From NCBI RefSeq assembly GCF_038024855.1, contig NZ_CP139089.1, positions 1,488,001 through 1,552,000 of the forward strand: a DNA stretch of 64,000 nt, given 5' to 3'. The notes beneath the pieces are model-generated. The model was not told the DNA's origin. It ran no database searches and was given only the letters and a program-made list of their open reading frames with translations. The translations under genes and the position numbers were made by a program. The stretch is from Methylocella tundrae. Its GTDB lineage: Bacteria > Pseudomonadota > Alphaproteobacteria > Rhizobiales > Beijerinckiaceae. Of this stretch, positions 1 to 64,000 are shown one piece after another. The stretch's first letter is position 1, and each line of letters starts with the position of its first letter.

Positions 1-1
1 C

Positions 2-460
2 CCGTTCGTCATCATCATGGCGCTGCCAACCGCCCTGGCGGGAATTGTCTGGATGTTGTTCATCACCCACACGACGCTCAGCGTGCCCGCTCTCACCGGC
101 GCGATCATGTGCATGGGAGTCGCGACGGCCAACAGCATCCTTGTCATCAACTTCGCGCGTGACCAGCTCGCCGACGGCAAGGACGCGCTAACCGCCGCGA
201 TGGCGGCGGGCGCGACGCGATTCCGGCCCGTGCTGATGACCGCTCTCGCCATGATCATCGGCATGGCCCCCATGGCCATCGAGCCCGGACAGAATGCGCC
301 GCTCGGGCGCGCCGTCATCGGCGGCCTTCTGTTCGCAACTTGCGCGACGTTATTCTTTGTGCCGGCCGTGTTCAGCATCGCGCATCGACGCGAACATGGC
401 CGCAAAGCCAAACCGGCGAAGGCCGCGGAAACATTTTCCAGCCTGCCGTCGCATGCCTGA
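2..460 (+). CDS. RND efflux permease, C-terminal part (cut by window edge)
   Basis: This is the last 152 residues of an inner-membrane RND (HAE1/AcrB-type) efflux permease; the rest lies before the window. The visible part has four hydrophobic helices. It contains the typical final segment with a GATRFRPVLMTALAMIIGM stretch, where AcrB-like proteins carry the conserved repeat A-x-x-x-R-x-R-P-x-x-M-T. The tail is Lys/Ala-rich. The family exports drugs, metals or lipophilic compounds by proton antiport. The adaptor gene starts 12 bases later, so the two form one operon. Substrate cannot be told from this fragment. Confidence 0.9.
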   Translation, partial: PFVIIMALPTALAGIVWMLFITHTTLSVPALTGAIMCMGVATANSILVINFARDQLADGKDALTAAMAAGATRFRPVLMTALAMIIGMAPMAIEPGQNAPLGRAVIGGLLFATCATLFFVPAVFSIAHRREHGRKAKPAKAAETFSSLPSHA

Positions 461-472
461 AATGGAGTGATG

Positions 473-1705
473 ATGTCGTCCGAGCCCGTTAAAACCCCGA
501 AGTCTCGTCGCGTTTTGCTCATCGGCTGCGCTGTCGGCGTCGCTGCGATCGGCCTTGCAGTCTCCGGGATCATGGATCGCGCAAAGAGCAAGCAGGAGCT
601 CGAAACCTGGACCAATGAACAGGCGGTTCCAACGGTTCGCCTCGTTCAGGCCGTGCATGGGCCGAGCAACGAGCGGCTTGTTCTGCCAGGCAATGTGAGC
701 GCCTACTACACCGGCTCCCTTTTTGCCCGCGCCAGCGGCTATGTGACCGTCTGGAATAAGGATATCGGCGCACATGTGAAAAAAGGCGATGTGCTCGCGG
801 TCATCGCGGCGCCTGATCTCGATCAGCAGCTTGCTGAGGCGAAGGCGCAGCTTGTCCAGATGCAGGCGGCAGTCACGCAAGCGCAGGCGAATGCGGATCT
901 TGGGCGCGTAACAGATCAGCGCACATCGCGACTCGTGGCGCAGGGCTGGTCAAGCCAGCAGCAGGGCGACACGGATCGGCTGACGGCCGCATCGCGCGTC
1001 GCGGCGCTTGAGGTCGCCCGCGCGAACGTGACCGCGCAGCAAGCTGTGGTTAGCCGTCTTGAGGAGCTAACCCGGTTCGAGCGGATCACGGCGCCTTTCG
1101 ACGGCATCGTCACGGCGCGCACGGTCGACATTGGTGATCTCGTCAATGCCGGCGGCACGTCTGGCAAGGCTCTGTTTCAAGTGTCCGACGTTCATGAGAT
1201 GCGAATTTATGTGAACGTTCCGCAGGCTTTCCTCGGCGTGATGAAGCCAGGAATCAAGGCAACCCTTGAATTACCTGGCCAGAAAGAGAGATTTGAGGCG
1301 ACGCTGGTTTCGACCGCGAATGCGATCGTCGAAAATTCGCGAACGGCTCTGGTTGAGTTGCAGGCTCCAAATCCGGACGGCAAGCTCTGGCCCGGAGCGT
1401 TCGCCGAGGTGCATTTTCATATTCCCTCCGATCCCGAAACTCTGCGCGTTCCTGCGACCGCCCTTATTTTTGGGCCAAACGGAATGAGCGTGGCGGCGGT
1501 TAACAAGGACAGCAAGGTCGAGCTGAAGCAGGTTCGCGTCGGCCGCAACCTTGGCGACGACGTCGAAATCCGCTCCGGCGTGTCGTTGTCGGACCGGCTC
1601 ATTGACAACCCGCTGGAATCGTTGGCTTCAGGCGATGTCGTTCAGGTTGCCGGCGCATCGCCCGCGCTCAATAAGGAGGCGTCCCGCGCGGAGACGGCGA
1701 TGTGA
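473..1705 (+). CDS. RND efflux periplasmic adaptor (HlyD/MexA family)
   Basis: This is a membrane-fusion adaptor of 410 residues that would link the upstream RND permease to an outer-membrane channel. An N-terminal membrane anchor lies at about residues 13-31. It is followed by a lipoyl/barrel-sandwich half, an alpha-helical hairpin rich in Ala and Gln (about 120-200), the second lipoyl half (RITAPFDGIVTAR) and a beta-barrel domain. I chose ATG 473 because GGAG at 464-467 is correctly spaced. GTG 467 and ATG 470 are also in frame. No TolC-like gene follows directly; the next gene encodes a different type of barrel. Confidence 0.9.
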   Translation: MSSEPVKTPKSRRVLLIGCAVGVAAIGLAVSGIMDRAKSKQELETWTNEQAVPTVRLVQAVHGPSNERLVLPGNVSAYYTGSLFARASGYVTVWNKDIGAHVKKGDVLAVIAAPDLDQQLAEAKAQLVQMQAAVTQAQANADLGRVTDQRTSRLVAQGWSSQQQGDTDRLTAASRVAALEVARANVTAQQAVVSRLEELTRFERITAPFDGIVTARTVDIGDLVNAGGTSGKALFQVSDVHEMRIYVNVPQAFLGVMKPGIKATLELPGQKERFEATLVSTANAIVENSRTALVELQAPNPDGKLWPGAFAEVHFHIPSDPETLRVPATALIFGPNGMSVAAVNKDSKVELKQVRVGRNLGDDVEIRSGVSLSDRLIDNPLESLASGDVVQVAGASPALNKEASRAETAM

Positions 1706-1786
1706 AACGGCGATGATCGCCCGTCGCTGATCTTAAATAATTCTTTAATGTTGAAGCTAAGCAGAACGCCTTATGGCTTGTCCTAA

Positions 1787-1808
1787 GCTGTATCTTGTTG
1801 GATACAGC
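1787..1808. repeat. Perfect inverted repeat before outer-membrane barrel gene
   Basis: GCTGTATC and GATACAGC form an 8-bp perfect dyad around a 6-base spacer, 42 bases before the next start codon. No T-run follows, so it is more likely an operator or 5'-leader hairpin than a terminator. The arms resemble the CTGTAT/ATACAG arms found in the sMMO upstream region, but the spacing differs (TGT-N12-ACA). Confidence 0.45.
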
Positions 1809-1850
1809 AGCCATCATCCCCGCTTAGCTATCGCATTAAAGGAACAGAAG

Positions 1851-2798
1851 ATGCCGTCCAAGCCAGATGCTCCGCGCGCCAAAACGGCGAGACGCAACGC
1901 GCTTTCTACGGTAGCGGCATGTATGGCTCTTGGCCTCGCGGCGCCGGCCCGCGCGGCCGACGCGGCGCCCCCGGATAGCGCGCCCCTGCAATCTTCCGAT
2001 TCCCCGATCGCCGACTATTTCGCCAACTGGCAGAATCGCGTCGAACAGGCGCAGGCGAGCCAGCCCCACTGGATGACCCCAATGACAACGGTCACCCCGC
2101 GGCTCGAACAAGAGTATAGATACGACCAATACAAGCAATATTTGCAAAACGGGGCTCAGATCGACAATTTCGGCGGCGGCAAAGGGCTGGAGCTCATTCC
2201 GACGACCACCAATGAAATCCTGCTTAATGTTCCGGCTTATCAGCATCGGTCGAATGTCAAACCGGCCACCGGTTTCGCCGATGGCAACTTCGTCACGATC
2301 AAACAACGGCTGCTCAGCGCCAACGAAGAAAATGGGAACTATATTCTCAGCGCTTTTCTTGGGGTGCAAGCGCCGACCGGCATTACCGCCTTTACCAACC
2401 GACCAGCCTGGATTGTCACCCCGACGCTGGCAGGCGGCATCGGCTGGGGTGATTTCGATATTCAGGGGACGGTTTCCCTTCCGCTCCCGACCGACAATTT
2501 GCACGCCATCGGCTATTCGATCGTCACCAGCGCAACGTTACAATATCATTTCTGGGAATATTTCTGGCCGGAATTCGCCTTCAACGACACTCAGTGGACA
2601 AGCGGCGTGCGCGCAGGCCGGAATCAGCTCTTCGTGAGCCCTGGCATCGTTTTCGGCCGTTTTCAGATCTACAAGCGCGTGAAGCTTAGCTTCGGCATCT
2701 CCTATCAGGTCGCGGTTGTGCCTGATCACGCCATAACGGTGCCGCTGACGCCTGTGTATAATCACGCATGGCTCTTGAGCATGCGCATGACGTTTTGA
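1851..2798 (+). CDS. Putative outer-membrane beta-barrel transporter-like protein
   Basis: The protein has 315 residues with a signal peptide: an Arg/Lys-rich start, a hydrophobic core, and probable cleavage after the AARA motif near residue 36. The mature part has alternating aromatic beta strands and ends in Met-Thr-Phe, the C-terminal Phe expected of outer-membrane barrels. It resembles the broad 'phenol MetA degradation-like' or transporter family of barrels; this is weak pattern recognition. ATG 1851 follows AGGA with good spacing. A longer in-frame start at 1773 would put 26 residues before the signal peptide and is unlikely. Its position after an RND permease/adaptor pair suggests an envelope function, but it is not a TolC homologue. 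Confidence 0.7.
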   Translation: MPSKPDAPRAKTARRNALSTVAACMALGLAAPARAADAAPPDSAPLQSSDSPIADYFANWQNRVEQAQASQPHWMTPMTTVTPRLEQEYRYDQYKQYLQNGAQIDNFGGGKGLELIPTTTNEILLNVPAYQHRSNVKPATGFADGNFVTIKQRLLSANEENGNYILSAFLGVQAPTGITAFTNRPAWIVTPTLAGGIGWGDFDIQGTVSLPLPTDNLHAIGYSIVTSATLQYHFWEYFWPEFAFNDTQWTSGVRAGRNQLFVSPGIVFGRFQIYKRVKLSFGISYQVAVVPDHAITVPLTPVYNHAWLLSMRMTF

Positions 2799-3550
2799 CC
2801 GGTATTTTCTTTGACCTGCGGCGCGGGCGGTCCTCGCTTCGGTTTGGCGCCGCAAGGTAAGGCCTTGACAACAGGTCATTTCAGTCGGGCAGCGGCCTCG
2901 TCCGCGCCAACGACTGCCGGGGCGACGCTCTTGCGCTTTCACGCGCACGGCCACCGGCGTTTGCCAGCAATTCTCCGCCACGCCCGATGAACGCCCCTGC
3001 CCCGCTTTGACCCCGCGATCCAAGCAGCGGTATAGCGGCCGACCATATAAATTTCGCCCCTTCGCCAGGATCAGACAAGACAAATCTCAGCATCGCAGGC
3101 AGCAAGGCGATGTTCCATCGCGCCATTCCTCACGGCGTGCGAAAGCACAGCGAGACGTGGGCGCCCCATCCAGCCGAATCTCGTCTGATAGATGCAGCGA
3201 TTCGGCATAGCCGCCGTTCCTCGCATTCGGAGCGCCGCGCTTTCCATCTTGGGGAAATTGAACACGATTCGTTGAGCGAGCGGGCGGGCGCGGCTCGCAC
3301 GAGCCACGATGGCAGGTCAGCGCATCAAGATCAGACATGAACGAGGCATGCCGCGCGGCCTTTCAGCCGCCATATGAATATAGGGCCTCGCCCGCGTTCA
3401 GGATGGAATCCGCAACAGCATGTGCAAACAACGTTTGTGAATTGCTTTTTATGGAATTCACTTTTCCGAATAGATCAATAATTTGTCACATAGGATTTAA
3501 ATATCGAGCGCATACGCCCCCAACCTCTACTTCGATGTGCTTCTCTCTAC
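2799..3550. other. 752-bp intergenic region, no convincing gene
   Basis: Only short overlapping frames occur on both strands and none has a plausible start, ribosome site and family signature together. On the minus strand from about 3300 to 2881 the reading frames switch and give fragments such as SDPGEGAKF and VGADEAAARLK that could be a decayed gene, but I cannot name it. The last 150 bases are AT-rich (about 3420-3510) and probably carry the promoter of the following porin gene. Confidence 0.4.
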
Positions 3551-5317
3551 TTGGCTGCTATTCTCTGGGGGCATAGGTTGAATCAAGATTTGTTATCGAC
3601 AACGTTGAGCGCTCGACGCGGTGAGCCGCGTTCTTGGGGCGTGGCCCGTGTCCAGGCGTCCTCGAAAGATCGACGCATTCTCAAACTGGCGCTAGCCGCC
3701 ATTGTCTCCCTCATCGCTTTGGAAGCGAGAGCCGCCGACGACGGGGCCACTGCCGACGAGATTCGTGCGCTGAGAGCGCAGCTGAAGCGTTTGGAAGCCA
3801 AGGTCAATGATCAGGCGCGCAAGCAAAAGGAAACGCAGGTCCAGATCCACGATGTGGCGCGCCGGGCGCCCCCGGCGGCCGCAGAATCAATGCCGAGCGG
3901 CGTTGCTCTCGGTTCCCTCGGCGGGGTCGCCCCGACCGGCCTCACCGCCGTCGAATCCTCTATCCGCGGCCTGCCGGTGGCGGGGGCGCCGAGCCTTTAC
4001 ATCAATGGCGTCAGCATCACGCCCGGCGGCTTCCTCGCACTCGAAGGTCTGTTCCGCAGCCGATTCGTCGGCGCCGACATCGGCACGCCATATCAAAACA
4101 TTCCTTACGGAAATGTTCGCACGGGCAGCGCAAATGAATTCCGCTTGAGCGCGCGCCAGAGCCGCGCCTCGCTTCTCGCCAAGGGAGACGTCAATCCGAC
4201 GACGCATCTCGCCGGCTATATGGAGCTCGACTTCCTCGGCGCCGCCCAGACCGCCAATTCGAACGAGAGCAACTCGTTCACGCCGCGCATCCGGCAAATA
4301 TACGCAACCGTCGACCAGGAAGATTTCGGCGCGCATCTGCTTGCTGGACAAGCCTGGTCGATGTCGACGATGTATTCCAAGGGACTGGTCCCACGGCAGG
4401 AAAATATTCCATTGACCATCGACGCACAGTACGTCGTGGGCTTCACTTGGGCTCGTCAGCCGGGCATCCGGGTCGTCAAGGATTTTGACAAGACTTTCTG
4501 GGCCGGCCTTTCCGTAGAAACTCCGCAGACGACATTTGGCGGCTTTACCACGGCAGGCGCAACGGCGGCGACGCTTCCAAGCACGCTCGTCTTCAACCAG
4601 GCTCCTCCGGGCGGGTCCTTGTTCAACTCGCTGAACGCGGTTTCCCTCAACCACATGCCGGATATTATCGGTAAGGTCGCCTGGGATCCGACCTTCGAGG
4701 GCCACAATGTTCACATGGAGGCCTTCGGGCTCTTCCGCGACTTCTACAGCCAGGTTAACAACAGCAACCAGGATGTTGCCGGAGGCGGTTTCGGCGGCTC
4801 CGTCCTCGTATCCCTGCTTCCAAAACAGCTTGAGGCCCAGTTTTCAGCTACGACGGGCCGCGGCATCGGCCGTTATGGCGCAGGACAGCTCCCTGACGTC
4901 ACATTTAATTGGAACGGCACAATTTCTCCGGTCCAGGAAACGATGCTGCTCGCGGGCTTGACATGGCATCCGACTACGGACCTTGATGTTTATGCCTATG
5001 CGGGCGAAGAAACCGAGAACGCCAGCTATTCGAACACGACGACGGGGAGCGCCGTCAATGCTTTCGGCCTCGGCAATCCTCTCTTCTCGAATGCAGGCTG
5101 CTCGATCCCCGGATCTACGATCTGCAACGGTAACATTCATTTGATACGCCAAATTACTGCCGGATTGTGGGACAAAATCTACCAGGGTTCATTTGGGCAG
5201 TTGCGCGCCGGCTTGCAATACTCATATACCCAGAAGTATTCGTTTCAGGGCATTGGCGGCGGAGCGAAAGCTGATGACAGCATGTTCTTTGGAAGCCTTC
5301 GCTATTATCCGTTCTAA
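3551..5317 (+). CDS. Porin-like outer-membrane protein with N-terminal coiled coil
   Basis: This is a predicted outer-membrane porin. After a long leader it has a signal peptide (hydrophobic stretch LKLALAAIVSLIALEARA) and a short heptad coiled coil (EIRALRAQLKRLEAKV), as in trimeric porins that carry a periplasmic stalk. A beta-rich barrel of about 400 residues follows, ending in Tyr-Tyr-Pro-Phe. The start is uncertain. The open frame begins with TTG 3551, but GTG 3641 would put the signal peptide near the N-terminus (558 residues) and is more natural; no ATG is available. A hairpin terminator follows at 5331, separating it from the two-component genes. The substrate is unknown. Confidence 0.8.
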   Translation: MAAILWGHRLNQDLLSTTLSARRGEPRSWGVARVQASSKDRRILKLALAAIVSLIALEARAADDGATADEIRALRAQLKRLEAKVNDQARKQKETQVQIHDVARRAPPAAAESMPSGVALGSLGGVAPTGLTAVESSIRGLPVAGAPSLYINGVSITPGGFLALEGLFRSRFVGADIGTPYQNIPYGNVRTGSANEFRLSARQSRASLLAKGDVNPTTHLAGYMELDFLGAAQTANSNESNSFTPRIRQIYATVDQEDFGAHLLAGQAWSMSTMYSKGLVPRQENIPLTIDAQYVVGFTWARQPGIRVVKDFDKTFWAGLSVETPQTTFGGFTTAGATAATLPSTLVFNQAPPGGSLFNSLNAVSLNHMPDIIGKVAWDPTFEGHNVHMEAFGLFRDFYSQVNNSNQDVAGGGFGGSVLVSLLPKQLEAQFSATTGRGIGRYGAGQLPDVTFNWNGTISPVQETMLLAGLTWHPTTDLDVYAYAGEETENASYSNTTTGSAVNAFGLGNPLFSNAGCSIPGSTICNGNIHLIRQITAGLWDKIYQGSFGQLRAGLQYSYTQKYSFQGIGGGAKADDSMFFGSLRYYPF

Positions 5318-5330
5318 TATGGCATAATCA

Positions 5331-5356
5331 ATCCAGCGATCTTCGCTGGATGTTTT
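5331..5356 (+). terminator. Hairpin terminator after porin gene
   Basis: ATCCAGCGA and TCGCTGGAT form a perfect 9-bp stem around a 3-base loop, followed directly by GTTTTG. The stem lies 14 bases after the porin stop codon. The short T-run makes it a moderate intrinsic terminator. The response-regulator start is only 10-15 bases further on, so partial read-through is possible. Confidence 0.6.
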
Positions 5357-5366
5357 GGGAGCAGAA

Positions 5367-6074
5367 GTGTCTGAAGGCAACGTGGACGAACAGAGGCCTC
5401 TTCTCCTCGTCGAAGATGAACCAGCTTTGGCGCAGGAGATCGGGAAGGAGCTGGAACGTCTCGGCTATATGGTGAAGGTTGCGACCTCGGAGGCCGCGGG
5501 GCTGGAAGCCGCGCGGTCGACTGACGCCGCCCTTCTGATCGTCGACCGGATGCTTGCGAACACTGACAGCCTTTCAATGATCGAAACGTTGCGCGGCGAA
5601 GGGAATCGGACTCCGGTCCTTTTCGTGAGCGGCCTCGCAACGGTCGACGAACGGATTCGCGGATTAAAAGCCGGCGGCGACGACTATCTGACAAAGCCGT
5701 TCGCCATGGGCGAGCTCGCCGCCCGCGTTGAAGCGTTGCTGCGCAGATCAAATGATGCGCCAACCGTGATGTTGCGCGCTGGTCCCTTGGAACTGGATCT
5801 GATCGCGCGCAGCGCGCGGCGCGGAGAGCGCGCGCTCGATCTGCTGCCGACCGAGTTCAAGCTTCTTGAATATCTGATGCGCCGTCCGGGCCAGGTTGTA
5901 ACGCGAGCCATGCTGCTTGAGGACGTATGGCATTACCGCTTTCTGCCCCAGACGAATTTAGTCGACGTTCACATCGGCAAACTGCGGCGAAAGATGGATA
6001 TGGGAGGGGAGCCCACGCTGATTCGCAGCGTGCGCCGGTCCGGGTTCAGGCTTGATGTGGACGCCGATCGCTAA
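5367..6074 (+). CDS. OmpR/PhoB-family response regulator
   Basis: This is a DNA-binding response regulator of 235 residues. The receiver domain has the acidic pair (VEDE), phospho-acceptor Asp60 in LLIVDRML, and the conserved Lys110 in YLTKPF. The C-terminal half (about 135-232) is a winged-helix domain with the LLPTEFKLLEYLMRRPGQVV and VDVHIGKLRRK patterns. GTG 5367 has GGGAG at a good distance. TTG 5355, four codons upstream, would place the ribosome site inside the gene. The sensor kinase gene overlaps its end, so the pair is co-transcribed. Targets are unknown; the neighbouring porin is a reasonable candidate. Confidence 0.92.
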   Translation: MSEGNVDEQRPLLLVEDEPALAQEIGKELERLGYMVKVATSEAAGLEAARSTDAALLIVDRMLANTDSLSMIETLRGEGNRTPVLFVSGLATVDERIRGLKAGGDDYLTKPFAMGELAARVEALLRRSNDAPTVMLRAGPLELDLIARSARRGERALDLLPTEFKLLEYLMRRPGQVVTRAMLLEDVWHYRFLPQTNLVDVHIGKLRRKMDMGGEPTLIRSVRRSGFRLDVDADR

Positions 6075-7512
6075 TCTTCGCCGATCCGCGACATTTCGCC
6101 TCGCCGTCTTCTTTGCATTCGCAATCGTAGCTGCAACGTCGCTGGTGCTCGCCTTCGTCTATTGGCAGGTCGATAAGTCAGACACCGCACATTTCCACAG
6201 ATTGCTCGTTGATGAGGCCGCAGCCGTCATCGACGAGCCGGAGAGCCAACTGCGGCGCCAACTTGAGCTGCGGCTGACGCGAGACCTGCGCCGGGTCGAC
6301 TACGCTGCTCTTTTCGACGTCGGCGGAAAGCACGTTTTCGGCAATGTCGCAGCGCTGCCCGACGATCTTCCGATCGACGGCGGCGCCCATCTTGTGGAAG
6401 TTCCGGCGCGTTTCGTCGGCCCGGGAGGCAAAAATGAGCCGGCATTGTTCGTCGCGCGCAGGCGCCCCGATGGCGGCGTTCTGCTGTTCGGCCGAAACCT
6501 CTATGAGGTTTACATCTTCCGGCAATTTGTCCTTGAAGCGCTCGCCCTTGGCATAGCGCCAACCATCGTGCTGGCTCTCATCATCGGGTCGATTTTCAGC
6601 GTGCGCGCAGCGCGTCGGCTGAAATCGATCAACGGCCAAATCATGCGCATTATGCACGGCGACCTGAACGAGCGGCTCCCTACGCATAGCTCAAGCGACG
6701 ATCTCGATCACGTCGCGAGAGCGGTCAATATCATGCTTGACGAGATCGTGCGGCTGCTCGAGCAGATCAAAAGCGTTGGCGACAACATAGCCCATGATCT
6801 GCGGACCCCCTTAGCGGTGATGCGGGCCAGACTGGAGCGTAGCCTTGAAAGCGATTCCGTTGAGACCTTGCGCGCGGCGGGCGAAAAAGCGATCGCCGAC
6901 CTTGACCATGCGCTGACAACGGTCTCAGCCCTCTTGCGCATTTCCGAGATTGAACATGGACGCAAGACAAGCAGCTTTTCCGAAGTCGACCTTAAAGAGG
7001 TTTGCGTTAATACATTCGACCTGTTCGAACCCTTGGCCGCGGAGAAATCGATCGCCTTCACGATCGATGCGCCGGCGCCGCTGTTGGTCGCGGGCGATTT
7101 CGATCTTCTCGTTGAGGCCGTCGCCAATCTCATTGACAACGCCATCAAGTTCACGCCGACCGGCGGCTCCGTGAAGATTATAGCGAAAATGACCCCCAAC
7201 GGCCCGCTTGTGCGCGTATCGGATACCGGCCCCGGCGTTGCGCTTTCCGACCGCGGCAGCATCTTCAAGCGATTCTACCGCTCCGAAAAAAATCGACATA
7301 TTCCGGGCGCCGGTCTGGGATTAAGCATGGCCGCCACCATCGCTCGTTTGCACGGGTTTGATCTTCGCGTCGCCGATAATCACCCGGGGGCCGCGTTCGA
7401 GATGGCGGCGCGGGGGGTTGATCAGTCAAACGCATCCCCTTCGCAGGACCATAGCCGGCTTGCGCAGATTCCACCGACGCCGTCAAATGCAGCGGCTCAA
7501 AGTATAAAATAG
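6055..7512 (+). CDS. Two-component sensor histidine kinase
   Basis: This is an inner-membrane sensor kinase of 485 residues, partner of the preceding regulator; its start lies inside the regulator gene. There are transmembrane segments at about 14-36 and 157-182 enclosing a periplasmic domain of about 120 residues with no recognised ligand signature. A HAMP region follows (about 183-235), then the phospho-acceptor His247 in NIAHDLRTPL. The ATPase domain has the N box NLIDNAIKF, the G1 box SDTGPGV, an F box around FKRFYRS, and the G2 box GAGLGLS. TTG 6052 is an alternative start one codon earlier. Confidence 0.92.
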   Translation: MWTPIANLRRSATFRLAVFFAFAIVAATSLVLAFVYWQVDKSDTAHFHRLLVDEAAAVIDEPESQLRRQLELRLTRDLRRVDYAALFDVGGKHVFGNVAALPDDLPIDGGAHLVEVPARFVGPGGKNEPALFVARRRPDGGVLLFGRNLYEVYIFRQFVLEALALGIAPTIVLALIIGSIFSVRAARRLKSINGQIMRIMHGDLNERLPTHSSSDDLDHVARAVNIMLDEIVRLLEQIKSVGDNIAHDLRTPLAVMRARLERSLESDSVETLRAAGEKAIADLDHALTTVSALLRISEIEHGRKTSSFSEVDLKEVCVNTFDLFEPLAAEKSIAFTIDAPAPLLVAGDFDLLVEAVANLIDNAIKFTPTGGSVKIIAKMTPNGPLVRVSDTGPGVALSDRGSIFKRFYRSEKNRHIPGAGLGLSMAATIARLHGFDLRVADNHPGAAFEMAARGVDQSNASPSQDHSRLAQIPPTPSNAAAQSIK

Positions 7513-7541
7513 CATTCATGAAATGGCGCTCTCCTCGCAGA

Positions 7542-7568
7542 GCATAAAAATCATTTTATGCCATTTTT
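7542..7568 (+). terminator. Intrinsic terminator after the two-component operon
   Basis: GCATAAAA and TTTTATGC make a perfect 8-bp stem around a 4-base loop (7542-7561), followed by CATTTTTC. It lies 30 bases after the kinase stop codon. The AT-rich stem is symmetrical, so it could work in both directions. Confidence 0.6.
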
Positions 7569-7659
7569 CTACACAGACAATCTTATAAACACTATCTAGT
7601 ATCCAAAATACGGCAAAGGCATAAGTCGTCGCGTCAGCTCGCAACTACTGGAGCACTCG

Positions 7660-7782
7660 ATGAGGACCGTAACACGCATAGCGGCGGATCGCTTGGACTA
7701 CGATCGTTCGGATCAGCACGGTCGTGAAGGTCTCGGCGAGAGCCCATCCAGTTCCAAAACTTCCGGCAAAGTCGCCAACTGA
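7660..7782 (+). CDS. Possible small protein (40 aa), unrecognised
   Basis: ATG 7660 follows GGAG (7650-7653) with a 6-base spacer, directly downstream of an AT-rich promoter-like stretch. The product would be a 40-residue hydrophilic protein beginning MRTVTRIAADRLD and ending in a Ser/Gly-rich tail. It has no hydrophobic segment or known motif. Only the ribosome site and position support it. Confidence 0.25.
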   Translation: MRTVTRIAADRLDYDRSDQHGREGLGESPSSSKTSGKVAN

Positions 7783-8199
7783 GATTCAGGCTGAATAGCT
7801 GAGGAGCCGCAGCCGGCTTCTCGAGCAGCCTGATACGGAGCGGTCGCGTCGCGCCCCCCTTGCGATCGCTCTTTCAGAGCCCCGGGCGTTTGCTCCCCAA
7901 CGGCGCCCGGGGTTCGCCTTGGATATTTCCGGCGTCGCGATTCCCGCGCATGGCGCGGCGAAGGGGCGATCAAGCTGGTAAAAGGCGGCGAGCCGCCGTC
8001 GCGGCGATAGTCTCCGTCCGCGTGGCGCGTGCGGACAGGCTTTCGTTCAATCGGGACGCCCGCTTCCACAAGATCCCAAAGGCGGCCATTGTCTGCCGTT
8101 ATCGCGTCCGGGAAATGCGATCATGCGATAAATCTTGGCGACCAAAGCCAATGATCTGCGTTTGCAGCTCAGCCCGCAGTTTTCTGGCGGAGAAGAGAC

Positions 8200-8592
8200 A
8201 TGAAGCAGATGATTTGGCTAGTCGCGTCCGGCGTGACGCTCGCATCCACCCTGGCTCTCGCTCAACCGGCGAAGATTGGGACGACGCCCGCCGGCGATAT
8301 TCTCGAAGCGCCCGGCGGCCATGCCTTGTACGTCTATGATGGCGATAAGATCGACCTTGGACAGCAGGGGAAGTCCTCGTGCAATGGCGAATGCGCGCAG
8401 CGATGGCCGCCTTTCTCAGCAGGCGTCGATGCGCAATCGATGGGGGATTGGGGCATCATCCTCCGCGAGGATGGATCAAGGCAGTGGACCTATAAGGGAC
8501 GCCCGCTTTACACTTGGACACAGGATACGGCTCCTGGACAAATCAATGGCAACGGCTATCAGGGAAATAAATGGCATGTTGCAAAGCCCTAG
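8200..8592 (+). CDS. Secreted repeat-domain protein (COG4315-like, Lipoprotein_15 repeats)
   Basis: This is a small exported protein of 130 residues. A signal peptide spans about residues 1-21 (hydrophobic core, ALAQ cleavage region). The mature part carries two copies of the short beta motif typical of this family: an ALYVYDGD unit with CNGECAQRWPPF, and a PLYTWTQDT unit near the end. No lipobox Cys is at the signal peptide end, so it is probably soluble in the periplasm rather than a lipoprotein. The function of the family is not known. It stands alone, with intergenic stretches on both sides. Confidence 0.8.
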   Translation: MKQMIWLVASGVTLASTLALAQPAKIGTTPAGDILEAPGGHALYVYDGDKIDLGQQGKSSCNGECAQRWPPFSAGVDAQSMGDWGIILREDGSRQWTYKGRPLYTWTQDTAPGQINGNGYQGNKWHVAKP

Positions 8593-9002
8593 CCGAGCGG
8601 GGTCGCGCAAGACGGGCTGCCTTACATTTCCGGCAACTCGTCGGCGCTTCGCCAGCCGAACCGCGGAGCCGCGACGCTCGATAGCGGCGCACAAAATTCC
8701 CTTCGCCTGAACCCCGCCCTGGCTCTGCGGACCCGCTCGCGGGACTCCCTCAGCGCGGGACGCCAAAGTCAGGGGAACCCGAAGGCCCATTCAGGGTTAT
8801 TGCGCTGCGCCGCGATTCGAGATGCACTCTCTCGTCCTTCGTTCCGGACGTGAGCCCTGGACCCGCAACAGATGACCCCAATTCGGCGCACTGCAGTCAA
8901 CCGCGGGCTTGAGGCCCACAGCGCCTCGCGTTCGCGGTGTGACTTTCTGATGCCCAAAACACTGTTCCAAGCTGCTGTGGCCCCGGCGCTGGCGGCGCAC
9001 AT
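8593..9002. other. 410-bp intergenic region before treZ
   Basis: I see no gene, tRNA or clear terminator here. Frames on both strands are short and lack start signals. The stretch is GC-rich throughout and shows no obvious sigma-70 promoter, so the treZ promoter cannot be placed. Confidence 0.4.
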
Positions 9003-10784
9003 ATGAGCGCGCGCGTTCATCGCACGCCAGGCGGCGCTGTGCTCGAGCCAAACGGCTGCGTGCGTTTTCGCCTCTGGGCGCCTGCAGCTGAAAAAGTCGG
9101 CCTGCTGCTGAACGAACGCGCCATGCCGCTACCCATGACACTGAAGCCCGGCGGCTGGCATGAGCTCGTGGCAAACGCGGAGCCCGGCAGCCGCTACCAA
9201 TTTGTGATGGCTGACGGCGCGAGGGTTCCAGATCCCGTTTCTCGCTTCCAGCCGTATGATATACATGGCCCAAGCGAGGTCATTGACGCGGCATCCTATC
9301 GATGGTCGACAAACTGGACCGGCAGGCATTGGAGCGAGATCGTTCTTTATGAGCTGCATATCGGCGCTTTCACCAAGGACGGCACGTTTCGAGCCGCCAT
9401 GGGAAAGCTCGGCCATCTCGCCGCGCTGGGCGTCACCGCGATCGAGATTATGCCGGTCGCGGATTTTCCGGGCCGGCGCAATTGGGGCTATGACGGCGCG
9501 CTGCTCTATGCGCCGGACTCGTCCTACGGCCGCCCCGAAGACTTCAAGGCGCTGGTCGAGGCCGCGCATGGGTGCGGAATCGCGGTACTGCTCGACGTCG
9601 TTTACAATCATTTCGGACCGGAGGGAAACTACCTTCCTCTCTATGCTCCCGAATTCTTCAACAAAGGGCGGACGACGCCCTGGGGCGACGCCATCAACTA
9701 CGACGGCGCCGGAAGCGAGGCTGTCCGGGAGTTCGTCATTCACAATGCATTATACTGGCTCGAAGAGTTCTATCTCGATGGCCTGCGCTTCGACGCAACC
9801 CACGCGATCATCGACGAAAGCGCCAGGCATGTTCTTGACGAAATCGCCGAACGCGCGCGCGCCTTTACGGATCGGCCGATTCATTTGCTGCTGGAAAACG
9901 AGGAAAATGAAACGCGGCGCATCGCGCCTGAGGCCTGCGCCCCGCCCCACTTCACGGCGCAATGGAATGATGATCTTCATCATGTATTGCACGTCGCGGC
10001 GACGCGCGAGCGCAGCGGCTATTACGCCGATTACCAAGGCCGCACGGATCTGCTCGCCGCGGCGCTGGCCGAGGGTTTCGCTTATCAGGGCGAGATCATG
10101 CCCTATCGAGGCGCGCCGCGCGGCGAACCTTCGGCGTTCCTGCCCCCGAGCGCTTTTGTCGCTTTCATTCAGAACCATGACCAGATCGGCAATCGGGCCT
10201 TTGGCGAGCGTCTCGGGATGATAGCGCCGGCCCATGTCATGCGCGCGCTTTCCGCCGTCTATCTGCTGTTGCCGCAGATCCCTATGATGTTTATGGGAGA
10301 GGAATGGGGCGCTCAGCAACCCTTCCCGTTCTTCTGTGATTTCGAGGGGGACCTCGCCGAGGCCGTGCGCAAAGGCCGTCGTGAGGAGTTCGCGCGCTTT
10401 CCTGAATTCGCCGATCCAAAACAGCGCGAGCGCATTCCAGATCCGCTCGCCGAAGCGACGTTCGAAAGCGCGAAGCTCGACTGGTCCCGCATGGACCAGG
10501 CCCATTGCGAGCGATACCGAGCGCTGATCTCTGTCCGCAAGCGTGAGATCACGCCCCGGCTGAATCAAATTACGCGCGGCGGCGAAAGCGTCATTCACGG
10601 GGAGAGCGCTGTTGAAGTGCGTTGGAGCGCAGGCGCCAATGAGACACTGACGCTGGCGGCTAATCTTTCGGACAGGCGGATTGCCTTTCCGCCGTCGCGC
10701 GGTCGCAGCCTCTGGTCCGAAGGCCCTTGCGAACCCGCCCTCGGGCCGTGGTCGGTGCGCTGGTCGCTGGAGGCGCCGCAATGA
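9003..10784 (+). CDS. treZ: Malto-oligosyltrehalose trehalohydrolase
   Basis: TreZ (593 residues) releases trehalose from maltooligosyl-trehalose in the cytosol, the second step of the TreY/TreZ route from glycogen-like glucans. An N-terminal CBM48/E-set domain (about 1-100; FRLWAPAAEKV) precedes a GH13 barrel. The barrel has the expected motifs: DVVYNHFGPEG, the nucleophile Asp in GLRFDATHAI, the acid/base Glu in LLLENEENE, and the third Asp in FIQNHDQIGN. The length is normal. Its stop overlaps the treY start by the ATGA arrangement, indicating translational coupling. Trehalose would serve as osmo- or desiccation protectant. No treX is seen nearby. Confidence 0.95.
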   Translation: MSARVHRTPGGAVLEPNGCVRFRLWAPAAEKVGLLLNERAMPLPMTLKPGGWHELVANAEPGSRYQFVMADGARVPDPVSRFQPYDIHGPSEVIDAASYRWSTNWTGRHWSEIVLYELHIGAFTKDGTFRAAMGKLGHLAALGVTAIEIMPVADFPGRRNWGYDGALLYAPDSSYGRPEDFKALVEAAHGCGIAVLLDVVYNHFGPEGNYLPLYAPEFFNKGRTTPWGDAINYDGAGSEAVREFVIHNALYWLEEFYLDGLRFDATHAIIDESARHVLDEIAERARAFTDRPIHLLLENEENETRRIAPEACAPPHFTAQWNDDLHHVLHVAATRERSGYYADYQGRTDLLAAALAEGFAYQGEIMPYRGAPRGEPSAFLPPSAFVAFIQNHDQIGNRAFGERLGMIAPAHVMRALSAVYLLLPQIPMMFMGEEWGAQQPFPFFCDFEGDLAEAVRKGRREEFARFPEFADPKQRERIPDPLAEATFESAKLDWSRMDQAHCERYRALISVRKREITPRLNQITRGGESVIHGESAVEVRWSAGANETLTLAANLSDRRIAFPPSRGRSLWSEGPCEPALGPWSVRWSLEAPQ

Positions 10785-13525
10785 CGCCCCGCGCCACCTA
10801 CCGCCTGCAGTTTCACGCCGGCTTTCGCTTTGAGGACGCAGCTCGTCTCGCACCCTACATCAGCGAGCTTGGGATCAGTCATGTCTATGCCTCGCCCTAC
10901 CTAAGGGCGCGCCCCGGCAGCCCGCATGGTTACGACATCACCGATCATCTGTCGCTCAATCCAGAACTTGGCGACGAGCAGGATTTTCGCAACATGTCGG
11001 CAGCGTTCATCGCTGCGGGACTTGGCCAGATCCTTGACTTCGTGCCGAACCACATGGGAGTCGGCGGCGCCGACAATCCGTTCTGGCTCGATGTGCTGGA
11101 ATGGGGGCCGGGAGCAGACTACGCCGGGTGGTTTGACATAGACTGGGATTCCGATAATCGCTACTTGCATGACAAGCTGTTGGTTCCCTTTTTGGGCGAT
11201 CAATATGGCGTCGAACTTGAAGCCGGCAAGCTCAAAATCAAATTCGACGCGGATGAAGGCGGTCTCGCCGTCTGGGCTTATGACGCCCATAAGCTTCCTT
11301 TGTGCCCGCTGCACTATCAGATGGTGCTCGGACAAGACGACGCCGAGCTCGAGCGTCTCGGCGACATGTTCGCCGACCTGATGCAATGGCGGCCGCAAGT
11401 CAACGAGCGCGCCCGTGAGCTCAAGCAAAGGCTGGCGGCGCTCATTCGCGACCGGCCGAACGCCAGGATCGCCTTGGAGCGATCCATCAAGGGCCTCAAT
11501 GACGACTGGAGAGCGCTCGACGCCGTGGTCCGGAAGCAGTTCTGGCGGATCGCTTTTTTTGGCGTCGCTGGCGACGACATCAATTATCGCAGATTCTTCA
11601 ACATTAATGATCTCGCCGGCCTTCGCATGGAGCTACCGGCGGTGTTCCGCCATGCGCACGCGCTGATCATGCGTTTGATCAAAGAGGGCGTCCTCGACGG
11701 CTTGCGCATCGACCACATCGATGGCCTGCTCGATCCCAAGGCTTATCTCGACTGCCTTCACGCCACGACGCCGCGTCCAATCTATACGGTCGTCGAGAAA
11801 ATCCTCGCGTCGCATGAGTCGCTTCGCTCCGACTGGAAAGTTGAGGGCGCGACCGGCTATGATTTCGCCAATCTAGCCCTCGGCGTGCTTGTCAACTCCG
11901 CGAGCGAGGAACGCTTTACCGATACCTACAAAAACTTCACCGGCTGTGTCGCGCCGTTTGCGACAATCGTTTATGATTCCAAGATTCGCATCATGGAGAA
12001 CGAGATGGCGAGCGAGCTCAACGCGCTCGGCCGCGACGCCGCGCGCGTCGCTCGCCAAAACCCCATGAGCGCTGATTTCACCAAGCAGATCCTGCAAAGA
12101 GCGATCAAACAAATCGCCGCGTGCTTTCCCGTCTATCGCACCTACATCGAATTCGACGCCGAGAGCGACGGGGCTGACCGCCGCGATCTTGATTGGGCGG
12201 TGGCGCAGGCGCGCCGCATTGATCGCGCCATCGATCCGACGGTGTTTGATTTCCTGAACAAGGCGCTGTCGGGCAAGCTTACGGCGGAGGCCAAGAGCGG
12301 TTTCAGCCGGGTCAGCGTCCTGCGTCTTGCCATGAAGCTTCAACAGTATACCGGTCCTGTGATGGCCAAAGGCGTCGAGGACACCGCCTTCTATCGCTAC
12401 AATCGCTTTGTGGCGCTGAACGAAGTGGGCGGCGAACCACACCGGTTCGGCGTCACGACGCTCGCCTTCCACAAAGCCAACGCCGAACGCGCCAGACATT
12501 GGCCACACGCCATGCTCGCGACCTCGACGCATGACACCAAACGTGGGGAGGATGCGCGCGCGCGGCTCGCGGCCCTGTCGGATATTCCGGAAGAATGGGC
12601 GCGGCAGGTTCAGATCTGGAGCCGCTTGTTGCGCGCCCGTCGCGGCGAAATCGAAGGCGGCGCGGCGCCGGATCGGAACGACGAATATCTATTCTATCAA
12701 CTTCTTCTCGGGTCCTGGCCGATCGAGATGCTGGATCGTCCTGACGCGGCCGCTCTTGAGGCCTACGCCTTGCGCGTCAAAGAGGCGCTGCGGAAATCCA
12801 TGCGCGAGGCCAAGCTTCATTCTTCCTGGTCGGCGCCCAATGCTGACTATGAGGACGCGATGCAATCTCTCGCCAGCGCCGCGCTCGACCCGAACAACGC
12901 AGGCTTCCTGTCAAGCTTCCTTCCGTTTGCGCGGCGTGTGGCGCGGCTCGGCGTCGAGAACAGCCTGGCGCAGCTGGTCCTGAAGCTCACCGCGCCCGGA
13001 ATGCCCGATATTTACCAAGGCTGCGAGCTGTGGGATCTTTCATTAGTCGACCCTGACAACCGCCGCCTGGTCGATTTTGCATCCCGACAGAACGCTTTGC
13101 GTTCCGTCCTCGTGGCCATCGCCGGAAACCGCGGCCCGGCGTTGCGCGAGCTCATGGATCATTGGCAGGATGGCCGCGTCAAGATGGCCGTGACGGCGCT
13201 GCTGCTCGGTCTGCGCAAACAGAAAGAAGCGCTGTTTGCAAACGGCGATTATGAAGCTCTACAGCTTTCCGGCGACAAATCCGAACGCGCGCTTGGCTTT
13301 GCGAGAGCGCACGGCGACGCCGCGATCATCGTACTGATCGCCCGCTTCCCCGGCCTGCGCGAGCAAGATCCCGGCTGGGGCGCGACGACGGCGCAGCTGC
13401 CAAAGGGGCGCTGGACCGACGTCTTGACCGAATGCTCCTTTGAAAGCGGCGACGCCGCATTCCCCCTCGCAAAAATCTTCGCCGCCCTGCCTGCCGCCGT
13501 CCTCGTCAAGTCTTCGCCTTCGTGA
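10781..13525 (+). CDS. treY: Malto-oligosyltrehalose synthase
   Basis: TreY (914 residues) converts the reducing-end alpha-1,4 link of a maltodextrin into the alpha-1,1 link of maltooligosyl-trehalose, which TreZ then cleaves. The start at ATG 10781 overlaps the treZ stop and begins MTPRATYRLQFHAGF, the standard TreY N-terminus. GH13-type motifs are FVPNHMGV, GLRIDHIDGL with the nucleophile Asp, VVEKIL with the acid/base Glu, and TSTHDTKRGEDAR. The large insertion between barrel strands is typical of TreY. Together the two genes are sufficient for trehalose from linear glucans. Confidence 0.95.
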   Translation: MTPRATYRLQFHAGFRFEDAARLAPYISELGISHVYASPYLRARPGSPHGYDITDHLSLNPELGDEQDFRNMSAAFIAAGLGQILDFVPNHMGVGGADNPFWLDVLEWGPGADYAGWFDIDWDSDNRYLHDKLLVPFLGDQYGVELEAGKLKIKFDADEGGLAVWAYDAHKLPLCPLHYQMVLGQDDAELERLGDMFADLMQWRPQVNERARELKQRLAALIRDRPNARIALERSIKGLNDDWRALDAVVRKQFWRIAFFGVAGDDINYRRFFNINDLAGLRMELPAVFRHAHALIMRLIKEGVLDGLRIDHIDGLLDPKAYLDCLHATTPRPIYTVVEKILASHESLRSDWKVEGATGYDFANLALGVLVNSASEERFTDTYKNFTGCVAPFATIVYDSKIRIMENEMASELNALGRDAARVARQNPMSADFTKQILQRAIKQIAACFPVYRTYIEFDAESDGADRRDLDWAVAQARRIDRAIDPTVFDFLNKALSGKLTAEAKSGFSRVSVLRLAMKLQQYTGPVMAKGVEDTAFYRYNRFVALNEVGGEPHRFGVTTLAFHKANAERARHWPHAMLATSTHDTKRGEDARARLAALSDIPEEWARQVQIWSRLLRARRGEIEGGAAPDRNDEYLFYQLLLGSWPIEMLDRPDAAALEAYALRVKEALRKSMREAKLHSSWSAPNADYEDAMQSLASAALDPNNAGFLSSFLPFARRVARLGVENSLAQLVLKLTAPGMPDIYQGCELWDLSLVDPDNRRLVDFASRQNALRSVLVAIAGNRGPALRELMDHWQDGRVKMAVTALLLGLRKQKEALFANGDYEALQLSGDKSERALGFARAHGDAAIIVLIARFPGLREQDPGWGATTAQLPKGRWTDVLTECSFESGDAAFPLAKIFAALPAAVLVKSSPS

Positions 13526-13969
13526 TCACAGGCTGTGCCCTTACCGAGCAGGGACGGTTCCGAGCTGGCGGAAGGAGCTTTGGCGAAGCCAGAATTGACG
13601 GATCGCATCGTATGGTCGACCGCCGCGGTCTTGCGTCTGACCATTGGTCGTCAGCAGGTCTATGCGCGGAGGCGCGATCGCGGTTCGCAAGGCGTTTCCC
13701 ACTGGCGCTTCGTCCGCCAAATCTGCGCCTCAGGATTTGGTGCTTGTGGTGACGAGCGGCGTGATGTTGCTCACCGTTATCATTGGTCAGATGATCCGAT
13801 GGCGGAACCGTCGAACATCAAGATAAGGCTCCCTCGGGCAGAGCGGCGATTCCGACGGCCGCGAGATGTGAGCGCGCCGCGGCGCTTGACGAGGCGAGTT
13901 CGGGCGCCAATAAGATCGGACAGACTTCGATACGAGACGCAAATTCCCCCCGCCTGAGAAAGTCTGTTG
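13526..13969. other. 444-bp region between treY and serB
   Basis: Several short frames overlap here. The only one with features of a protein is a 54-codon frame with one hydrophobic segment (listed separately). No terminator hairpin with a T-run is visible after treY. Confidence 0.4.
13662..13826 (+). CDS. Possible small single-pass membrane protein (54 aa)
   Basis: ATG 13662 follows AGCAGG with a short spacer. The product would have a basic, Ala-rich start and one hydrophobic segment (LVLVVTSGVMLLTVIIGQMI, about residues 26-45). It ends in a positively charged tail (RWRNRRTSR), the pattern of an inner-membrane small protein with the C-terminus inside. No family is recognised, and a chance hydrophobic frame remains possible. 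Confidence 0.35.
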   Translation: MRGGAIAVRKAFPTGASSAKSAPQDLVLVVTSGVMLLTVIIGQMIRWRNRRTSR

Positions 13970-14884
13970 ATGACGCATGTCGCAACGCTCGTTTGCAATC
14001 CGCTCTCTCCGGTCCTGACGGAGGCGCTCTCACGGCGTGCGCTTGCGGCGTTGCCGCGTGCCGATGTGGTGCGTTGGCTCAACCCGGGCGTCGCCGCCGA
14101 CATTGCTTTCACGCCGGACGCCCCAGAAGATTTGAAACGGCTCGCCAACTCCGTGCGCGCCGCAATCAGCGGCGAGCCTGTGGATGTCATCATTCAATCC
14201 GCCCAAGGCCGACGCAGGAAGCTTCTGACCGCGGATATGGATTCCACCATGATCGGTCAGGAATGCATCGACGAACTAGCGGCGGAGGTCGGCAAGAAGG
14301 CCCATGTGGCGGCCATCACGGAGCGCGCGATGCGTGGCGAGATCGCCTTCGAGGCTGCGTTGCGGGAGCGGGTCGCCCTGCTGAAGGGCCTCGATCGCGG
14401 CGTAATCGCGAAGGTCATTGAATCGGCAATCACCCTGACGCCCGGCGGCGGCGCGCTCGTGCGCACGATGCGCCATCACGGAGCGCATACGGCGCTGGTT
14501 TCAGGCGGCTTCACGGCGTTCACGCGCGTTATGGCGAAGATGATCGGCTTTGACGAAGATCACGCCAACGAACTCGCGCTCGACGCGAACGGATGTTTCA
14601 CGGGTGGGTTGATTGAACCGGTGCTTGGCGCGGAGGCCAAGCTCGCAACACTACGGCGCTTACGCACTGAGCGCGGGCTGACGATCGCGGAAACCATTGC
14701 CGTTGGCGACGGCGCCAATGATTTGCCGATGCTGCTGGAAGCAGGTCTCGGCGTCGCCTTTCATGGCAAGCCCGCGGTCTCCGCCGCCGCCCATGTCCGC
14801 ATTGATCACGCGGACCTCACCGCCCTGCTTTATGCACAAGGGTTTGCCCGCGAAGATTTCATCTGCGAGCAATCGGATCGATGA
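13970..14884 (+). CDS. serB: Phosphoserine phosphatase
   Basis: SerB (304 residues) hydrolyses O-phosphoserine to serine, the last step of serine synthesis. A short N-terminal regulatory-like domain (about 1-80) precedes the HAD phosphatase core. Motif I is TADMDSTMIGQE, with both catalytic aspartates. Motif II lies in LVSGGFTAF, and motif III with the metal-binding aspartates is VGDGANDLPM. ATG 13970 is chosen over TTG 13967. The gene converges on serA, so all three serine genes sit together but on opposite strands. In serine-cycle methylotrophs this pathway also primes C1 assimilation (inference). Confidence 0.95.
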   Translation: MTHVATLVCNPLSPVLTEALSRRALAALPRADVVRWLNPGVAADIAFTPDAPEDLKRLANSVRAAISGEPVDVIIQSAQGRRRKLLTADMDSTMIGQECIDELAAEVGKKAHVAAITERAMRGEIAFEAALRERVALLKGLDRGVIAKVIESAITLTPGGGALVRTMRHHGAHTALVSGGFTAFTRVMAKMIGFDEDHANELALDANGCFTGGLIEPVLGAEAKLATLRRLRTERGLTIAETIAVGDGANDLPMLLEAGLGVAFHGKPAVSAAAHVRIDHADLTALLYAQGFAREDFICEQSDR

Positions 14885-14902
14885 AGCGGTCGAACGGCGC
14901 CG

Positions 14903-16489
14903 CTAAAAGCTCAGCGCCTTGACCTCCTTTACGCCAGGCAGCGTCTTGACCTCGGCGAGCACTGTTTCGGGCGCGGCCTCGTCGACAGCGACAAGGGCGA
15001 TCGCCGAGCCTCCCTCCCGGTCGCGGCCGAGCGCGAAGGTTGCGATATTGATGCCAGCGGCCCCGAGCATGCTCGTGAACCGCCCGATGAAACCGGGCTT
15101 ATCCTCATTGCTGACATAGATCATCGCCGGCGCAATGAGCGCATCGACGTCGATCGTGTTGACGGAAATAATTCGCGGTTTGCCGGCATGAAAAACCGTG
15201 CCCGCGATGCGCCGCTCTTCCGTCTCGGTTTCAACCACCAGCGTGATGAGGGATTCGTAATCGCCATCGGCTGCGCGGCTTACTTCGTCGATGACGATGC
15301 CCCGTTCCTTTGCGACCGCCGGCGCGGAGACGACGCTGACGTCGGCGAGCATCGGACGCAACAGCCCGGCGATGACTGACGCCGTCAACGCCTTCGTTTT
15401 CAGCTCCGTGACGGCGCCTTCGTAAATGATCGTCACTTTTGTGACGCCACTATCGACGAGCTGACCGGCGAAAGAGCCAAGATACTCGGAAAGAGCGATG
15501 AAGGGCCTGAGTTTTGGCGCTTCTTCGGCCGTTATCGAGGGGAAGTTCACAGCGTTCGAGACAGCGCCTCGGGTGAGATAATCAGACATCTGCTCGGCGA
15601 TCTGCAAAGCCACGTTCTCCTGAGCCTCGCTCGTCGATGCGCCAAGGTGCGGGGTGCATACAACATTGGGATGGCCGAACAACGGATTTTCCTTGGCGGG
15701 TTCATCGACGAAAACATCGAAGGCCGCGCCCGCGACGTGACCAGAATCGAGCAGAGCTCGCAAAGCCTGCTCGTCGACGAGGCCGCCACGCGCGCAATTG
15801 ATAATTCGCACGCCTTTCTTGGTTTTGGCGAGGGTCGCCGCCGAGAGGATATTTTTCGTTTGCGCGGTCAATGACGTGTGCAGGCTGATGACGTCGGCGC
15901 GGGCGAGAAGACTGTCGAGGTCGACCTTTTCGACATCGAGGTCCTGCGCCCGTTCAGGCGACAAGAACGGATCGTAGGCGATGACATGCATGTGTAGCCC
16001 GCTGGCGCGCGCCGCGACGATAGAGCCAATATTGCCGCATCCGATAAGACCCATCACCTTGCCGGTGATTTCGACGCCCATGAAACGTTTCTTTTCCCAT
16101 TTTCCCGCCTGTGTTGAGGCGTCGGCGGCGGGAATTTGCCGCGCGAGCGCGAACATCAGGGCGATCGCGTGCTCCGCCGTGGTGATCGAGTTCCCGAAGG
16201 GCGTATTCATCACGATCACGCCCTTGGCGGTCGCCGCCGCGATGTCTACATTATCGACGCCGATGCCGGCGCGGCCAATGACCTTCAGCCTGGTCGCCTT
16301 CTCGAGAACTTCGGCGGTGACCTTCGTATCGGAACGAATGGCGAGCCCGTCGAAACCGCCGACGATCGACGCCAGCTTTTCTTTGTCCTTGCCGAGGGCC
16401 GGCTGAAAATCGACTTCGACGCCGCGATCCTTGAAGATGGCGATGGCGGCCGGCGAAAGAGCATCTGAAATGAGAACGCGCCGAGACAT
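14903..16489 (-). CDS. serA: D-3-phosphoglycerate dehydrogenase
   Basis: SerA (528 residues) oxidises 3-phosphoglycerate with NAD, the first step of serine synthesis. It is the long form: the substrate domain (about 1-100 and 285-315) surrounds the NAD domain with GLIGCGNIGSIVA. An intervening domain (about 320-450) and a C-terminal ACT domain (about 455-528, starting MIYVSNEDKPGFIG) follow. The ACT domain is the usual site of feedback control by serine. The catalytic His is in CTPHLGAST. ATG 16489 follows GGAG with a 6-base spacer. serC lies 70 bases upstream in the same direction, giving a serC-serA operon. Confidence 0.96.
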   Translation of the reverse strand: MSRRVLISDALSPAAIAIFKDRGVEVDFQPALGKDKEKLASIVGGFDGLAIRSDTKVTAEVLEKATRLKVIGRAGIGVDNVDIAAATAKGVIVMNTPFGNSITTAEHAIALMFALARQIPAADASTQAGKWEKKRFMGVEITGKVMGLIGCGNIGSIVAARASGLHMHVIAYDPFLSPERAQDLDVEKVDLDSLLARADVISLHTSLTAQTKNILSAATLAKTKKGVRIINCARGGLVDEQALRALLDSGHVAGAAFDVFVDEPAKENPLFGHPNVVCTPHLGASTSEAQENVALQIAEQMSDYLTRGAVSNAVNFPSITAEEAPKLRPFIALSEYLGSFAGQLVDSGVTKVTIIYEGAVTELKTKALTASVIAGLLRPMLADVSVVSAPAVAKERGIVIDEVSRAADGDYESLITLVVETETEERRIAGTVFHAGKPRIISVNTIDVDALIAPAMIYVSNEDKPGFIGRFTSMLGAAGINIATFALGRDREGGSAIALVAVDEAAPETVLAEVKTLPGVKEVKALSF

Positions 16490-16559
16490 GGGAGTCTCCA
16501 AAGCTAGGACATTATGCGCCGCGCGAAAGCGCCCGCGCGAGAGGCGGCGTCATCTCAAT

Positions 16560-17741
16560 TCACGCAGCCGCGGCAAGGTCGCTCTTGGTTTTTTGAAAGG
16601 CGTAATCAAGCCAAGGCGTCAGCGCCTCGATGTCGCTTGTCTCAATCGTCGCGCCGCACCAGATGCGAAGGCCGGGTGGCGCATCGCGATAGGCGCCGAT
16701 GTCATAGGCGACTTTCTCTTTTTCGAGCAGGCTTGCGAGCGATTTGGAAAAACGCGATTGGGCGTCGGGGCCGAGCGCGGCAATGGCGGGATCGATCACT
16801 TTGAGGCACACGCTAGTGTTGGATCTGATCGCCGGGTCGCTGGCAAGAAAATCGACCCAGGGCGTCCTTTCCACCCAATCGGCGAGCGCCTTCGTATTTG
16901 CGTCGGCGCGCGCGATGAGAGCCGCCAGTCCGCCGATCGATTTTCCCCAAAGCAGCGCATCGACATAATCTTCAACGCAGAGCATTGATGGCGTGTTGAT
17001 GGTTTCGCCCTCAAAGATCCCTTCGATCAGCTTGCCGCCGCTAGTTAAACGAAACACTTTCGGCAGCGGCCATGCGGGCGTGTAGGAGAGAAGCCTTTCG
17101 ACAGCCCGCGGCGACAAGATCAGCACGCCGTGGGCCGCTTCGCCTCCGATGGCTTTTTGCCAGGACAAAGTGACGACGTCGAGTTTTGGCCAGTCGAGAT
17201 CCTGCGCAAAAGCCGCGGAGGTCGCGTCGCAGATCGTGAGCCCTTTGCGGTCGGCGGCGATCCAGTCGGCGTTGGGCACGCGCACGCCCGATGTCGTCCC
17301 GTTCCAGGTGAAGACGACGTCATTGTCGAAATTGATGCTCGCCAGATCGACGATCTCGCCGTAGCCAGCTTTCAATGTCCGGGCGTTGCTCAGTTTCAAC
17401 TGCTTGACGACGTCCGTGACCCAACCTTGCCCGAAGGATTCCCAGGCAAGCACGTCTACCCCGCGTTGCCCAAGGAGAGACCAGAGGGCCATTTCAACCG
17501 CGCCCGTATCCGATCCGGGAACGATGCCGACGCGATAATCCGAAGGAATTTGCAAAATCTCGCGGGTTAGATCGATGGCGAGCTTCAATCTCGCCTTGGC
17601 TTCGCTGGCGCGGTGCGAGCGGCCAAGCAACGCATGATCGAGAATCTCGCTTTGCCAGCCAGGACGCTTGGCGCAAGGGCCAGAAGAAAAATGCGCGCAC
17701 GCGGGCCGCGCCGCCGGAATCACTGCTTGCATGATGATCAT
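16560..17741 (-). CDS. serC: Phosphoserine aminotransferase
   Basis: SerC (393 residues) transaminates 3-phosphohydroxypyruvate with glutamate to phosphoserine, a PLP enzyme of fold type I. The sequence is of the alphaproteobacterial SerC type: [12 protein letters not shown] at the start, [13 protein letters not shown], and the PLP Lys in [13 protein letters not shown] 17741 or ATG 17732 (three codons later) could be used. It is the first gene of serC-serA. The promoter should lie in the AT-rich stretch near 17840-17890 between it and the divergent gene at 18086. Confidence 0.95.
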
Positions 17742-18085
17742 CCTGGAATCGCGTCAACGGGATCGGCCACATCAGAGTCGATGCGCGCCTTTCCGGCGCA
17801 AAACCGTTCGAAACTGAGCTTCTCCCTCAGCTTACCCGGCTGAATATTCACACTCTCTATTAGCCTATTTGTTTTTTCTATAAATGGACATAAAAGCGAC
17901 GTCAAGGCGTCGGCGTCCAGCGCCAGCGACGCCTTGGCGCAGCGGGGACGCCGAGGGTCGCAATGTCGCCATAACCAACGTCGAGGATCGGTCATCGCAC
18001 TCGATGTTGAAATGGCGTTCTTCCTGGCGGTTTCGCGCGCCTTTTCGATACCGCGCTTCGACGTGATTGAGACGCATAAGGTACA
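17742..18085. other. 344-bp divergent intergenic region (serC promoter side)
   Basis: The region separates serC on the minus strand from a plus-strand gene. An AT-rich run at 17855-17895 (with a TTTTTTC tract) is the only obvious promoter-like stretch. Around 17900-17960 GCGTCGGCGTCC/GGGGACGCCGAGG-type sequences form imperfect repeats. I see no RNA gene. Confidence 0.4.
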
Positions 18086-18694
18086 ATGGTTATGCCGACC
18101 TCCAACGCGCTGACTGAACGACGCAGGCTCTTTGGCTGCCTGTATGGCGCGGCGGCGTCCGCCGCTTCCGTGGCGGCGGCTTTGCTCGCTTTCCAGAATT
18201 CAGCCTCAGCGGCGACGTCAAGCGCAAAGCGGGAGCCGCTTGTTCGTGTTTCGCAAGCGAGCAGCGGCGCCGAATCGCCGCCTTCCCCGCCTCCGGTTCA
18301 GCCAAAACAGGATGCGCCGCCGCGACCCGGCGAAAAAAGCGAAACGCGAACGGAAAAGGAAGGCACGCCAGCGACGGTGATCGACGGACAGCAGCTCGAA
18401 AGCATCCTCGGCAAGAACGTCAGCAGCCCGACGGGTGAAGATATGGGACGAATCGTGGACATTATGGTCGACCACAGCGGCGCGGTGCGGGCGGCCATCA
18501 TCGATTTCGGCGGGTTCCTCGGGGTTGGCACCCGCAAGATCGCGGTCGATTGGCGCCTCATCCGTTTCCCCTCCGATGGCAAGACAAACAATGTAATCGT
18601 GGATTTGACCGCCAATCAGCTCAGAGTGGCGCCGATCTTCAAGCCAGGCGAACCCGTCGTCATGCTTGGTCGTTCCGGCGATTCTCCACATTGA
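18086..18694 (+). CDS. Exported PRC-barrel domain protein
   Basis: The protein has 202 residues. An N-terminal signal or anchor segment (about 20-42, GAAASAASVAAALLAF) is followed by a low-complexity Pro/Ser/Lys linker (about 50-95). A C-terminal PRC-barrel (about 100-180) contains LGKNVSSPTGEDMGRIVDI and the repeated strand pattern GGFLGVGTRKIAVDW. PRC-barrels occur in photosynthetic reaction centre H subunits and in many stress or envelope proteins of unknown role. AAGG precedes ATG 18086; ATG 18092 is also possible. The stop precedes the MFS gene by about 100 bases. Confidence 0.75.
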   Translation: MVMPTSNALTERRRLFGCLYGAAASAASVAAALLAFQNSASAATSSAKREPLVRVSQASSGAESPPSPPPVQPKQDAPPRPGEKSETRTEKEGTPATVIDGQQLESILGKNVSSPTGEDMGRIVDIMVDHSGAVRAAIIDFGGFLGVGTRKIAVDWRLIRFPSDGKTNNVIVDLTANQLRVAPIFKPGEPVVMLGRSGDSPH

Positions 18695-18794
18695 GGATGC
18701 AGAGCCAGCCGCATCGAAAGGCTTGCGGAGCCGGCTGAACTTGTCCGTCAAAGCAGCATTCTCACGGAACCGACATTGGCGGATCGGAGAACCA

Positions 18795-20069
18795 ATGCAA
18801 AACGACGCCCGTGACGATCATGTCACTTCGTCCAAGAATGCCGCCATCGCGCACAAAACGCCACGCCCTTCGCGCGCGAGCCGGCGCGGACTCGACGGAT
18901 TCGTATTTTTCACAGCGGATGTGCAGACTGGATTCGGCGCGTTCGTCGCGGTCTATCTGACGGCGGAAAAATGGACGCAGGTTGACATCGGCCTCATTTT
19001 GACAATCGGCAGCCTCGTTGGCCTTGCGAGTCAAATCCCAGGCGGCGCAGCGGTCGACGCCACACGTTCGATGCGCCGGACCGCCGCCACGGCCATCATC
19101 GCGATCGGCGCCGGCGCCCTGGCTCTTGCCGCCTGGCCGATCTTCGCGGTCGTGCTTGCGTCCAGAATCGCGCAGGCCGTGGCAAGTTCCGTGCTTGCTC
19201 CAGCGATGGCGGCGATCAGCCTTGGCCTCGTCGGCCGCCACGCGATTGGCGAACGCCTTGGCCGGAACGCTTCATTCGCCTCGCTCGGCACCGGTCTTGC
19301 CGCCGCCGGGATGGGCGCTTGCGGATATTATCTCTCCAACCGGGCGGTTTTTTTCGTGGCCGCCGCGATGGTCGTTCCGGCTCTGATCTCGCTCTTCCAG
19401 ATTCGGCCGGACGAGATCAACCCGGAACGCGCTCATGGCGGCCGTCCGCGATCCGGCTCAGCCGACATTATCTCAGCGTTGCGCAGCCTCCTTGCCGATA
19501 GAACGCTCGTCATCTTTGCCGGATGCGTCATGCTGTTTCAGTTCGCCAATGCCGCTATGCTGCCTCTGGCTGCAAGCATGCTGACTCTTCGGTCGAGCCA
19601 GGCTGCGACGATCCTCGTCGCCACCGCGATCGTCGTGCCTCAGTTCATCGTCGCGGCGCTATCGCCATGGGTCGGGCGCAGGGCAGAGCTATGGGGGCGC
19701 AGACCGCTCCTCATTCTCGGCTTCGGCGCGCTCGCCGTTCGCGGAGCGCTCTTTGTCGTCGTCATCGACCCCCATCTTCTTGTCGCCGTGCAATTGCTCG
19801 ACGGCATTTCGGCCGCGGTGCTCGGCGTGCTGACGCCGCTGACCATCGCCGACGTCACACGGGGCACGGGCCATTTCAATCTCGCACAGGGCATGGTCGG
19901 GTGCGCCGTCGGCGTCGGCGCCGCGATCAGCACAACTCTCATCGGCTATCTCAGTGACCATTTCGGCAGTCACACCGCGTTTCTGACAATGGCGGGAATC
20001 GCCGCTGGCGGATTCGCCGTGGTGTGGCTCTCGATGCCGGAAACACGGCCAAATACAAGCGAAGGGTGA
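18795..20069 (+). CDS. MFS transporter
   Basis: This is an inner-membrane transporter of 424 residues with twelve predicted helices in two halves, and a basic cytoplasmic loop in the middle (about residues 210-235). The first helix carries DGFVFFTADVQTGFGAFVAVYL, matching a subgroup of drug or unknown-substrate MFS proteins in Rhizobiales; the loop 2-3 motif is degenerate. ATG 18795 follows GGAGA closely. An upstream in-frame extension to 18666 overlaps the previous gene and is unlikely. The substrate is unknown. Confidence 0.85.
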   Translation: MQNDARDDHVTSSKNAAIAHKTPRPSRASRRGLDGFVFFTADVQTGFGAFVAVYLTAEKWTQVDIGLILTIGSLVGLASQIPGGAAVDATRSMRRTAATAIIAIGAGALALAAWPIFAVVLASRIAQAVASSVLAPAMAAISLGLVGRHAIGERLGRNASFASLGTGLAAAGMGACGYYLSNRAVFFVAAAMVVPALISLFQIRPDEINPERAHGGRPRSGSADIISALRSLLADRTLVIFAGCVMLFQFANAAMLPLAASMLTLRSSQAATILVATAIVVPQFIVAALSPWVGRRAELWGRRPLLILGFGALAVRGALFVVVIDPHLLVAVQLLDGISAAVLGVLTPLTIADVTRGTGHFNLAQGMVGCAVGVGAAISTTLIGYLSDHFGSHTAFLTMAGIAAGGFAVVWLSMPETRPNTSEG

Positions 20070-20393
20070 AACGGGCCTCGCAAAGGCGCGTCTCGCGCTC
20101 GAGCGTGCGACAACATGCGCCACACGACCGATGCAACACATTGATCGTCGCCAGCAGCACAGATTTTAGGCAGTTGGCAGAAGCCGGTTGGGAACCTGCG
20201 CCATTTGGAAACGTTGCTCGCGTGTGGGCAGGCACAGGCCATGCCCTTGCAACTGCTCAGTTAAACTGGACGAGACCATTCTTTTCGGCCGAGTGCTGTT
20301 CAGCTTCGCTCGTTCTGAAAATTTTGCTGCGCCGCAGGGAAGCCAAACGCCAGCCAAACTTTCTGCTCATTCTCAATCCACGAGTCGTGATCC
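20070..20393. other. 324-bp intergenic region before ABC exporter
   Basis: No gene, RNA or strong hairpin is evident. The stretch from 20260 to 20390 is less GC-rich than its surroundings and may hold the exporter promoter. Confidence 0.35.
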
Positions 20394-22157
20394 ATGGACG
20401 ATCTCACTCATTACGCCAACAGGCCTTTAGCATTTTTCGGCCGGTACATACGAACCCGCCGGCTGTCTCACGCCGCCATTCTCCTCGCGGTGGTCGCAGC
20501 TGTCGGCTTTTCGGTCAGCACCCAGTATGGCGTCAAGCACCTCGTCGACACGCTCTCGCAAGAGGGGCGGAGCGGCGCGCCCTGGCCGGCGTTTTACCTT
20601 CTCGTCTTTTTCATCGGCGCGGACAATCTTCTGTGGCGCGTGGCGAGCTGGATCGCCGCCTACACATTCGTGCATGTCACAGGCGATCTGCGCGCCGATC
20701 TTTTCCAGCATTTGACCGGCCATGCGCCGAGCTATTTCGCCAAAAGATTGCCGGGAGTGCTGACGAGCCGCATCACGGCGACCTCCAACGCCGTCTTCAC
20801 CATTCAAAACATGTTCGTGTGGAATGTCTTGCCGCCATGCCTCGCGATGGTCGGCGCGATCGCCTATCTGACCACGGTCAGCCTCGGGATGGCGGCCTGC
20901 CTTGCAGTCGTGTCCGGCCTTGTCGCCGCTACAATTTTCCACGTCGCCGCCAGCGGCAAACCACTGCACCATGATTTCGCCGACAAGGCCGCGGCGGTTG
21001 ACGGCGAGATGATCGACGTTGTCGGCAACATCTCGCTCGTCAAGGCGTTCGGCGGTCTTGCGCGGGAACATCGGCGCTTCGGCGCCACGGTCAACGAGGA
21101 GCTCAAGGCGCGCCGGCGCAGCCTCCTCTATCTGGAAAAACTGCGGCTCAGCCACGCCCTCGTGACGATAGTCTTGATGCTTGGTCTGCTCGCCTGGGCG
21201 ATCAGCCTTTGGCAGCAGCGGTCCGCGACCATCGGCGACGTCGTTCTTGTCTGCACGCTCGGAATGGCCGTGCTCAGCGCCACGCGCGACCTAGCCGTCG
21301 CCCTCGTTGACGTGACGCAGCACATGGCGCGCCTCTCCGAGGCCCTCGCGACGCTTCTGTCGCCGCATGAACTGCGCGACCATCCCCAGGCTGCCGCTCT
21401 CATTCCGGGCGGGGCGCGCGTGGTCTTCGAGAACATTGCGTTCCGCTACCCTGAAGGACGGCGGGTTTTCGAAAACTTCAGCCTTACTCTCGAGGCCGGT
21501 CAAAGGGTTGGGCTGGTCGGTCCATCGGGCGGAGGCAAATCAACGCTGATCGCGCTCCTGCAGCGCTTCTATGACCTCGACGCGGGCCGGATTCTCATTG
21601 ACGGACAGGATATTCACAGGACCACTCAGGCAAGCCTTCGACAGGCGATCTCGGTGGTGCCACAGGATACCGCCCTCTTTAATCGTTCTTTGATGGAGAA
21701 CATCCGCTACGGCCGTCCCGAGGCCACCGACGAAGAGGTGTGGGAAGCGGCCATCGCAGCGCGATGCCGCCCCTTCATCCAGCACCTCCCGCGGGGGCTC
21801 GACACCATCGTTGGCGACAGGGGAGCGAAGCTGTCGGGGGGACAGCGCCAGCGCGTCGCGATCGCCAGGGCCTTCCTGAAAAATGCGCCCATCCTTCTGC
21901 TCGATGAGGCGACATCGGCGCTCGACAGCGAAGCCGAGGAGGCCATTCGGGAGGCGCTTGCGCGCCTCATGCAGGGGCGGACGGTCATCGCGATCGCCCA
22001 CCGCTTATCGACGCTACGAAACTTCGACCGTATCGTCGTGTTGCAGAACGGACGCATGGTGCAAGACGGGCATCCCGAAAGCCTCATGCAAATCGACGGT
22101 CCCTATCGCGCCCTGATTACGCAGGAGATGAGCCGTCTCGCAGAGCAGGCCGCCTGA
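20394..22157 (+). CDS. ABC exporter, fused permease and ATPase
   Basis: This is a half-size ABC exporter (587 residues) that would act as a homodimer in the inner membrane. Six transmembrane helices fill about residues 1-310, and the ATPase follows. The ATPase has Walker A GPSGGGKST, the Q-loop region VVPQDTALFN, signature LSGGQRQR, Walker B ILLLDEATSALD, and the H-loop His in IAIAHRLST. The permease half has the MsbA-like type I arrangement. No dedicated partner gene is adjacent, and the substrate is unknown. Confidence 0.9.
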   Translation: MDDLTHYANRPLAFFGRYIRTRRLSHAAILLAVVAAVGFSVSTQYGVKHLVDTLSQEGRSGAPWPAFYLLVFFIGADNLLWRVASWIAAYTFVHVTGDLRADLFQHLTGHAPSYFAKRLPGVLTSRITATSNAVFTIQNMFVWNVLPPCLAMVGAIAYLTTVSLGMAACLAVVSGLVAATIFHVAASGKPLHHDFADKAAAVDGEMIDVVGNISLVKAFGGLAREHRRFGATVNEELKARRRSLLYLEKLRLSHALVTIVLMLGLLAWAISLWQQRSATIGDVVLVCTLGMAVLSATRDLAVALVDVTQHMARLSEALATLLSPHELRDHPQAAALIPGGARVVFENIAFRYPEGRRVFENFSLTLEAGQRVGLVGPSGGGKSTLIALLQRFYDLDAGRILIDGQDIHRTTQASLRQAISVVPQDTALFNRSLMENIRYGRPEATDEEVWEAAIAARCRPFIQHLPRGLDTIVGDRGAKLSGGQRQRVAIARAFLKNAPILLLDEATSALDSEAEEAIREALARLMQGRTVIAIAHRLSTLRNFDRIVVLQNGRMVQDGHPESLMQIDGPYRALITQEMSRLAEQAA

Positions 22158-22216
22158 ACATGGCCGAGAGCGCCGGCGGCTCGCCATCGGCGTGAGATGT
22201 TGGGCGTCGCACGCGG

Positions 22217-23731
22217 TCATTCCATCCAGTCAAAGGTCCGGCTGACCGCCTTTTTCCACATCAAGTAGTTTTTGACGCGCAACGTATCGTCAACTGACGG
22301 TGTCCACGTCCTGTCAACGCTCCAATTCCGCCGAAGATCCTCGATCCCGCTCCAGTAGCCAACCGCGAGCCCAGCCGCATAGGCGGCGCCGAGAGCCGTG
22401 CTTTCCGACACTTTCGGCCGCGTCACCGGCGCGCCAAGAACATCGGCCTGGATCTGCATCAGCAAATCATTCGCGGTCATGCCGCCATCGACCTTCAGCG
22501 CCGTCACAGGCACGCCTGAGTCCGACGCCATCGCGTCCGCCACCTCGCGTGTCTGGAAGGCGGCGGCCTCAAGGGCGGCGCGGGCGAAATGGCCGCGGTC
22601 GATAAAGCTGGTGAGCCCGATGATCAGACCACGCGCTTCGCTGCGCCAATAAGGCGCGAAGAGGCCCGAGAAGGCCGGCACGAAATACAAACCGCCATTA
22701 TCGGGAACGAGGCTGGCGAGACGTTCGACGTCGGCCGCGCTGTCGATGAGTTGCATGCGGTCACGCAGCCACTGCACCAAGGCTCCCGCGATCGCCACCG
22801 AGCCTTCGAGCGCGTAGACGGGCGGATCCCCGCCGAATTGATAGCAAACAGTCGTGATCAGCCCGTGTTTTGATTGCACCACTTCGGCGCCTGTATTCAA
22901 CAGCATGAAGCAGCCGGCGCCATAGGTGTTTTTAGCTTCGCCCACGTCGAAGCAGACCTGCCCGACCGTGGCGGCCTGTTGATCGCCGAGAACGCCGCAG
23001 ATTGGCGCCTCCCCTCCAAAAGGTCCGTCGGCGCGCGTAAGGCCATGGAAGGCGGAGTCCGAGGACGGCCGAATGGCCGGGAGCATCGCCCGCGGAATGT
23101 CGAAGGCCGCCAGAAGCTCGTCGTCCCATTGCAGAGTTTTGAGGTTCATCAGCATGGTGCGTGACGCATTGGTGACGTCCGTCACATGCGCCGCCGTCGC
23201 CGAGGGGCCGCCCGTCAGCTTCCAGATCAGCCAGCTATCCATCGTCCCGAAGATCGCGTCCCCTGTTTCGGCGTCGCGGCGCAGGCCCGGAATGGCGTCG
23301 AGCATCCAGCGGATTTTTGGCGCGGAAAAATAGGTCGCGAGCGGCAGGCCGGTCTTTTGACGAAAGCGATCCTGACCGCCGCGCTCGGCCAGTTGAGCGC
23401 AGATCAGATCGGTGCGCGTGTCCTGCCAGACAATAGCGTTGTAATAGGGCTCGCCGGTGTTCCTGTTCCAGACGAGCGTGGTTTCCCGCTGGTTGGCGAC
23501 GCCGATCGCGGCGAGATCCCCCGTCGCCACCCCGGCCTTGCCCATCGCGCCGCGGATGACCTCCTCGACGCGTCGCCATATCTCCAAAGGGTCATGTTCG
23601 ACCCAGCCCGACTGTGGGCAGATTTGTCGATGCTCGAGCTGATGCGAGGCCGCCGTTTCTCCCCGCTTGTTAAATATCATGCAGCGTGTGCTGGTCGTCC
23701 CCTGATCCAGCGCGACGACATATTTCGACAA
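22217..23731 (-). CDS. glpK: Glycerol kinase
   Basis: GlpK (504 residues) phosphorylates glycerol to glycerol-3-phosphate in the cytosol. The FGGY-kinase start [14 protein letters not shown] carries the phosphate-1 motif. [25 protein letters not shown] and the C-terminal [15 protein letters not shown] match the family. I chose TTG 23731 because it is preceded by GGGAG and gives the length and N-terminus of known GlpK. The frame also extends 13 codons upstream to another TTG. It is the second gene of a glpD-glpK operon. Confidence 0.95.
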
Positions 23732-23809
23732 GGCGTTATCTCCCGGATTTTCACTGAGTCTTATCAGCAACCGCGCTCTTGCGAATAGCGGCCTCAGCGC
23801 GAAGGCCCA

Positions 23810-25426
23810 TTAAATCGCCTGCGTCAACCGCCGTTCCGTCTCGGCGGCCTCGAAATCCCGGCGGCGTTGGTCCCATCCGCGCTCCGTGGCGAGTAAAGCG
23901 ATGACGCGGGGCGCGGAGCGCCGCGCCGCCTCCCGATCGAGCAAAGCCAGCGGCAGGCGCCGGGCCAGCACATCCATCGCCGAAAGGGCGGCCTCGAATC
24001 TAGCGGCATAGAGCACCTCGGCCTCGAGGTAAGGAAAGGCGGGATGGAGCCGCGGCGCGCCGGCGGAGCCGGCCTCTTGCAGTACCCGGGGGGCGCGGTC
24101 GCCATAAGCATGGTGCAGATGCGCGGCGACATCATAATCAAGGGTGAAGGCGGAGCGGAGCGCCTCAATTCCCCTTTCGGCGTCGAAATTCTCCGCGCCG
24201 GCCAGCGCCAGCCCGGCGGTGCGGCACGGATTTTTCGGGCGCAGATCAAAGCGGGCGATGGCATGATCCAGTGCGTCCGCGGCCATTTTTCGATAGGTCG
24301 TCCATTTGCCGCCGCAGATCGTGACGAGGCCGCTCCCGCTCACTTCCACGATGTGATCGCGCGCGAGGCGCGCTGTATCGGCGATTTTCGGGTTGCTGAC
24401 CAGCGGACGAAGACCGCACCACGCCGATAATATGTCCTTTTCGCTGACCTCGACGTTCAAATACCGCCCTATGTGCCGCAGCAGATAGGCGATCGCCTCA
24501 GTCGTGGGCGGGGGATGGTCCTCGATCGCAGCCGGCTCATCCGTGGCGCCGATCAGCGCATGTCCCTCAAAGGGCAGTATGAACAGCACGCGGCCGTCGT
24601 CGGTTCGCGGAATCAGCAGCCCCGCCCCCGTGGGAGCAAAACGCTTGTCGAGCACGATATGGACGCCTGAACTGGGTCTCATGATCGCCGCCGCGCCGGC
24701 GTCCGCCATCAGGCGAAGGGAGTCCGCGAACGGGCCGGCCGCATTGATCACCGCGCGCGCCTCGATCTCCCAACGCTCGCCTGTCTCCCTGTCCTCGACC
24801 TCAGCGCCGGTCAGTTGGCTCTCCTTATGGGTGAACCCCACCACTTCGACCCGGTTGGCGACCGCGGCGCCCTGTTCGGACGCCGTCAGCGCCAGCGTCA
24901 AAGCCATGCGCGCGTCATCGAACTGACCATCATAATAGAGAATTCCGGCTTTCAGCCCTTCGGCCTTCAGCATCGGAAATCGGCGGAGGGTTTCGCTGCG
25001 ACTGAGCAACCGGCTGCGGCCGAAGCTCAGCTTCCCGGCAAGCCGATCGTAGATGCGAAGACCGGCGAAGATATAGGGCGCATCGCGCCAGCGGTAGAGC
25101 GGCGAGACAAGCGCCAGACGATGAGCAAGATGCGGCGCGTTTTTCAGGAAAATCGCGCGCTCGCGCAGGCCGTCGCGAACCAGATTATATTGTGTCCGGT
25201 CAAGGCGCCGAATGGCCAGCTCAAGGTAGCGGACGCCGCCATGCACCAGCTTGGTGCTTCTGCCGCTGGCGCCTTCCGCGAAGTCGCCCCGCTCGACGAG
25301 CGCCGTCCTGAGGCCCCGGCTCGCCGCATCGAGCGCGACGCCGCAGCCGGTGGCGCCGCCGCCGACGACCAGAACGTCGAAAGTCCCGCCAGAGCGCAGC
25401 GCCGCCAGGGCGGAGCTCCTGTCCAT
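23810..25426 (-). CDS. glpD: Aerobic glycerol-3-phosphate dehydrogenase
   Basis: GlpD (538 residues) is a membrane-associated FAD enzyme that oxidises glycerol-3-phosphate to dihydroxyacetone phosphate and passes electrons to quinone. The FAD-binding motif VLVVGGGATGCGVALDAASRG is at about 18-38, and the substrate region SGRSTKLVHGGVRYL follows. GGKWTTYRKMA and the C-terminal helical domain are typical. glpK follows 78 bases downstream on the same strand. With GlpK it allows growth on glycerol, in keeping with a facultative methanotroph. No facilitator (glpF) or repressor (glpR) gene is seen next to it. Confidence 0.95.
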   Translation of the reverse strand: MDRSSALAALRSGGTFDVLVVGGGATGCGVALDAASRGLRTALVERGDFAEGASGRSTKLVHGGVRYLELAIRRLDRTQYNLVRDGLRERAIFLKNAPHLAHRLALVSPLYRWRDAPYIFAGLRIYDRLAGKLSFGRSRLLSRSETLRRFPMLKAEGLKAGILYYDGQFDDARMALTLALTASEQGAAVANRVEVVGFTHKESQLTGAEVEDRETGERWEIEARAVINAAGPFADSLRLMADAGAAAIMRPSSGVHIVLDKRFAPTGAGLLIPRTDDGRVLFILPFEGHALIGATDEPAAIEDHPPPTTEAIAYLLRHIGRYLNVEVSEKDILSAWCGLRPLVSNPKIADTARLARDHIVEVSGSGLVTICGGKWTTYRKMAADALDHAIARFDLRPKNPCRTAGLALAGAENFDAERGIEALRSAFTLDYDVAAHLHHAYGDRAPRVLQEAGSAGAPRLHPAFPYLEAEVLYAARFEAALSAMDVLARRLPLALLDREAARRSAPRVIALLATERGWDQRRRDFEAAETERRLTQAI

Positions 25427-25874
25427 TGTCCCTCCCCTTCCCCGCGCGCAACCCGGACGTCGACGACGCTCGATGCGCCATCATCTGAAGGCCGCTTATT
25501 GACGCCGCCGTCAAGAGCCGTGCGGATCGAGAGGCTGAATTTGCCCAGAGTTGAAGAGCGGAATCGAGCCGGCCCTATCGCCTTGGCCGCGTTAGCGAAC
25601 CGGCAAAGCCGGCCGACCTGCTAAACGCTTACCGGCCCCACTCGATTGACGCTGTCACCCACAATGGCGAGGCGCGCGATCTTAAATATCCTCTTTTTTC
25701 AATTGGCATATCTTCTTGCCAGCTCAAACGAAGCTAAAGAGACACCCTGCGGCACGACGGGGTTGCCCGCAGGGTGTCTGGAGGAAAGGGATTGCGCGTT
25801 ATGCGGCCATGTCATTTGATGGATTGGAGCCCGTAACCCAGCAGCAAATTGGTCGCCTATTGTTTAATCCCGCC
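25427..25874. other. 448-bp intergenic region between glpD and the Irr-like gene
   Basis: Both neighbours are on the minus strand. The region contains the glpD promoter (probably the AT-rich stretch 25680-25735) and a strong hairpin at 25740-25779. No gene is supported. Confidence 0.45.
25740..25779 (-). terminator. Strong stem-loop after the Irr-like gene
   Basis: AGACACCCTGCGG (25740-25752) and CCGCAGGGTGTCT (25767-25779) form a perfect 13-bp stem around a 14-base loop, about 95 bases past the minus-strand stop at 25875. Read on the minus strand it is followed by CTTTAGCTTCGTTT, a weak T-rich tail. A terminator is the simplest reading. Confidence 0.5.
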
Positions 25875-26354
25875 TCAAGTCGTGCGCTGTCGCCCCTCCG
25901 CCGCCGGCGCCTTTGGACGCAACGTCACGACAACATTGACGCGGGAGACTTCATAGTCTTCGGGTGTTCTGATGTGGTCCGTGAGTTTAATCTCATCGGG
26001 TCCAATATCGCGAATTTCCTTTGTGTCCTCAAAATAGTAATGCGGATGGTCGGTCGTGTTCGTATCAAAAAACGTAGGGCAGCGGTCGATCGACAAAGCG
26101 CGGACGAGCCCGACGCGCGCAAATACATTTAGGACGTTGTACACCGTCGCCAGCGACGTCTGTGTGTGCGCGACCCGCGCTTCGAACGCAAGAGTTTCAG
26201 CCGTCAAATGCCGGTCCCCTCTGCCGAAGAGCAATTTCGCAAGGTTGCGGCGTTGCCGCGTCGCTCGAAGGCCATATCTCTTCCACAACACGCCGCTTGA
26301 AAACTTCAATGTAGCAGATCTCTCAACGAGAGGCCCATCCCCGGGGTCACCCAT
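25875..26354 (-). CDS. Fur-family regulator, Irr-like
   Basis: This is a 159-residue DNA-binding regulator of the Fur superfamily, closest by eye to rhizobial Irr, the haem-responsive iron regulator. A winged helix lies at about 20-85 (GLRATRQRRNLAKLLF, SLATVYNVLNVFARVGLV). The dimer domain contains FDTNTTDHPHYYFED, equivalent to the Irr stretch with clustered histidines, here His103-Pro-His105. A Cys92-Pro93 pair stands just before it, and Cys-Pro is the core of haem-regulatory motifs. ATG 26354 follows AGG with fair spacing. GTG 26402 upstream lacks a ribosome site. It may be a second Irr copy rather than the main one. It lies beside the sMMO cluster, which needs iron (inference on relevance). 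Confidence 0.85.
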   Translation of the reverse strand: MGDPGDGPLVERSATLKFSSGVLWKRYGLRATRQRRNLAKLLFGRGDRHLTAETLAFEARVAHTQTSLATVYNVLNVFARVGLVRALSIDRCPTFFDTNTTDHPHYYFEDTKEIRDIGPDEIKLTDHIRTPEDYEVSRVNVVVTLRPKAPAAEGRQRTT

Positions 26355-26464
26355 CACGCACCTGCCTTTCGTGCTTTTCTTGCTTTTATCAAATCCGGCC
26401 ACTTTACTGGCTGGCCTCAGCCCGCCCGCGCCGCTGATTATCGCCAGACAGAAAGCCTAAGCGC

Positions 26465-26815
26465 TCAACGAGCGCCTGGGGCGCCCGGTTGACTTTCAGA
26501 GCGCTGAACAATGAAAGGACGCGCCGCCGACACTCGGTCGATGAACTCCTGTGTCGTGTCGGTTGTGATCGACGTTGTACCCGGCCCAACGCGCTCGGCG
26601 ACGAGCTGTCCGGCGCCCGAAACTCTGTCAATGAATTCTTGCGCCGGATTTGTCTCAATCTTCGCTGATGAGACACCGGTGCGCTCTGTTGTAAACGGCT
26701 TTCCTGATACACGATCGATGAAAGCTCGCGCCGGATCTTCGGCATTTGCCTGTGTGTAAATGAAGCCAGCCGCGATTGCCGCGCCAACAATAAAATACCA
26801 ATTTCTCTTATGCAT
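26465..26815 (-). CDS. Exported three-repeat protein with FIDRVS motifs (unknown function)
   Basis: The protein has 116 residues. A signal peptide (about 1-25, IVGAAIAAGFIYTQANA) leads into a short acidic mature protein made of three repeats of about 29-30 residues. Each contains FIDRVS (at 32-37, 61-66 and 91-96) preceded by a Pro/Thr-Ala/Thr-Gln/Arg-Glu/Ala turn, and followed some residues later by an Arg-terminated strand (TTER, VAER, IVQR). I recognise no family. ATG 26815 follows GGGAG with an 8-base spacer. A close match to the sigma-54 consensus lies about 70 bases upstream of the start, and a dyad also found upstream of mmoX lies further up, so it may be controlled by MmoR. Confidence 0.75.
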   Translation of the reverse strand: MHKRNWYFIVGAAIAAGFIYTQANAEDPARAFIDRVSGKPFTTERTGVSSAKIETNPAQEFIDRVSGAGQLVAERVGPGTTSITTDTTQEFIDRVSAARPFIVQRSESQPGAPGAR

Positions 26816-26895
26816 CAAAGTGTCTCCCAGTCGAGCTTTGCTTCTCCGACTCCCACGTCGGATTGCGTTCGCTCCGGCAACAGTTCGTTGCATTT

Positions 26896-26911
26896 AGCAG
26901 GAGACGTGCCA
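26896..26911 (-). promoter_or_regulatory. Predicted sigma-54 promoter of the FIDRVS-repeat gene
   Basis: Read on the minus strand, TGGCACGTCTCCTGCT has the -24 element TGGCACG, the -12 element TGCT and the exact 10-base gap between GG and GC. Only one base of the core -12 element (CTGC for TTGC) departs from consensus. Transcription would start near 26885, about 70 bases before the ATG. Confidence 0.65.
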
Positions 26912-27070
26912 CCCATCGACGCTGCGCGCATTTAGTTGACAAGCGCTCGACGCAGCTTGGACACGCTCGATAAAACAGCGATGTATGACCTATCGGACGG
27001 ACGCCACATTGGATTGTATGGCCTTGCCAACGCGCGTCTTCAGTGGCGACGGCCTTCCATTTTCATACAC

Positions 27071-27087
27071 TGTATGTCATCTGAACA
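27071..27087. promoter_or_regulatory. TGT-N11-ACA dyad, candidate enhancer site
   Basis: TGTATGTCATCTGAACA lies about 160 bases upstream of the sigma-54 promoter, a usual enhancer distance. It overlaps a 13-base palindrome CATACACTGTATG (27064-27076). Two more TGTATG half-sites stand at 26982 and 27015. The same layout occurs upstream of mmoX. A single TGT-N11-ACA match is expected by chance every few kb, so the weight comes from position and the shared arm. Confidence 0.4.
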
Positions 27088-27434
27088 CGATTACATGGAC
27101 GCCCCTGTAGATGAATGGCGGGAGAGGATATCGCCGCTGGCGCGGACAACCGCAATTGACCAAGAGCAATTGGTCTACAAGACGCCCCGGACAGCGCAAA
27201 GACCGTCGAGCGCCACTGTGAGTTCGTCAGGCATTGGGCGGCGGAAAACATTCGCGCAATTTGTGATTTGATATAGTGAGAACGGTTCCCCCGAGGATCT
27301 CCCTCAGATTTTCGATAAAGCCTTTCACTCCCAGATATGGGCGAGCCCTGCCTCGCAGTGGGCGTTTTGTGGCGCCCGCTGCTCTCACCTTGGGCTACCC
27401 CTCAACCGCGCTCTATCCGTCGAGCAGGACAAGC

Positions 27435-29111
27435 TCAAATGCGCGGATTCTCTCGGGTCGCCGCCGCCCACTCCCCGGTATAACCGAAGGTCGGATCCTC
27501 GGGCGGCACGTTAGCGACCACGCACTCGGTAGTCATGAGCGCACCCGCCGTTAAGGTTGCGTGCTGCAGAGCAAGACGCGTAACCCGTAACGGATCAATC
27601 ACGCCAGCCTCGAAGAGATTGCCAAACCGGCAGGTCCTCGCGTCAAGCCCCCAATGTTCATCGTCCGACGCCAGCGTCCGTGACGTCACGGCATAAGCAT
27701 CCTCTCCTGCATTATGAGCAATCAAACGCGCCGGCTCGCCCACCGCATCCGCAATGATTTGAATGCCATGTTTGACCGCGATATCCGTCGACGAAAGCGC
27801 GCGCAGGGCTTTCCGGCAGCGAAGAAGCCCGACGCCGCCACCCGGCAGACCGCCCTCGGCAAGCGCGGCGGACACGGAATTTCGGGCATTCTCTACGCGC
27901 TGCAGGCGCTCCTTCATCTCCGCCTCGCTGCCGCCGCCCACGTTGATGGTCGCCGTGACATTCGAGAGATTGGCGATCCGTTCCTGGAGTTCATCGAGGT
28001 CATGAAGCTTGCCCGTCGGAGAGCCCTTGTCGCTGCTCCGCAGTCGATCCGTCTCTAGCCGCAACCCATACAGTCTCTCGGCAACCACGCTGGGATCGCC
28101 GGCGCCGCCGAATAAGTTGGTCGTATCCTCGCCGACTTGAACGCGTCGCGCGCGACCGAGATCGGCGAGCTTTACTCGGCCAAGGTCGTCTCCATTTTCT
28201 TCCAATATGGCGCGGCCTCCGAGTAAGCAAGCGAGGTCGGCGAGGGTTTCCTTGCGACGATCTCCCTGGGCAGGGGGTTTCACCGCAACGGCTTTCAGGA
28301 CGCAGCGGACATGATTGAGCAAAATCCCTGCGAGGGCCGCGTCTTCGACGGCTTCGGCGATGATCAGGAGCGATCCTTCGGCCTGCCGCACCTGGTCCAA
28401 AATCGGAATCAACTCTTCGAAATGTTTGATCGGTCGATCGTAAAGGAGCACATAAGCATCCGTCAGCTCCGCGATCCTGCGCGTCTTGTCCGTGATGAAA
28501 TAAGGCGAAAGCCAGCCTTGCTCCCAATGCGCGCCTTCCTGAAACTCGATTTCATCTTCAAGTCCGTTGCCGAGGTTGATGTTGATGACGCCCTCACGGC
28601 CAACCGCGCTGAAGGCGGAGGCCAGGAGCTTTCCGACCGATGCGTCGCCGTTCGACGCGGTCGCGCCGATCTGAACAATCGAACGCTCGTCGGCGCAACT
28701 CTGCGCCCGCCTCTCCATGTCCTCAATCGCGGCTCGCGTAGCAAGCTCCAAGCCGGTCCGCAGGCCATTCGGATTGAGCCCGGAACTCATCGCCCTCAAC
28801 ACCTGCCGAGCGATGTAGCGCGCGAGAACGATCGTCGTTGTGGTTCCGTCACCGCACTGCTTCGAAACCTTTCCGGCCATTTCGGTAAACATGTTGATTC
28901 CGGCGCTTTCGAAACGGTCATCCACCGCGATCGATCGCGCCACCGTAACGCCGTCCTTGGTGACAAGCGGCTGGATTCCAGAGGTGCGATGCTCGATGAT
29001 GACGTTGCGGCCGCGCGGTCCGAGCGTGACTTGCACCGCATCAGCCAGAAGATTTGCGCCCGCCAGCATCTTGCGACGCCCCGTGTCGCCATAGCGAATA
29101 TCTTTTGCCAT
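27435..29111 (-). CDS. mmoG: sMMO-associated GroEL-like chaperonin MmoG
   Basis: MmoG is a 558-residue chaperonin of the GroEL family encoded in sMMO clusters. It is needed for sMMO expression in Methylosinus, where it is thought to assist MmoR or enzyme folding. The nucleotide-site segments VTLGPRGRNV, TKDGVTVA (Asp53) and CGDGTTTT (Asp88) are conserved, as is LPGGGVGLLR. The residue matching the GroEL catalytic Asp398 is Asn408 (QRVENAR where GroEL has RVEDAL). The Gly/Met tail of GroEL is absent, the ending being NPRI. GGGAGG precedes ATG 29111. No groES partner is present. It is the last gene of the cluster, 190 bases after the small orf. Confidence 0.92.
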   Translation of the reverse strand: MAKDIRYGDTGRRKMLAGANLLADAVQVTLGPRGRNVIIEHRTSGIQPLVTKDGVTVARSIAVDDRFESAGINMFTEMAGKVSKQCGDGTTTTIVLARYIARQVLRAMSSGLNPNGLRTGLELATRAAIEDMERRAQSCADERSIVQIGATASNGDASVGKLLASAFSAVGREGVININLGNGLEDEIEFQEGAHWEQGWLSPYFITDKTRRIAELTDAYVLLYDRPIKHFEELIPILDQVRQAEGSLLIIAEAVEDAALAGILLNHVRCVLKAVAVKPPAQGDRRKETLADLACLLGGRAILEENGDDLGRVKLADLGRARRVQVGEDTTNLFGGAGDPSVVAERLYGLRLETDRLRSSDKGSPTGKLHDLDELQERIANLSNVTATINVGGGSEAEMKERLQRVENARNSVSAALAEGGLPGGGVGLLRCRKALRALSSTDIAVKHGIQIIADAVGEPARLIAHNAGEDAYAVTSRTLASDDEHWGLDARTCRFGNLFEAGVIDPLRVTRLALQHATLTAGALMTTECVVANVPPEDPTFGYTGEWAAATRENPRI

Positions 29112-29301
29112 TGTTTCCTCCCTTGAGACGCCTATCGCGTCCTCGTCAGTCGCTTATGTTCTTGCTTATTGCGCGCGCTGATTATAGGCGTGCAATACGC
29201 CGCGCGCGTTTCGACCGATTACGCGCCAAACGTTTCTGAACCGATCGAAGAGCCATCTCAGACGAAGCGAGCTCATCGAAGCGCGAGACCGTGTTCATCA
29301 A

Positions 29302-29652
29302 TCAAAGCGGTTTACGCGGTCCCCGCGCCGGCCTCGCTGGAGCCGTCCCGGCGGGTGCTGTAGAATGCTGGCTTCGAATCATATAGGCGCGCCCAGCAGC
29401 GACTCGTCGTTCGCGCGAGCGCTCGAGACGATGCCAGATCCAAATCAACTTCTTGTCGTCCCAATCCATGTAACGCTTGATATCTTCTTCGTCGGCGGGA
29501 TCGAGCTGCTTTGTCCAGAGCTGCTCGAGTTCCTCGACGCGCTCATCACCGATGAGGGCGCGCAGAGTCGCTTCTTCAATTTCCAGTTCGTGGATTGTGG
29601 CTTCGGCGCCTTTTGCCATTTCGGCGAGAAACTGTTCGATCTCGTCGTCCAT
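29302..29652 (-). CDS. Small conserved-looking protein between mmoR and mmoG, unknown
   Basis: This is a 116-residue cytosolic protein without a signal peptide or membrane segment. Residues 1-65 are strongly acidic and probably helical (DDEIEQFLAEMAKGAEATIH, then ERVEELEQLW). They are followed by a Trp-rich stretch (YMDWDDKKLIWIWHRLERSRERR, about 61-84) and a Pro/Ala/Arg tail. GGGGAG precedes ATG 29652, and it starts 33 bases after the mmoR stop, so it is co-transcribed with mmoR. I do not recognise the family. Its position suggests a role in sMMO expression or assembly. Confidence 0.8.
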   Translation of the reverse strand: MDDEIEQFLAEMAKGAEATIHELEIEEATLRALIGDERVEELEQLWTKQLDPADEEDIKRYMDWDDKKLIWIWHRLERSRERRVAAGRAYMIRSQHSTAPAGTAPARPARGPRKPL

Positions 29653-29685
29653 TTTTCTCCCCTTACTTCGGCGTTGGCGCCGACG

Positions 29686-31779
29686 TCATTTGCGCAAACC
29701 GAGGCGCGCCATCTTGTGGTACAAAGTCGCTCGCGTTATCCCGAGTTGTCGCGCTGATTCGGAAATGTTTCCTGCCGTCTTGGCAAGCGCCGAGCGGATA
29801 GCATCCGCCTCCCAATCGGCGAGCGCCTTGCTCTCAGGCGAGGGTCGCCATTTGGCGTATGACGACAGCCCTGCTTCACCCTCCTCCTCGGCTTGAGCGG
29901 AATCGCTCATTTCCCTTAGAAAATCATTCGGCAGGTCGGAAACGAGCGTCTCGGGACCTGAAGTCATGGCCAAACACGAACGCAAGACATTGCGCAATTC
30001 GCGAATATTGCCCGGCCAAGGATGACGCTCGAAAATGTCCCATACCTCGGCACTCAAAGCCTTGTGTTCATCGACGTATTGCGCCTTCACCTCCTGCTCC
30101 CACAAATGCTCGATCAGACCGAGTTTATCGGGACGCTCCCGCAGAGGCGGCAGCCAGAATTGGGCGCCGTTCAACCGATAGTAGAGGTCGCGGCGAAACG
30201 CCCCTTTTCTCACGCAATCGGGAAGATCGCTGTTGGTCGCGGCGATGACTTGAACGTCAACCGTCACTGGTCTTGAGCCGCCGACGGGGACGATCTCCGA
30301 ACTATCGAGCGCACAAAGAAGCGCAGTCTGGAGATCGAGAGCCATGTCGCCGATTTCATCGAGGAACAGAACGCCCGTATGCGCCTCAACGAATTTGCCA
30401 GTCTTGCCGCCGGTGCGGGCGCCTGTGAAGCTTCCGGGTACATAGCCAAAAAGCTCGCTGGAAATGAGATCTCGCGGGATCGCCGCGCAGTTGACAAGCA
30501 CCAGAGGCCGGCCTTTGCGCACGCCCTCCGCGTGAATTCTGCGCACCAGATGGTCTTTGCCGACGCCGGATTCGCCGGTGATCAGCATCGGTATCTTCTG
30601 CTTTTGAAGATTGACCGCCTTCTGCAGCGCTGCCTCGAGGACGGCGTCGCGCCACGGCTCCGCGTTCGCGGCCTTGCCCCTGCGGCCAAGAACAAGACCT
30701 GCCGCGGCGCGGCCTGTTTCCTTTAGCGCAGAGCTCCGGCTGGGCTGAACGACGTCTTTCTCAGGACGACGCCTGACGATTAATTCCGCCTTGAGGCGCC
30801 AGCCATCAGGTATCTCGAGTTCGATCGGTTCGCCACGGCTCGCGCAGGCTCGCAAATCGCCGATAGCAACTCCGAGCAGCGTCTCCACTTTTTTGGAGAG
30901 GATGTTCGAATGGCATTCGGCGCGCAATAGGTTGAGCCCTGTCCGAGTCGCGCCGACGATCCTGCCTTCTTCATCAAGCGAGATGAGGCCGTCGAGCAAA
31001 CAATCTTGTCCGGTCAAGCCGGCGCCGATGTTGTTCAGGCGCATCCTCAGCATGAAAGCGCCAGGCGCCTGGCATTCGAACAAATTCGTCTCGATCAGAT
31101 AGCCGGCGATGCGCACGAAACCGAGAAGCGTTTGTGCCGACGAACGCTGGTCCGTGATGAGCCCGAGCAGGGCGACCAATCCGCCGTCATGGGCGAAAAG
31201 CGGATGGCCCACAGTTGCGAAAGGGTGAAGAACGGAAGAAAAATGCTCCTTCCCATCGAAGGCAACGGGCTCGCGCAAGACAGCCGCTGTTCCTAACCCG
31301 TTGTTGCCGATGATGAGTTCATTCCAGCTCTCGCCGAGCCGAACTAAGCGACGGCCCATGGGGCCAAGATTAGAGCCGGCGTCCAAGGCGTGAATGAGCG
31401 TGCCGGCGCTATCGGCCAAAAGGAGACTGACGCTCGTGTCCCGCAGCACCGGCTGCAGGTTGAACGCCATCGTCGCCAGCGCCGTCCTGACGTCGAGATT
31501 GGTCGCCGGCGCGGTGCGTCCGCCGTTTTCGAAATCCATGATCGCATGCGGGCGCAGAAGACTGGTTCGCGGCGAGAGCCGATATTCTTCGATGCATCGG
31601 TACCAAGCTTCCGATACTTGCGGACGCACCCAGTCGTCGCCCTCGGGCGGCTGACCGGTCTGCATCATCCAGTCCCACGCCACCCCCGGCCGGTCGACGC
31701 CGAACAGTCCAGCGTCCTGCTCCGGCGCTTCAACATCCTGCGGTTTTAACTGATTTGGCATCTGGACGACGGAGTACAT
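29686..31779 (-). CDS. mmoR: Sigma-54-dependent transcriptional activator MmoR
   Basis: MmoR (697 residues) activates sMMO transcription with sigma-54 RNA polymerase. The N-terminal half (about 1-340) is a GAF/AcoR-type sensory region. The AAA+ domain (about 375-610) has Walker A GESGVGKDH, the sigma-54 contact loop as GSFTGA rather than the commoner GAFTGA, Walker B VLFLDEIGDM, and arginine-finger region FRRDLYYRLN. A Fis-type helix-turn-helix ends the protein (ISESARQLGITRATLYHKMA). ATG 31779 lacks a clear Shine-Dalgarno sequence: a GTGGTGGTGGTG run precedes it. The gene follows mmoC by 44 bases on the same strand. Confidence 0.95.
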   Translation of the reverse strand: MYSVVQMPNQLKPQDVEAPEQDAGLFGVDRPGVAWDWMMQTGQPPEGDDWVRPQVSEAWYRCIEEYRLSPRTSLLRPHAIMDFENGGRTAPATNLDVRTALATMAFNLQPVLRDTSVSLLLADSAGTLIHALDAGSNLGPMGRRLVRLGESWNELIIGNNGLGTAAVLREPVAFDGKEHFSSVLHPFATVGHPLFAHDGGLVALLGLITDQRSSAQTLLGFVRIAGYLIETNLFECQAPGAFMLRMRLNNIGAGLTGQDCLLDGLISLDEEGRIVGATRTGLNLLRAECHSNILSKKVETLLGVAIGDLRACASRGEPIELEIPDGWRLKAELIVRRRPEKDVVQPSRSSALKETGRAAAGLVLGRRGKAANAEPWRDAVLEAALQKAVNLQKQKIPMLITGESGVGKDHLVRRIHAEGVRKGRPLVLVNCAAIPRDLISSELFGYVPGSFTGARTGGKTGKFVEAHTGVLFLDEIGDMALDLQTALLCALDSSEIVPVGGSRPVTVDVQVIAATNSDLPDCVRKGAFRRDLYYRLNGAQFWLPPLRERPDKLGLIEHLWEQEVKAQYVDEHKALSAEVWDIFERHPWPGNIRELRNVLRSCLAMTSGPETLVSDLPNDFLREMSDSAQAEEEGEAGLSSYAKWRPSPESKALADWEADAIRSALAKTAGNISESARQLGITRATLYHKMARLGLRK

Positions 31780-31823
31780 AGCACCACCACCACACTATGA
31801 GGCAAACGCCTCTGAAAACCTCC

Positions 31824-32876
31824 CTACTCTGCGGCCTGACTTTGTCCAGTTGCAAGGAACTTTTCCACGTAGACGTGATCTTTCGGCACGCCATGATTTG
31901 CTGCAGCTGCGAAGGTCGCATCGATCATCCCCGGCGGCCCGCACATATAAATATCCGGCGTGGATTTCGATCCTTTCAGATGTCTCAATAAATCATCGAC
32001 GACGGTGCCCTTGCTCCCCTGCCAATCCGGCTCAGGCTGCATGACGGCGACGTGCGCGCTGAAGTTCGGCATCGCCGCCTCGAGCTTCTTCAGCTCGTCG
32101 ATATAGAACAATTCATGCTGATGCGTGACGCCGAAGAAGAGCTTCGTCTCCTGCGGGTGCTGCTCCTGCTGCATGTATCGAATCATCGACAGAACCGGTG
32201 ACAGGCCTGTCCCGCCGGCGACGAAGTAGCGTGGCCTGAAGCCATTCTCGCGCAGGTTGAATACGCCGAAGGGACCTTCCAGTTTGACCGCGAGCCCCGG
32301 CTTTGCCTCATTCGACAGAAAATTCGAAAATCGACCGTCCGGCAAGAGACGAATCAGAAAATCAAGACGTGGCTCAACGCTGGTCGTCGCCATAGAGTAG
32401 GATCTCCTGACGCCAGCGCCGGGGATTTCTATATCGAGATATTGTCCCGGCACGAATGGAATTTTGATAGCCTCGCCCGTTAGAGGGTCTTTGGGCTCAA
32501 TCTGCAGCCTCGCGACATTCGAGGAAATCCGCTCAACGGCGACGATCTCGCCACGCCAATCCGTGTTGATCTTTTGGAACGAAATACGATCATGCGTGTA
32601 GGGCAACTGAATGACGAGATCGCTTCTGGGGAAGGTTCGGCAAAGGAGCACGACGCCAGATTCTTCCTCATCTGGCGGCAATGCTTGAACGCTACAGTTG
32701 CCGAGCTCGTAATCACCGTCGAGCACATCCGCTTTGCATGTGGCGCAGCCGCCTTCACGGCAGGAGGCGAGCAAAATGACATCTCTCTTCAAGCCTCCCG
32801 ATATGACGTCCTCACTCGGCGAACATTCAAATGTGAGCTCTTGTTGGTCTTCTGTTATGGCGCGCACTTTAAACAT
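31824..32876 (-). CDS. mmoC: sMMO reductase (component C)
   Basis: MmoC (350 residues) passes electrons from NADH to the hydroxylase diiron site. A plant-type [2Fe-2S] ferredoxin domain (about 1-95) has Cys39, Cys44, Cys47 (CREGGCATC) and Cys79. The FAD domain has RRSYSMAT, and the NADH domain has GGTGLSPVLSM and CGPPGMID. The order is the normal one for this family. ATG 32876 follows GGAAGG with a short spacer. An upstream in-frame extension is open to 33059 but has no ribosome site. The gene is separated from mmoD by an unusually long 215-base gap. Confidence 0.97.
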   Translation of the reverse strand: MFKVRAITEDQQELTFECSPSEDVISGGLKRDVILLASCREGGCATCKADVLDGDYELGNCSVQALPPDEEESGVVLLCRTFPRSDLVIQLPYTHDRISFQKINTDWRGEIVAVERISSNVARLQIEPKDPLTGEAIKIPFVPGQYLDIEIPGAGVRRSYSMATTSVEPRLDFLIRLLPDGRFSNFLSNEAKPGLAVKLEGPFGVFNLRENGFRPRYFVAGGTGLSPVLSMIRYMQQEQHPQETKLFFGVTHQHELFYIDELKKLEAAMPNFSAHVAVMQPEPDWQGSKGTVVDDLLRHLKGSKSTPDIYMCGPPGMIDATFAAAANHGVPKDHVYVEKFLATGQSQAAE

Positions 32877-33091
32877 AATTTCCTTCCCCAAGTGCCTTAT
32901 TGAAAGCTCGCAATTCGCGAATTGATCCCCGACCGAAGTTTGAACGATTTCCGGGGTGAGAGCCGCCGTCCCCCAGCGCTGCCAACAGAGAGCGCGCAGC
33001 GCGAGAACGGTGCGATCCGCGCTGGAGAGAATAAGCCCGACCTTCCCGGCTTGACGCAATCCACGCCGAGCCTGCTCTTTCTTCCGCAGCG

Positions 33092-33391
33092 CTAATTCCG
33101 CGCATCGTCCTTATCGGACTGACGCAGATCACTGCGCCGATAAAACGAAATGACGTGACCGACCGCTTCCCGAGAAGAAGACTCGCTGAGAGAACATCCC
33201 TCTTGGACGAATTCATCGTCCCTATGGATCTCCCACCGCCACACGCATTCGAGATCCTGGACAAACGCCCGATATCGGCCTTCCCTGAAGATTTCGATGC
33301 GTGTTCCTAGTTCTGCGAACCGGACCCGATCAACTAGCGATGGGTTCAACGCATCTTCTTCTTTATGATCAAAGTCCAATGTCGCAGTCAT
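33092..33391 (-). CDS. mmoD: MmoD, sMMO cluster small protein
   Basis: MmoD (99 residues) is the small cytosolic protein found between mmoZ and mmoC in sMMO clusters. In other methanotrophs it binds the hydroxylase and is proposed to take part in the copper switch. The conserved core here is the FREGRYRAFVQDLECVWRW stretch (about 34-52), with a second Cys in QEGCSL. ATG 33391 is chosen over the adjacent GTG. It lies 74 bases after mmoZ. No particulate enzyme gene is seen in the window, so a copper-switch role here is uncertain. Confidence 0.9.
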   Translation of the reverse strand: MTATLDFDHKEEDALNPSLVDRVRFAELGTRIEIFREGRYRAFVQDLECVWRWEIHRDDEFVQEGCSLSESSSREAVGHVISFYRRSDLRQSDKDDARN

Positions 33392-33465
33392 CACGAAACG
33401 CGCTCCTCGATCTAGTCCGGGCGACGACGAGATAAGTTGTCGACGCCCGGAAACTCATGACATTG

Positions 33466-33978
33466 TCACGCCGCGTCGCCGAGGCTCAGCACCTTTACGC
33501 CGCGCTTTTTACGCAACTCCTCGAGGGAGTCGGCGTAATAGTCGGTATTGCGTAATTCCATCAGCCGGCTGCCAAGGTAAGCGTCGACCTTGAAAAACAC
33601 ATTCACCGGGAGCACGGGCGGCTTGTAGAGTTGGCGGAAGGTAATCAGGATTTTTTCCGCGGCAAATTTGCACTTTTCCGCATCGATTTTCGCAATCCAG
33701 GCGTCGGCGACAGCCTGAGCCGCCTCGCCAGTCGTCGCCTTCGCGACGAGGTCCGCCGCAGACAGAGTCGAGGCCTTCAGAACGGCAAGCCGCTCCTCGA
33801 TTTTCGCCTCAATAAAGAGGTAATCGACGTCGAGCGCGTAGCTCGTGCGGAAGGGGGACGTGTATTTCTTGCGAAAGTCCTGGATGAATGCTGTTGCGTC
33901 CTTCACGGACTTCAGCTCTGCGATTTTTTCCAGCCACTCCGACCGCGGGGGATTTTCATGAATTTTGTAGTTAGGCAT
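33466..33978 (-). CDS. mmoZ: sMMO hydroxylase gamma subunit
   Basis: MmoZ (170 residues) is the small helical subunit of the (alpha-beta-gamma)2 hydroxylase. The sequence begins [19 protein letters not shown] and contains the [21 protein letters not shown] region typical of gamma subunits. It binds no metal. ATG 33978 follows GGGAGG with a 9-base spacer. It lies 25 bases after mmoB. Confidence 0.97.
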
Positions 33979-34003
33979 TTTTTGATTCCTCCCTTTCGAT
34001 CGC

Positions 34004-34417
34004 TCAAACGTCAGTGAGCTTGCGATCAAGACCCATCAGTTCGGATGTGATCGTGAAGGTGTTTCCAAGCGTGTAGGCGCGTCCGATGGTCGACGAGACA
34101 TTCACGAGAAAATCGTAGATGCTGTACGTCTTGCCGAGGAGGTCGCTGGCCTTCTCCGTGTCGATCTGGATCTTGCCGTCGGCCTTGATCCACCAGAAGC
34201 CGCCACGGTCTTCAACGACCAGGGTCGGATTGCGTTTAGTCTCTTCGCCGAGAATGATGTCTTCCACGATCGCATCGATCTCGTCGCTTTTCATGAGCAC
34301 GAGAACGACTGTGTTGGATTCGTGCACGACCTGGTTTTCCTCGGCGAAGAATTCCGCCGCAAAAGCCTCGCCGGATTTCTTCATAATGCCGGCATTATAT
34401 GCGTTCTTTGCTGTCAC
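34004..34417 (-). CDS. mmoB: sMMO regulatory (coupling) protein B
   Basis: MmoB (137 residues) is the cofactor-free coupling protein that docks on the hydroxylase and tunes oxygen activation and substrate access. The core [20 protein letters not shown] and [15 protein letters not shown] match the family, and the length is close to that of known MmoB proteins. The start is taken as GTG 34417, which follows a G-rich ribosome site (GGGGGG) with good spacing. The only ATG downstream (codon 12) would remove the N-terminal tail that is important in known MmoB proteins. It starts 13 bases after mmoY. Confidence 0.96.
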
Positions 34418-34430
34418 TTTATTCCCCCCT

Positions 34431-35606
34431 TCACTTAACGTCGCGAGTGATGCTGGCGATGAGCTTATCGGCGTCGACCTTAAAGTCGATTTTCTTCGCG
34501 TAATCCTCGACCCAATCATTGACGACCCGCGCGACCGCCGCTTTGATGGCCGATGCGTCGCTGACGCCTGTGACTTTGTCGACCTTCGCATAAATTCCGA
34601 GGAAGTCATGTAGAGCTTCGGCGGTTTTCTGCAGCCACTTGTTGGTCCAGGCGCGGTACCATGTCCTGTTGTGGTCGCCGAATTCGGGATCGTCTCCTAG
34701 GGAGTAGAAGAATAGATCGCTCATCGCGGCTTTGGTTGTCTGGAAATAGGTCTGCGTCTGATTGAGGAAGAACGGCGTGAGGCCGTCGCCATAATGAGCT
34801 GCGAGCCGACCGAAGAATTCGCGTCTCGCGAACTGACCGAATAGCGGATCGTAGACGCCATGCACGGCCCAGAGAATCTCGTTGAAGTCCTGGATGCCCT
34901 GCCAGAACTCCTCAACCGTCTCGCGGGCGCCCCGATAGATCGGATCGGTGAGCCAGATTTTCTTCGGGCCTTCGGTCGATTCCGGGAATCCAGGAACGAT
35001 CTTCGACAGGAAGTTGCGCTCCAGCTGAATCATCTGAGCGTTATCAACCTTGTCGAGAGCGGCGAAAGTCGCCGTGGAACGGATCGTGTCGGAAAGCGTA
35101 TCTCGTGACACAGACGAATGCGCGTTGAACATCCCATATTCGCTGAACAGCAAGGCGCCCCAATATTTATCCAGGATTCCGTCGCGCCATTTCGGATCGA
35201 GGGAACGCACGGCGCCTTCGGCCGAATATCCCTCGAGGAAACGGGTCGTGTAGCGCCACTCTTCGGCCTTGTCCTTGACATAAGGCGCATGCCAGCGCCG
35301 AGCGGGATCGCGGTGACGATACCAATCGGTTGTCCGAAGCTCCGTGCTTTCGTTGCCCCAAGAAGGCCGGCCGCCATGAAATTTTTGCGTCCAATCGCCC
35401 CAATCGAGACCGCCGGCGATCCAATCCGGATTCGGTTGCGTGTAAAGCGTCAAAATCTCGTATTCGCTGAGCCGCTTCCAGCGCGGCGTCACGAAATAAT
35501 TCATCCGGCGCTGCGAATCGAGTTCGTGATCAGGCACTGCTGCGATAATCTGTGCGGCCTTATCAGGATCCGTTAGCCCGCGCTTGGTCGTCGAGGCGAT
35601 AGCCAT
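34431..35606 (-). CDS. mmoY: sMMO hydroxylase beta subunit
   Basis: MmoY (391 residues) is the beta subunit of the hydroxylase; it has the ferritin-like fold without the diiron ligands and holds the alpha dimer together. DSQRRMNYFVTPRWKRLSEY and DPIYRGARETVEEFWQG match the family. ATG 35606 follows GGAGG. A 15-codon in-frame extension to 35651 is open but lies before the ribosome site. The gene follows mmoX by 105 bases. Confidence 0.97.
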   Translation of the reverse strand: MAIASTTKRGLTDPDKAAQIIAAVPDHELDSQRRMNYFVTPRWKRLSEYEILTLYTQPNPDWIAGGLDWGDWTQKFHGGRPSWGNESTELRTTDWYRHRDPARRWHAPYVKDKAEEWRYTTRFLEGYSAEGAVRSLDPKWRDGILDKYWGALLFSEYGMFNAHSSVSRDTLSDTIRSTATFAALDKVDNAQMIQLERNFLSKIVPGFPESTEGPKKIWLTDPIYRGARETVEEFWQGIQDFNEILWAVHGVYDPLFGQFARREFFGRLAAHYGDGLTPFFLNQTQTYFQTTKAAMSDLFFYSLGDDPEFGDHNRTWYRAWTNKWLQKTAEALHDFLGIYAKVDKVTGVSDASAIKAAVARVVNDWVEDYAKKIDFKVDADKLIASITRDVK

Positions 35607-35711
35607 AGATGGTTTCCTCCATTGATGTTGTTTCATGGCCTGAGGGGCCAAATTTTTGAAAACTGATTGAAGCCGCCGGACCAGTCGAGGACCGATCCGA
35701 CGAGAATGTTG

Positions 35712-37292
35712 TCAGAACCCGGCGAGGGGATCGGCGAAGACACAATTGGCGCGCTTCAGATCCTCGACTGTCCACAATTTGTCGCCGCGAACATGCGGCT
35801 GCCCGATCAACGTCTTGCCGTCGGCGCGAACGCCGTGTCCTTCAAGGACCACATCCGATAGCTCGCGGCCGCTGTATTGTTCGAAGACGCTCTGGCATTC
35901 ATAGCGCTCGGGTTCCGCCAACCACATCCGCTCGCCCCAATCATCGCTGAAGGAGTGCTTCTGACCGTTGAACTCGTGCACTCTGAGTGATCCCGAACAC
36001 TTTGCGAGGGTCGGGCAGAACGGCACTTGCGACACGCGATCGACATAGACCTGGTGGCCATTCTGGATCAGCCATTGAATCGGAACGAATCCGCTCGTGG
36101 GGTCCTCGCAGCCGAGCGCCTTCCACTCGCGCAGAATCTTGCCGTAGTGCGCGTCCCATCCTGGATAGTTCGACTCGAACCATTCCATGTCTTCTTCATC
36201 CGGCAGCGAGAGCCGGAAGAAGCCGGTCGGCCACAAGGCGTAGGCCAAAAGGAAGAGATCGTGATGCGCCCAATAGGCGTCCTTTTTGGCGTCGCGCAGG
36301 CTCGGCGGTGAGTTGACGCCGTACTTTGCGAGACGGCCGATCCAGATGCCGCCCCAATCCTCGTAGACCCAACGATTCCAGGTCTTGACCCAGGGCTCGA
36401 CCTTGAACTTCGACCCATATTCGAAGAGCATGCCCAGCACGGGCGTGAAGTACTTCTGCTGGGTCCAGAATGCGTTGTTGAGATCGGTGTTCAGATATTT
36501 CTGGGCGGCCGGATCGTTGGCGATCGAAACGACTGTCTGGTAGCCGTTCGCCATATGACGGAGTTCGTCGGTTTCGATCGACAGAAATACGGTTGGCGTG
36601 ATTTCATCGCCGTTCGCTGACGCCCACTCAGTGATGGCGACGATCAACGGGTTAGTGAAGCAAGCTTCACCAACCAGTTGGAGATTGACCGAACATTCGA
36701 CCGCATCGCCGGAGATGAAGCCGTCAGCGAAGACGCGCTTCATTCCCTTCCAAAGCGGTCCGATTGCGCGGGTGCGGCGCGCGTCATTATGGCCTGCGGG
36801 GTCATGGTAATGCTTGGAGAAATAATAGTTCACGAAGCCGCATTGATGGGTATGACGGATCTCATCAAGGACCTGTGCGAGGTAACCATTCTTTTGCTCG
36901 GCCGCGCTCGCCGAATCCCACAACATCGCGGACGCCGCTATAGCGTTGTATTCGCCAACTTCGAGGAAATTCGACGCGACTTTCATCGTCTCACCCCAGC
37001 GCGGATGCACCCGGCTGCCGGCTTCGAGGCGCGTCAGGCCGTCGAGCAAGGTGCCGAACTGACGCTCGTCCTTGACCGACTCCATTCGCGCATATTCTTT
37101 GGCGATGAGCTTGAACTGCTCCTTTGTGTCGTTCGCCATATGATATTTGGTGGGATATTTCGTCCGGTTTTGAGCGAAATCCCAGTTGAAGCTCTGCAGC
37201 CACCTATGCACTTCCTGGGGACTTACACTTGTCGGCGCCCGGTTGGCTCCGAGTGCGTCCGACGCTGCTTTCGTCGCGGTGCTTAATGCCAT
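35712..37292 (-). CDS. mmoX: sMMO hydroxylase alpha subunit (diiron)
   Basis: MmoX (526 residues) carries the diiron centre that oxidises methane to methanol. All ligands fall at the classic numbers: Glu114 (EVGEYNA), Glu144 and His147 (DEIRHTHQ), Glu209 (LVGEACFTNP), Glu243 and His246 (TDELRHMANG). Active-site Cys151 and Thr213 are also present. The length and numbering match Methylosinus and Methylococcus MmoX without gaps up to His246. A ribosome site (AGGAGG) precedes ATG 37292. It is the first gene of the cluster, with a sigma-54 type promoter about 105 bases upstream. Confidence 0.99.
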   Translation of the reverse strand: MALSTATKAASDALGANRAPTSVSPQEVHRWLQSFNWDFAQNRTKYPTKYHMANDTKEQFKLIAKEYARMESVKDERQFGTLLDGLTRLEAGSRVHPRWGETMKVASNFLEVGEYNAIAASAMLWDSASAAEQKNGYLAQVLDEIRHTHQCGFVNYYFSKHYHDPAGHNDARRTRAIGPLWKGMKRVFADGFISGDAVECSVNLQLVGEACFTNPLIVAITEWASANGDEITPTVFLSIETDELRHMANGYQTVVSIANDPAAQKYLNTDLNNAFWTQQKYFTPVLGMLFEYGSKFKVEPWVKTWNRWVYEDWGGIWIGRLAKYGVNSPPSLRDAKKDAYWAHHDLFLLAYALWPTGFFRLSLPDEEDMEWFESNYPGWDAHYGKILREWKALGCEDPTSGFVPIQWLIQNGHQVYVDRVSQVPFCPTLAKCSGSLRVHEFNGQKHSFSDDWGERMWLAEPERYECQSVFEQYSGRELSDVVLEGHGVRADGKTLIGQPHVRGDKLWTVEDLKRANCVFADPLAGF

Positions 37293-37405
37293 ATGTCTCC
37301 TCCTTGGTGCTCACATTGAACGCCGGCTGAGCTTCAGCCAGCGACCTTAAGCTGCGGCGCCTTATCGATCGAGCTCCTCAGTCGGCTCGATGTGGCGTTA
37401 TCCTT

Positions 37406-37422
37406 CAGCAAGTGTGGCGCCG
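37406..37422 (-). promoter_or_regulatory. Predicted sigma-54 promoter of the sMMO operon
   Basis: On the minus strand CGGCGCCACACTTGCTG has GG and GC exactly 10 bases apart and a perfect -12 element (TTGCT). The -24 element is CGGCGC instead of TGGCAC. Transcription would start near 37396, giving a leader of about 105 bases before mmoX. sMMO operons are known to use sigma-54 with MmoR. Confidence 0.65.
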
Positions 37423-37498
37423 CGCTTCGGCCGCCGATCATCATTTTTGAAAAAAGTCGAAATATCAGAGACATGCAGCATAGAGCACAATCACATTC

Positions 37499-37537
37499 CA
37501 TTACCGTAATGCAGATTATTTGGATTATTCTAATCCA
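37499..37537. promoter_or_regulatory. Two palindromes about 80-115 bases upstream of the mmoX promoter
   Basis: CATTACCGTAATG (37499-37511) is a 13-base palindrome with one central base. TGGATTATTCTAATCCA (37521-37537) is a 7-bp dyad around TTC. Both stand where enhancer or repressor sites of a sigma-54 promoter would be expected. They differ from each other and from the TGT-N11-ACA dyads. Confidence 0.45.
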
Positions 37538-37935
37538 GGCGGGTGTGCGCAAATTTGACACTGATCAAAAGTAACAAGCACAGCTTTGGCTTCACCAGAG
37601 AATCCTGGTTTAGAATTTTATGTACATGCGAAGACATCATCCTTTCTCAACCGGCGTGATCCGCATTGGGGTGAAGCCATTCTCGTGAAGTTGCGCTCGT
37701 AGCGCTCGTCCGGCGATGGTATGAATGCTTGCGTTGTAGAGCCGCCCGTCCTGGAAGTCCCGGTTGCGTGGCCGAGCGATAGCGGCTGGAAACCTGTTGC
37801 GCCAGTGGACGCCAAGGCTCCTGTCCGTCGTCCCGCAAAGGCGGACAGATGATCTTCATTTGTAAAACATTTGGAGAACTGACAAACTAGCTATAATAGC
37901 ATTTATGCTGGTTCTGCGAGCCTCTCAGCAAAGCG

Positions 37936-37972
37936 CTGTATGGAATTTATACAGTGTATAGATTCCATACAG
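37936..37972. promoter_or_regulatory. 37-base palindrome made of two TGT-N11-ACA units
   Basis: The arms CTGTATGGAAT (37936-37946) and ATTCCATACAG (37962-37972) are exact reverse complements, and the centre TATACAGTGTATA is itself a palindrome around G37954. It can be read as two tandem 17-base units, TGTATGGAATTTATACA (37937-37953) and TGTATAGATTCCATACA (37955-37971). It lies about 515 bases upstream of the mmoX promoter. Confidence 0.6.
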
Positions 37973-38084
37973 ATCGATTATCCCTCGATATGTTTGGTTC
38001 AGGCCTGTGCGGGCTGTCTCATTCAGGAGGCAAGCTGCAAGCCGAACGCGCGCCTTGGGTTTTTCAGAAATCCGATTTGGATAA

Positions 38085-38126
38085 ATTCCATACAGTATCC
38101 ATTTTGAACTGTATGTATTTTGTACA
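38085..38126. promoter_or_regulatory. Further copies of the same dyad arms
   Basis: ATTCCATACAG recurs exactly at 38085-38095. TGTATGTATTTTGTACA at 38110-38126 is another TGT-N11-ACA unit. CATACAG (38089-38095) and CTGTATG (38109-38115) also face each other. This makes three full units and extra arms within 190 bases. Confidence 0.5.
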
Positions 38127-38264
38127 CAATATGAGATCTACAGCCCCTATCCGCCATTTCGACTCTAGCTTGATACAGCGAAGGGTCGCTCGCCGCCGTT
38201 TAGGCGACTTCTAACGACTGGCGTTTAACCTCGGATCACGCTACGCTTGACCCGAGGATCTGGC

Positions 38265-39017
38265 ATGCGTGCTTCGGCGGCGGTTATTCTGTTGATGATA
38301 TGGTGCTTGCCGGCCAGTGCGCTGTCGCCTTCCGTGAGCTACGCCGATGCGGAACGCGCCTTTAGTCAGCTTGCGATCGGCGAGCGGTTTCTGTTCAAAG
38401 TCTTGCTGACAACGGCGGGTTATTGGCCCGCAGTCGCCGACGCCGATTTCAGCCGCGGACTTTTTGACGCGACGACGCATTATCAAGCCGACAATGGGCT
38501 TCCCGCAACAGGCGTCATCGATAAGGAGCTTCTGGCGAGGCTCTATCGGAATGGCGCGCCTCTTCTGAAGGTGTGGGGTTTCCAGCAGGTTGCGCACCCT
38601 TACCGCGGTCACCCGATCTGGGTTCCAATGGGGCTTGGCTTGGTGGCGGAGCGAGATAAGAATGGCCTCACATGGAGGGACCCGGAAAAGCGCGTATGGG
38701 TGACATATGATTGGCTCCCAGGGGTCAATCTCGCAGCTGCCTATAATGCTGTTCTCGCCAAAGTCGTTGCTGACGGCGGACAAATCTCGTTCCAAATGTT
38801 GAAGAGCGACTATTTCGTCGTCTCATCGGCTACAAACGGCCTCGATAGCTATATCCGCTGCCAGAGTGATCGTCCCGACGCCCTCTGGCTGTCGATTTTC
38901 TGGCTGCATGATGCATCTGATCTTCACATGGAGCGCGCGGCGACTCTGATGTCCGGTTCGTTCGCGAGCGCGATGAGCGGAGCGCCGTTCGCCAACATTC
39001 CCCAGCTACCGCCATGA
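38265..39017 (+). CDS. Exported protein with peptidoglycan-binding domain
   Basis: The protein has 250 residues. A signal peptide (about 1-22) is followed by a peptidoglycan-binding-like helical domain at about 40-105 (FSRGLFDATTHYQADNGLPATGVIDKELL). The C-terminal half of about 140 residues has alternating Trp-rich strands (VWVTYDWLPG, LWLSIFWLHD) and no family I recognise. GAGG precedes ATG 38265. The gene diverges from mmoX across the 972-base regulatory region, so it might share control elements (inference). Confidence 0.7.
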   Translation: MRASAAVILLMIWCLPASALSPSVSYADAERAFSQLAIGERFLFKVLLTTAGYWPAVADADFSRGLFDATTHYQADNGLPATGVIDKELLARLYRNGAPLLKVWGFQQVAHPYRGHPIWVPMGLGLVAERDKNGLTWRDPEKRVWVTYDWLPGVNLAAAYNAVLAKVVADGGQISFQMLKSDYFVVSSATNGLDSYIRCQSDRPDALWLSIFWLHDASDLHMERAATLMSGSFASAMSGAPFANIPQLPP

Positions 39018-39225
39018 TCCGCGTCGGATCCCGACACGGAGCCCGTCAGCCAACCGCCAGCACCAGGCGCAGCCGCGCCGCAGACTCGGGAGCAGAGGTA
39101 AAGTGGGGAAGTCTCAGGCACAGGCTGCTTCGCGAGTCCTGACGGGTACGACTTAACCAACGCTCATCACAACCCTCCGCGTCTTCGAAATCAACGCGCC
39201 GCCGCGAAGGCCAATCTCATCGCTC

Positions 39226-39528
39226 GTGACGCCGCCAATGATCTCGCGAGGCCGGCCGAAGGGCGCTCCCGAGGCGATCGCGCCGGTCCTGCCTCATGAG
39301 GTTCGCGCGACGGTTCGCAATCATCTCGCCGGAAAGATCGAGCAGTGGTTCTTTCAGACCGAGGGCTACGGCGTCGTCTTCATCGTGAACGCGACCAGCA
39401 CTGCGGAAGCGCACGAACTCCTGGAGAAACTTCCTCTGGGCGTCGGCGGCATGATGGAATTCCAGCTGATCGGTCTCGGGCCGCTCGCGCCGCTCGCCAT
39501 GCTGATCGGAGAGCCTCCCCGCTCGTGA
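39226..39528 (+). CDS. Small muconolactone isomerase-like (dimeric alpha/beta barrel) protein
   Basis: The protein has 100 residues. The pattern AGKIEQWFFQTEGYGVVFIV, then AHELLEKLPLGVGGMMEFQLIGLGPLAPL, matches the muconolactone-isomerase-like small proteins with a ferredoxin-like dimer fold. Their members are mostly uncharacterised. The N-terminal strand seems shortened: the family normally has several more residues before the ISR motif. GTG 39226 and ATG 39238 are both possible starts and neither has a clear ribosome site. Confidence 0.55.
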   Translation: MTPPMISRGRPKGAPEAIAPVLPHEVRATVRNHLAGKIEQWFFQTEGYGVVFIVNATSTAEAHELLEKLPLGVGGMMEFQLIGLGPLAPLAMLIGEPPRS

Positions 39529-39671
39529 TGCTGGATTCAGCACGACCGTTTTTGAGAAAGGCCGCATGGCCGGGACTGGCTGTAACGGGCGCAGAGCAGA
39601 CAAAGGTTGCGCGCGCTCATGCGCCAAACTGGCCATCCCAGCGGCTTTACTTCCGCCGATAGCAAGGCAAT

Positions 39672-40085
39672 ATGGGCCCCACAGCGGAAATGTTCGATAT
39701 GTTCATCAAACGGTCACTTGTGCAGGCGGTGGCCGGCGGCGTCCTTGTGCCGGCCTTTTTGCTCTTCCCTCCGCTCGAAGCATTCGCGAAGCCGACACGG
39801 CTCGACTGCACACTGACGAGCGCAGGAACCGACGGTAAAGACACAAGCCGCCAAGCAAGCGTCACATTCGATGAGGAAGCAAACACGCTTGTCTTCGACG
39901 CAGGGTCCCAACGCCGTGATTTGGGCAAAGTAACGATTAGTACGATCACGATCGACGGTTATACCGACGATCTGAGCATTGGCATAGACAGGTCGTCGTG
40001 GCACATCGTCGTCCAAACTTATGCGCAAGACCATGTCCGCGCGGAGTTTGGCGTCTGCAAGCCGGCCGCGGCGCCGGCGCATTGA
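39672..40085 (+). CDS. Small exported protein, unknown
   Basis: The protein has 137 residues with a signal peptide (hydrophobic core LVQAVAGGVLVPAFLLF, cleavage near AFA-KP at about 39). The mature part of about 98 residues is beta-rich, with two cysteines (Cys46 in LDCTLT and one near the end in FGVCKP) that could form a disulfide in the periplasm. AAGG precedes ATG 39672; ATG codons at 7 and 10 are alternatives. No family is recognised. It stands between the muconolactone-isomerase-like gene and the convergent MacB-like gene. Confidence 0.6.
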   Translation: MGPTAEMFDMFIKRSLVQAVAGGVLVPAFLLFPPLEAFAKPTRLDCTLTSAGTDGKDTSRQASVTFDEEANTLVFDAGSQRRDLGKVTISTITIDGYTDDLSIGIDRSSWHIVVQTYAQDHVRAEFGVCKPAAAPAH

Positions 40086-40119
40086 GGGCAAGAACCTGCT
40101 GTGCCGATGCTTTGAAATT

Positions 40120-42237
40120 TCATTCGTACCGCAGCGCTTCGATCGGATCTAGGCTCGCTGCCTTGCGTGCCGGATAAAAGCCGAAAAAAACACCGACCGC
40201 GACGGAGAAGAGAAACCCTCCCATCAGCGCGATGGCCGAAATCGGCGCCGGCCAGCCGAGGAGGGCTGAAATGCCCGCGGAGACCAAAACGCCCGTTATG
40301 ATGCCAGCGATGCCGCCGCTCAGGCTCAAGAAGACGGCTTCGGCCAGAAATTGCAGGAGCACGTGCAAACGCCGCGCGCCGATCGCCATCCTTAAGCCGA
40401 TTTCACGCGTCCGTTCGGTCACCGAGACGAGCAGTATGTTCATGATGCCGATGCCACCGACGAGGAGAGAAATGGATGCGACGGCGGCGAGAAGAAGCGC
40501 CATGATGCGGCTGCTGCTTTCGGCCGTTTCCGCATATTGGCTCAAGTTGCGGACATCGAAATCTTTGATTTGGCCGGGCTTAATGCGATGCCGGCGCATC
40601 AAGGTTTCACTCGCTTGACGAATGGCCGTTTGCACCTCACGGGGCGTCGTGGCCTGGACATAGATTTGATTTGCGAATCCCGTCAGACGCGGTTGCAAGT
40701 TGTAGGGATTGGGCGGCGGCAGATAGCGCCAGTTGATCGGCGTCTGCTGCTGTGTAGGCGCTGCGACGCCGAGCACTTTGCGCTCTGCCGTCTGGAATGG
40801 AATCATCAAGACGTCGTCCTGATCCTGTCCGAACGGCGACTGACCTTTGGCCGCGAGCGTGCCGATAACTTGGAGCGGCACGCTTTTGACCTGGATAAAG
40901 GCGCCGATCGGATTTTCGCCGGCGCTGAAAAGCTGTTTGTAGACCGTCTGACCAATGACGGTGACAAGGGCGGCCTTGGTCTCGTCTTCCCGGGTAATGG
41001 CGCGGCCCGCGGCAATCCGCCAATTCGTGATCGGCGGGTAGTTCGCGCTCACCCCCTGAACGGTCGTCGTCCAGTTTTGATTGCTATATTGAACCTGCCC
41101 TTGCTGACGGATGAGATAGCCGACCTGGGCGACGGCGGGGTCTTCGCGACGGATCGCGCTCGCGTCTTGGACCGTAAGCGTGCTGGCGCTGCCGAACCCG
41201 GCCCGGATCCCACCAGTTGTTACGGCGCCTGGCAGGATGACGACGACATTGGTGCCAAGGCTCTGGATCTGTTTGCGGACGGCCTCATTGGCGCCCTGGC
41301 CGACAGCGACCATGACGATCAAAGCGGCGACGCCGATGAAAACGCCGAGCATCGTGAGCGCGGAACGCATTTTGTTGCGCCCGATCGCTTGTGCCGCCGC
41401 AGCAAGGATCATCAGTGCAAAAGTCCAGAAGCCCGCGACCTGGATCGCGGCCGCCGTGTGAAACTCCGCTTTAGCAAGAGGCAAAACGGGCGTGCCGCCG
41501 GGCGCAAGTTTGCGCGCGGCGCCCGCTTGCTTTTCCGGGCGGACCCGCTCATCGGAAATGATCTTACCGTCACGCATGGTGACGACGCGATCCGCATAAG
41601 CGGCTATGTCCAGCTCATGCGTGACGACGATGATGGTGACGCCTTTTTCGCGGTTCAGCGCCGCCAGAGTTTCCATGATCTCATGCGAGGTTTTCGTATC
41701 GAGATTGCCGGTCGGCTCATCGGCAAGCAGCAGGCCGGGCTCATTGATCAAGGCGCGCGCTATGGCGACGCGTTGCTGCTGGCCTCCGGACAGCTGAGCC
41801 GGCGTGTTGCGTTCGCGCTCGCCTAAACCCAATAATTGAAGCGCCGCGCGGGCGCGTTCGGTACGCGTCGCACGGCCCGTGGGCCCGGAGGACGCATAAT
41901 AGAGCGGAAGACCGACGTTTTCGATTGCGCTCGTGCGCGCCAGCAAATTGAAGCTTTGGAACACAAAGCCGAGCCTCTCGCTACGAATCCGCGCCAGATC
42001 CGGTTCATGCAATGCCGCGACATCGACGCCTTCAAAAAAGTAATGGCCGCTTGTCGGTCTGTCGAGGCAACCAAGGATGGCCATGAGGGTCGATTTTCCG
42101 GACCCGGAGGAACCCATGATGGTGACGAATTCGCCGCGCTCGACCGTGAGATTTATGCCTTGCAAGGCGCGCACTTCGACATCGCCGACACTGAAGGTCC
42201 GCGTGACATTCTCGACCCGTAACACCGGTTCCGACAC
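40120..42237 (-). CDS. macB: MacB-like ABC transporter (ATPase fused to permease)
   Basis: This 705-residue protein joins an N-terminal ATPase to a MacB-type permease. The ATPase has Walker [10 protein letters not shown], signature LSGGQQQR, and Walker [13 protein letters not shown] with H-loop VTHEL. The permease has one helix, a large periplasmic domain and three C-terminal helices (FtsX-like end, [27 protein letters not shown]). MacB works with MacA and TolC to move antibiotics, lipoproteins or toxins out of the periplasm. GTG 42237 starts the normal N-terminus ([14 protein letters not shown]). A long upstream open frame is not coding. macA-like lies 19 bases before it. Confidence 0.92.
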
Positions 42238-42256
42238 CGCTGATCCATTTCCTGAA

Positions 42257-43483
42257 TTAAAACCGCGGCAGAGGCAGTCTCTGCGACCGCGAGCTTGAGC
42301 TGTGCTCTTCACCGACGATGACGGCGTCGCCTGGTTTGAGATCGCCTTTTGTAATCTCGGTGAAATTATCGTCGTCGAGCCCCGGCACGATATCGATTTG
42401 CGTGGGTATGCCGTCGCGCAAGAGCCAAAGATGGGTCGACTCAATGCCTGACGTTTTCGCGCTCGGAGGTGGCGTTGTGCCAGACGGGCCTCCCGGAACA
42501 AACCTTAAGGCCTGGTTGGGCACGCGGATGACATCTTCCCTTTGATCGCTGATGATCCGCGTTGATGCGGTCATCCCCGGCCTCAGCGTTAAATCCTTGT
42601 TGTCAACGCTGACAACCGCGTCGAAGGTGACGACATTCTGCACCGTCTGCGGCGACTGGCGGACCTGGGAAACTTTCCCATTGAAAATCTGCCCGGGATA
42701 GGCATCGACCGTGAATGTTGCCGAATTTCCTTCCTTGATACTACCGATATCGCTTTCACTGGTATTTGTATCGACCTGCATTTTCGTCAGGTCGGTCGCG
42801 ATCAAAAAGAGCGTCGGCGTTTGAAAGCTGGATGCGACTGTCTGCCCCTGAGTCACGTTGCGGGATACGACGATGCCTTCCACCGGCGAAACAATATCCG
42901 TATAGGCGAGGTTGAGCGCCGCGCCTGCGGCCAGGCCCCCGTCGAGCTTAACGGTCCCTTCGCCCTGACGGACGACATAAAGCTGATCCTCGGCCTGCTG
43001 GCGGGCCATCGAGTTTTGCTTCACGAGGCCCTGATAACGCATAAGGTTGAGCCGGTCCTTGTCGAGCACGGCTTGGTCGCGTGCGAGCTGGCCTGAATAT
43101 TGATCGAGAACGGCCTTATAAGGACGAGGGTCGATCTTCGCGCAGATCTGGCCGGCTTTTACGAGCGTATTGTAATCGCAGAAGAGCTCCTGGATGATCC
43201 CCGACACATAGCTGCCGACGATGATCGTGAGCACCGGATTGACGGTGCCCGTCGCAGTCACAGCGCGGGTGATATTTCCGCGCGTGACGGGCAGTGTCGT
43301 GTAATGTATTTTTTCCGTGCCTGAATTGTACCACCACACCGCGCCGATGGCCGCGACAAGAAGAACGGCCAGAGAGAGAGCGATCCAACCGCCGCGCCCC
43401 AGGCGTTGCTTTCGCACCAGCCCTTTGTCGCTCAGCGGCGGTGATTGCCGCACGAGGGGTTTCACTTCGGCCTCTTCGGTCAT
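42257..43483 (-). CDS. macA: MacA-like periplasmic adaptor
   Basis: This is a membrane-fusion adaptor of 408 residues, partner of the MacB-like protein. A membrane anchor lies at about 34-54 (WIALSLAVLLVAAIGAVWWY). Then come a lipoyl half (VGSYVSGIIQELFCDYNTLVKAG, with CAKIDPRPYK as in MacA), a helical hairpin, the second lipoyl half (IVSPVEGIVVSRNV) and a beta-barrel region. The C-terminal tail is Ser/Arg-rich. ATG 43483 is used rather than TTG 43498. No TolC gene is in this operon. Confidence 0.9.
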   Translation of the reverse strand: MTEEAEVKPLVRQSPPLSDKGLVRKQRLGRGGWIALSLAVLLVAAIGAVWWYNSGTEKIHYTTLPVTRGNITRAVTATGTVNPVLTIIVGSYVSGIIQELFCDYNTLVKAGQICAKIDPRPYKAVLDQYSGQLARDQAVLDKDRLNLMRYQGLVKQNSMARQQAEDQLYVVRQGEGTVKLDGGLAAGAALNLAYTDIVSPVEGIVVSRNVTQGQTVASSFQTPTLFLIATDLTKMQVDTNTSESDIGSIKEGNSATFTVDAYPGQIFNGKVSQVRQSPQTVQNVVTFDAVVSVDNKDLTLRPGMTASTRIISDQREDVIRVPNQALRFVPGGPSGTTPPPSAKTSGIESTHLWLLRDGIPTQIDIVPGLDDDNFTEITKGDLKPGDAVIVGEEHSSSSRSQRLPLPRF

Positions 43484-44000
43484 CGATCTCAGGCTCAAAC
43501 GGGCATCTCACATTATGCCGTGTTAACTACCTAGCCCATTGATCTGCCTCAACCGCCAGCCTGTCGGGAACGACGCTTCATCCACTAAGTTTGATATTCC
43601 ACTCGCGAACCAGCGCCGCCATTCGACAAAGCGCGCTTGAAAAGCGCAGTCGATGGAAGCGCGAGCAGCAGGCGGCGTTTTCTCGATATAATGACCCGGG
43701 TGACGGCCAATAAAACACGCGCGAGGCCGCTCCATGTCATGCATTATGTGACCCCATGTCCGAGCCGAATGGCGGCGTGCCCTTATTTGAAGGCGGCGCA
43801 TCAAGGCTGGGGCGCCTTCGCCTCGCGAGCTTTGGGCAAGCGTGGACGGCAGAGCGCCGGCGGGGCGCACCGCCGCCAAAGCCGGGATCGGGCCGGGCAA
43901 GCCCGCTAGCGATTCGGTGCGAAACGCCTCCGCTTGCTTCCCTGCGCTTCCCCGATTGTTTTCAGCACTTCTGCGGCGGGTTCCAAGTTATTGGTTTTAT
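43484..44000. other. 517-bp intergenic region before the tRNA
   Basis: I see no gene here. The plus-strand frame from 43756 runs into the antisense of the tRNA and is spurious. The stretch 43500-43550 is less GC-rich and may hold the macAB promoter. Confidence 0.5.
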
Positions 44001-44076
44001 TGGTGGAGCTGAGGGGAATCGAACCCCTGACCTCTGCAGTGCGATTGCAGCGCTCTCCCATCTGAGCTACAGCCCC
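44001..44076 (-). tRNA. tRNA-Ala (anticodon CGC)
   Basis: Read on the minus strand, GGGGCTG starts the acceptor stem and CAGCTCC closes it, followed by A73 and an encoded CCA (44001-44003). The D arm GCTC/GAGC and the T arm AGGGG-TTCGAAT-CCCCT are standard. The anticodon stem CTGCA/TGCAG encloses the loop ATCGCAC, giving anticodon CGC for codon GCG. Confidence 0.95.
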
Positions 44077-44237
44077 CATCCAGCGGCTGTTTACGCGACT
44101 GCGCGGGAGCGCGCAAGCGGGTTGCGCGCGGTTGCGCTTATTATCCTCATAAGAAGCTGGCGCCGCAGGCGGAAGCCTTGCCAGTTTGACGCAAGCCGCG
44201 TAAACGAAATGGGATAGGCTGAGGCTTCGGAGTTCCC

Positions 44238-44528
44238 ATGCGCGCTCTTCTCGATGTGATTTTGCTGGTTCTTGACCTTTATACTTACGTCGTGATCGCA
44301 GCAGTGATTCTATCGTGGCTGATAGCCTTCAACGTCATCAATACTTACAATGACGTGGTCCGCGCCATCGTCAATGCGGTCAACGCGCTGACGGAGCCGG
44401 TTCTGCGGCCGATTCGGCAAGTTTTGCCGAATTTTGGCGGGCTTGATATTTCTCCGATCGTCCTGTTTTTGATTATTTTTCTTATCCAGCGTATCATTAT
44501 TCAATACATCTATCCGAACGTCTATTGA
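44238..44528 (+). CDS. YggT family membrane protein
   Basis: This is a 96-residue inner-membrane protein with two hydrophobic regions (about 5-32 and 70-92) and the family signature ALTEPVLRPIRQVLPNFGGLDISP between them. YggT proteins are widespread; links to osmotic adaptation and cell division have been proposed. The next gene (yggU family) overlaps its stop codon by translational coupling (TTGA), the usual arrangement. Confidence 0.92.
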   Translation: MRALLDVILLVLDLYTYVVIAAVILSWLIAFNVINTYNDVVRAIVNAVNALTEPVLRPIRQVLPNFGGLDISPIVLFLIIFLIQRIIIQYIYPNVY

Positions 44529-44878
44529 GCGACCCGAACAATTTTGACTCGAGATCCCTTCCCTGGAGCATGCGCGGCGGCGCTCTCGCCGTCATCGTTC
44601 GCTTGACGCCCAAAAGCGCCCGGGACGAAATCGCCGGCGTCGATCACCTCTCTGATGGCAGGCCCGTTCTGAAGGCGCGCGTGCGCGCCGCCCCGCAGAA
44701 TGGCGAGGCCAATGCGGCGCTGCTCAAGCTGGTCGCCAAGTCGCTGCGCATTCCGGCCGGCGCCGTGCGGCTCGAATCCGGCGCGAGCGGGCGGCTGAAG
44801 ACATTAATTCTATCGGGCGACGCCGAAGCTTTGAAGACCGCTCTCACCACCCTCGTCGGCTCCGCGGAGGCCGGCTGA
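44525..44878 (+). CDS. DUF167 (YggU family) protein
   Basis: This is a 117-residue cytosolic protein of the DUF167/YggU family. The typical core VRLTPKSARDEIAG, then LKARVRAAPQNGEANAALLK and LESGASGRLKTLIL, is present. The function is unknown. The start is probably TTG 44525, overlapping the yggT stop; ATG 44570 would be a later alternative that still keeps the domain. Confidence 0.9.
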   Translation: MSDPNNFDSRSLPWSMRGGALAVIVRLTPKSARDEIAGVDHLSDGRPVLKARVRAAPQNGEANAALLKLVAKSLRIPAGAVRLESGASGRLKTLILSGDAEALKTALTTLVGSAEAG

Positions 44879-44916
44879 CGGCCGCCCTCGAACCGGGGCG
44901 CGTCCTCGGCGGAAAA

Positions 44917-45885
44917 TCAGCCGCCGAGCCGGCTGAAAAAATCCCAGATCAATCTGGCGCTTTCGACGTCATTGTTGTGCAGACCCCGAGAGGTGTCCGA
45001 TCCGATCCCGGCCCAGTGGCCCGGAACCGAATGACCGCCGCCCTCGACGCGCAAGACCTCGACCGGAACCTTGCAGCCGTTTAGTTTGTCGAGATAGGCG
45101 CGCGTTCCGTCGCGCGTGTCGCGATCCGGCATCGCCGTCGTCGTACGGCTTTCACCGCAGCCCGCAGCCTTGCCAAAGATCGCGAGCGCCGCGTCGGCTG
45201 AGACGACGTCAATTTTCCCATCCGGCAACGCCGCTTTGCCGCCCGCGTAGGGGATCACGGGATCAGCAGAGCCAACGATCATCAGGAGAGGAAGCGGGCG
45301 CGACGGCTTGCACGTCGGGGCGAGATACGCGGGCAAGGCGGTGATCAGGGTCGCGACGCCGGCGAACAATGACGCATTGTCGCAGGCAAGTCGGAAGGTT
45401 GTGAAGCCGCCATTCGAAATGCCGACAAGAAAAACCTTGCGCCGGTCGACAATTCCGTCGGAGACGATCTTCGCGACGAGATCGCGAATGAATGTTGCGT
45501 CGCGCGTCGCCTCGGGCCCGGGCGTTTCGCTCCAATGGCCCCCGATGGGATCCGGGTACACAAGCACGGGGCCCGCGGAACGGGCCATTTCTTCAAGGCC
45601 GAAGACCCGCCGCAGACGGGGACCTTTCTCACGACTGCGCAAAACGATGACGAGAGGACGGCGCGCCTGCTTCAGGCGGTGATGCAGAATCAGGATCGCG
45701 GTCCGCGTCATGCCGCCGGATTCGATCGAAATCCGGCCGGACGCGGCGGACGCCGGCTGTGGCGACGCGGCGAGCATCGTGAGAAGCGCCAGCGCCAACC
45801 ACGTCGCGGCGCGCGCCGCCGCGAGCGTGGACAGGCGGCGCCCGCCACGGTGGTCACGGAAGGGTTCGTCGCCCCGGACGATCAT
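44917..45885 (-). CDS. Exported PHB depolymerase-like esterase (LpqC type)
   Basis: This is an alpha/beta hydrolase of 322 residues. A long N-region and hydrophobic core (about 22-47, ATWLALALLTMLAASPQPASA) form a signal peptide. The nucleophile Ser lies in GISNGG, an acidic residue in MIVGSADPVIPY, and the His in EGGGHSVPG. This group includes feruloyl/acetyl esterases and extracellular polyhydroxybutyrate depolymerase homologues; the substrate here is unknown. ATG 45885 is chosen because it places the signal sequence near the start. The frame is open to 45948. Confidence 0.85.
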   Translation of the reverse strand: MIVRGDEPFRDHRGGRRLSTLAAARAATWLALALLTMLAASPQPASAASGRISIESGGMTRTAILILHHRLKQARRPLVIVLRSREKGPRLRRVFGLEEMARSAGPVLVYPDPIGGHWSETPGPEATRDATFIRDLVAKIVSDGIVDRRKVFLVGISNGGFTTFRLACDNASLFAGVATLITALPAYLAPTCKPSRPLPLLMIVGSADPVIPYAGGKAALPDGKIDVVSADAALAIFGKAAGCGESRTTTAMPDRDTRDGTRAYLDKLNGCKVPVEVLRVEGGGHSVPGHWAGIGSDTSRGLHNNDVESARLIWDFFSRLGG

Positions 45886-46210
45886 GTCTTTAGCCCTTGC
45901 CAACAATGTCACCCCAGAAGCGCTGTTTCGACTGCTTGCCGCAGCCATCGAGAACGGACCGGCAGCGCCCTTGCCGGTCGAGCGCAGCGGCGCTTTCGGC
46001 CCAAACCTCTTGTGCGGACAATTTCCCGGATTCGGCTGTCATTCTTCTACTGCGTGCGGCGTTTTGGCAATAAGCAAAGCCTTTGGCAAATCCGATCCAT
46101 CAATCCCGGAGATCGCCCGGCCCCGAAAATCCACTCAATTGGTTGCCCGCCAATTCGCTTTGCGTTAAGGGAAAGCGCAGAGCATTTCACGAAGATCGGA
46201 TTTAACCTTC
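45886..46210. other. 325-bp divergent intergenic region (sdh promoter)
   Basis: The region lies between the esterase and sdhC, which diverge. It must hold the sdhCDAB promoter, but I see no clear consensus boxes and no gene. Confidence 0.4.
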
Positions 46211-46624
46211 ATGACAGAGGTCGAGTTCAATTCCGGTCGGCCGGAGGGCCGCCGGCCGCTGTCGCCGCATCTGCAGATTTACCGCCCCACACTGACGATG
46301 ATGATGTCGATCGTACATCGCATCACCGGCGTGGCGCTCTACGTGGGCACGCTTCTGCTGGCGTGGTTTCTGATTGCCGCGTCGAGCGGTCCAGAGGCTT
46401 TCGCTTCGGTCTCGTCCGTTTTTAATTCCTTCATCGGAAAGCTCATCCTCTTCGGATTTAGCTGGGCCCTGTTTCATCACCTCCTCGGCGGGGTGCGTCA
46501 CATCATCTGGGACGCAGGCTACGGACTCGATCATCCGCAGCGCGAATGGCTCGCCAAGGGCACGCTGATCGGCGGCGTCGCTTTGACGCTGCTCGTCTGG
46601 ATCTGCGTATTCTCCCAGCTCTAG
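46211..46624 (+). CDS. sdhC: Succinate dehydrogenase cytochrome b556 subunit
   Basis: SdhC (137 residues) anchors complex II in the inner membrane and takes part in haem b and quinone binding. Three transmembrane helices are visible. The N-terminal signature RPLSPHLQIYRP and SIVHRITGVALY are typical, and the helix-II His for haem is in LFHHLLGGVRHIIWD. It is the first gene of sdhCDAB, in TCA cycle and respiration. Confidence 0.95.
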   Translation: MTEVEFNSGRPEGRRPLSPHLQIYRPTLTMMMSIVHRITGVALYVGTLLLAWFLIAASSGPEAFASVSSVFNSFIGKLILFGFSWALFHHLLGGVRHIIWDAGYGLDHPQREWLAKGTLIGGVALTLLVWICVFSQL

Positions 46625-46690
46625 GAATTATCGGGTCCCCTAAGACGCGCCGTCGGCGTTTTGGACCGCAATCGAAGGAACGAATTCATC

Positions 46691-47080
46691 ATGGCGCATG
46701 ATCCAGCCCCCCGTCGCGGCGCCGCTCAAACGCGCTCCCTCGGCTCCGCGCGGGCTGGAACGACCAACGCCTGGCGCATCCATGTCACCTCGATTGCGCT
46801 GATTCCGCTCACCTTCGGCTTTGTCTGGATCCTCTTGTCCCTGGTCGGCAAGGATTACGCCGGGGTGAAGGCCGAGCTCGGGCGGCCCTTTCCCGCCATC
46901 GTTCTTCTTCTCTTTATTCTCGCCGGCGTCTACCACATGAAGATCGGAATGCAGTCAATCATCGACGACTACATTCATTCGACGCACGGCAAAGAATGGG
47001 CGCTGGTCGCCAATTCCCTGTTTTGCGCGGCCGTCGGGCTCGCTTCCATTTTCGCAGTCTTGAAACTCGGCCTGGCTTGA
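46691..47080 (+). CDS. sdhD: Succinate dehydrogenase membrane anchor subunit
   Basis: SdhD (129 residues) is the second membrane anchor of complex II, with three helices and the haem-ligand region YHMKIGMQSIIDDYIH. ATG 46691 follows AAGGA. The frame also runs upstream to 46661 without a better start. It is followed by sdhA after 80 bases. Confidence 0.94.
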   Translation: MAHDPAPRRGAAQTRSLGSARAGTTNAWRIHVTSIALIPLTFGFVWILLSLVGKDYAGVKAELGRPFPAIVLLLFILAGVYHMKIGMQSIIDDYIHSTHGKEWALVANSLFCAAVGLASIFAVLKLGLA

Positions 47081-47160
47081 CCCAGTCCGGCGCGCTTTTC
47101 CTTTATCGCGCGTGAAAACCACGACCTGCGTGTCAAAGACATATTTCGAAAGGCGATAGA

Positions 47161-48999
47161 ATGGCCTCCAACAGCACATCGAACGGCAGCGCCGGGCCAG
47201 CGCGCCTTGGTTCCGCTTATCCGATCACGGATCACAGCTTCGATGTCCTCGTGGTCGGCGCCGGCGGAGCCGGATTGCGCGCGACCGTCGGCTGCTCCCA
47301 GGCAGGGCTGCGCACCGCCTGCATCAGCAAGGTCTTCCCGACACGCTCCCACACCGTGGCCGCGCAAGGCGGCGTCGCCGCCTCGCTCGCCAACATGGGC
47401 CCCGACAATTGGAAGTGGCACATGTACGACACCGTCAAGGGGTCGGACTGGCTCGGCGATCAGGATTCGATCGAATATCTTTGCCGAAACGCGCCCGCCG
47501 CGGTTTATGAGCTCGAACATTGGGGCGTGCCCTTTTCGCGCACCGAGGACGGCCGCATCTATCAGCGTCCGTTCGGCGGCATGACCACCGACTTTGGCAA
47601 GGGGCCGCCAGCCCAGCGCACCTGCGCGGCGGCCGACCGCACCGGCCACGCCATGCTGCATACGCTCTACGGACAGGCGCTGCGCTACAATACCGAATTC
47701 TTCATCGAATATTTCGCCATCGACCTCATCATGGAAGACGGGCGCTGCCGCGGCGTCGTCTGCCTGAAACTCGATGACGGCACAATCCACCGCTTTCGCG
47801 CGCAGCTCGTCATTCTAGCCACCGGCGGCTACGGCCGCGCCTATTTCTCGGCGACCTCGGCGCATACCTGCACGGGCGACGGCAACGCCATGGTTTTACG
47901 CGCCGGACTGCCGCTCCAGGACATGGAGTTCGTGCAATTCCATCCGACCGGCATTTATGGCGCGGGCTGTCTCATCACCGAAGGCGCGCGCGGCGAGGGC
48001 GGCTATCTGACCAACGCCTCGGGCGAGCGCTTCATGGAGCGCTACGCCCCGTCCGTGAAGGATCTTGCGCCGCGCGACATGGTTTCTCGCGCCATGACGA
48101 TGGAAATCCGCGAAGGCCGCGGCGTCGGCAAGAACAAGGACCATATCTTTCTCCACCTTGATCATCTCGACCCGAAAATCCTGCATGAACGCCTCCCCGG
48201 CATTTCGGAGAGCGCCAAGATTTTCGCCGGCGTCGATCTGACCAAGGCGCCGATCCCCGTGCTGCCGACGGTGCATTACAATATGGGCGGCATTCCGACC
48301 AATTATCATGGCGAAGTCGTCATCAAGAAGGACGGCGATCCGGATGTGGTCGTCCCCGGTCTGATGGCGCTCGGCGAGGCCGCCTGCGTCTCGGTGCATG
48401 GCGCGAACCGGCTTGGCTCCAATTCGCTGATCGACCTTGTCGTGTTCGGGCGCGCCGCCGGCATGCGCGCCGCCGAACTCGTGACGGCGGGCGCGAAGCA
48501 GCCGGAATTGCCGCCCGATTCCGCCGATCGCGCGCTGTCGCGCCTCGATGGTTTCCGTTACGCGAAGGGCTCGCTTCCGACCGCCGAACTGCGGCTGCGG
48601 ATGCAAAAGGTGATGCAGAACAATTGCGCCGTCTATCGCACCGGCGAGACGCTCCAGGAAGGCTCGAAGCTCATCCATGAGGTTTGGGAAGCCAAGGATC
48701 AGATCGGCGTCACCGACCGCTCGCTGATCTGGAATTCGGATCTCGTGGAAACGCTGGAATTCGACAATCTCATCATCCAGGCCGTTGTCACAATGGACGG
48801 CGCCGTCAACCGCACCGAGTCGCGCGGCGCCCATGCGCGCGAGGATTATACCCAGCGCGACGACGTCAACTGGATGAAGCACACATTGGCCTCGATTGAT
48901 CCCGCAGCCCATAGCGTGACGATAGATTACCGCCCGGTGCACAGCTACACGATGACCAACGAGATGCAATATATCGAGCCGAAGGCGCGGGTTTATTGA
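47161..48999 (+). CDS. sdhA: Succinate dehydrogenase flavoprotein subunit
   Basis: SdhA (612 residues) oxidises succinate to fumarate. The FAD motif [18 protein letters not shown] stretch is at about 29-42. The covalent-FAD His lies in [10 protein letters not shown], and the active-site region [21 protein letters not shown] is present. The C-terminal part [13 protein letters not shown] is typical. The length is normal. It lies within sdhCDAB. Confidence 0.97.
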
Positions 49000-49068
49000 T
49001 GCGGCCCGGACGCTCCGTCCAACGCCGATTCTTGAGAACCACGTTCATCTGACTCCGGGAACTCCACT

Positions 49069-49848
49069 ATGGTCGAATTCCTTCTTCCGCAAAATTCGCG
49101 TCCCATCGCCGGCAAAAGCTGGCCGAAGCCGGCGTCCACCAAAAAAGTGAGCGAGTTCAAGATCTATCGCTGGAGTCCCGACGACGGCGAGAACCCGCGT
49201 ATAGACAGCTATTTCGTCGACCGCGACGATTGCGGACCGATGGTGCTCGACGCGCTGATCTGGATCAAGTCCAAGGTTGATCCGACCTTGACCTTCCGCC
49301 GCTCCTGCCGCGAGGGCATCTGCGGCTCCTGCGCCATGAACATCGACGGCGCCAACACGCTCGCCTGCACCAAGGCGATCGACGACATCAAGGGCGCCGT
49401 GAAGATCTATCCGCTGCCGCATATGTCGGTGGTCAAGGATCTGGTGCCGGACCTCACCAATTTCTACGCCCAGCACGCTTCGATCGAGCCGTGGCTGCAG
49501 ACCAAATCGCCGACGCCCGAAAAGGAATGGCGGCAGGCGCCGGAGGATCGCGCAAAACTCGACGGCCTCTATGAATGCATCCTTTGCGCCTGCTGCTCAA
49601 CCTCCTGCCCGAGCTATTGGTGGAACGGCGACCGCTATCTTGGCCCCGCCGTGCTGTTGCAGGCCTATCGCTGGCTGATTGATTCGCGCGATGAGGCGAC
49701 CGGCGAGCGGCTCGACAATGTCGAAGATCCCTTCCGCCTCTATCGCTGCCACACGATCATGAATTGCGCGAAAACCTGTCCGAAGGGATTGAACCCCGCC
49801 AAAGCGATCGCGCAGATCAAGAACATGATGGTCGAACGTCAGCTTTGA
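49069..49848 (+). CDS. sdhB: Succinate dehydrogenase iron-sulfur subunit
   Basis: SdhB (259 residues) carries the three Fe-S clusters of complex II: [2Fe-2S] in CREGICGSC plus a later Cys, [4Fe-4S] in [12 protein letters not shown], and [3Fe-4S] with [17 protein letters not shown]. It sits at the end of sdhCDAB, 69 bases after sdhA. Confidence 0.97.
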
Positions 49849-50199
49849 ACGGTGGTTCTTAATTTTGACCTTCGACGGTTATCGCGACGGTCATCGCGAG
49901 ACGTGTGACTGTCAGCGCTGATCTCGACGTCTGCCGCCGCCCGGATTCGCCCTTCGACAGCGGCCGATAGCGTTGCGCACGACGCCAGGCGCCGGGGCTT
50001 CCTGCGGCGCATCGAAAGCGATCCCCACCCCGAAGGGGAGCGCTGACGGCGGATCCATCGGCGTCGTAACAGCCAAAAGAGCAGCCGAGTAAAATAACAT
50101 CGGCTGTTGCGGATATGTCGCAACCGCGCGGATCTAAAGCTTTGCGCCACTTTCCCGCCACACTCGGACAGCACGGTCCATGGCTGGGGGAAGTTAACC
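49849..50199. other. 351-bp intergenic region after sdhB
   Basis: No gene or RNA is seen. Around 49876-49902 repeated CGCGACGGT/TCATCGCGA sequence could form a weak hairpin after sdhB, but no T-run follows. The promoter of the next gene probably lies near 50080-50190. Confidence 0.35.
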
Positions 50200-51642
50200 A
50201 TGCGACGCATCTGTCTTGGGCTTTCGATTGCAACGCTCGCCTGCTCGTTCGGCTTCGCCGAAACGCCCGAGCATCCCGCGAGCTATGACGAATTCATCGC
50301 AAAGCAGGCCGAGAAGCATGGCGTTCCAGAACGTCTCGTGCATCGCATCGTCATGCGCGAAAGCCGCTACAATCCGAGGCTGGTTCACAATCATTGCTTT
50401 GGCCTGATGCAGATCAAATACGGCACGGCGCGATCGATGGGCTACAAAGGCGCGCCGCAAGGCCTGCTCGATCCGAAAATCAATATGACTTATGCGATTC
50501 CCTATCTTTCCAACGCCTATCGGGTGGCGGAGGGCGACGAGGACCGCGCCGTCGCGCTGTTCGCCGGCGGCTATTACTATGCCGCCAAGAGGAAGCAATT
50601 GCTCACAGAGCTGCGCACGGCGGAGTCGCCGCCGGCCGTTGCCGAAGCGCCGCCTGCGCCGCCGCCGGCGCCGCCGAATCCCGTCAATGGCCTGTTCGCG
50701 TTCCTGCAGGGCGGCGCCCCCTCCTCTTCCGCGCCGCAGATGAGCACGCCCGCGCCCGTCTCCCGGCCGGCCACGGAGCTGGCTTCAACGTCCAGCGCCG
50801 CAGTTTCCGTCTCCCCTCCCCCGCCGGCAAACGCGCCGATTTGCGATCCTGCCGTGGCGAGTCTCGCGCAGGACGGCGCCGCGCCTTCGCCCCCACTCGC
50901 CGAGACGACGAAAGAGTCGCTTGAAGCGCCGCCGAACGCGCTTCCCGGAAAGCGCCACGACAAGGCGATTGTTAAAGTCGCACATAAACCAGCGGCAAAT
51001 AAGGGCGTGGCCATCGCCTCAGCCTCAGCCGTAGCCGGGACCGTGGATTCCGCGCCAAAACGTTTGGAGGCGACGCAAGATTTAGCTTCGCCTGCCGCGC
51101 CATCCTCCGTGGCCAAGACCTACGACAAGACGGCCGCGAAAACGGCCGCGCCAAAGATTGCGCACAAACCGGCGACAAAAACAGCGATCGCGGTCGCCTC
51201 GGCCGAGCCATCGGCTCAGCCCCCGGAACCATCGAAAGCTGCGAATCACCCGGCGCCGAAAGCGAAAGACGCGAAAGGTCGCGCTAAATCGACGGCGGCC
51301 GCGATAAGCCCTGTGCAAAGCGACGCGCAATCCCCCTCCAATGCTGGCGAAGCGTCGAAAAATTCCACTGAACCCGCGCCGTCCTCGCAAGTGACGAGGA
51401 GCCACGACAAAACGGCGGCGAAAGCAGCCTCGCTAAAAACCGCGCACAAGCCGCCGGCGAAAACGGCAATCGCGGTCGCCTCGTCCGAGCCATCGGCTCA
51501 GCCACCGGAACCATCGAAAGTTGCAAACCACTCGGCGCCGAAAGCGAAAGGTCACGCTAAATTGACCACGGGCGCCGCGACCAAAACGGCCGACGCCCAG
51601 GCTGAGACGCAGTCGGCAAAGGAACCGGAAGGCGCGAGATAG
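50200..51642 (+). CDS. Lytic transglycosylase with long repetitive Ala/Lys/Pro tail
   Basis: The protein has 480 residues. A signal peptide (about 1-20, ending GFAE) precedes a compact SLT lysozyme-like domain (about 28-130). The catalytic Glu is in VMRESRYNP, with the motifs HCFGLMQIKYGTA and AVALFAGGYYY. Residues 150-480 are low complexity (Ala, Pro, Ser, Lys). They contain a duplicated block of about 58 residues starting at about 308 and 402 (DKTAAK, AHKP, KTAIAVAS, EPSAQPPEPSK), plus a degraded third copy near 250. The basic tail may bind or cross the cell wall. GGGGGAAG precedes ATG 50200. Confidence 0.85.
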   Translation: MRRICLGLSIATLACSFGFAETPEHPASYDEFIAKQAEKHGVPERLVHRIVMRESRYNPRLVHNHCFGLMQIKYGTARSMGYKGAPQGLLDPKINMTYAIPYLSNAYRVAEGDEDRAVALFAGGYYYAAKRKQLLTELRTAESPPAVAEAPPAPPPAPPNPVNGLFAFLQGGAPSSSAPQMSTPAPVSRPATELASTSSAAVSVSPPPPANAPICDPAVASLAQDGAAPSPPLAETTKESLEAPPNALPGKRHDKAIVKVAHKPAANKGVAIASASAVAGTVDSAPKRLEATQDLASPAAPSSVAKTYDKTAAKTAAPKIAHKPATKTAIAVASAEPSAQPPEPSKAANHPAPKAKDAKGRAKSTAAAISPVQSDAQSPSNAGEASKNSTEPAPSSQVTRSHDKTAAKAASLKTAHKPPAKTAIAVASSEPSAQPPEPSKVANHSAPKAKGHAKLTTGAATKTADAQAETQSAKEPEGAR

Positions 51643-51750
51643 ACGGCGGCGCGTCGCAACATTCCGGCGGCGGCAAGCGTTTGCCGGTTCCTGGCGTGGC
51701 GAAAATAACCTAGGCTTCAGCCTTTCGACGATTCGACTGGAAGCGCCGTC

Positions 51751-53007
51751 GTGTCACCATCAGCGTTACCTTTGAAGGCACGGCTTTGGCCAGTCGCCGC
51801 GATCCGGGCGAAGAATGGCGGAACGAGGCCGCCGCAATGGCGAACCCTGACGCAAAGGGTCGGCCGCCTTGCGATCGCTCTCGCCGCGGCCTCGCTGGCC
51901 CCCGCCGCTGAGGCCGAAACGCCAAATTCCTTGCCGAGCGTCGGCGTCGTCAGAGCAGAACTGAAACCGATCACGCAGACCAGCCAGTTCCTGGGCAGAG
52001 TCCAGGCCGTCGACAAAGTGGAAATTGTCGCGCGCGTCACCGCTTTTCTGGAACATGTCGATTTCACTGACGGCGCGGAAGTCAAGAAAGGCGACGTGCT
52101 CTACCGTCTGGAGCGCGGGCCCTTTGAGGCGGACCTCGAAGCGAAAACCGCGGTGGCGCAGCAATTCCAGGCGCAGCTCGACAACGCCAACATCCAGCTC
52201 GACCGCGCTCAAAAACTGTTGCAGACGCAGTCAGGCGCGCAAGCGACGGTCGACACCGCGCTGGCGACGCAGCGCAGCTACGCGGCGCAATTGCTGGGCG
52301 CGCAGGCGAACGTCAAACAGTCGAAAATCAACCTCGATTACACAATCATAAGCTCGCCGATCGACGGCAAGATCGGGCGGACCGCGATGACGCCAGGCAA
52401 TGTCGTGACGCCGAGCAGCGGCATTCTCGTCACCGTCGTCAGCCAGGATCCCATGTATGTGGTTTTTCCCGTCGCCGTGCGCACGCTGATCTCCCTGCGC
52501 CAACATTACGCTCCGATCGGCGGCTTCAATGCGATCGTAATCCGGCTCGGTCTGCCGGATGGGCGCATTTACGATCAGCAGGGCAAACTCGATTTCGTCG
52601 ACAATACGGTGCAGACGGCGACCGACACGATACTGGTGCGCGCTGTGATTCCCAATCCGCCGCTACCGGTCAAATCAAGCGCCGGCGGCACGCTGCGCGA
52701 ATTGACGGATACGGAGTTCGTCAGCGTATTTCTTGAGGGCGTCAAGCCGGTCGAGTACCTCGCCGTTCCGCGAGCGGCGATTCTGGCCGATCAACAAAGC
52801 GATTTCGTCTACGTCGTCGACGCCGACGGCAAGGCGCAGCGGCGCAACGTCAAGCTCGGGCAATCGACGCCGACCACAGCGGCCATCGAAAGCGGACTGA
52901 ACGCCGGCGATCTCGTCATTGTCGAGGGATTGCAGCGCGTTCATCCTGGATTGGCGGTTCAAGCCTCGCCGGCGACTCCCGGCCCGCAACCGGAGTCCTC
53001 GAAATAA
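51751..53007 (+). CDS. RND efflux periplasmic adaptor (AcrA/MexA type)
   Basis: This is an adaptor of 418 residues. An N-terminal hydrophobic segment at about 37-54 ([19 protein letters not shown]) acts as signal or anchor. [20 protein letters not shown] and the [19 protein letters not shown] stretch form the first lipoyl half. A helical hairpin (about 120-195) and [13 protein letters not shown] follow, with a beta barrel after that. Start GTG 51751 is the one that leaves the hydrophobic segment intact. The permease gene follows 43 bases later. Together they form a tripartite efflux system without its own outer-membrane channel gene. Confidence 0.92.
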
Positions 53008-53050
53008 GCGACGGATTACGACATCACAACGCCACGCATGGGGCTGGCCA

Positions 53051-56000
53051 ATGATCTCCGCGGTTTTCGTCGATCGGCCCCGGCTCGCCATCGTGATCGC
53101 GATCGTCATCACGATCGCCGGCGCCCTCGCCTTGCTGCGCATTCCGCTGTCACAGTTCCCCGACATCGTGCCGCCGCAGGTGCAGGTGACGGCAACCTAT
53201 CCAGGCGCTTCCGCCGAGGTTGTCGAGACATCCGTCGCGCAGCCGCTCGAAGCCCAGATGGTCGGCGTTGACAGATCGATCTATATGAAATCGACGAGCG
53301 GCAATGACGGCAGCTACAATCTCACCGTCAGCTTCGAACTCGGCACAAATCCCGACATCGACACCGTCAATGTCAACAACAGGGTCCAAACGGCGCTGGC
53401 GCAACTGCCGGAGACGGTCACGCATCAGGGGCTCATCGTGCAAAAGCGCTCCTCGGCGATCTTGCAGTTCATGATGCTCTACAGCGAGAACGGCAAGCAG
53501 GATCCGCTCTTCATCACCAATTACGCGACGATCAACGTGCTCGATGAACTGTCGCGCACGCCCGGCGTCGGCCAGGCCTCGCTCTTCGGCCTTCTCAAAT
53601 ACTCGATGCGCATCTGGTTCGACGTCGAGAGGCTGGTCAGCCTCGATCTCGCGCCATCAGACGTCATCGCAGCCATCCAATCGCAGAATGTTCAGGCGGC
53701 GATCGGACGCATCGGCGCACGGCCTATCGGCGATGACCAGCAGTTCCAGCTCAACCTGCAAACGCAGGGGCGTCTGACAACGCCGGCGGAGTTCGGGAAA
53801 ATCGTGCTGCGCGCCAATCCCGACGGTTCGATCGTTCATATCAGCGATGTCGCGCGCGTCGAGATCGGCGCGCAGAACATGGATAATGAGAGCCGGCTCT
53901 CCGGCAAGCCTGCGGTGGCGATCGGCATCTATCTCTCGCCCGGCGCCAACGCGGTTCAAACCGCGGCCGCCGTACAGAAAACCCTCGCGAAGGTCGCGGT
54001 TCGCTTTCCCGCAGGTTTGAAATCCAAGATCGTTTACGATTCGACGACTTTCGTCTCCGACACCATTCACGAAGTGCTGAAGACGCTGGCCGAGGCGTTC
54101 GTGCTCGTCGTTGTCGTCGTCTACCTTTTTCTTGGCACCGTGCGCGCCACCATCATTCCGGCCGTCGCGGTGCCGGTCAGCCTCATCGGCACATTCGCGG
54201 TGCTCTTGGCGGTCGGCTATTCCGCCAACACCGTATCGCTGCTGGCCCTCGTGCTCGCCATCGGCATCGTCGTCGACGATGCGATCGTCGTCGTCGAGAA
54301 CGTCGAGCGGGTCATGGAAGAGGAGCCCGATCTTTCCCCGGCCGCTGCGACGAAGAAAGCGATGGGGCAGATCACCGCGCCGATCATCGCCATCACGCTC
54401 GTGCTTCTCTCGGTTTTCGTTCCAATCGCTTTCATTCCCGGCGTCTCCGGACAATTGTTCCGCCAATTCGCAGTGACGATCAGCGTTTCGATGCTGATCT
54501 CGGCGTTGAATGCGCTGACTCTATCGCCTGCGCTCTGCGGCCTTGTGCTGCGGCCGGGCGGGCATCGCAGCGGGCTGATGGGACGCGTGCTGCGCGCGAT
54601 CGACGGCGCGCGCGACGGTTATGGGCGGATCGTGACGGTTCTTGTGCGGCGCGCCTCGATCGCCCTTATCATCGTCGCCGCATGCGGCGGCGCCATCTAC
54701 GCTCTGTCGCTGCGAACGCCAGTCGGCTTTCTGCCGGAAGAAGATCAGGGCGCTTTCTTTTTGTCCATCCAGCTGCCGGACGGCGCCTCTGTCCAGCGCA
54801 CCAGCGACGCGATGAGAGAAGTCGAGAAGCTGCTGCTGGCCATGCCGCAGATGCAAGATACCTTCTCGATCATCGGCTATTCGCGCATCGATGGCGTCAG
54901 CGAACCCAACGCAGGCTTCATTGTGGCCAAACTGAAGCCCTTCGCCGACCGCCCGACAGAAGCGGATTCGGCGCAGGCATTGATCGCCAAAATCACGCGC
55001 GAGGCCGCGTCCATTCGCACCGCCTCGGTCATCGCATTCAACCTGCCGCCGATCATCGGCCTTTCGACGACGGGCGGTTTCGAATATCAGCTCGAAGCCC
55101 TTGAAGGACAGGATCCCTCAGCCATCGCCAGCGTCATGCAGGCCATGGTCTCTGCGGCCAACGCGGACCCGGCGCTGACGCGCGTGTTCTCAACCTTCAC
55201 CGCGACCAATCCGTCAATCTTCCTCGACATCGACCGCCAAAAAGCGCAAGCGCTCGGCGTCGACATCGCCGACATATTCTCCGCTCTGCAGGCGACGCTG
55301 GGCGGAACCTATATCAACGACTTCAATCTCTACGGGCGCACATGGCAGGTCAATCTGCAGGCCGACGCCGCCGATCGCCGCGATTTTTCGTCGATCTGGC
55401 AAATCTATGTGCGCAACAAATCGAATACGATGGTGCCGATGGCGGCGCTCGCCTCAATGCGGACGATCGTGGGCCCGCAGGTCATTACGCGCTATAACAA
55501 TTACCGTTCGGTGACGATCAATGGCACGCCGGCGCCAGGCGTGTCGTCCGGCGGCGCGCTGGCGGCGATGGACGCGCTATCCACCCGGACGCTGCCGCCG
55601 GGCTACACCTATGAATGGACCGGCACCGCCTTTCAGGAGCACGAGGCCTCCGGCCAGACCGGCGTCATCCTGACGCTGGCGCTGCTGTTCGCTTTCCTCT
55701 TCCTCGTCGCGCTGTATGAAAGCTGGATTATCCCCATTCCCGTGCTGATGTCGGTGTCAGTCGCGGTGCTCGGCTCCTTCGCTGGCATCCTGATCGCGCA
55801 ATTGGCGCTTGATCTTTATGCGCAGATCGGTCTCGTCGTGCTTATTGCACTCGCCGCGAAAAACGGCATTCTGATCGTCGAATTCGCCAAGGATCAACGC
55901 GAGCAAGGCATGGACATTCGTGAAGCGGCCGTGCTTGGCGCGCGCATGCGGTTTCGGGCCGTGATGATGACCTCCATCGCGTTTGTTCTCGGCCTGCTCC

Positions 56001-56191
56001 CGCTGGTCATCGCGCATGGCGCGGCGCAGATCAGCCGGCGCGGCGTCGGCACCCCGGTCTTTTCAGGCATGATCGCGGCGAGCGCGCTTGGAGTCTTTCT
56101 TATCCCCATGCTCTATGTGACATTCGAGTCCCTGCGCGAATGGAAGTGGCCGAACAAAAAGCAAAAGCTGACGGACGCTGGCCGGTCATGA
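53051..56191 (+). CDS. RND multidrug efflux permease (HAE1/AcrB family)
   Basis: This is an inner-membrane pump of 1046 residues, a full-length HAE1-family protein. It begins [20 protein letters not shown] and has twelve helices with two large periplasmic loops. TM4 has [20 protein letters not shown], including the paired Asp residues of the proton relay. Near the end [22 protein letters not shown] is the conserved closing motif. The start ATG 53051 gives the standard N-terminus. Its stop overlaps the ATG of the next gene (ATGA), so the transglycosylase gene is translationally coupled to it. Confidence 0.95.
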
Positions 56192-57393
56192 CGCAGAGCA
56201 AGCAGCTTTGCGTTATCATCTGCGTTTTCGCGCTGCTGGCGTTCGGCTTCCCAGGGACCTTATCGGCGCTGGACCAGAGCGATTCCGGCTTTCAGGCCTA
56301 TCTCCAATCCTTATGGCCGCGCGCCGAGGCGGCGGGCGTCCGGCGCGCAACCTTTGAGGCGGCGATCACAGGGCTGACGCCCGATCCGTCCGCGCCCACG
56401 GCATCCGCAAAACAGCCGGAGTTCGACAAGCCGCTCAAAGCCTATCTCGCGGAGGCCGTCTCAACGCCAAGAATTTTGCGCGGACGCGCCGCGTTGCGCC
56501 GATGGAACCCGGAGCTTTCGCGTATTTCGCAGCGTTTCGGCGCGCCGCCGCAGATCATCGTCGCGGCGTGGGGCATGGAGACCGATTTCGGCGCGGCGAA
56601 GGGCGGCAAGGATATTGTGCGCACGCTCGCGACGCTCGCCTATCAACGCCAGGACCGCGCGCTTTTTGGCGATGAGTTCATCGCGGCGCTGGTCATTCTC
56701 GATAAGGGTCTCGCGCCGCGCGAGAAGCTGAAGGGCTCCTGGGCCGGCGCCATGGGCGATCCGCAGTTCATTCCATCGGCCTATCTGAAATATGCCGCAA
56801 GTTTCGACGGTTCGGCTTTCGCCGACATCTGGGACAAGCCGCAGGACAGCCTTGCCTCGATCGCCAATTTTTTGCGGCAGTCCGGATGGCGCCCGAACCT
56901 GCCGTGGGGCATGGAGGTCGTGCTGCCGCCGGGGTTTGATTTCGCCTCATTGCATCGCAGTTTCGCGGCATTCAAGGCGCAGGGCGTCGTCAATGCTGAT
57001 GGGAGCCCCCTGCGTGCTGAGGGCGACGCGACGTTGTTCCTGCCATCCGGCGCCGCTGGTCCGGCTTTTCTGCTGTCCGACAATTACTGGGTGCTGAAAG
57101 CCTATAACAACTCCGACTCTTACGCGCTTTCGCTGAGCCTGCTCGCCGATCGGATCAATGGCGGAGGGGAACTGCGTGGCCGCTGGCCCGCGGGCGAAGC
57201 CTTCCTCAGCCGCGCCGACAAATCGTTGATCCAGCGCGAATTGCAAAAGCGCGGGCTTTATAGCGGCGCCATCGACGGGCGCTTCGGCCAGGCCTCGCGC
57301 GACGCCATCCATGCGTTCCAGATTGCCGCGAAGATCAGCCCGGCGGACGGCTATGGCTCGCAGGAAGTGTTGCGGCGGCTGACGCAGAATTAG
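56188..57393 (+). CDS. MltB-type lytic murein transglycosylase
   Basis: The protein has 401 residues. A signal peptide (about 8-27) leads to an SLT_2/MltB catalytic domain (about 35-330) with the catalytic Glu in [38 protein letters not shown] is the characteristic motif. A C-terminal peptidoglycan-binding domain lies at about 340-400 ([21 protein letters not shown]). It cuts the glycan strand in the periplasm, giving anhydro-muropeptides. The overlap with the RND permease gene suggests that wall opening and pump assembly are coordinated (inference). Confidence 0.93.
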
Positions 57394-57456
57394 CGCCGGT
57401 GTGGATGACGTCCCTGCTGAAGCGTCGCGAAGCAGCGCACCTTCATCCTGAGGGCG

Positions 57457-58599
57457 TCAGTCGTCAGCCTCCAGCCTGCCCGCATCGCTCCCGCGCCAGC
57501 CCTCTTTCGTCTGCGCGCAAAATTCATCGAGCCGGCGCGCCGCGATCGCCGCGCGCAGGCCCGCCATCAGATCCTGATAATAGGCGAGATTGATTTCGGT
57601 TAGCAGCATCATGCCGAGGATCTCTCCGGATTTGACGAGGTGATGGAGATAGGCGCGGGAATAGGTCCGCGTCACGGCGTTGGCGGAATCAGCATCGACC
57701 GGAGCTCGATCATCGGCGTGGCGCGCATTGCGCAGATTGAGTTTTCCGGCGCGGGTATAGGCCAGACCATGACGTCCGGCGCGCGTCGGCATCACACAGT
57801 CAAACATGTCGATCCCGCGCCCGACGCTCTCGACGAGATCGTCGGGGGAGCCGACGCCCATCAGATAGCGCGGCCTCGCCGCCGGCAAATGCGGCGCCGC
57901 GCAGTCGATCATCGCCAGCATCACCTCCTGCGGCTCGCCGACGGCAAGGCCCCCCAGCGCATAGCCCTGGAAATCCATATCGACCAGCGCCCGCGCGCTC
58001 TCAAGCCGCAGGGCCTCCGACGCGCCGCCCTGCACGATGCCGAACAGAGCGCGCCCGGGCTTTTGCGCAAAGGCTTTCTTCGATCGTTCCGCCCAGCGCA
58101 GCGACAACAGCATGGCGCGGCGCGCCTCCGCCTCCTCGCATGGAAGCCTGACGCATTCGTCGAACTGCATCTGAATGTCGGCGCCGAGGAGGTCCTGGAT
58201 CTCCATCGAACGCTCCGGCGTCAAGACATGCCGCGCCCCGTCGATATGCGACTGGAAGGTGACGCCATTCTCATCAAGCTTGCGCAGCTTTGCGAGCGAC
58301 ATCACCTGGAAGCCGCCCGAGTCGGTGAGGATCGGCCCCGGCCAGTTCATGAATTGATGGAGACCGCCGAGCGCGGCGATCCGCTCGGCGCCGGGCCGCA
58401 GCATCAGATGATAGGTGTTGGAGAGCACGATGTCTGCGCCGAGCGCTTTTACGGCTTCCGGATGCATCGCCTTGACTGTCGCCGCCGTGCCGACCGGCAT
58501 GAAGGCCGGCGTCCTGATCTTTCCGCGCGGAGTCGTGATAACGCCGGTCCGCGCCGCGCCGTCGGTTGCGGCGATGTCGAAATGGAATTCTTGCGTCAT
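57457..58599 (-). CDS. tgt: tRNA-guanine transglycosylase, zinc-site cysteines missing
   Basis: Tgt (380 residues) exchanges guanine-34 for preQ1 in tRNAs with GUN anticodons, in queuosine synthesis. The catalytic motifs are intact: LTDSGGFQ (Asp93), MQFDEC (Asp147), FGIVQGG, and the nucleophile Asp267 in [15 protein letters not shown]. Usual Tgt proteins then have Cys-x-Cys-x-x-Cys before (T/Y)SRAYLHH. Here residues 303-311 read ADSANAVTR, with no Cys, so the classical structural zinc site is lost, although the His in AYLHH remains. ATG 58599 overlaps the queA stop. Confidence 0.94.
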
Positions 58600-59690
58600 A
58601 GGTCGCCCGCTTTGTTCGCCGCTGCGGGAAACAGCAAACAGGCGTCGCCATAACTGTAGAAGCGGTAGCCGTGGGCGATCGCATGAGCGTAGGCGCGTTG
58701 CATGGTTTCAAGACCGCAGAAGGCGCAAACCAGCATGAACAGCGTCGAGCGCGGAAGATGGAAATTAGTGAGAAGCACGTCGACCGCGCGGAACCTGTAG
58801 CCAGGCGTGATGAAAATCGACGTATCGCCGGAAAAAGCCGCGACGGCGCCATTGTCCTTGGCCGCCGATTCCAGAATGCGCAGGCTCGTGGTGCCGGCGG
58901 CTACGATGCGACGTCCCCCGCGGCGGGCGTCATTCAGCGTTTTCGCGGTTTGCGCGCTCACCTCGCCCCATTCGGCATGCATCCTGTGATCTTCGGTATC
59001 GGCCGCCTTGACCGGCAGGAACGTGCCCGCGCCGACGTGAAGCGTCACTTTTTCGATCATAATATCCCTTGCGGACAGCGCCGCGATGAGGGCGGGCGTG
59101 AAATGCAGGCTCGCGGTCGGCGCGGCGACGGCGCCGGAACGGCGCGCAAACAGCGTCTGATAATCGTCCGCATCACTCTCATCGGCCGGACGTTTGCCCG
59201 AAATGTAAGGAGGCAGCGGCATTTGCCCGATGCGATCGAGCGCCGCGTCGAGATCGCTCCCCGAGGCTGCGAAGCCGAGCAGCACTTCGCCCTCTTCGCC
59301 CTTTTCGACAACCTCGGCCTCAAGCGACCCGGCGCCGGCCGCCTCAAAGGTGATCATCTCGCCCGCTTTCAGCTTTTTCGCGGGCCTGACAAAAGCGCGC
59401 CAGAGACTGGCGCCTTCGCGCTTGTGCAGGGTCGCTTCGATGCGCGCCTCCGCCTCGCCTCTGACGCGGCGGCCCTGAAGGCGAGCCGGAATGACGCGCG
59501 TGTCATTGACGACGAGAATATCGCCGGGCGAAAGCAAATCGGGCAGGTCGCGGATGATTCTGTCTTCCAGCGCCGGCGCGGACGGCGCTTCGGATCGCAC
59601 GACCAGCATTCGCGCGGCGTCGCGCGGATGCGCCGGGCGCAAAGCGATCGAGGAATCCGGCAGCTCAAAATCAAAAAGATCTACGCGCAT
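58596..59690 (-). CDS. queA: S-adenosylmethionine:tRNA ribosyltransferase-isomerase
   Basis: QueA (364 residues) transfers the ribosyl part of SAM to preQ1 in tRNA to give epoxyqueuosine. It begins [20 protein letters not shown], the standard N-terminus, and contains [19 protein letters not shown] and the C-terminal [17 protein letters not shown]. The stop overlaps the tgt start in an ATGA junction, giving the classical queA-tgt operon. Confidence 0.95.
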
Positions 59691-59967
59691 TCAAGATCTC
59701 AAAGGCGCCGTTTGGGCTTCCAACTTTTTCATGCGCGGATCGAAACAGAAAATCGAGAGTTGAAGTCCGACTAATACGCGGCGGCAAGTGGATGACAATG
59801 GCGTCAAAACTACGCGCCGGCGATAACGTGATGCGGGATAGGCCAAAGAGCGAAACGCAAGGCAAAGTCGTGAAAAATGGAACGGGCGAAAAAAGCGATG
59901 CGGCGCTGTCTTACAAGCAGCGCACGCATCCGCCCATTGCCAACAGGCGTCAACCAGGCTGTTGGTT
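59691..59967. other. 277-bp stretch after the first cyclophilin, before queA
   Basis: A 59-codon plus-strand frame runs from ATG 59792 to 59971, hydrophilic and Lys/Arg-rich, overlapping the convergent end of the cyclophilin gene. It has a poor ribosome site and no known motif, so I do not call it a gene. Confidence 0.3.
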
Positions 59968-60423
59968 TTAGCTGAGGGTTGCGCTGATGATTTTGTCTGG
60001 ATCGCGCACGGGCTCGCCGCGCTTGATCTTGTCGACATTCTCCATGCCGGAGATGACCTTGCCCCAGACGGTATATTGCTTGTCGAGGAAGCGGGCGTCG
60101 TTGAATACGATGAAGAACTGCGAATTGGCGGAATTCGGGTCCTGCGCGCGCGCCATCGAGACGACGCCGCGCACATGCGGCTCGGCGTTGAACTCGGCCT
60201 TGACATTTGGATACTTCGAGCCGCCCGTGCCGGTCCCATGCGGGCAGCCGGTCTGCGCCATGAAGCCGTCAATCACGCGATGAAACACAATGCCGTCGTA
60301 GAATTTCTCCTCGACGAGCTTTTTGATATGGGCGACGTGGCCTGGCGCGAGATCCGGCCGCATCTCGATCACCACGGGGCCTTGCGTCGTCTCTAATGTG
60401 AGGGTGTTGCCAGCTTCTGGCAT
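59968..60423 (-). CDS. Cytosolic peptidyl-prolyl isomerase (cyclophilin)
   Basis: This is a 151-residue cyclophilin that speeds proline cis/trans isomerisation in protein folding. Catalytic-site motifs are IVFHRVIDGFMAQTG with the conserved Arg, and NSQFFIVF. There is no signal peptide, so it is cytosolic. ATG 60423 follows AGGAG; the frame is open further upstream but lacks coding character. A second cyclophilin with a signal peptide lies 227 bases upstream on the same strand. Confidence 0.95.
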   Translation of the reverse strand: MPEAGNTLTLETTQGPVVIEMRPDLAPGHVAHIKKLVEEKFYDGIVFHRVIDGFMAQTGCPHGTGTGGSKYPNVKAEFNAEPHVRGVVSMARAQDPNSANSQFFIVFNDARFLDKQYTVWGKVISGMENVDKIKRGEPVRDPDKIISATLS

Positions 60424-60650
60424 GCGAAACTCCTGCGTGAGTTTTTGAGTGGGCGAACCTGAATGGCGCGGTTCGCGTCGGAAGGGCCTCAAGATCGAAA
60501 GGCGGGGACGCCTTCCTCGTTCGGTTTTGGAAGCAGCAGCGCTTTCAAATTTGGGCCGATGATCGCGATGCAATACCCTATGCGCGCGGCAAGGTAAACA
60601 GCGGCCTCCGGCGGCTTATGGATAGCGTCCCGAGAAGCGCTCTTTTGGCC

Positions 60651-61214
60651 CTATTTCTTTGCCGGAGCGGCGTCCGCCGCCATTTGCATCTTGATGATCT
60701 TGTCCGGCGCGGTGACGGTTCCGTTGTCCGCCTTCGAGCCCTTCTTGATCTTGTCGACGACATCCATGCCGGAGACGACCTTGCCGACGATCGTGTACTT
60801 ATCGTCCAGGAAGGGGGCGTCGCCAAACATGATGAAGAACTGGGAATTCGCGGAATCCGGATCCTGCGAGCGCGCCATCCCGACTGTGCCGCGCTTGAAA
60901 TGCTCGGATGAAAATTCGGCCTTGATGTTTGGCAGGTCCGATTTGCCAGTCCCCGTTCCGGTCGGGTCTCCGGTCTGCGCCATGAAGCCGTCGATGACGC
61001 GATGGAATACGATTCCGTCATAGAAGCCGCGTTTGGTCAAAGTTTCGATCTGCGCGACATGCTTTGGCGCAAGGTCCGGCCGAAGCTGGATCGTGATGCG
61101 GCCGTCTTTCGTATCGAGGTAGATCGTGTCTTTGAGGTCCTGCGCGGACGCCGCAGCGACGCCGGCGAAAAGGGCTATTGCCGCGCCAAAAGCGATGATC
61201 AATCGGCTCAACAT
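60651..61214 (-). CDS. Exported peptidyl-prolyl isomerase (cyclophilin)
   Basis: This is a 187-residue cyclophilin with a signal peptide (about 1-25, LIIAFGAAIALFAGVAAASA), so it should work in the periplasm on exported proteins. The motifs GIVFHRVIDGFMAQTGDP and NSQFFIMFGDAPFLD are present. The mature part is very similar to the adjacent cytosolic paralogue, pointing to an old tandem duplication. ATG 61214 follows AAGGATGG. Confidence 0.95.
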   Translation of the reverse strand: MLSRLIIAFGAAIALFAGVAAASAQDLKDTIYLDTKDGRITIQLRPDLAPKHVAQIETLTKRGFYDGIVFHRVIDGFMAQTGDPTGTGTGKSDLPNIKAEFSSEHFKRGTVGMARSQDPDSANSQFFIMFGDAPFLDDKYTIVGKVVSGMDVVDKIKKGSKADNGTVTAPDKIIKMQMAADAAPAKK

Positions 61215-61285
61215 CGCGTGTCCATCCTTTGCTTGACAATTAGTTTTCGATCTCAATTTGAAATGGCGGACCGGAAACCAAATTA

Positions 61286-61936
61286 TTAATTGCCGGCTTC
61301 TTCGGTTGCTCTGAGCAACTGTTGTGCGAGCATACGCTCCAGCATGGCCTCCATACCGGAAAGGGCCAATCTCTCGTGCTTCCAAGAAGCGTCTGCATTC
61401 TCCAATTCGGCGTAGTAAGGTTGTTTGTCTGCGGCGATCTGATCCGGAATTGTAGGGGTCCCAGGAAGAACACTGTTTAGTTTGATACTAAGCACAACAT
61501 ACGAAACAACTCTTGCCGTCCTGCCATTTCCGTCCGCGAATGGGTGTATCCAGTTCATTCTCCATAGGACGTAGGCCGATAATTGAATCGCATTCCTTTC
61601 ATCCCAATTTGTATTTACATAACTGCACATTTCCGCCACGCAATCAGGGACTTCTAGATGAGGAGGTGGAAGGTGCTTACTTTTCCCAATGAATACTGGA
61701 GTATTTCTATACGTTCCTGCCAGAGGATGAATACCAGCCAAAGCTTTTTCGTGAAGTCGGAGAATCAAAGCCTGCGTTAAGCGAAAACTCTTGTCGGGTT
61801 CCAAAATATGAGACTTAATGATTTCGAGAGCCGCGTTAAACTGCCGAACTCCATTTTCAGCCTCTCTTCGGGCCTTTTGGTCCGGGTCGATGATCAGTTC
61901 AACCGGATCAGCCTTGCTGTGGCGATCATCGCTCAT
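61286..61936 (-). CDS. Fic family AMP-transferase-like toxin
   Basis: This is a 216-residue Fic-domain protein. The active-site motif HPFADGNGRTAR (residues 131-142) is intact, with catalytic His131. Such enzymes transfer AMP (or other nucleotide parts) to target proteins. The Fic flap region near residues 80-95 (VFIGKSKHLPPP) is present. I see no internal inhibitory (S/T)xxxE(G/N) helix, in keeping with control by a separate antitoxin (class I). Its start overlaps the end of the upstream small gene by 11 bases, the classical toxin-antitoxin arrangement. Confidence 0.9.
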   Translation of the reverse strand: MSDDRHSKADPVELIIDPDQKARREAENGVRQFNAALEIIKSHILEPDKSFRLTQALILRLHEKALAGIHPLAGTYRNTPVFIGKSKHLPPPHLEVPDCVAEMCSYVNTNWDERNAIQLSAYVLWRMNWIHPFADGNGRTARVVSYVVLSIKLNSVLPGTPTIPDQIAADKQPYYAELENADASWKHERLALSGMEAMLERMLAQQLLRATEEAGN

Positions 61937-62129
61937 CGGTCTCGGCCCGGTGCGACTTCTCTTCCTGGGCCACTTTTTCGTCTGCTTCGGCTACCATTTC
62001 GCGTGTAATCCGCACATTCTCAATGTGTGTGTTTCCATAAACAAAGCTCAGCCGCTGCTCGCGCAGTTGCCCATCCGTCATTTGAACCTTTTGGGCTTTG
62101 GCAATTAGCGCCTCAAGGGCTTCGGTCAT
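61926..62129 (-). CDS. Antitoxin of the Fic toxin
   Basis: This is a 67-residue helical protein encoded directly upstream of, and overlapping, the Fic gene. Residues 28-38 read SFVYGNTHIEN, which resembles the inhibitory helix of class I Fic antitoxins; the exact Glu position of the consensus is ambiguous (Gly32 or Glu37). ITREMVAEAD follows. ATG 62129 follows GGAG. The frame is open to GTG 62177 but that start has no ribosome site. Confidence 0.75.
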   Translation of the reverse strand: MTEALEALIAKAQKVQMTDGQLREQRLSFVYGNTHIENVRITREMVAEADEKVAQEEKSHRAETDER

Positions 62130-62381
62130 TTTATTCTCTCCGTCCGGTTCAGAGACGCCGACTCTCTCGCGGACCAAACCATATACCGCGCAGGTTAATC
62201 AACATCGGAATTAGAAGTTGGTTGCTTCCTCAGCTGTCATGCAGTTACCGCCCGTGCAGCCAAACGATATTTTACAAATGCTTATGTCTTCGGCGGATAT
62301 TTTGGAAATGATCGATGCTGGCGTTCGGGCCAAAAATCGCCCCCTGCAAAAGGAGGCTCAAGAAATTTCAGCCGGAGGGAT

Positions 62382-62885
62382 CTATCCGGCTCCGCGCCGT
62401 TTGAGGTCCAAGGCGCGCAGGACGGCTTCCGGCACGAAACTGGAGACATTCCCGCCCATCCCTGCGATCTGCCGCACCAATGTCGCTGTAATGTGACAGA
62501 CTGCGGGCGAGGCGGCGAAAAATACGGTGCGGATCTCAGGAGCCATCGCCGCGTTCATGCCGGCCATTTGCATCTCGTAATCGAGATCCGAGCCGTTGCG
62601 CAGGCCGCGCACCAGGATTTCAGCGCCAACCCGCCTCGCCGCCTCGACGGCGAGCCCGGAAAAAGGCTGCACCGACAGCTTGCAGGATCGCGCCGCGACC
62701 AGTTCCGCGCAGACCTCCTTGATCAGCGCGACACGCTCCTCGACGCCAAACAAGGGCGTTTTGGACGGATGCGAGCCGATGCCGATGACGAGTTCGTCAC
62801 AGATACGAGACGCGCTTTCGATCACGTCGACGTGGCCGTTGGTCAACGGATCGAACGAGCCGGTGTAGAGCGCGACGCGGGTCAT
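62382..62885 (-). CDS. coaD: Phosphopantetheine adenylyltransferase
   Basis: CoaD (167 residues) makes dephospho-CoA from 4'-phosphopantetheine and ATP. The nucleotidyltransferase motif TNGHVDVI follows YTGSFDP at the N-terminus, and [14 protein letters not shown] and the [10 protein letters not shown] region match the family. ATG 62885 is preceded by a short gap of 31 bases after the flavoprotein gene on the same strand. Confidence 0.96.
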
Positions 62886-62916
62886 GCCTTGCTTCCGAGG
62901 CAGAAAAGGCGGGCGT

Positions 62917-63999
<1,083 letters not shown>

Positions 64000-64000
64000 C

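Follow-up and report, generated by a model that had tools for sequence, protein, structure and literature searches.

A probable second sigma-54 unit in the Methylocella sMMO cassette, encoding an exported FIDRVS repeat protein and an Irr-like regulator

In Methylocella tundrae, the gene for a small exported protein with three FIDRVS repeats, together with the Irr-like gene directly downstream of it, probably constitutes a second sigma-54 unit within the sMMO cassette of Methylocella, with MmoR as its activator. Both genes lie in the window, the whole 64-kb stretch of M. tundrae DNA that was analysed, to which the coordinates below refer; the genome searched comprised 4,422,208 bases (4.42 Mb) in three contigs. 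In the mechanism proposed here, MmoR, with MmoG, would bind 17-bp TGTAT-N7-ATACA dyads upstream of mmoX and, some 160 bases above the promoter of the FIDRVS gene, a related site of the form TGTTC-N7-ATACA-n-TGTAT. It would activate sigma-54 polymerase at both the mmoX and the FIDRVS promoter, and sMMO would be made along with the small exported repeat protein and an iron/heme-responsive regulator of the Irr type.

The FIDRVS gene and its product

The gene occupies positions 26465..26815 on the minus strand and encodes 116 residues; its M. silvestris BL2 ortholog is annotated Msil_1271, hypothetical protein. The three repeats described in the original prediction were recovered in the translation of this reading frame at residues 32–37 (26705..26722), 61–66 (26618..26635) and 91–96 (26528..26545). 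Judged by eye, residues 1–25 (26741..26815) are signal-peptide-like, ending with ANA, an A-x-A motif, immediately before EDP, which leaves a mature part of 91 residues with a pI of about 5.4 and no cysteine. GGGAG stands a short way 5' of the ATG. An alternative longer open frame of 142 residues runs from 26893, but the 116-residue start was preferred because the ATG at 26893 sits above the expected sigma-54 start near 26885. Across four loci dN was well below dS in all six pairs (dN 0.08–0.34, dS 0.33–1.26), with values of 0.34 and 1.20 between M. tundrae and M. silvestris BL2, and the reading frame is supported as a real coding gene under purifying selection.

No Pfam family reached its cut-off for this protein and no NCBIfam model matched at E<=0.01, in agreement with the initial remark that no family was known for the repeats. 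Two UniRef names were considered and rejected. DUF4148, given to M. silvestris proteins, was set aside as P0001, P0004 and P0007 had no Pfam DUF4148 match at E<=1, and lipoprotein, the name of P0004, was set aside as P0001 has no cysteine and hence no lipobox; the A-x-A before EDP combined with the lack of cysteine suggests that ordinary cleavage fits better. An AlphaFold2 model built from eight sequences was unusable (mean pLDDT 51.8, pTM 0.16), and there is only a hint, from modelling, of three short helices at the repeats. The idea that the repeats form amphipathic helices was rejected, their hydrophobic moment being ordinary relative to shuffles.

No function for Msil_1271 was described in the available excerpts of the open-licence literature on the Methylocella mmo cluster, its locus tags and its regulation. 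As a guess, the repeat protein might be a flexible periplasmic three-site ligand of an envelope partner, perhaps tied to the iron demand of sMMO.

Separately, the database protein P0008, listed as encoded on a 3,909,803-base contig of the window's own genome, was found to be a hybrid with another frame at its start and the FIDRVS frame at its end. This frame-shifted hybrid suggests a small indel between two assembly versions of M. tundrae T4 at 26465–26815; the T4 genome has been described as a chromosome of 3,909,804 bases and two megaplasmids (PMC6522787).

Distribution and the sMMO cassette

A single-sequence query listed eight FIDRVS homologues at E<=1, and a profile search, in which the 8,000 candidates sharing most words were scored, gave 15 at E<=0.1. 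Within the genus Methylocella, mmoX (E<=1e-30) was present in 4 of 15 genomes and the FIDRVS family (E<=0.1) in five, namely the four bearing mmoX and G103, a genome without mmoX whose relative is divergent (29% identity) and has, by eye, no methane link among its gene neighbours. In a family-level sample, a match at E<=0.01 occurred in 5 of 149 genomes. When the family was searched again later, 22 of 397 genomes had mmoX; 11 of these 22 probably fall within the 149-genome sample, judging by handle numbers, and 4 of those 11 carry the FIDRVS gene. One G076 protein is identical to Msil_1271, which would make this genome M. silvestris BL2; G040 is probably M. silvestris TVC, and the sMMO genomes of other genera appear to be Methylosinus/Methylocystis-like.

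The neighbourhoods of mmoX were then compared by tblastn in stretches of 14–20 kb. The FIDRVS gene was present in all five canonical sMMO clusters of four Methylocella genomes and was not found at L056, L107, L108, L109, L038 or L110–L113, the stretch of L057 ending too early to count; the cluster at L038 resembles the bmo clusters of strains PC1 and PC4 (PMC6778391). The suggested co-occurrence with mmoX thus held inside the genus, where all four mmoX-bearing genomes have the gene, and failed across methanotrophs, since the gene was in none of the mmoX neighbourhoods read from other genera and a divergent relative is encoded in the mmoX-less G103.

Two exported proteins encoded away from mmo genes, P0010 of M. 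silvestris and P0014 of G103, resemble the FIDRVS protein in their start and in a D-P-x-x-x-F-V-x-x-[VL]-S-G-like stretch, but P0010 differs in having a single clear repeat and P0014 in having strongly altered repeats. A short exported M. silvestris paralogue, likewise away from mmo genes (L074 1501–1824 and L075), has a single FVDRVSG repeat and differs in its C-terminal part.

In the window, the minus strand carries mmoX (35712..37292, by ORF and profile match), mmoR (29686..31779), encoding a sigma-54 activator with a Fis-type HTH, ORF2 of the mmo operon (29302..29652; PMC5874634), mmoG (27435..29111), encoding a GroEL-like chaperonin, the FIDRVS gene and, in the same direction directly downstream, the gene of an Irr/IrrA-like Fur-family regulator (25875..26354, with an assumed ATG; the longest frame begins at 26402). 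The order mmoXYBZDC-mmoR-ORF2-mmoG-FIDRVS-irr, all in one direction, was found in M. tundrae, in two M. silvestris genomes and in a second copy in G144. FIDRVS and irr end the cassette, after mmoG, in all five canonical sMMO clusters of the four genomes. The flanks vary: glpD and glpK were found behind irr in M. tundrae only, and the G144 second copy, unlike the other loci, has no divergent gene before mmoX. This constancy of cassette order amid changing flanks suggests that FIDRVS and irr travel with sMMO. Between the stop codon of FIDRVS and the probable ATG of irr lie about 110 bases in M. tundrae, 116 bases in BL2 and, at the second copy, 75 (starts assumed); the two genes are probably co-transcribed.

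The second copy, L037 (G144:C91:14401–34380), is itself a second complete sMMO cassette in the same species. Its MmoX is 99% identical to that of the window, its FIDRVS protein 67% identical, and it has its own Irr-like gene and different flanks, all of which suggests that the cassette moves as one piece.

For the downstream gene, the Irr/IrrA Fur-family iron-response regulators were the nearest match, but with 144.7 bits against NF045678 (IrrA, cut-off 150) and 141 bits against NF045677 (Irr, cut-off 170) both scores fall under the curated cut-offs, and the product is therefore called Irr-like only. At L056 in G431, a genome from another family (MmoX 92%), mmoG is followed by a Fur/Irr-like gene (15781–16209, 38% identity) but the FIDRVS gene was not found, so the link between sMMO and Irr may predate the FIDRVS gene.

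Two further genes of the region were noted. ORF2, which has no Pfam or NCBIfam family, adjoins mmoG both in the clusters of Methylocella and, at 41–49% identity, in four Methylosinus-like loci that were read; it appears to be a widely kept, uncharacterised part of the sMMO cluster. The divergent gene upstream of mmoX (38247–39017, plus strand) encodes a secreted protein of 256 residues; the M. silvestris frame (L051) has 497, so the gene may be shortened in the M. tundrae strain, and no good sigma-54 promoter was seen upstream of it.

Promoter and upstream element

The putative sigma-54 promoter of the FIDRVS gene, TGGCACGTCTCCTGCT (26896..26911, minus strand), was identified by motif scan and conservation. 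As originally predicted, TGGCACG-N5-TGCT stands with exact spacing 81 bases upstream of the ATG, and it is the sole zero-mismatch match to TGGCACG-N5-TGCW within the window. The string carries little weight by itself. With up to two mismatches allowed, 26 matches occur in the window where chance would give 41, which means no enrichment of this motif class. In the whole genome the exact pattern occurs twice and its reversed control six times, and the promoter string taken alone is therefore no evidence. The evidence is instead its conservation, as TGGCAC-N7-TGC is kept in all four distinct loci aligned, two of which are closely related M. silvestris strains. The GG and GC doublets are 10 bases apart within the consensus TGGCAC-N5-TTGCW, with CTGC rather than TTGC at -12. 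The one other exact TGGCACG-N5-TGCW site of the genome (L020 1501–1516) is closely followed by a gene whose product looks, by eye, like a peptide-type ABC-transporter binding protein.

Alignment of the four distinct loci revealed a conserved block some 160 bases above the sigma-54 element, reading TGTTCAGATGACATACA-g-TGTAT in M. tundrae, TGTTCAGATGACATACG-c-TGTAT in M. silvestris and TGTTCAGATGACACACATATGCAT in the second copy, where the core is changed to ACACATATGCAT. On the basis of the alignment, pattern scans and a matrix, GTGTTCAGATGACATACAGTGTATGAAAA (27060..27088, minus strand) is the candidate MmoR activator site of the unit, with the form TGTTC-N7-ATACA-n-TGTAT; its left half-site is TGTTC, not TGTAT. 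In the 4.42 Mb genome the core ATACASTGTAT is present just twice, upstream of FIDRVS and upstream of mmoX (reversed control 0), and since it was chosen after both the FIDRVS block and the mmoX match had been seen, the clean statement is that there is no third place in the genome.

A 24-base pattern, at up to two mismatches, matched only the FIDRVS and mmoX places in G000 and G144, the FIDRVS site only in G076, the FIDRVS site and two weak others in G040, nothing in G103 and G126, and two weak sites in G157, the pattern having been built from the two M. tundrae sites, so that their own match is by construction. The reversed control gave 1, 1, 0, 0, 0, 0 and 0 matches (G000, G144, G076, G040, G103, G126 and G157). 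As a wider genomic motif the TGTTCAGATGACATAC block was rejected, being found at nine places at up to three mismatches against two for the reversed control, and exactly at FIDRVS only. Nothing convincing was seen in the way of IHF-like sites between the FIDRVS enhancer and promoter.

Upstream of mmoX, the minus strand contains a sigma-54 promoter, CGGCGCCACACTTGCT (37407..37422; consensus in PMC5874634), a proximal 17-bp dyad, TGGATTAGAATAATCCA (37521..37537), 115 bases above the -24 element, a distal 37-bp palindrome made of two tandem exact TGTAT-N7-ATACA dyads (37936..37972) and a second distal dyad pair, TGTACAAAATACATACA and TGTATGGAATTTATCCA (38078..38126). The proximal dyad, TGGAT-N7-ATCCA, has the same 17-base geometry as TGTAT-N7-ATACA. 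Fis-type activators, NtrC among them, typically bind sites built as 17-base dyads. Exact TGTAT-N7-ATACA sites are located upstream of mmoX in two of two cases in G076, two of two in G040, two of three in G000 and three of four in G144, and there are none in G103 and G157, relatives without mmoX (reversed control 0, 0, 0, 1, 2 and 1 sites in G076, G040, G000, G144, G103 and G157). The distal dyads are >500 bases above the mmoX promoter, closer to the divergent gene, and mmoX of L037 has none in the 1.5 kb read. The proximal inverted repeat was rejected as the sole MmoR site, as it was not seen at FIDRVS.

A different assignment of this element, which we consider unlikely, is that ATACA-n-TGTAT is an operator (a 7-1-7 box) of the adjoining Irr-like protein, which would control its own unit and mmoX while MmoR acts elsewhere. 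The Irr-like gene is adjacent in all four distinct loci and the M. tundrae core can be read as a 7-1-7 palindrome; between the two distal mmoX dyads, however, lies one base in M. tundrae and two in M. silvestris, with both dyads still exact, and an activator that binds dyads fits this better than a 7-1-7 box of the Fur type does. The shared 17-base geometry of the proximal dyad also argues against the operator, as does a similar element upstream of mmoX in Methylosinus-like genomes, where the four neighbourhoods read showed no irr-like gene.

Binding of the dyads by MmoR was further explored with sites from other genera. Eighteen mmoX loci were fetched and 15 used (L101 and L106 had no promoter call and L103 no start). 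In these 15 Methylosinus/Methylocystis-like upstreams TGTAT is invariant in a block starting roughly 95–125 bases above the promoter, mostly with GTAT before it and ACA or ACG 7–9 bases on, a pattern from which L105 departs. A cross-genus matrix trained on 10 of the 15, all from other genera, ranked the mmoX palindrome 1 and 2 and the FIDRVS site 7 of 127,946 in the 64-kb window; ranks 4 and 5 are also upstream of mmoX, and unrelated positions 44489 and 44471 outrank the FIDRVS site. The site ranked 4 of 31,948 in BL2 and 5 of 33,948 in TVC, and just 35 of 39,906 at L037.

With a reverse-test matrix trained on Methylocella distal mmoX dyads only, the two best places in the window outside the training set were the mmoX proximal dyad (rank 5) and the FIDRVS site (rank 6), and the FIDRVS site was 10th in L034 and 6th in L037. 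An arms-only Methylocella matrix placed it 8th in the window, 17th in L034 and 23rd in L037. When a fixed-consensus dyad was compared with shuffles of the 250 bases above the promoter, p<0.05 was reached in 7 of 24 mmoX loci, and p was 0.09 (M. tundrae) and 0.61 (BL2) at FIDRVS.

MmoR of four of the training genomes is about 49% identical to that of M. tundrae, and its recognition helix, LGITRATLYHKM, is identical in 10 of the 12 loci read, Methylosinus-like ones included, and off by one or two residues in L056 and L057. Sigma54_activat has 13 matches in the genome, nine of them strong, mmoR among them, and mmoR is the sole match within the window, as had been claimed for it. The FIDRVS promoter could accordingly depend on sigma-54 through another of the strong activators, and the FIDRVS site is an imperfect match to the mmoX dyads. 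This seems improbable, more so than an Irr operator, as the helices of all five readable activators among the eight others (L025, L028 and L029 were left out) differ from that of MmoR, and the near-unique core shared with mmoX points to the mmoX activator.

MmoR is therefore the likely binder of the upstream element. For the proposed membership of the FIDRVS gene in the MmoR regulon, independent sequence support comes from the near-unique element common to FIDRVS and mmoX, which is weak at the second copy L037, from the cross-genus prediction and from the MmoR helix. That promoter and upstream block are chance, beside a lineage-specific exported protein with an ordinary promoter, is very improbable, since both are kept at similar spacing in all four distinct loci aligned, even though the promoter pattern is no commoner than its reversed control.

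Implications and comparison with known systems

The regulation of sMMO in Methylocella has been called little known (PMC9291206), and the available excerpts of the open-licence literature on mmo regulation, including PMC5874634, PMC6522787, PMC6778391, PMC9291206 and PMC12403871, define no MmoR site. In Methylosinus, gel shifts indicated that DNA binding by MmoR upstream of mmoX needs MmoG (as cited in PMC5874634). Methane raises the activity of the M. silvestris mmoX promoter and other substrates lower it (PMC5874634); the FIDRVS-irr unit is expected to behave likewise, and methane probably induces both genes. In M. silvestris mutants sMMO amounts to 14–27% of total protein (PMC9291206); given the di-iron sites of this enzyme, a connection with an iron regulator is plausible. 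The Figure 7 legend of the same paper mentions an unnamed hypothetical protein.

A broader reading, offered tentatively and with somewhat less than even confidence, is that MmoR is not a one-operon regulator and that its targets in Methylocella also include an Irr-like regulator and an exported repeat protein belonging to a new family. Methane growth would then be wired feed-forward to envelope change and iron control, and TGTAT-N7-ATACA would be a so far undefined MmoR enhancer across alphaproteobacterial methanotrophs. What methane growth turns on probably goes beyond the sMMO enzyme, and there is reason to seek an envelope or iron component of methane growth outside it. The candidate enhancer sequence, the second target unit and the linked Irr-like regulator make sMMO regulation directly testable.

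The known system nearest to the one proposed here is the methanotroph mmoX promoter, which involves sigma-54, MmoR and MmoG. The FIDRVS promoter has in common with it the -24/-12 element, an upstream dyad with an ATACA-n-TGTAT core and an activator encoded in the same cassette, and differs from it in serving a separate downstream unit with no part of sMMO and in its degenerate left half-site.
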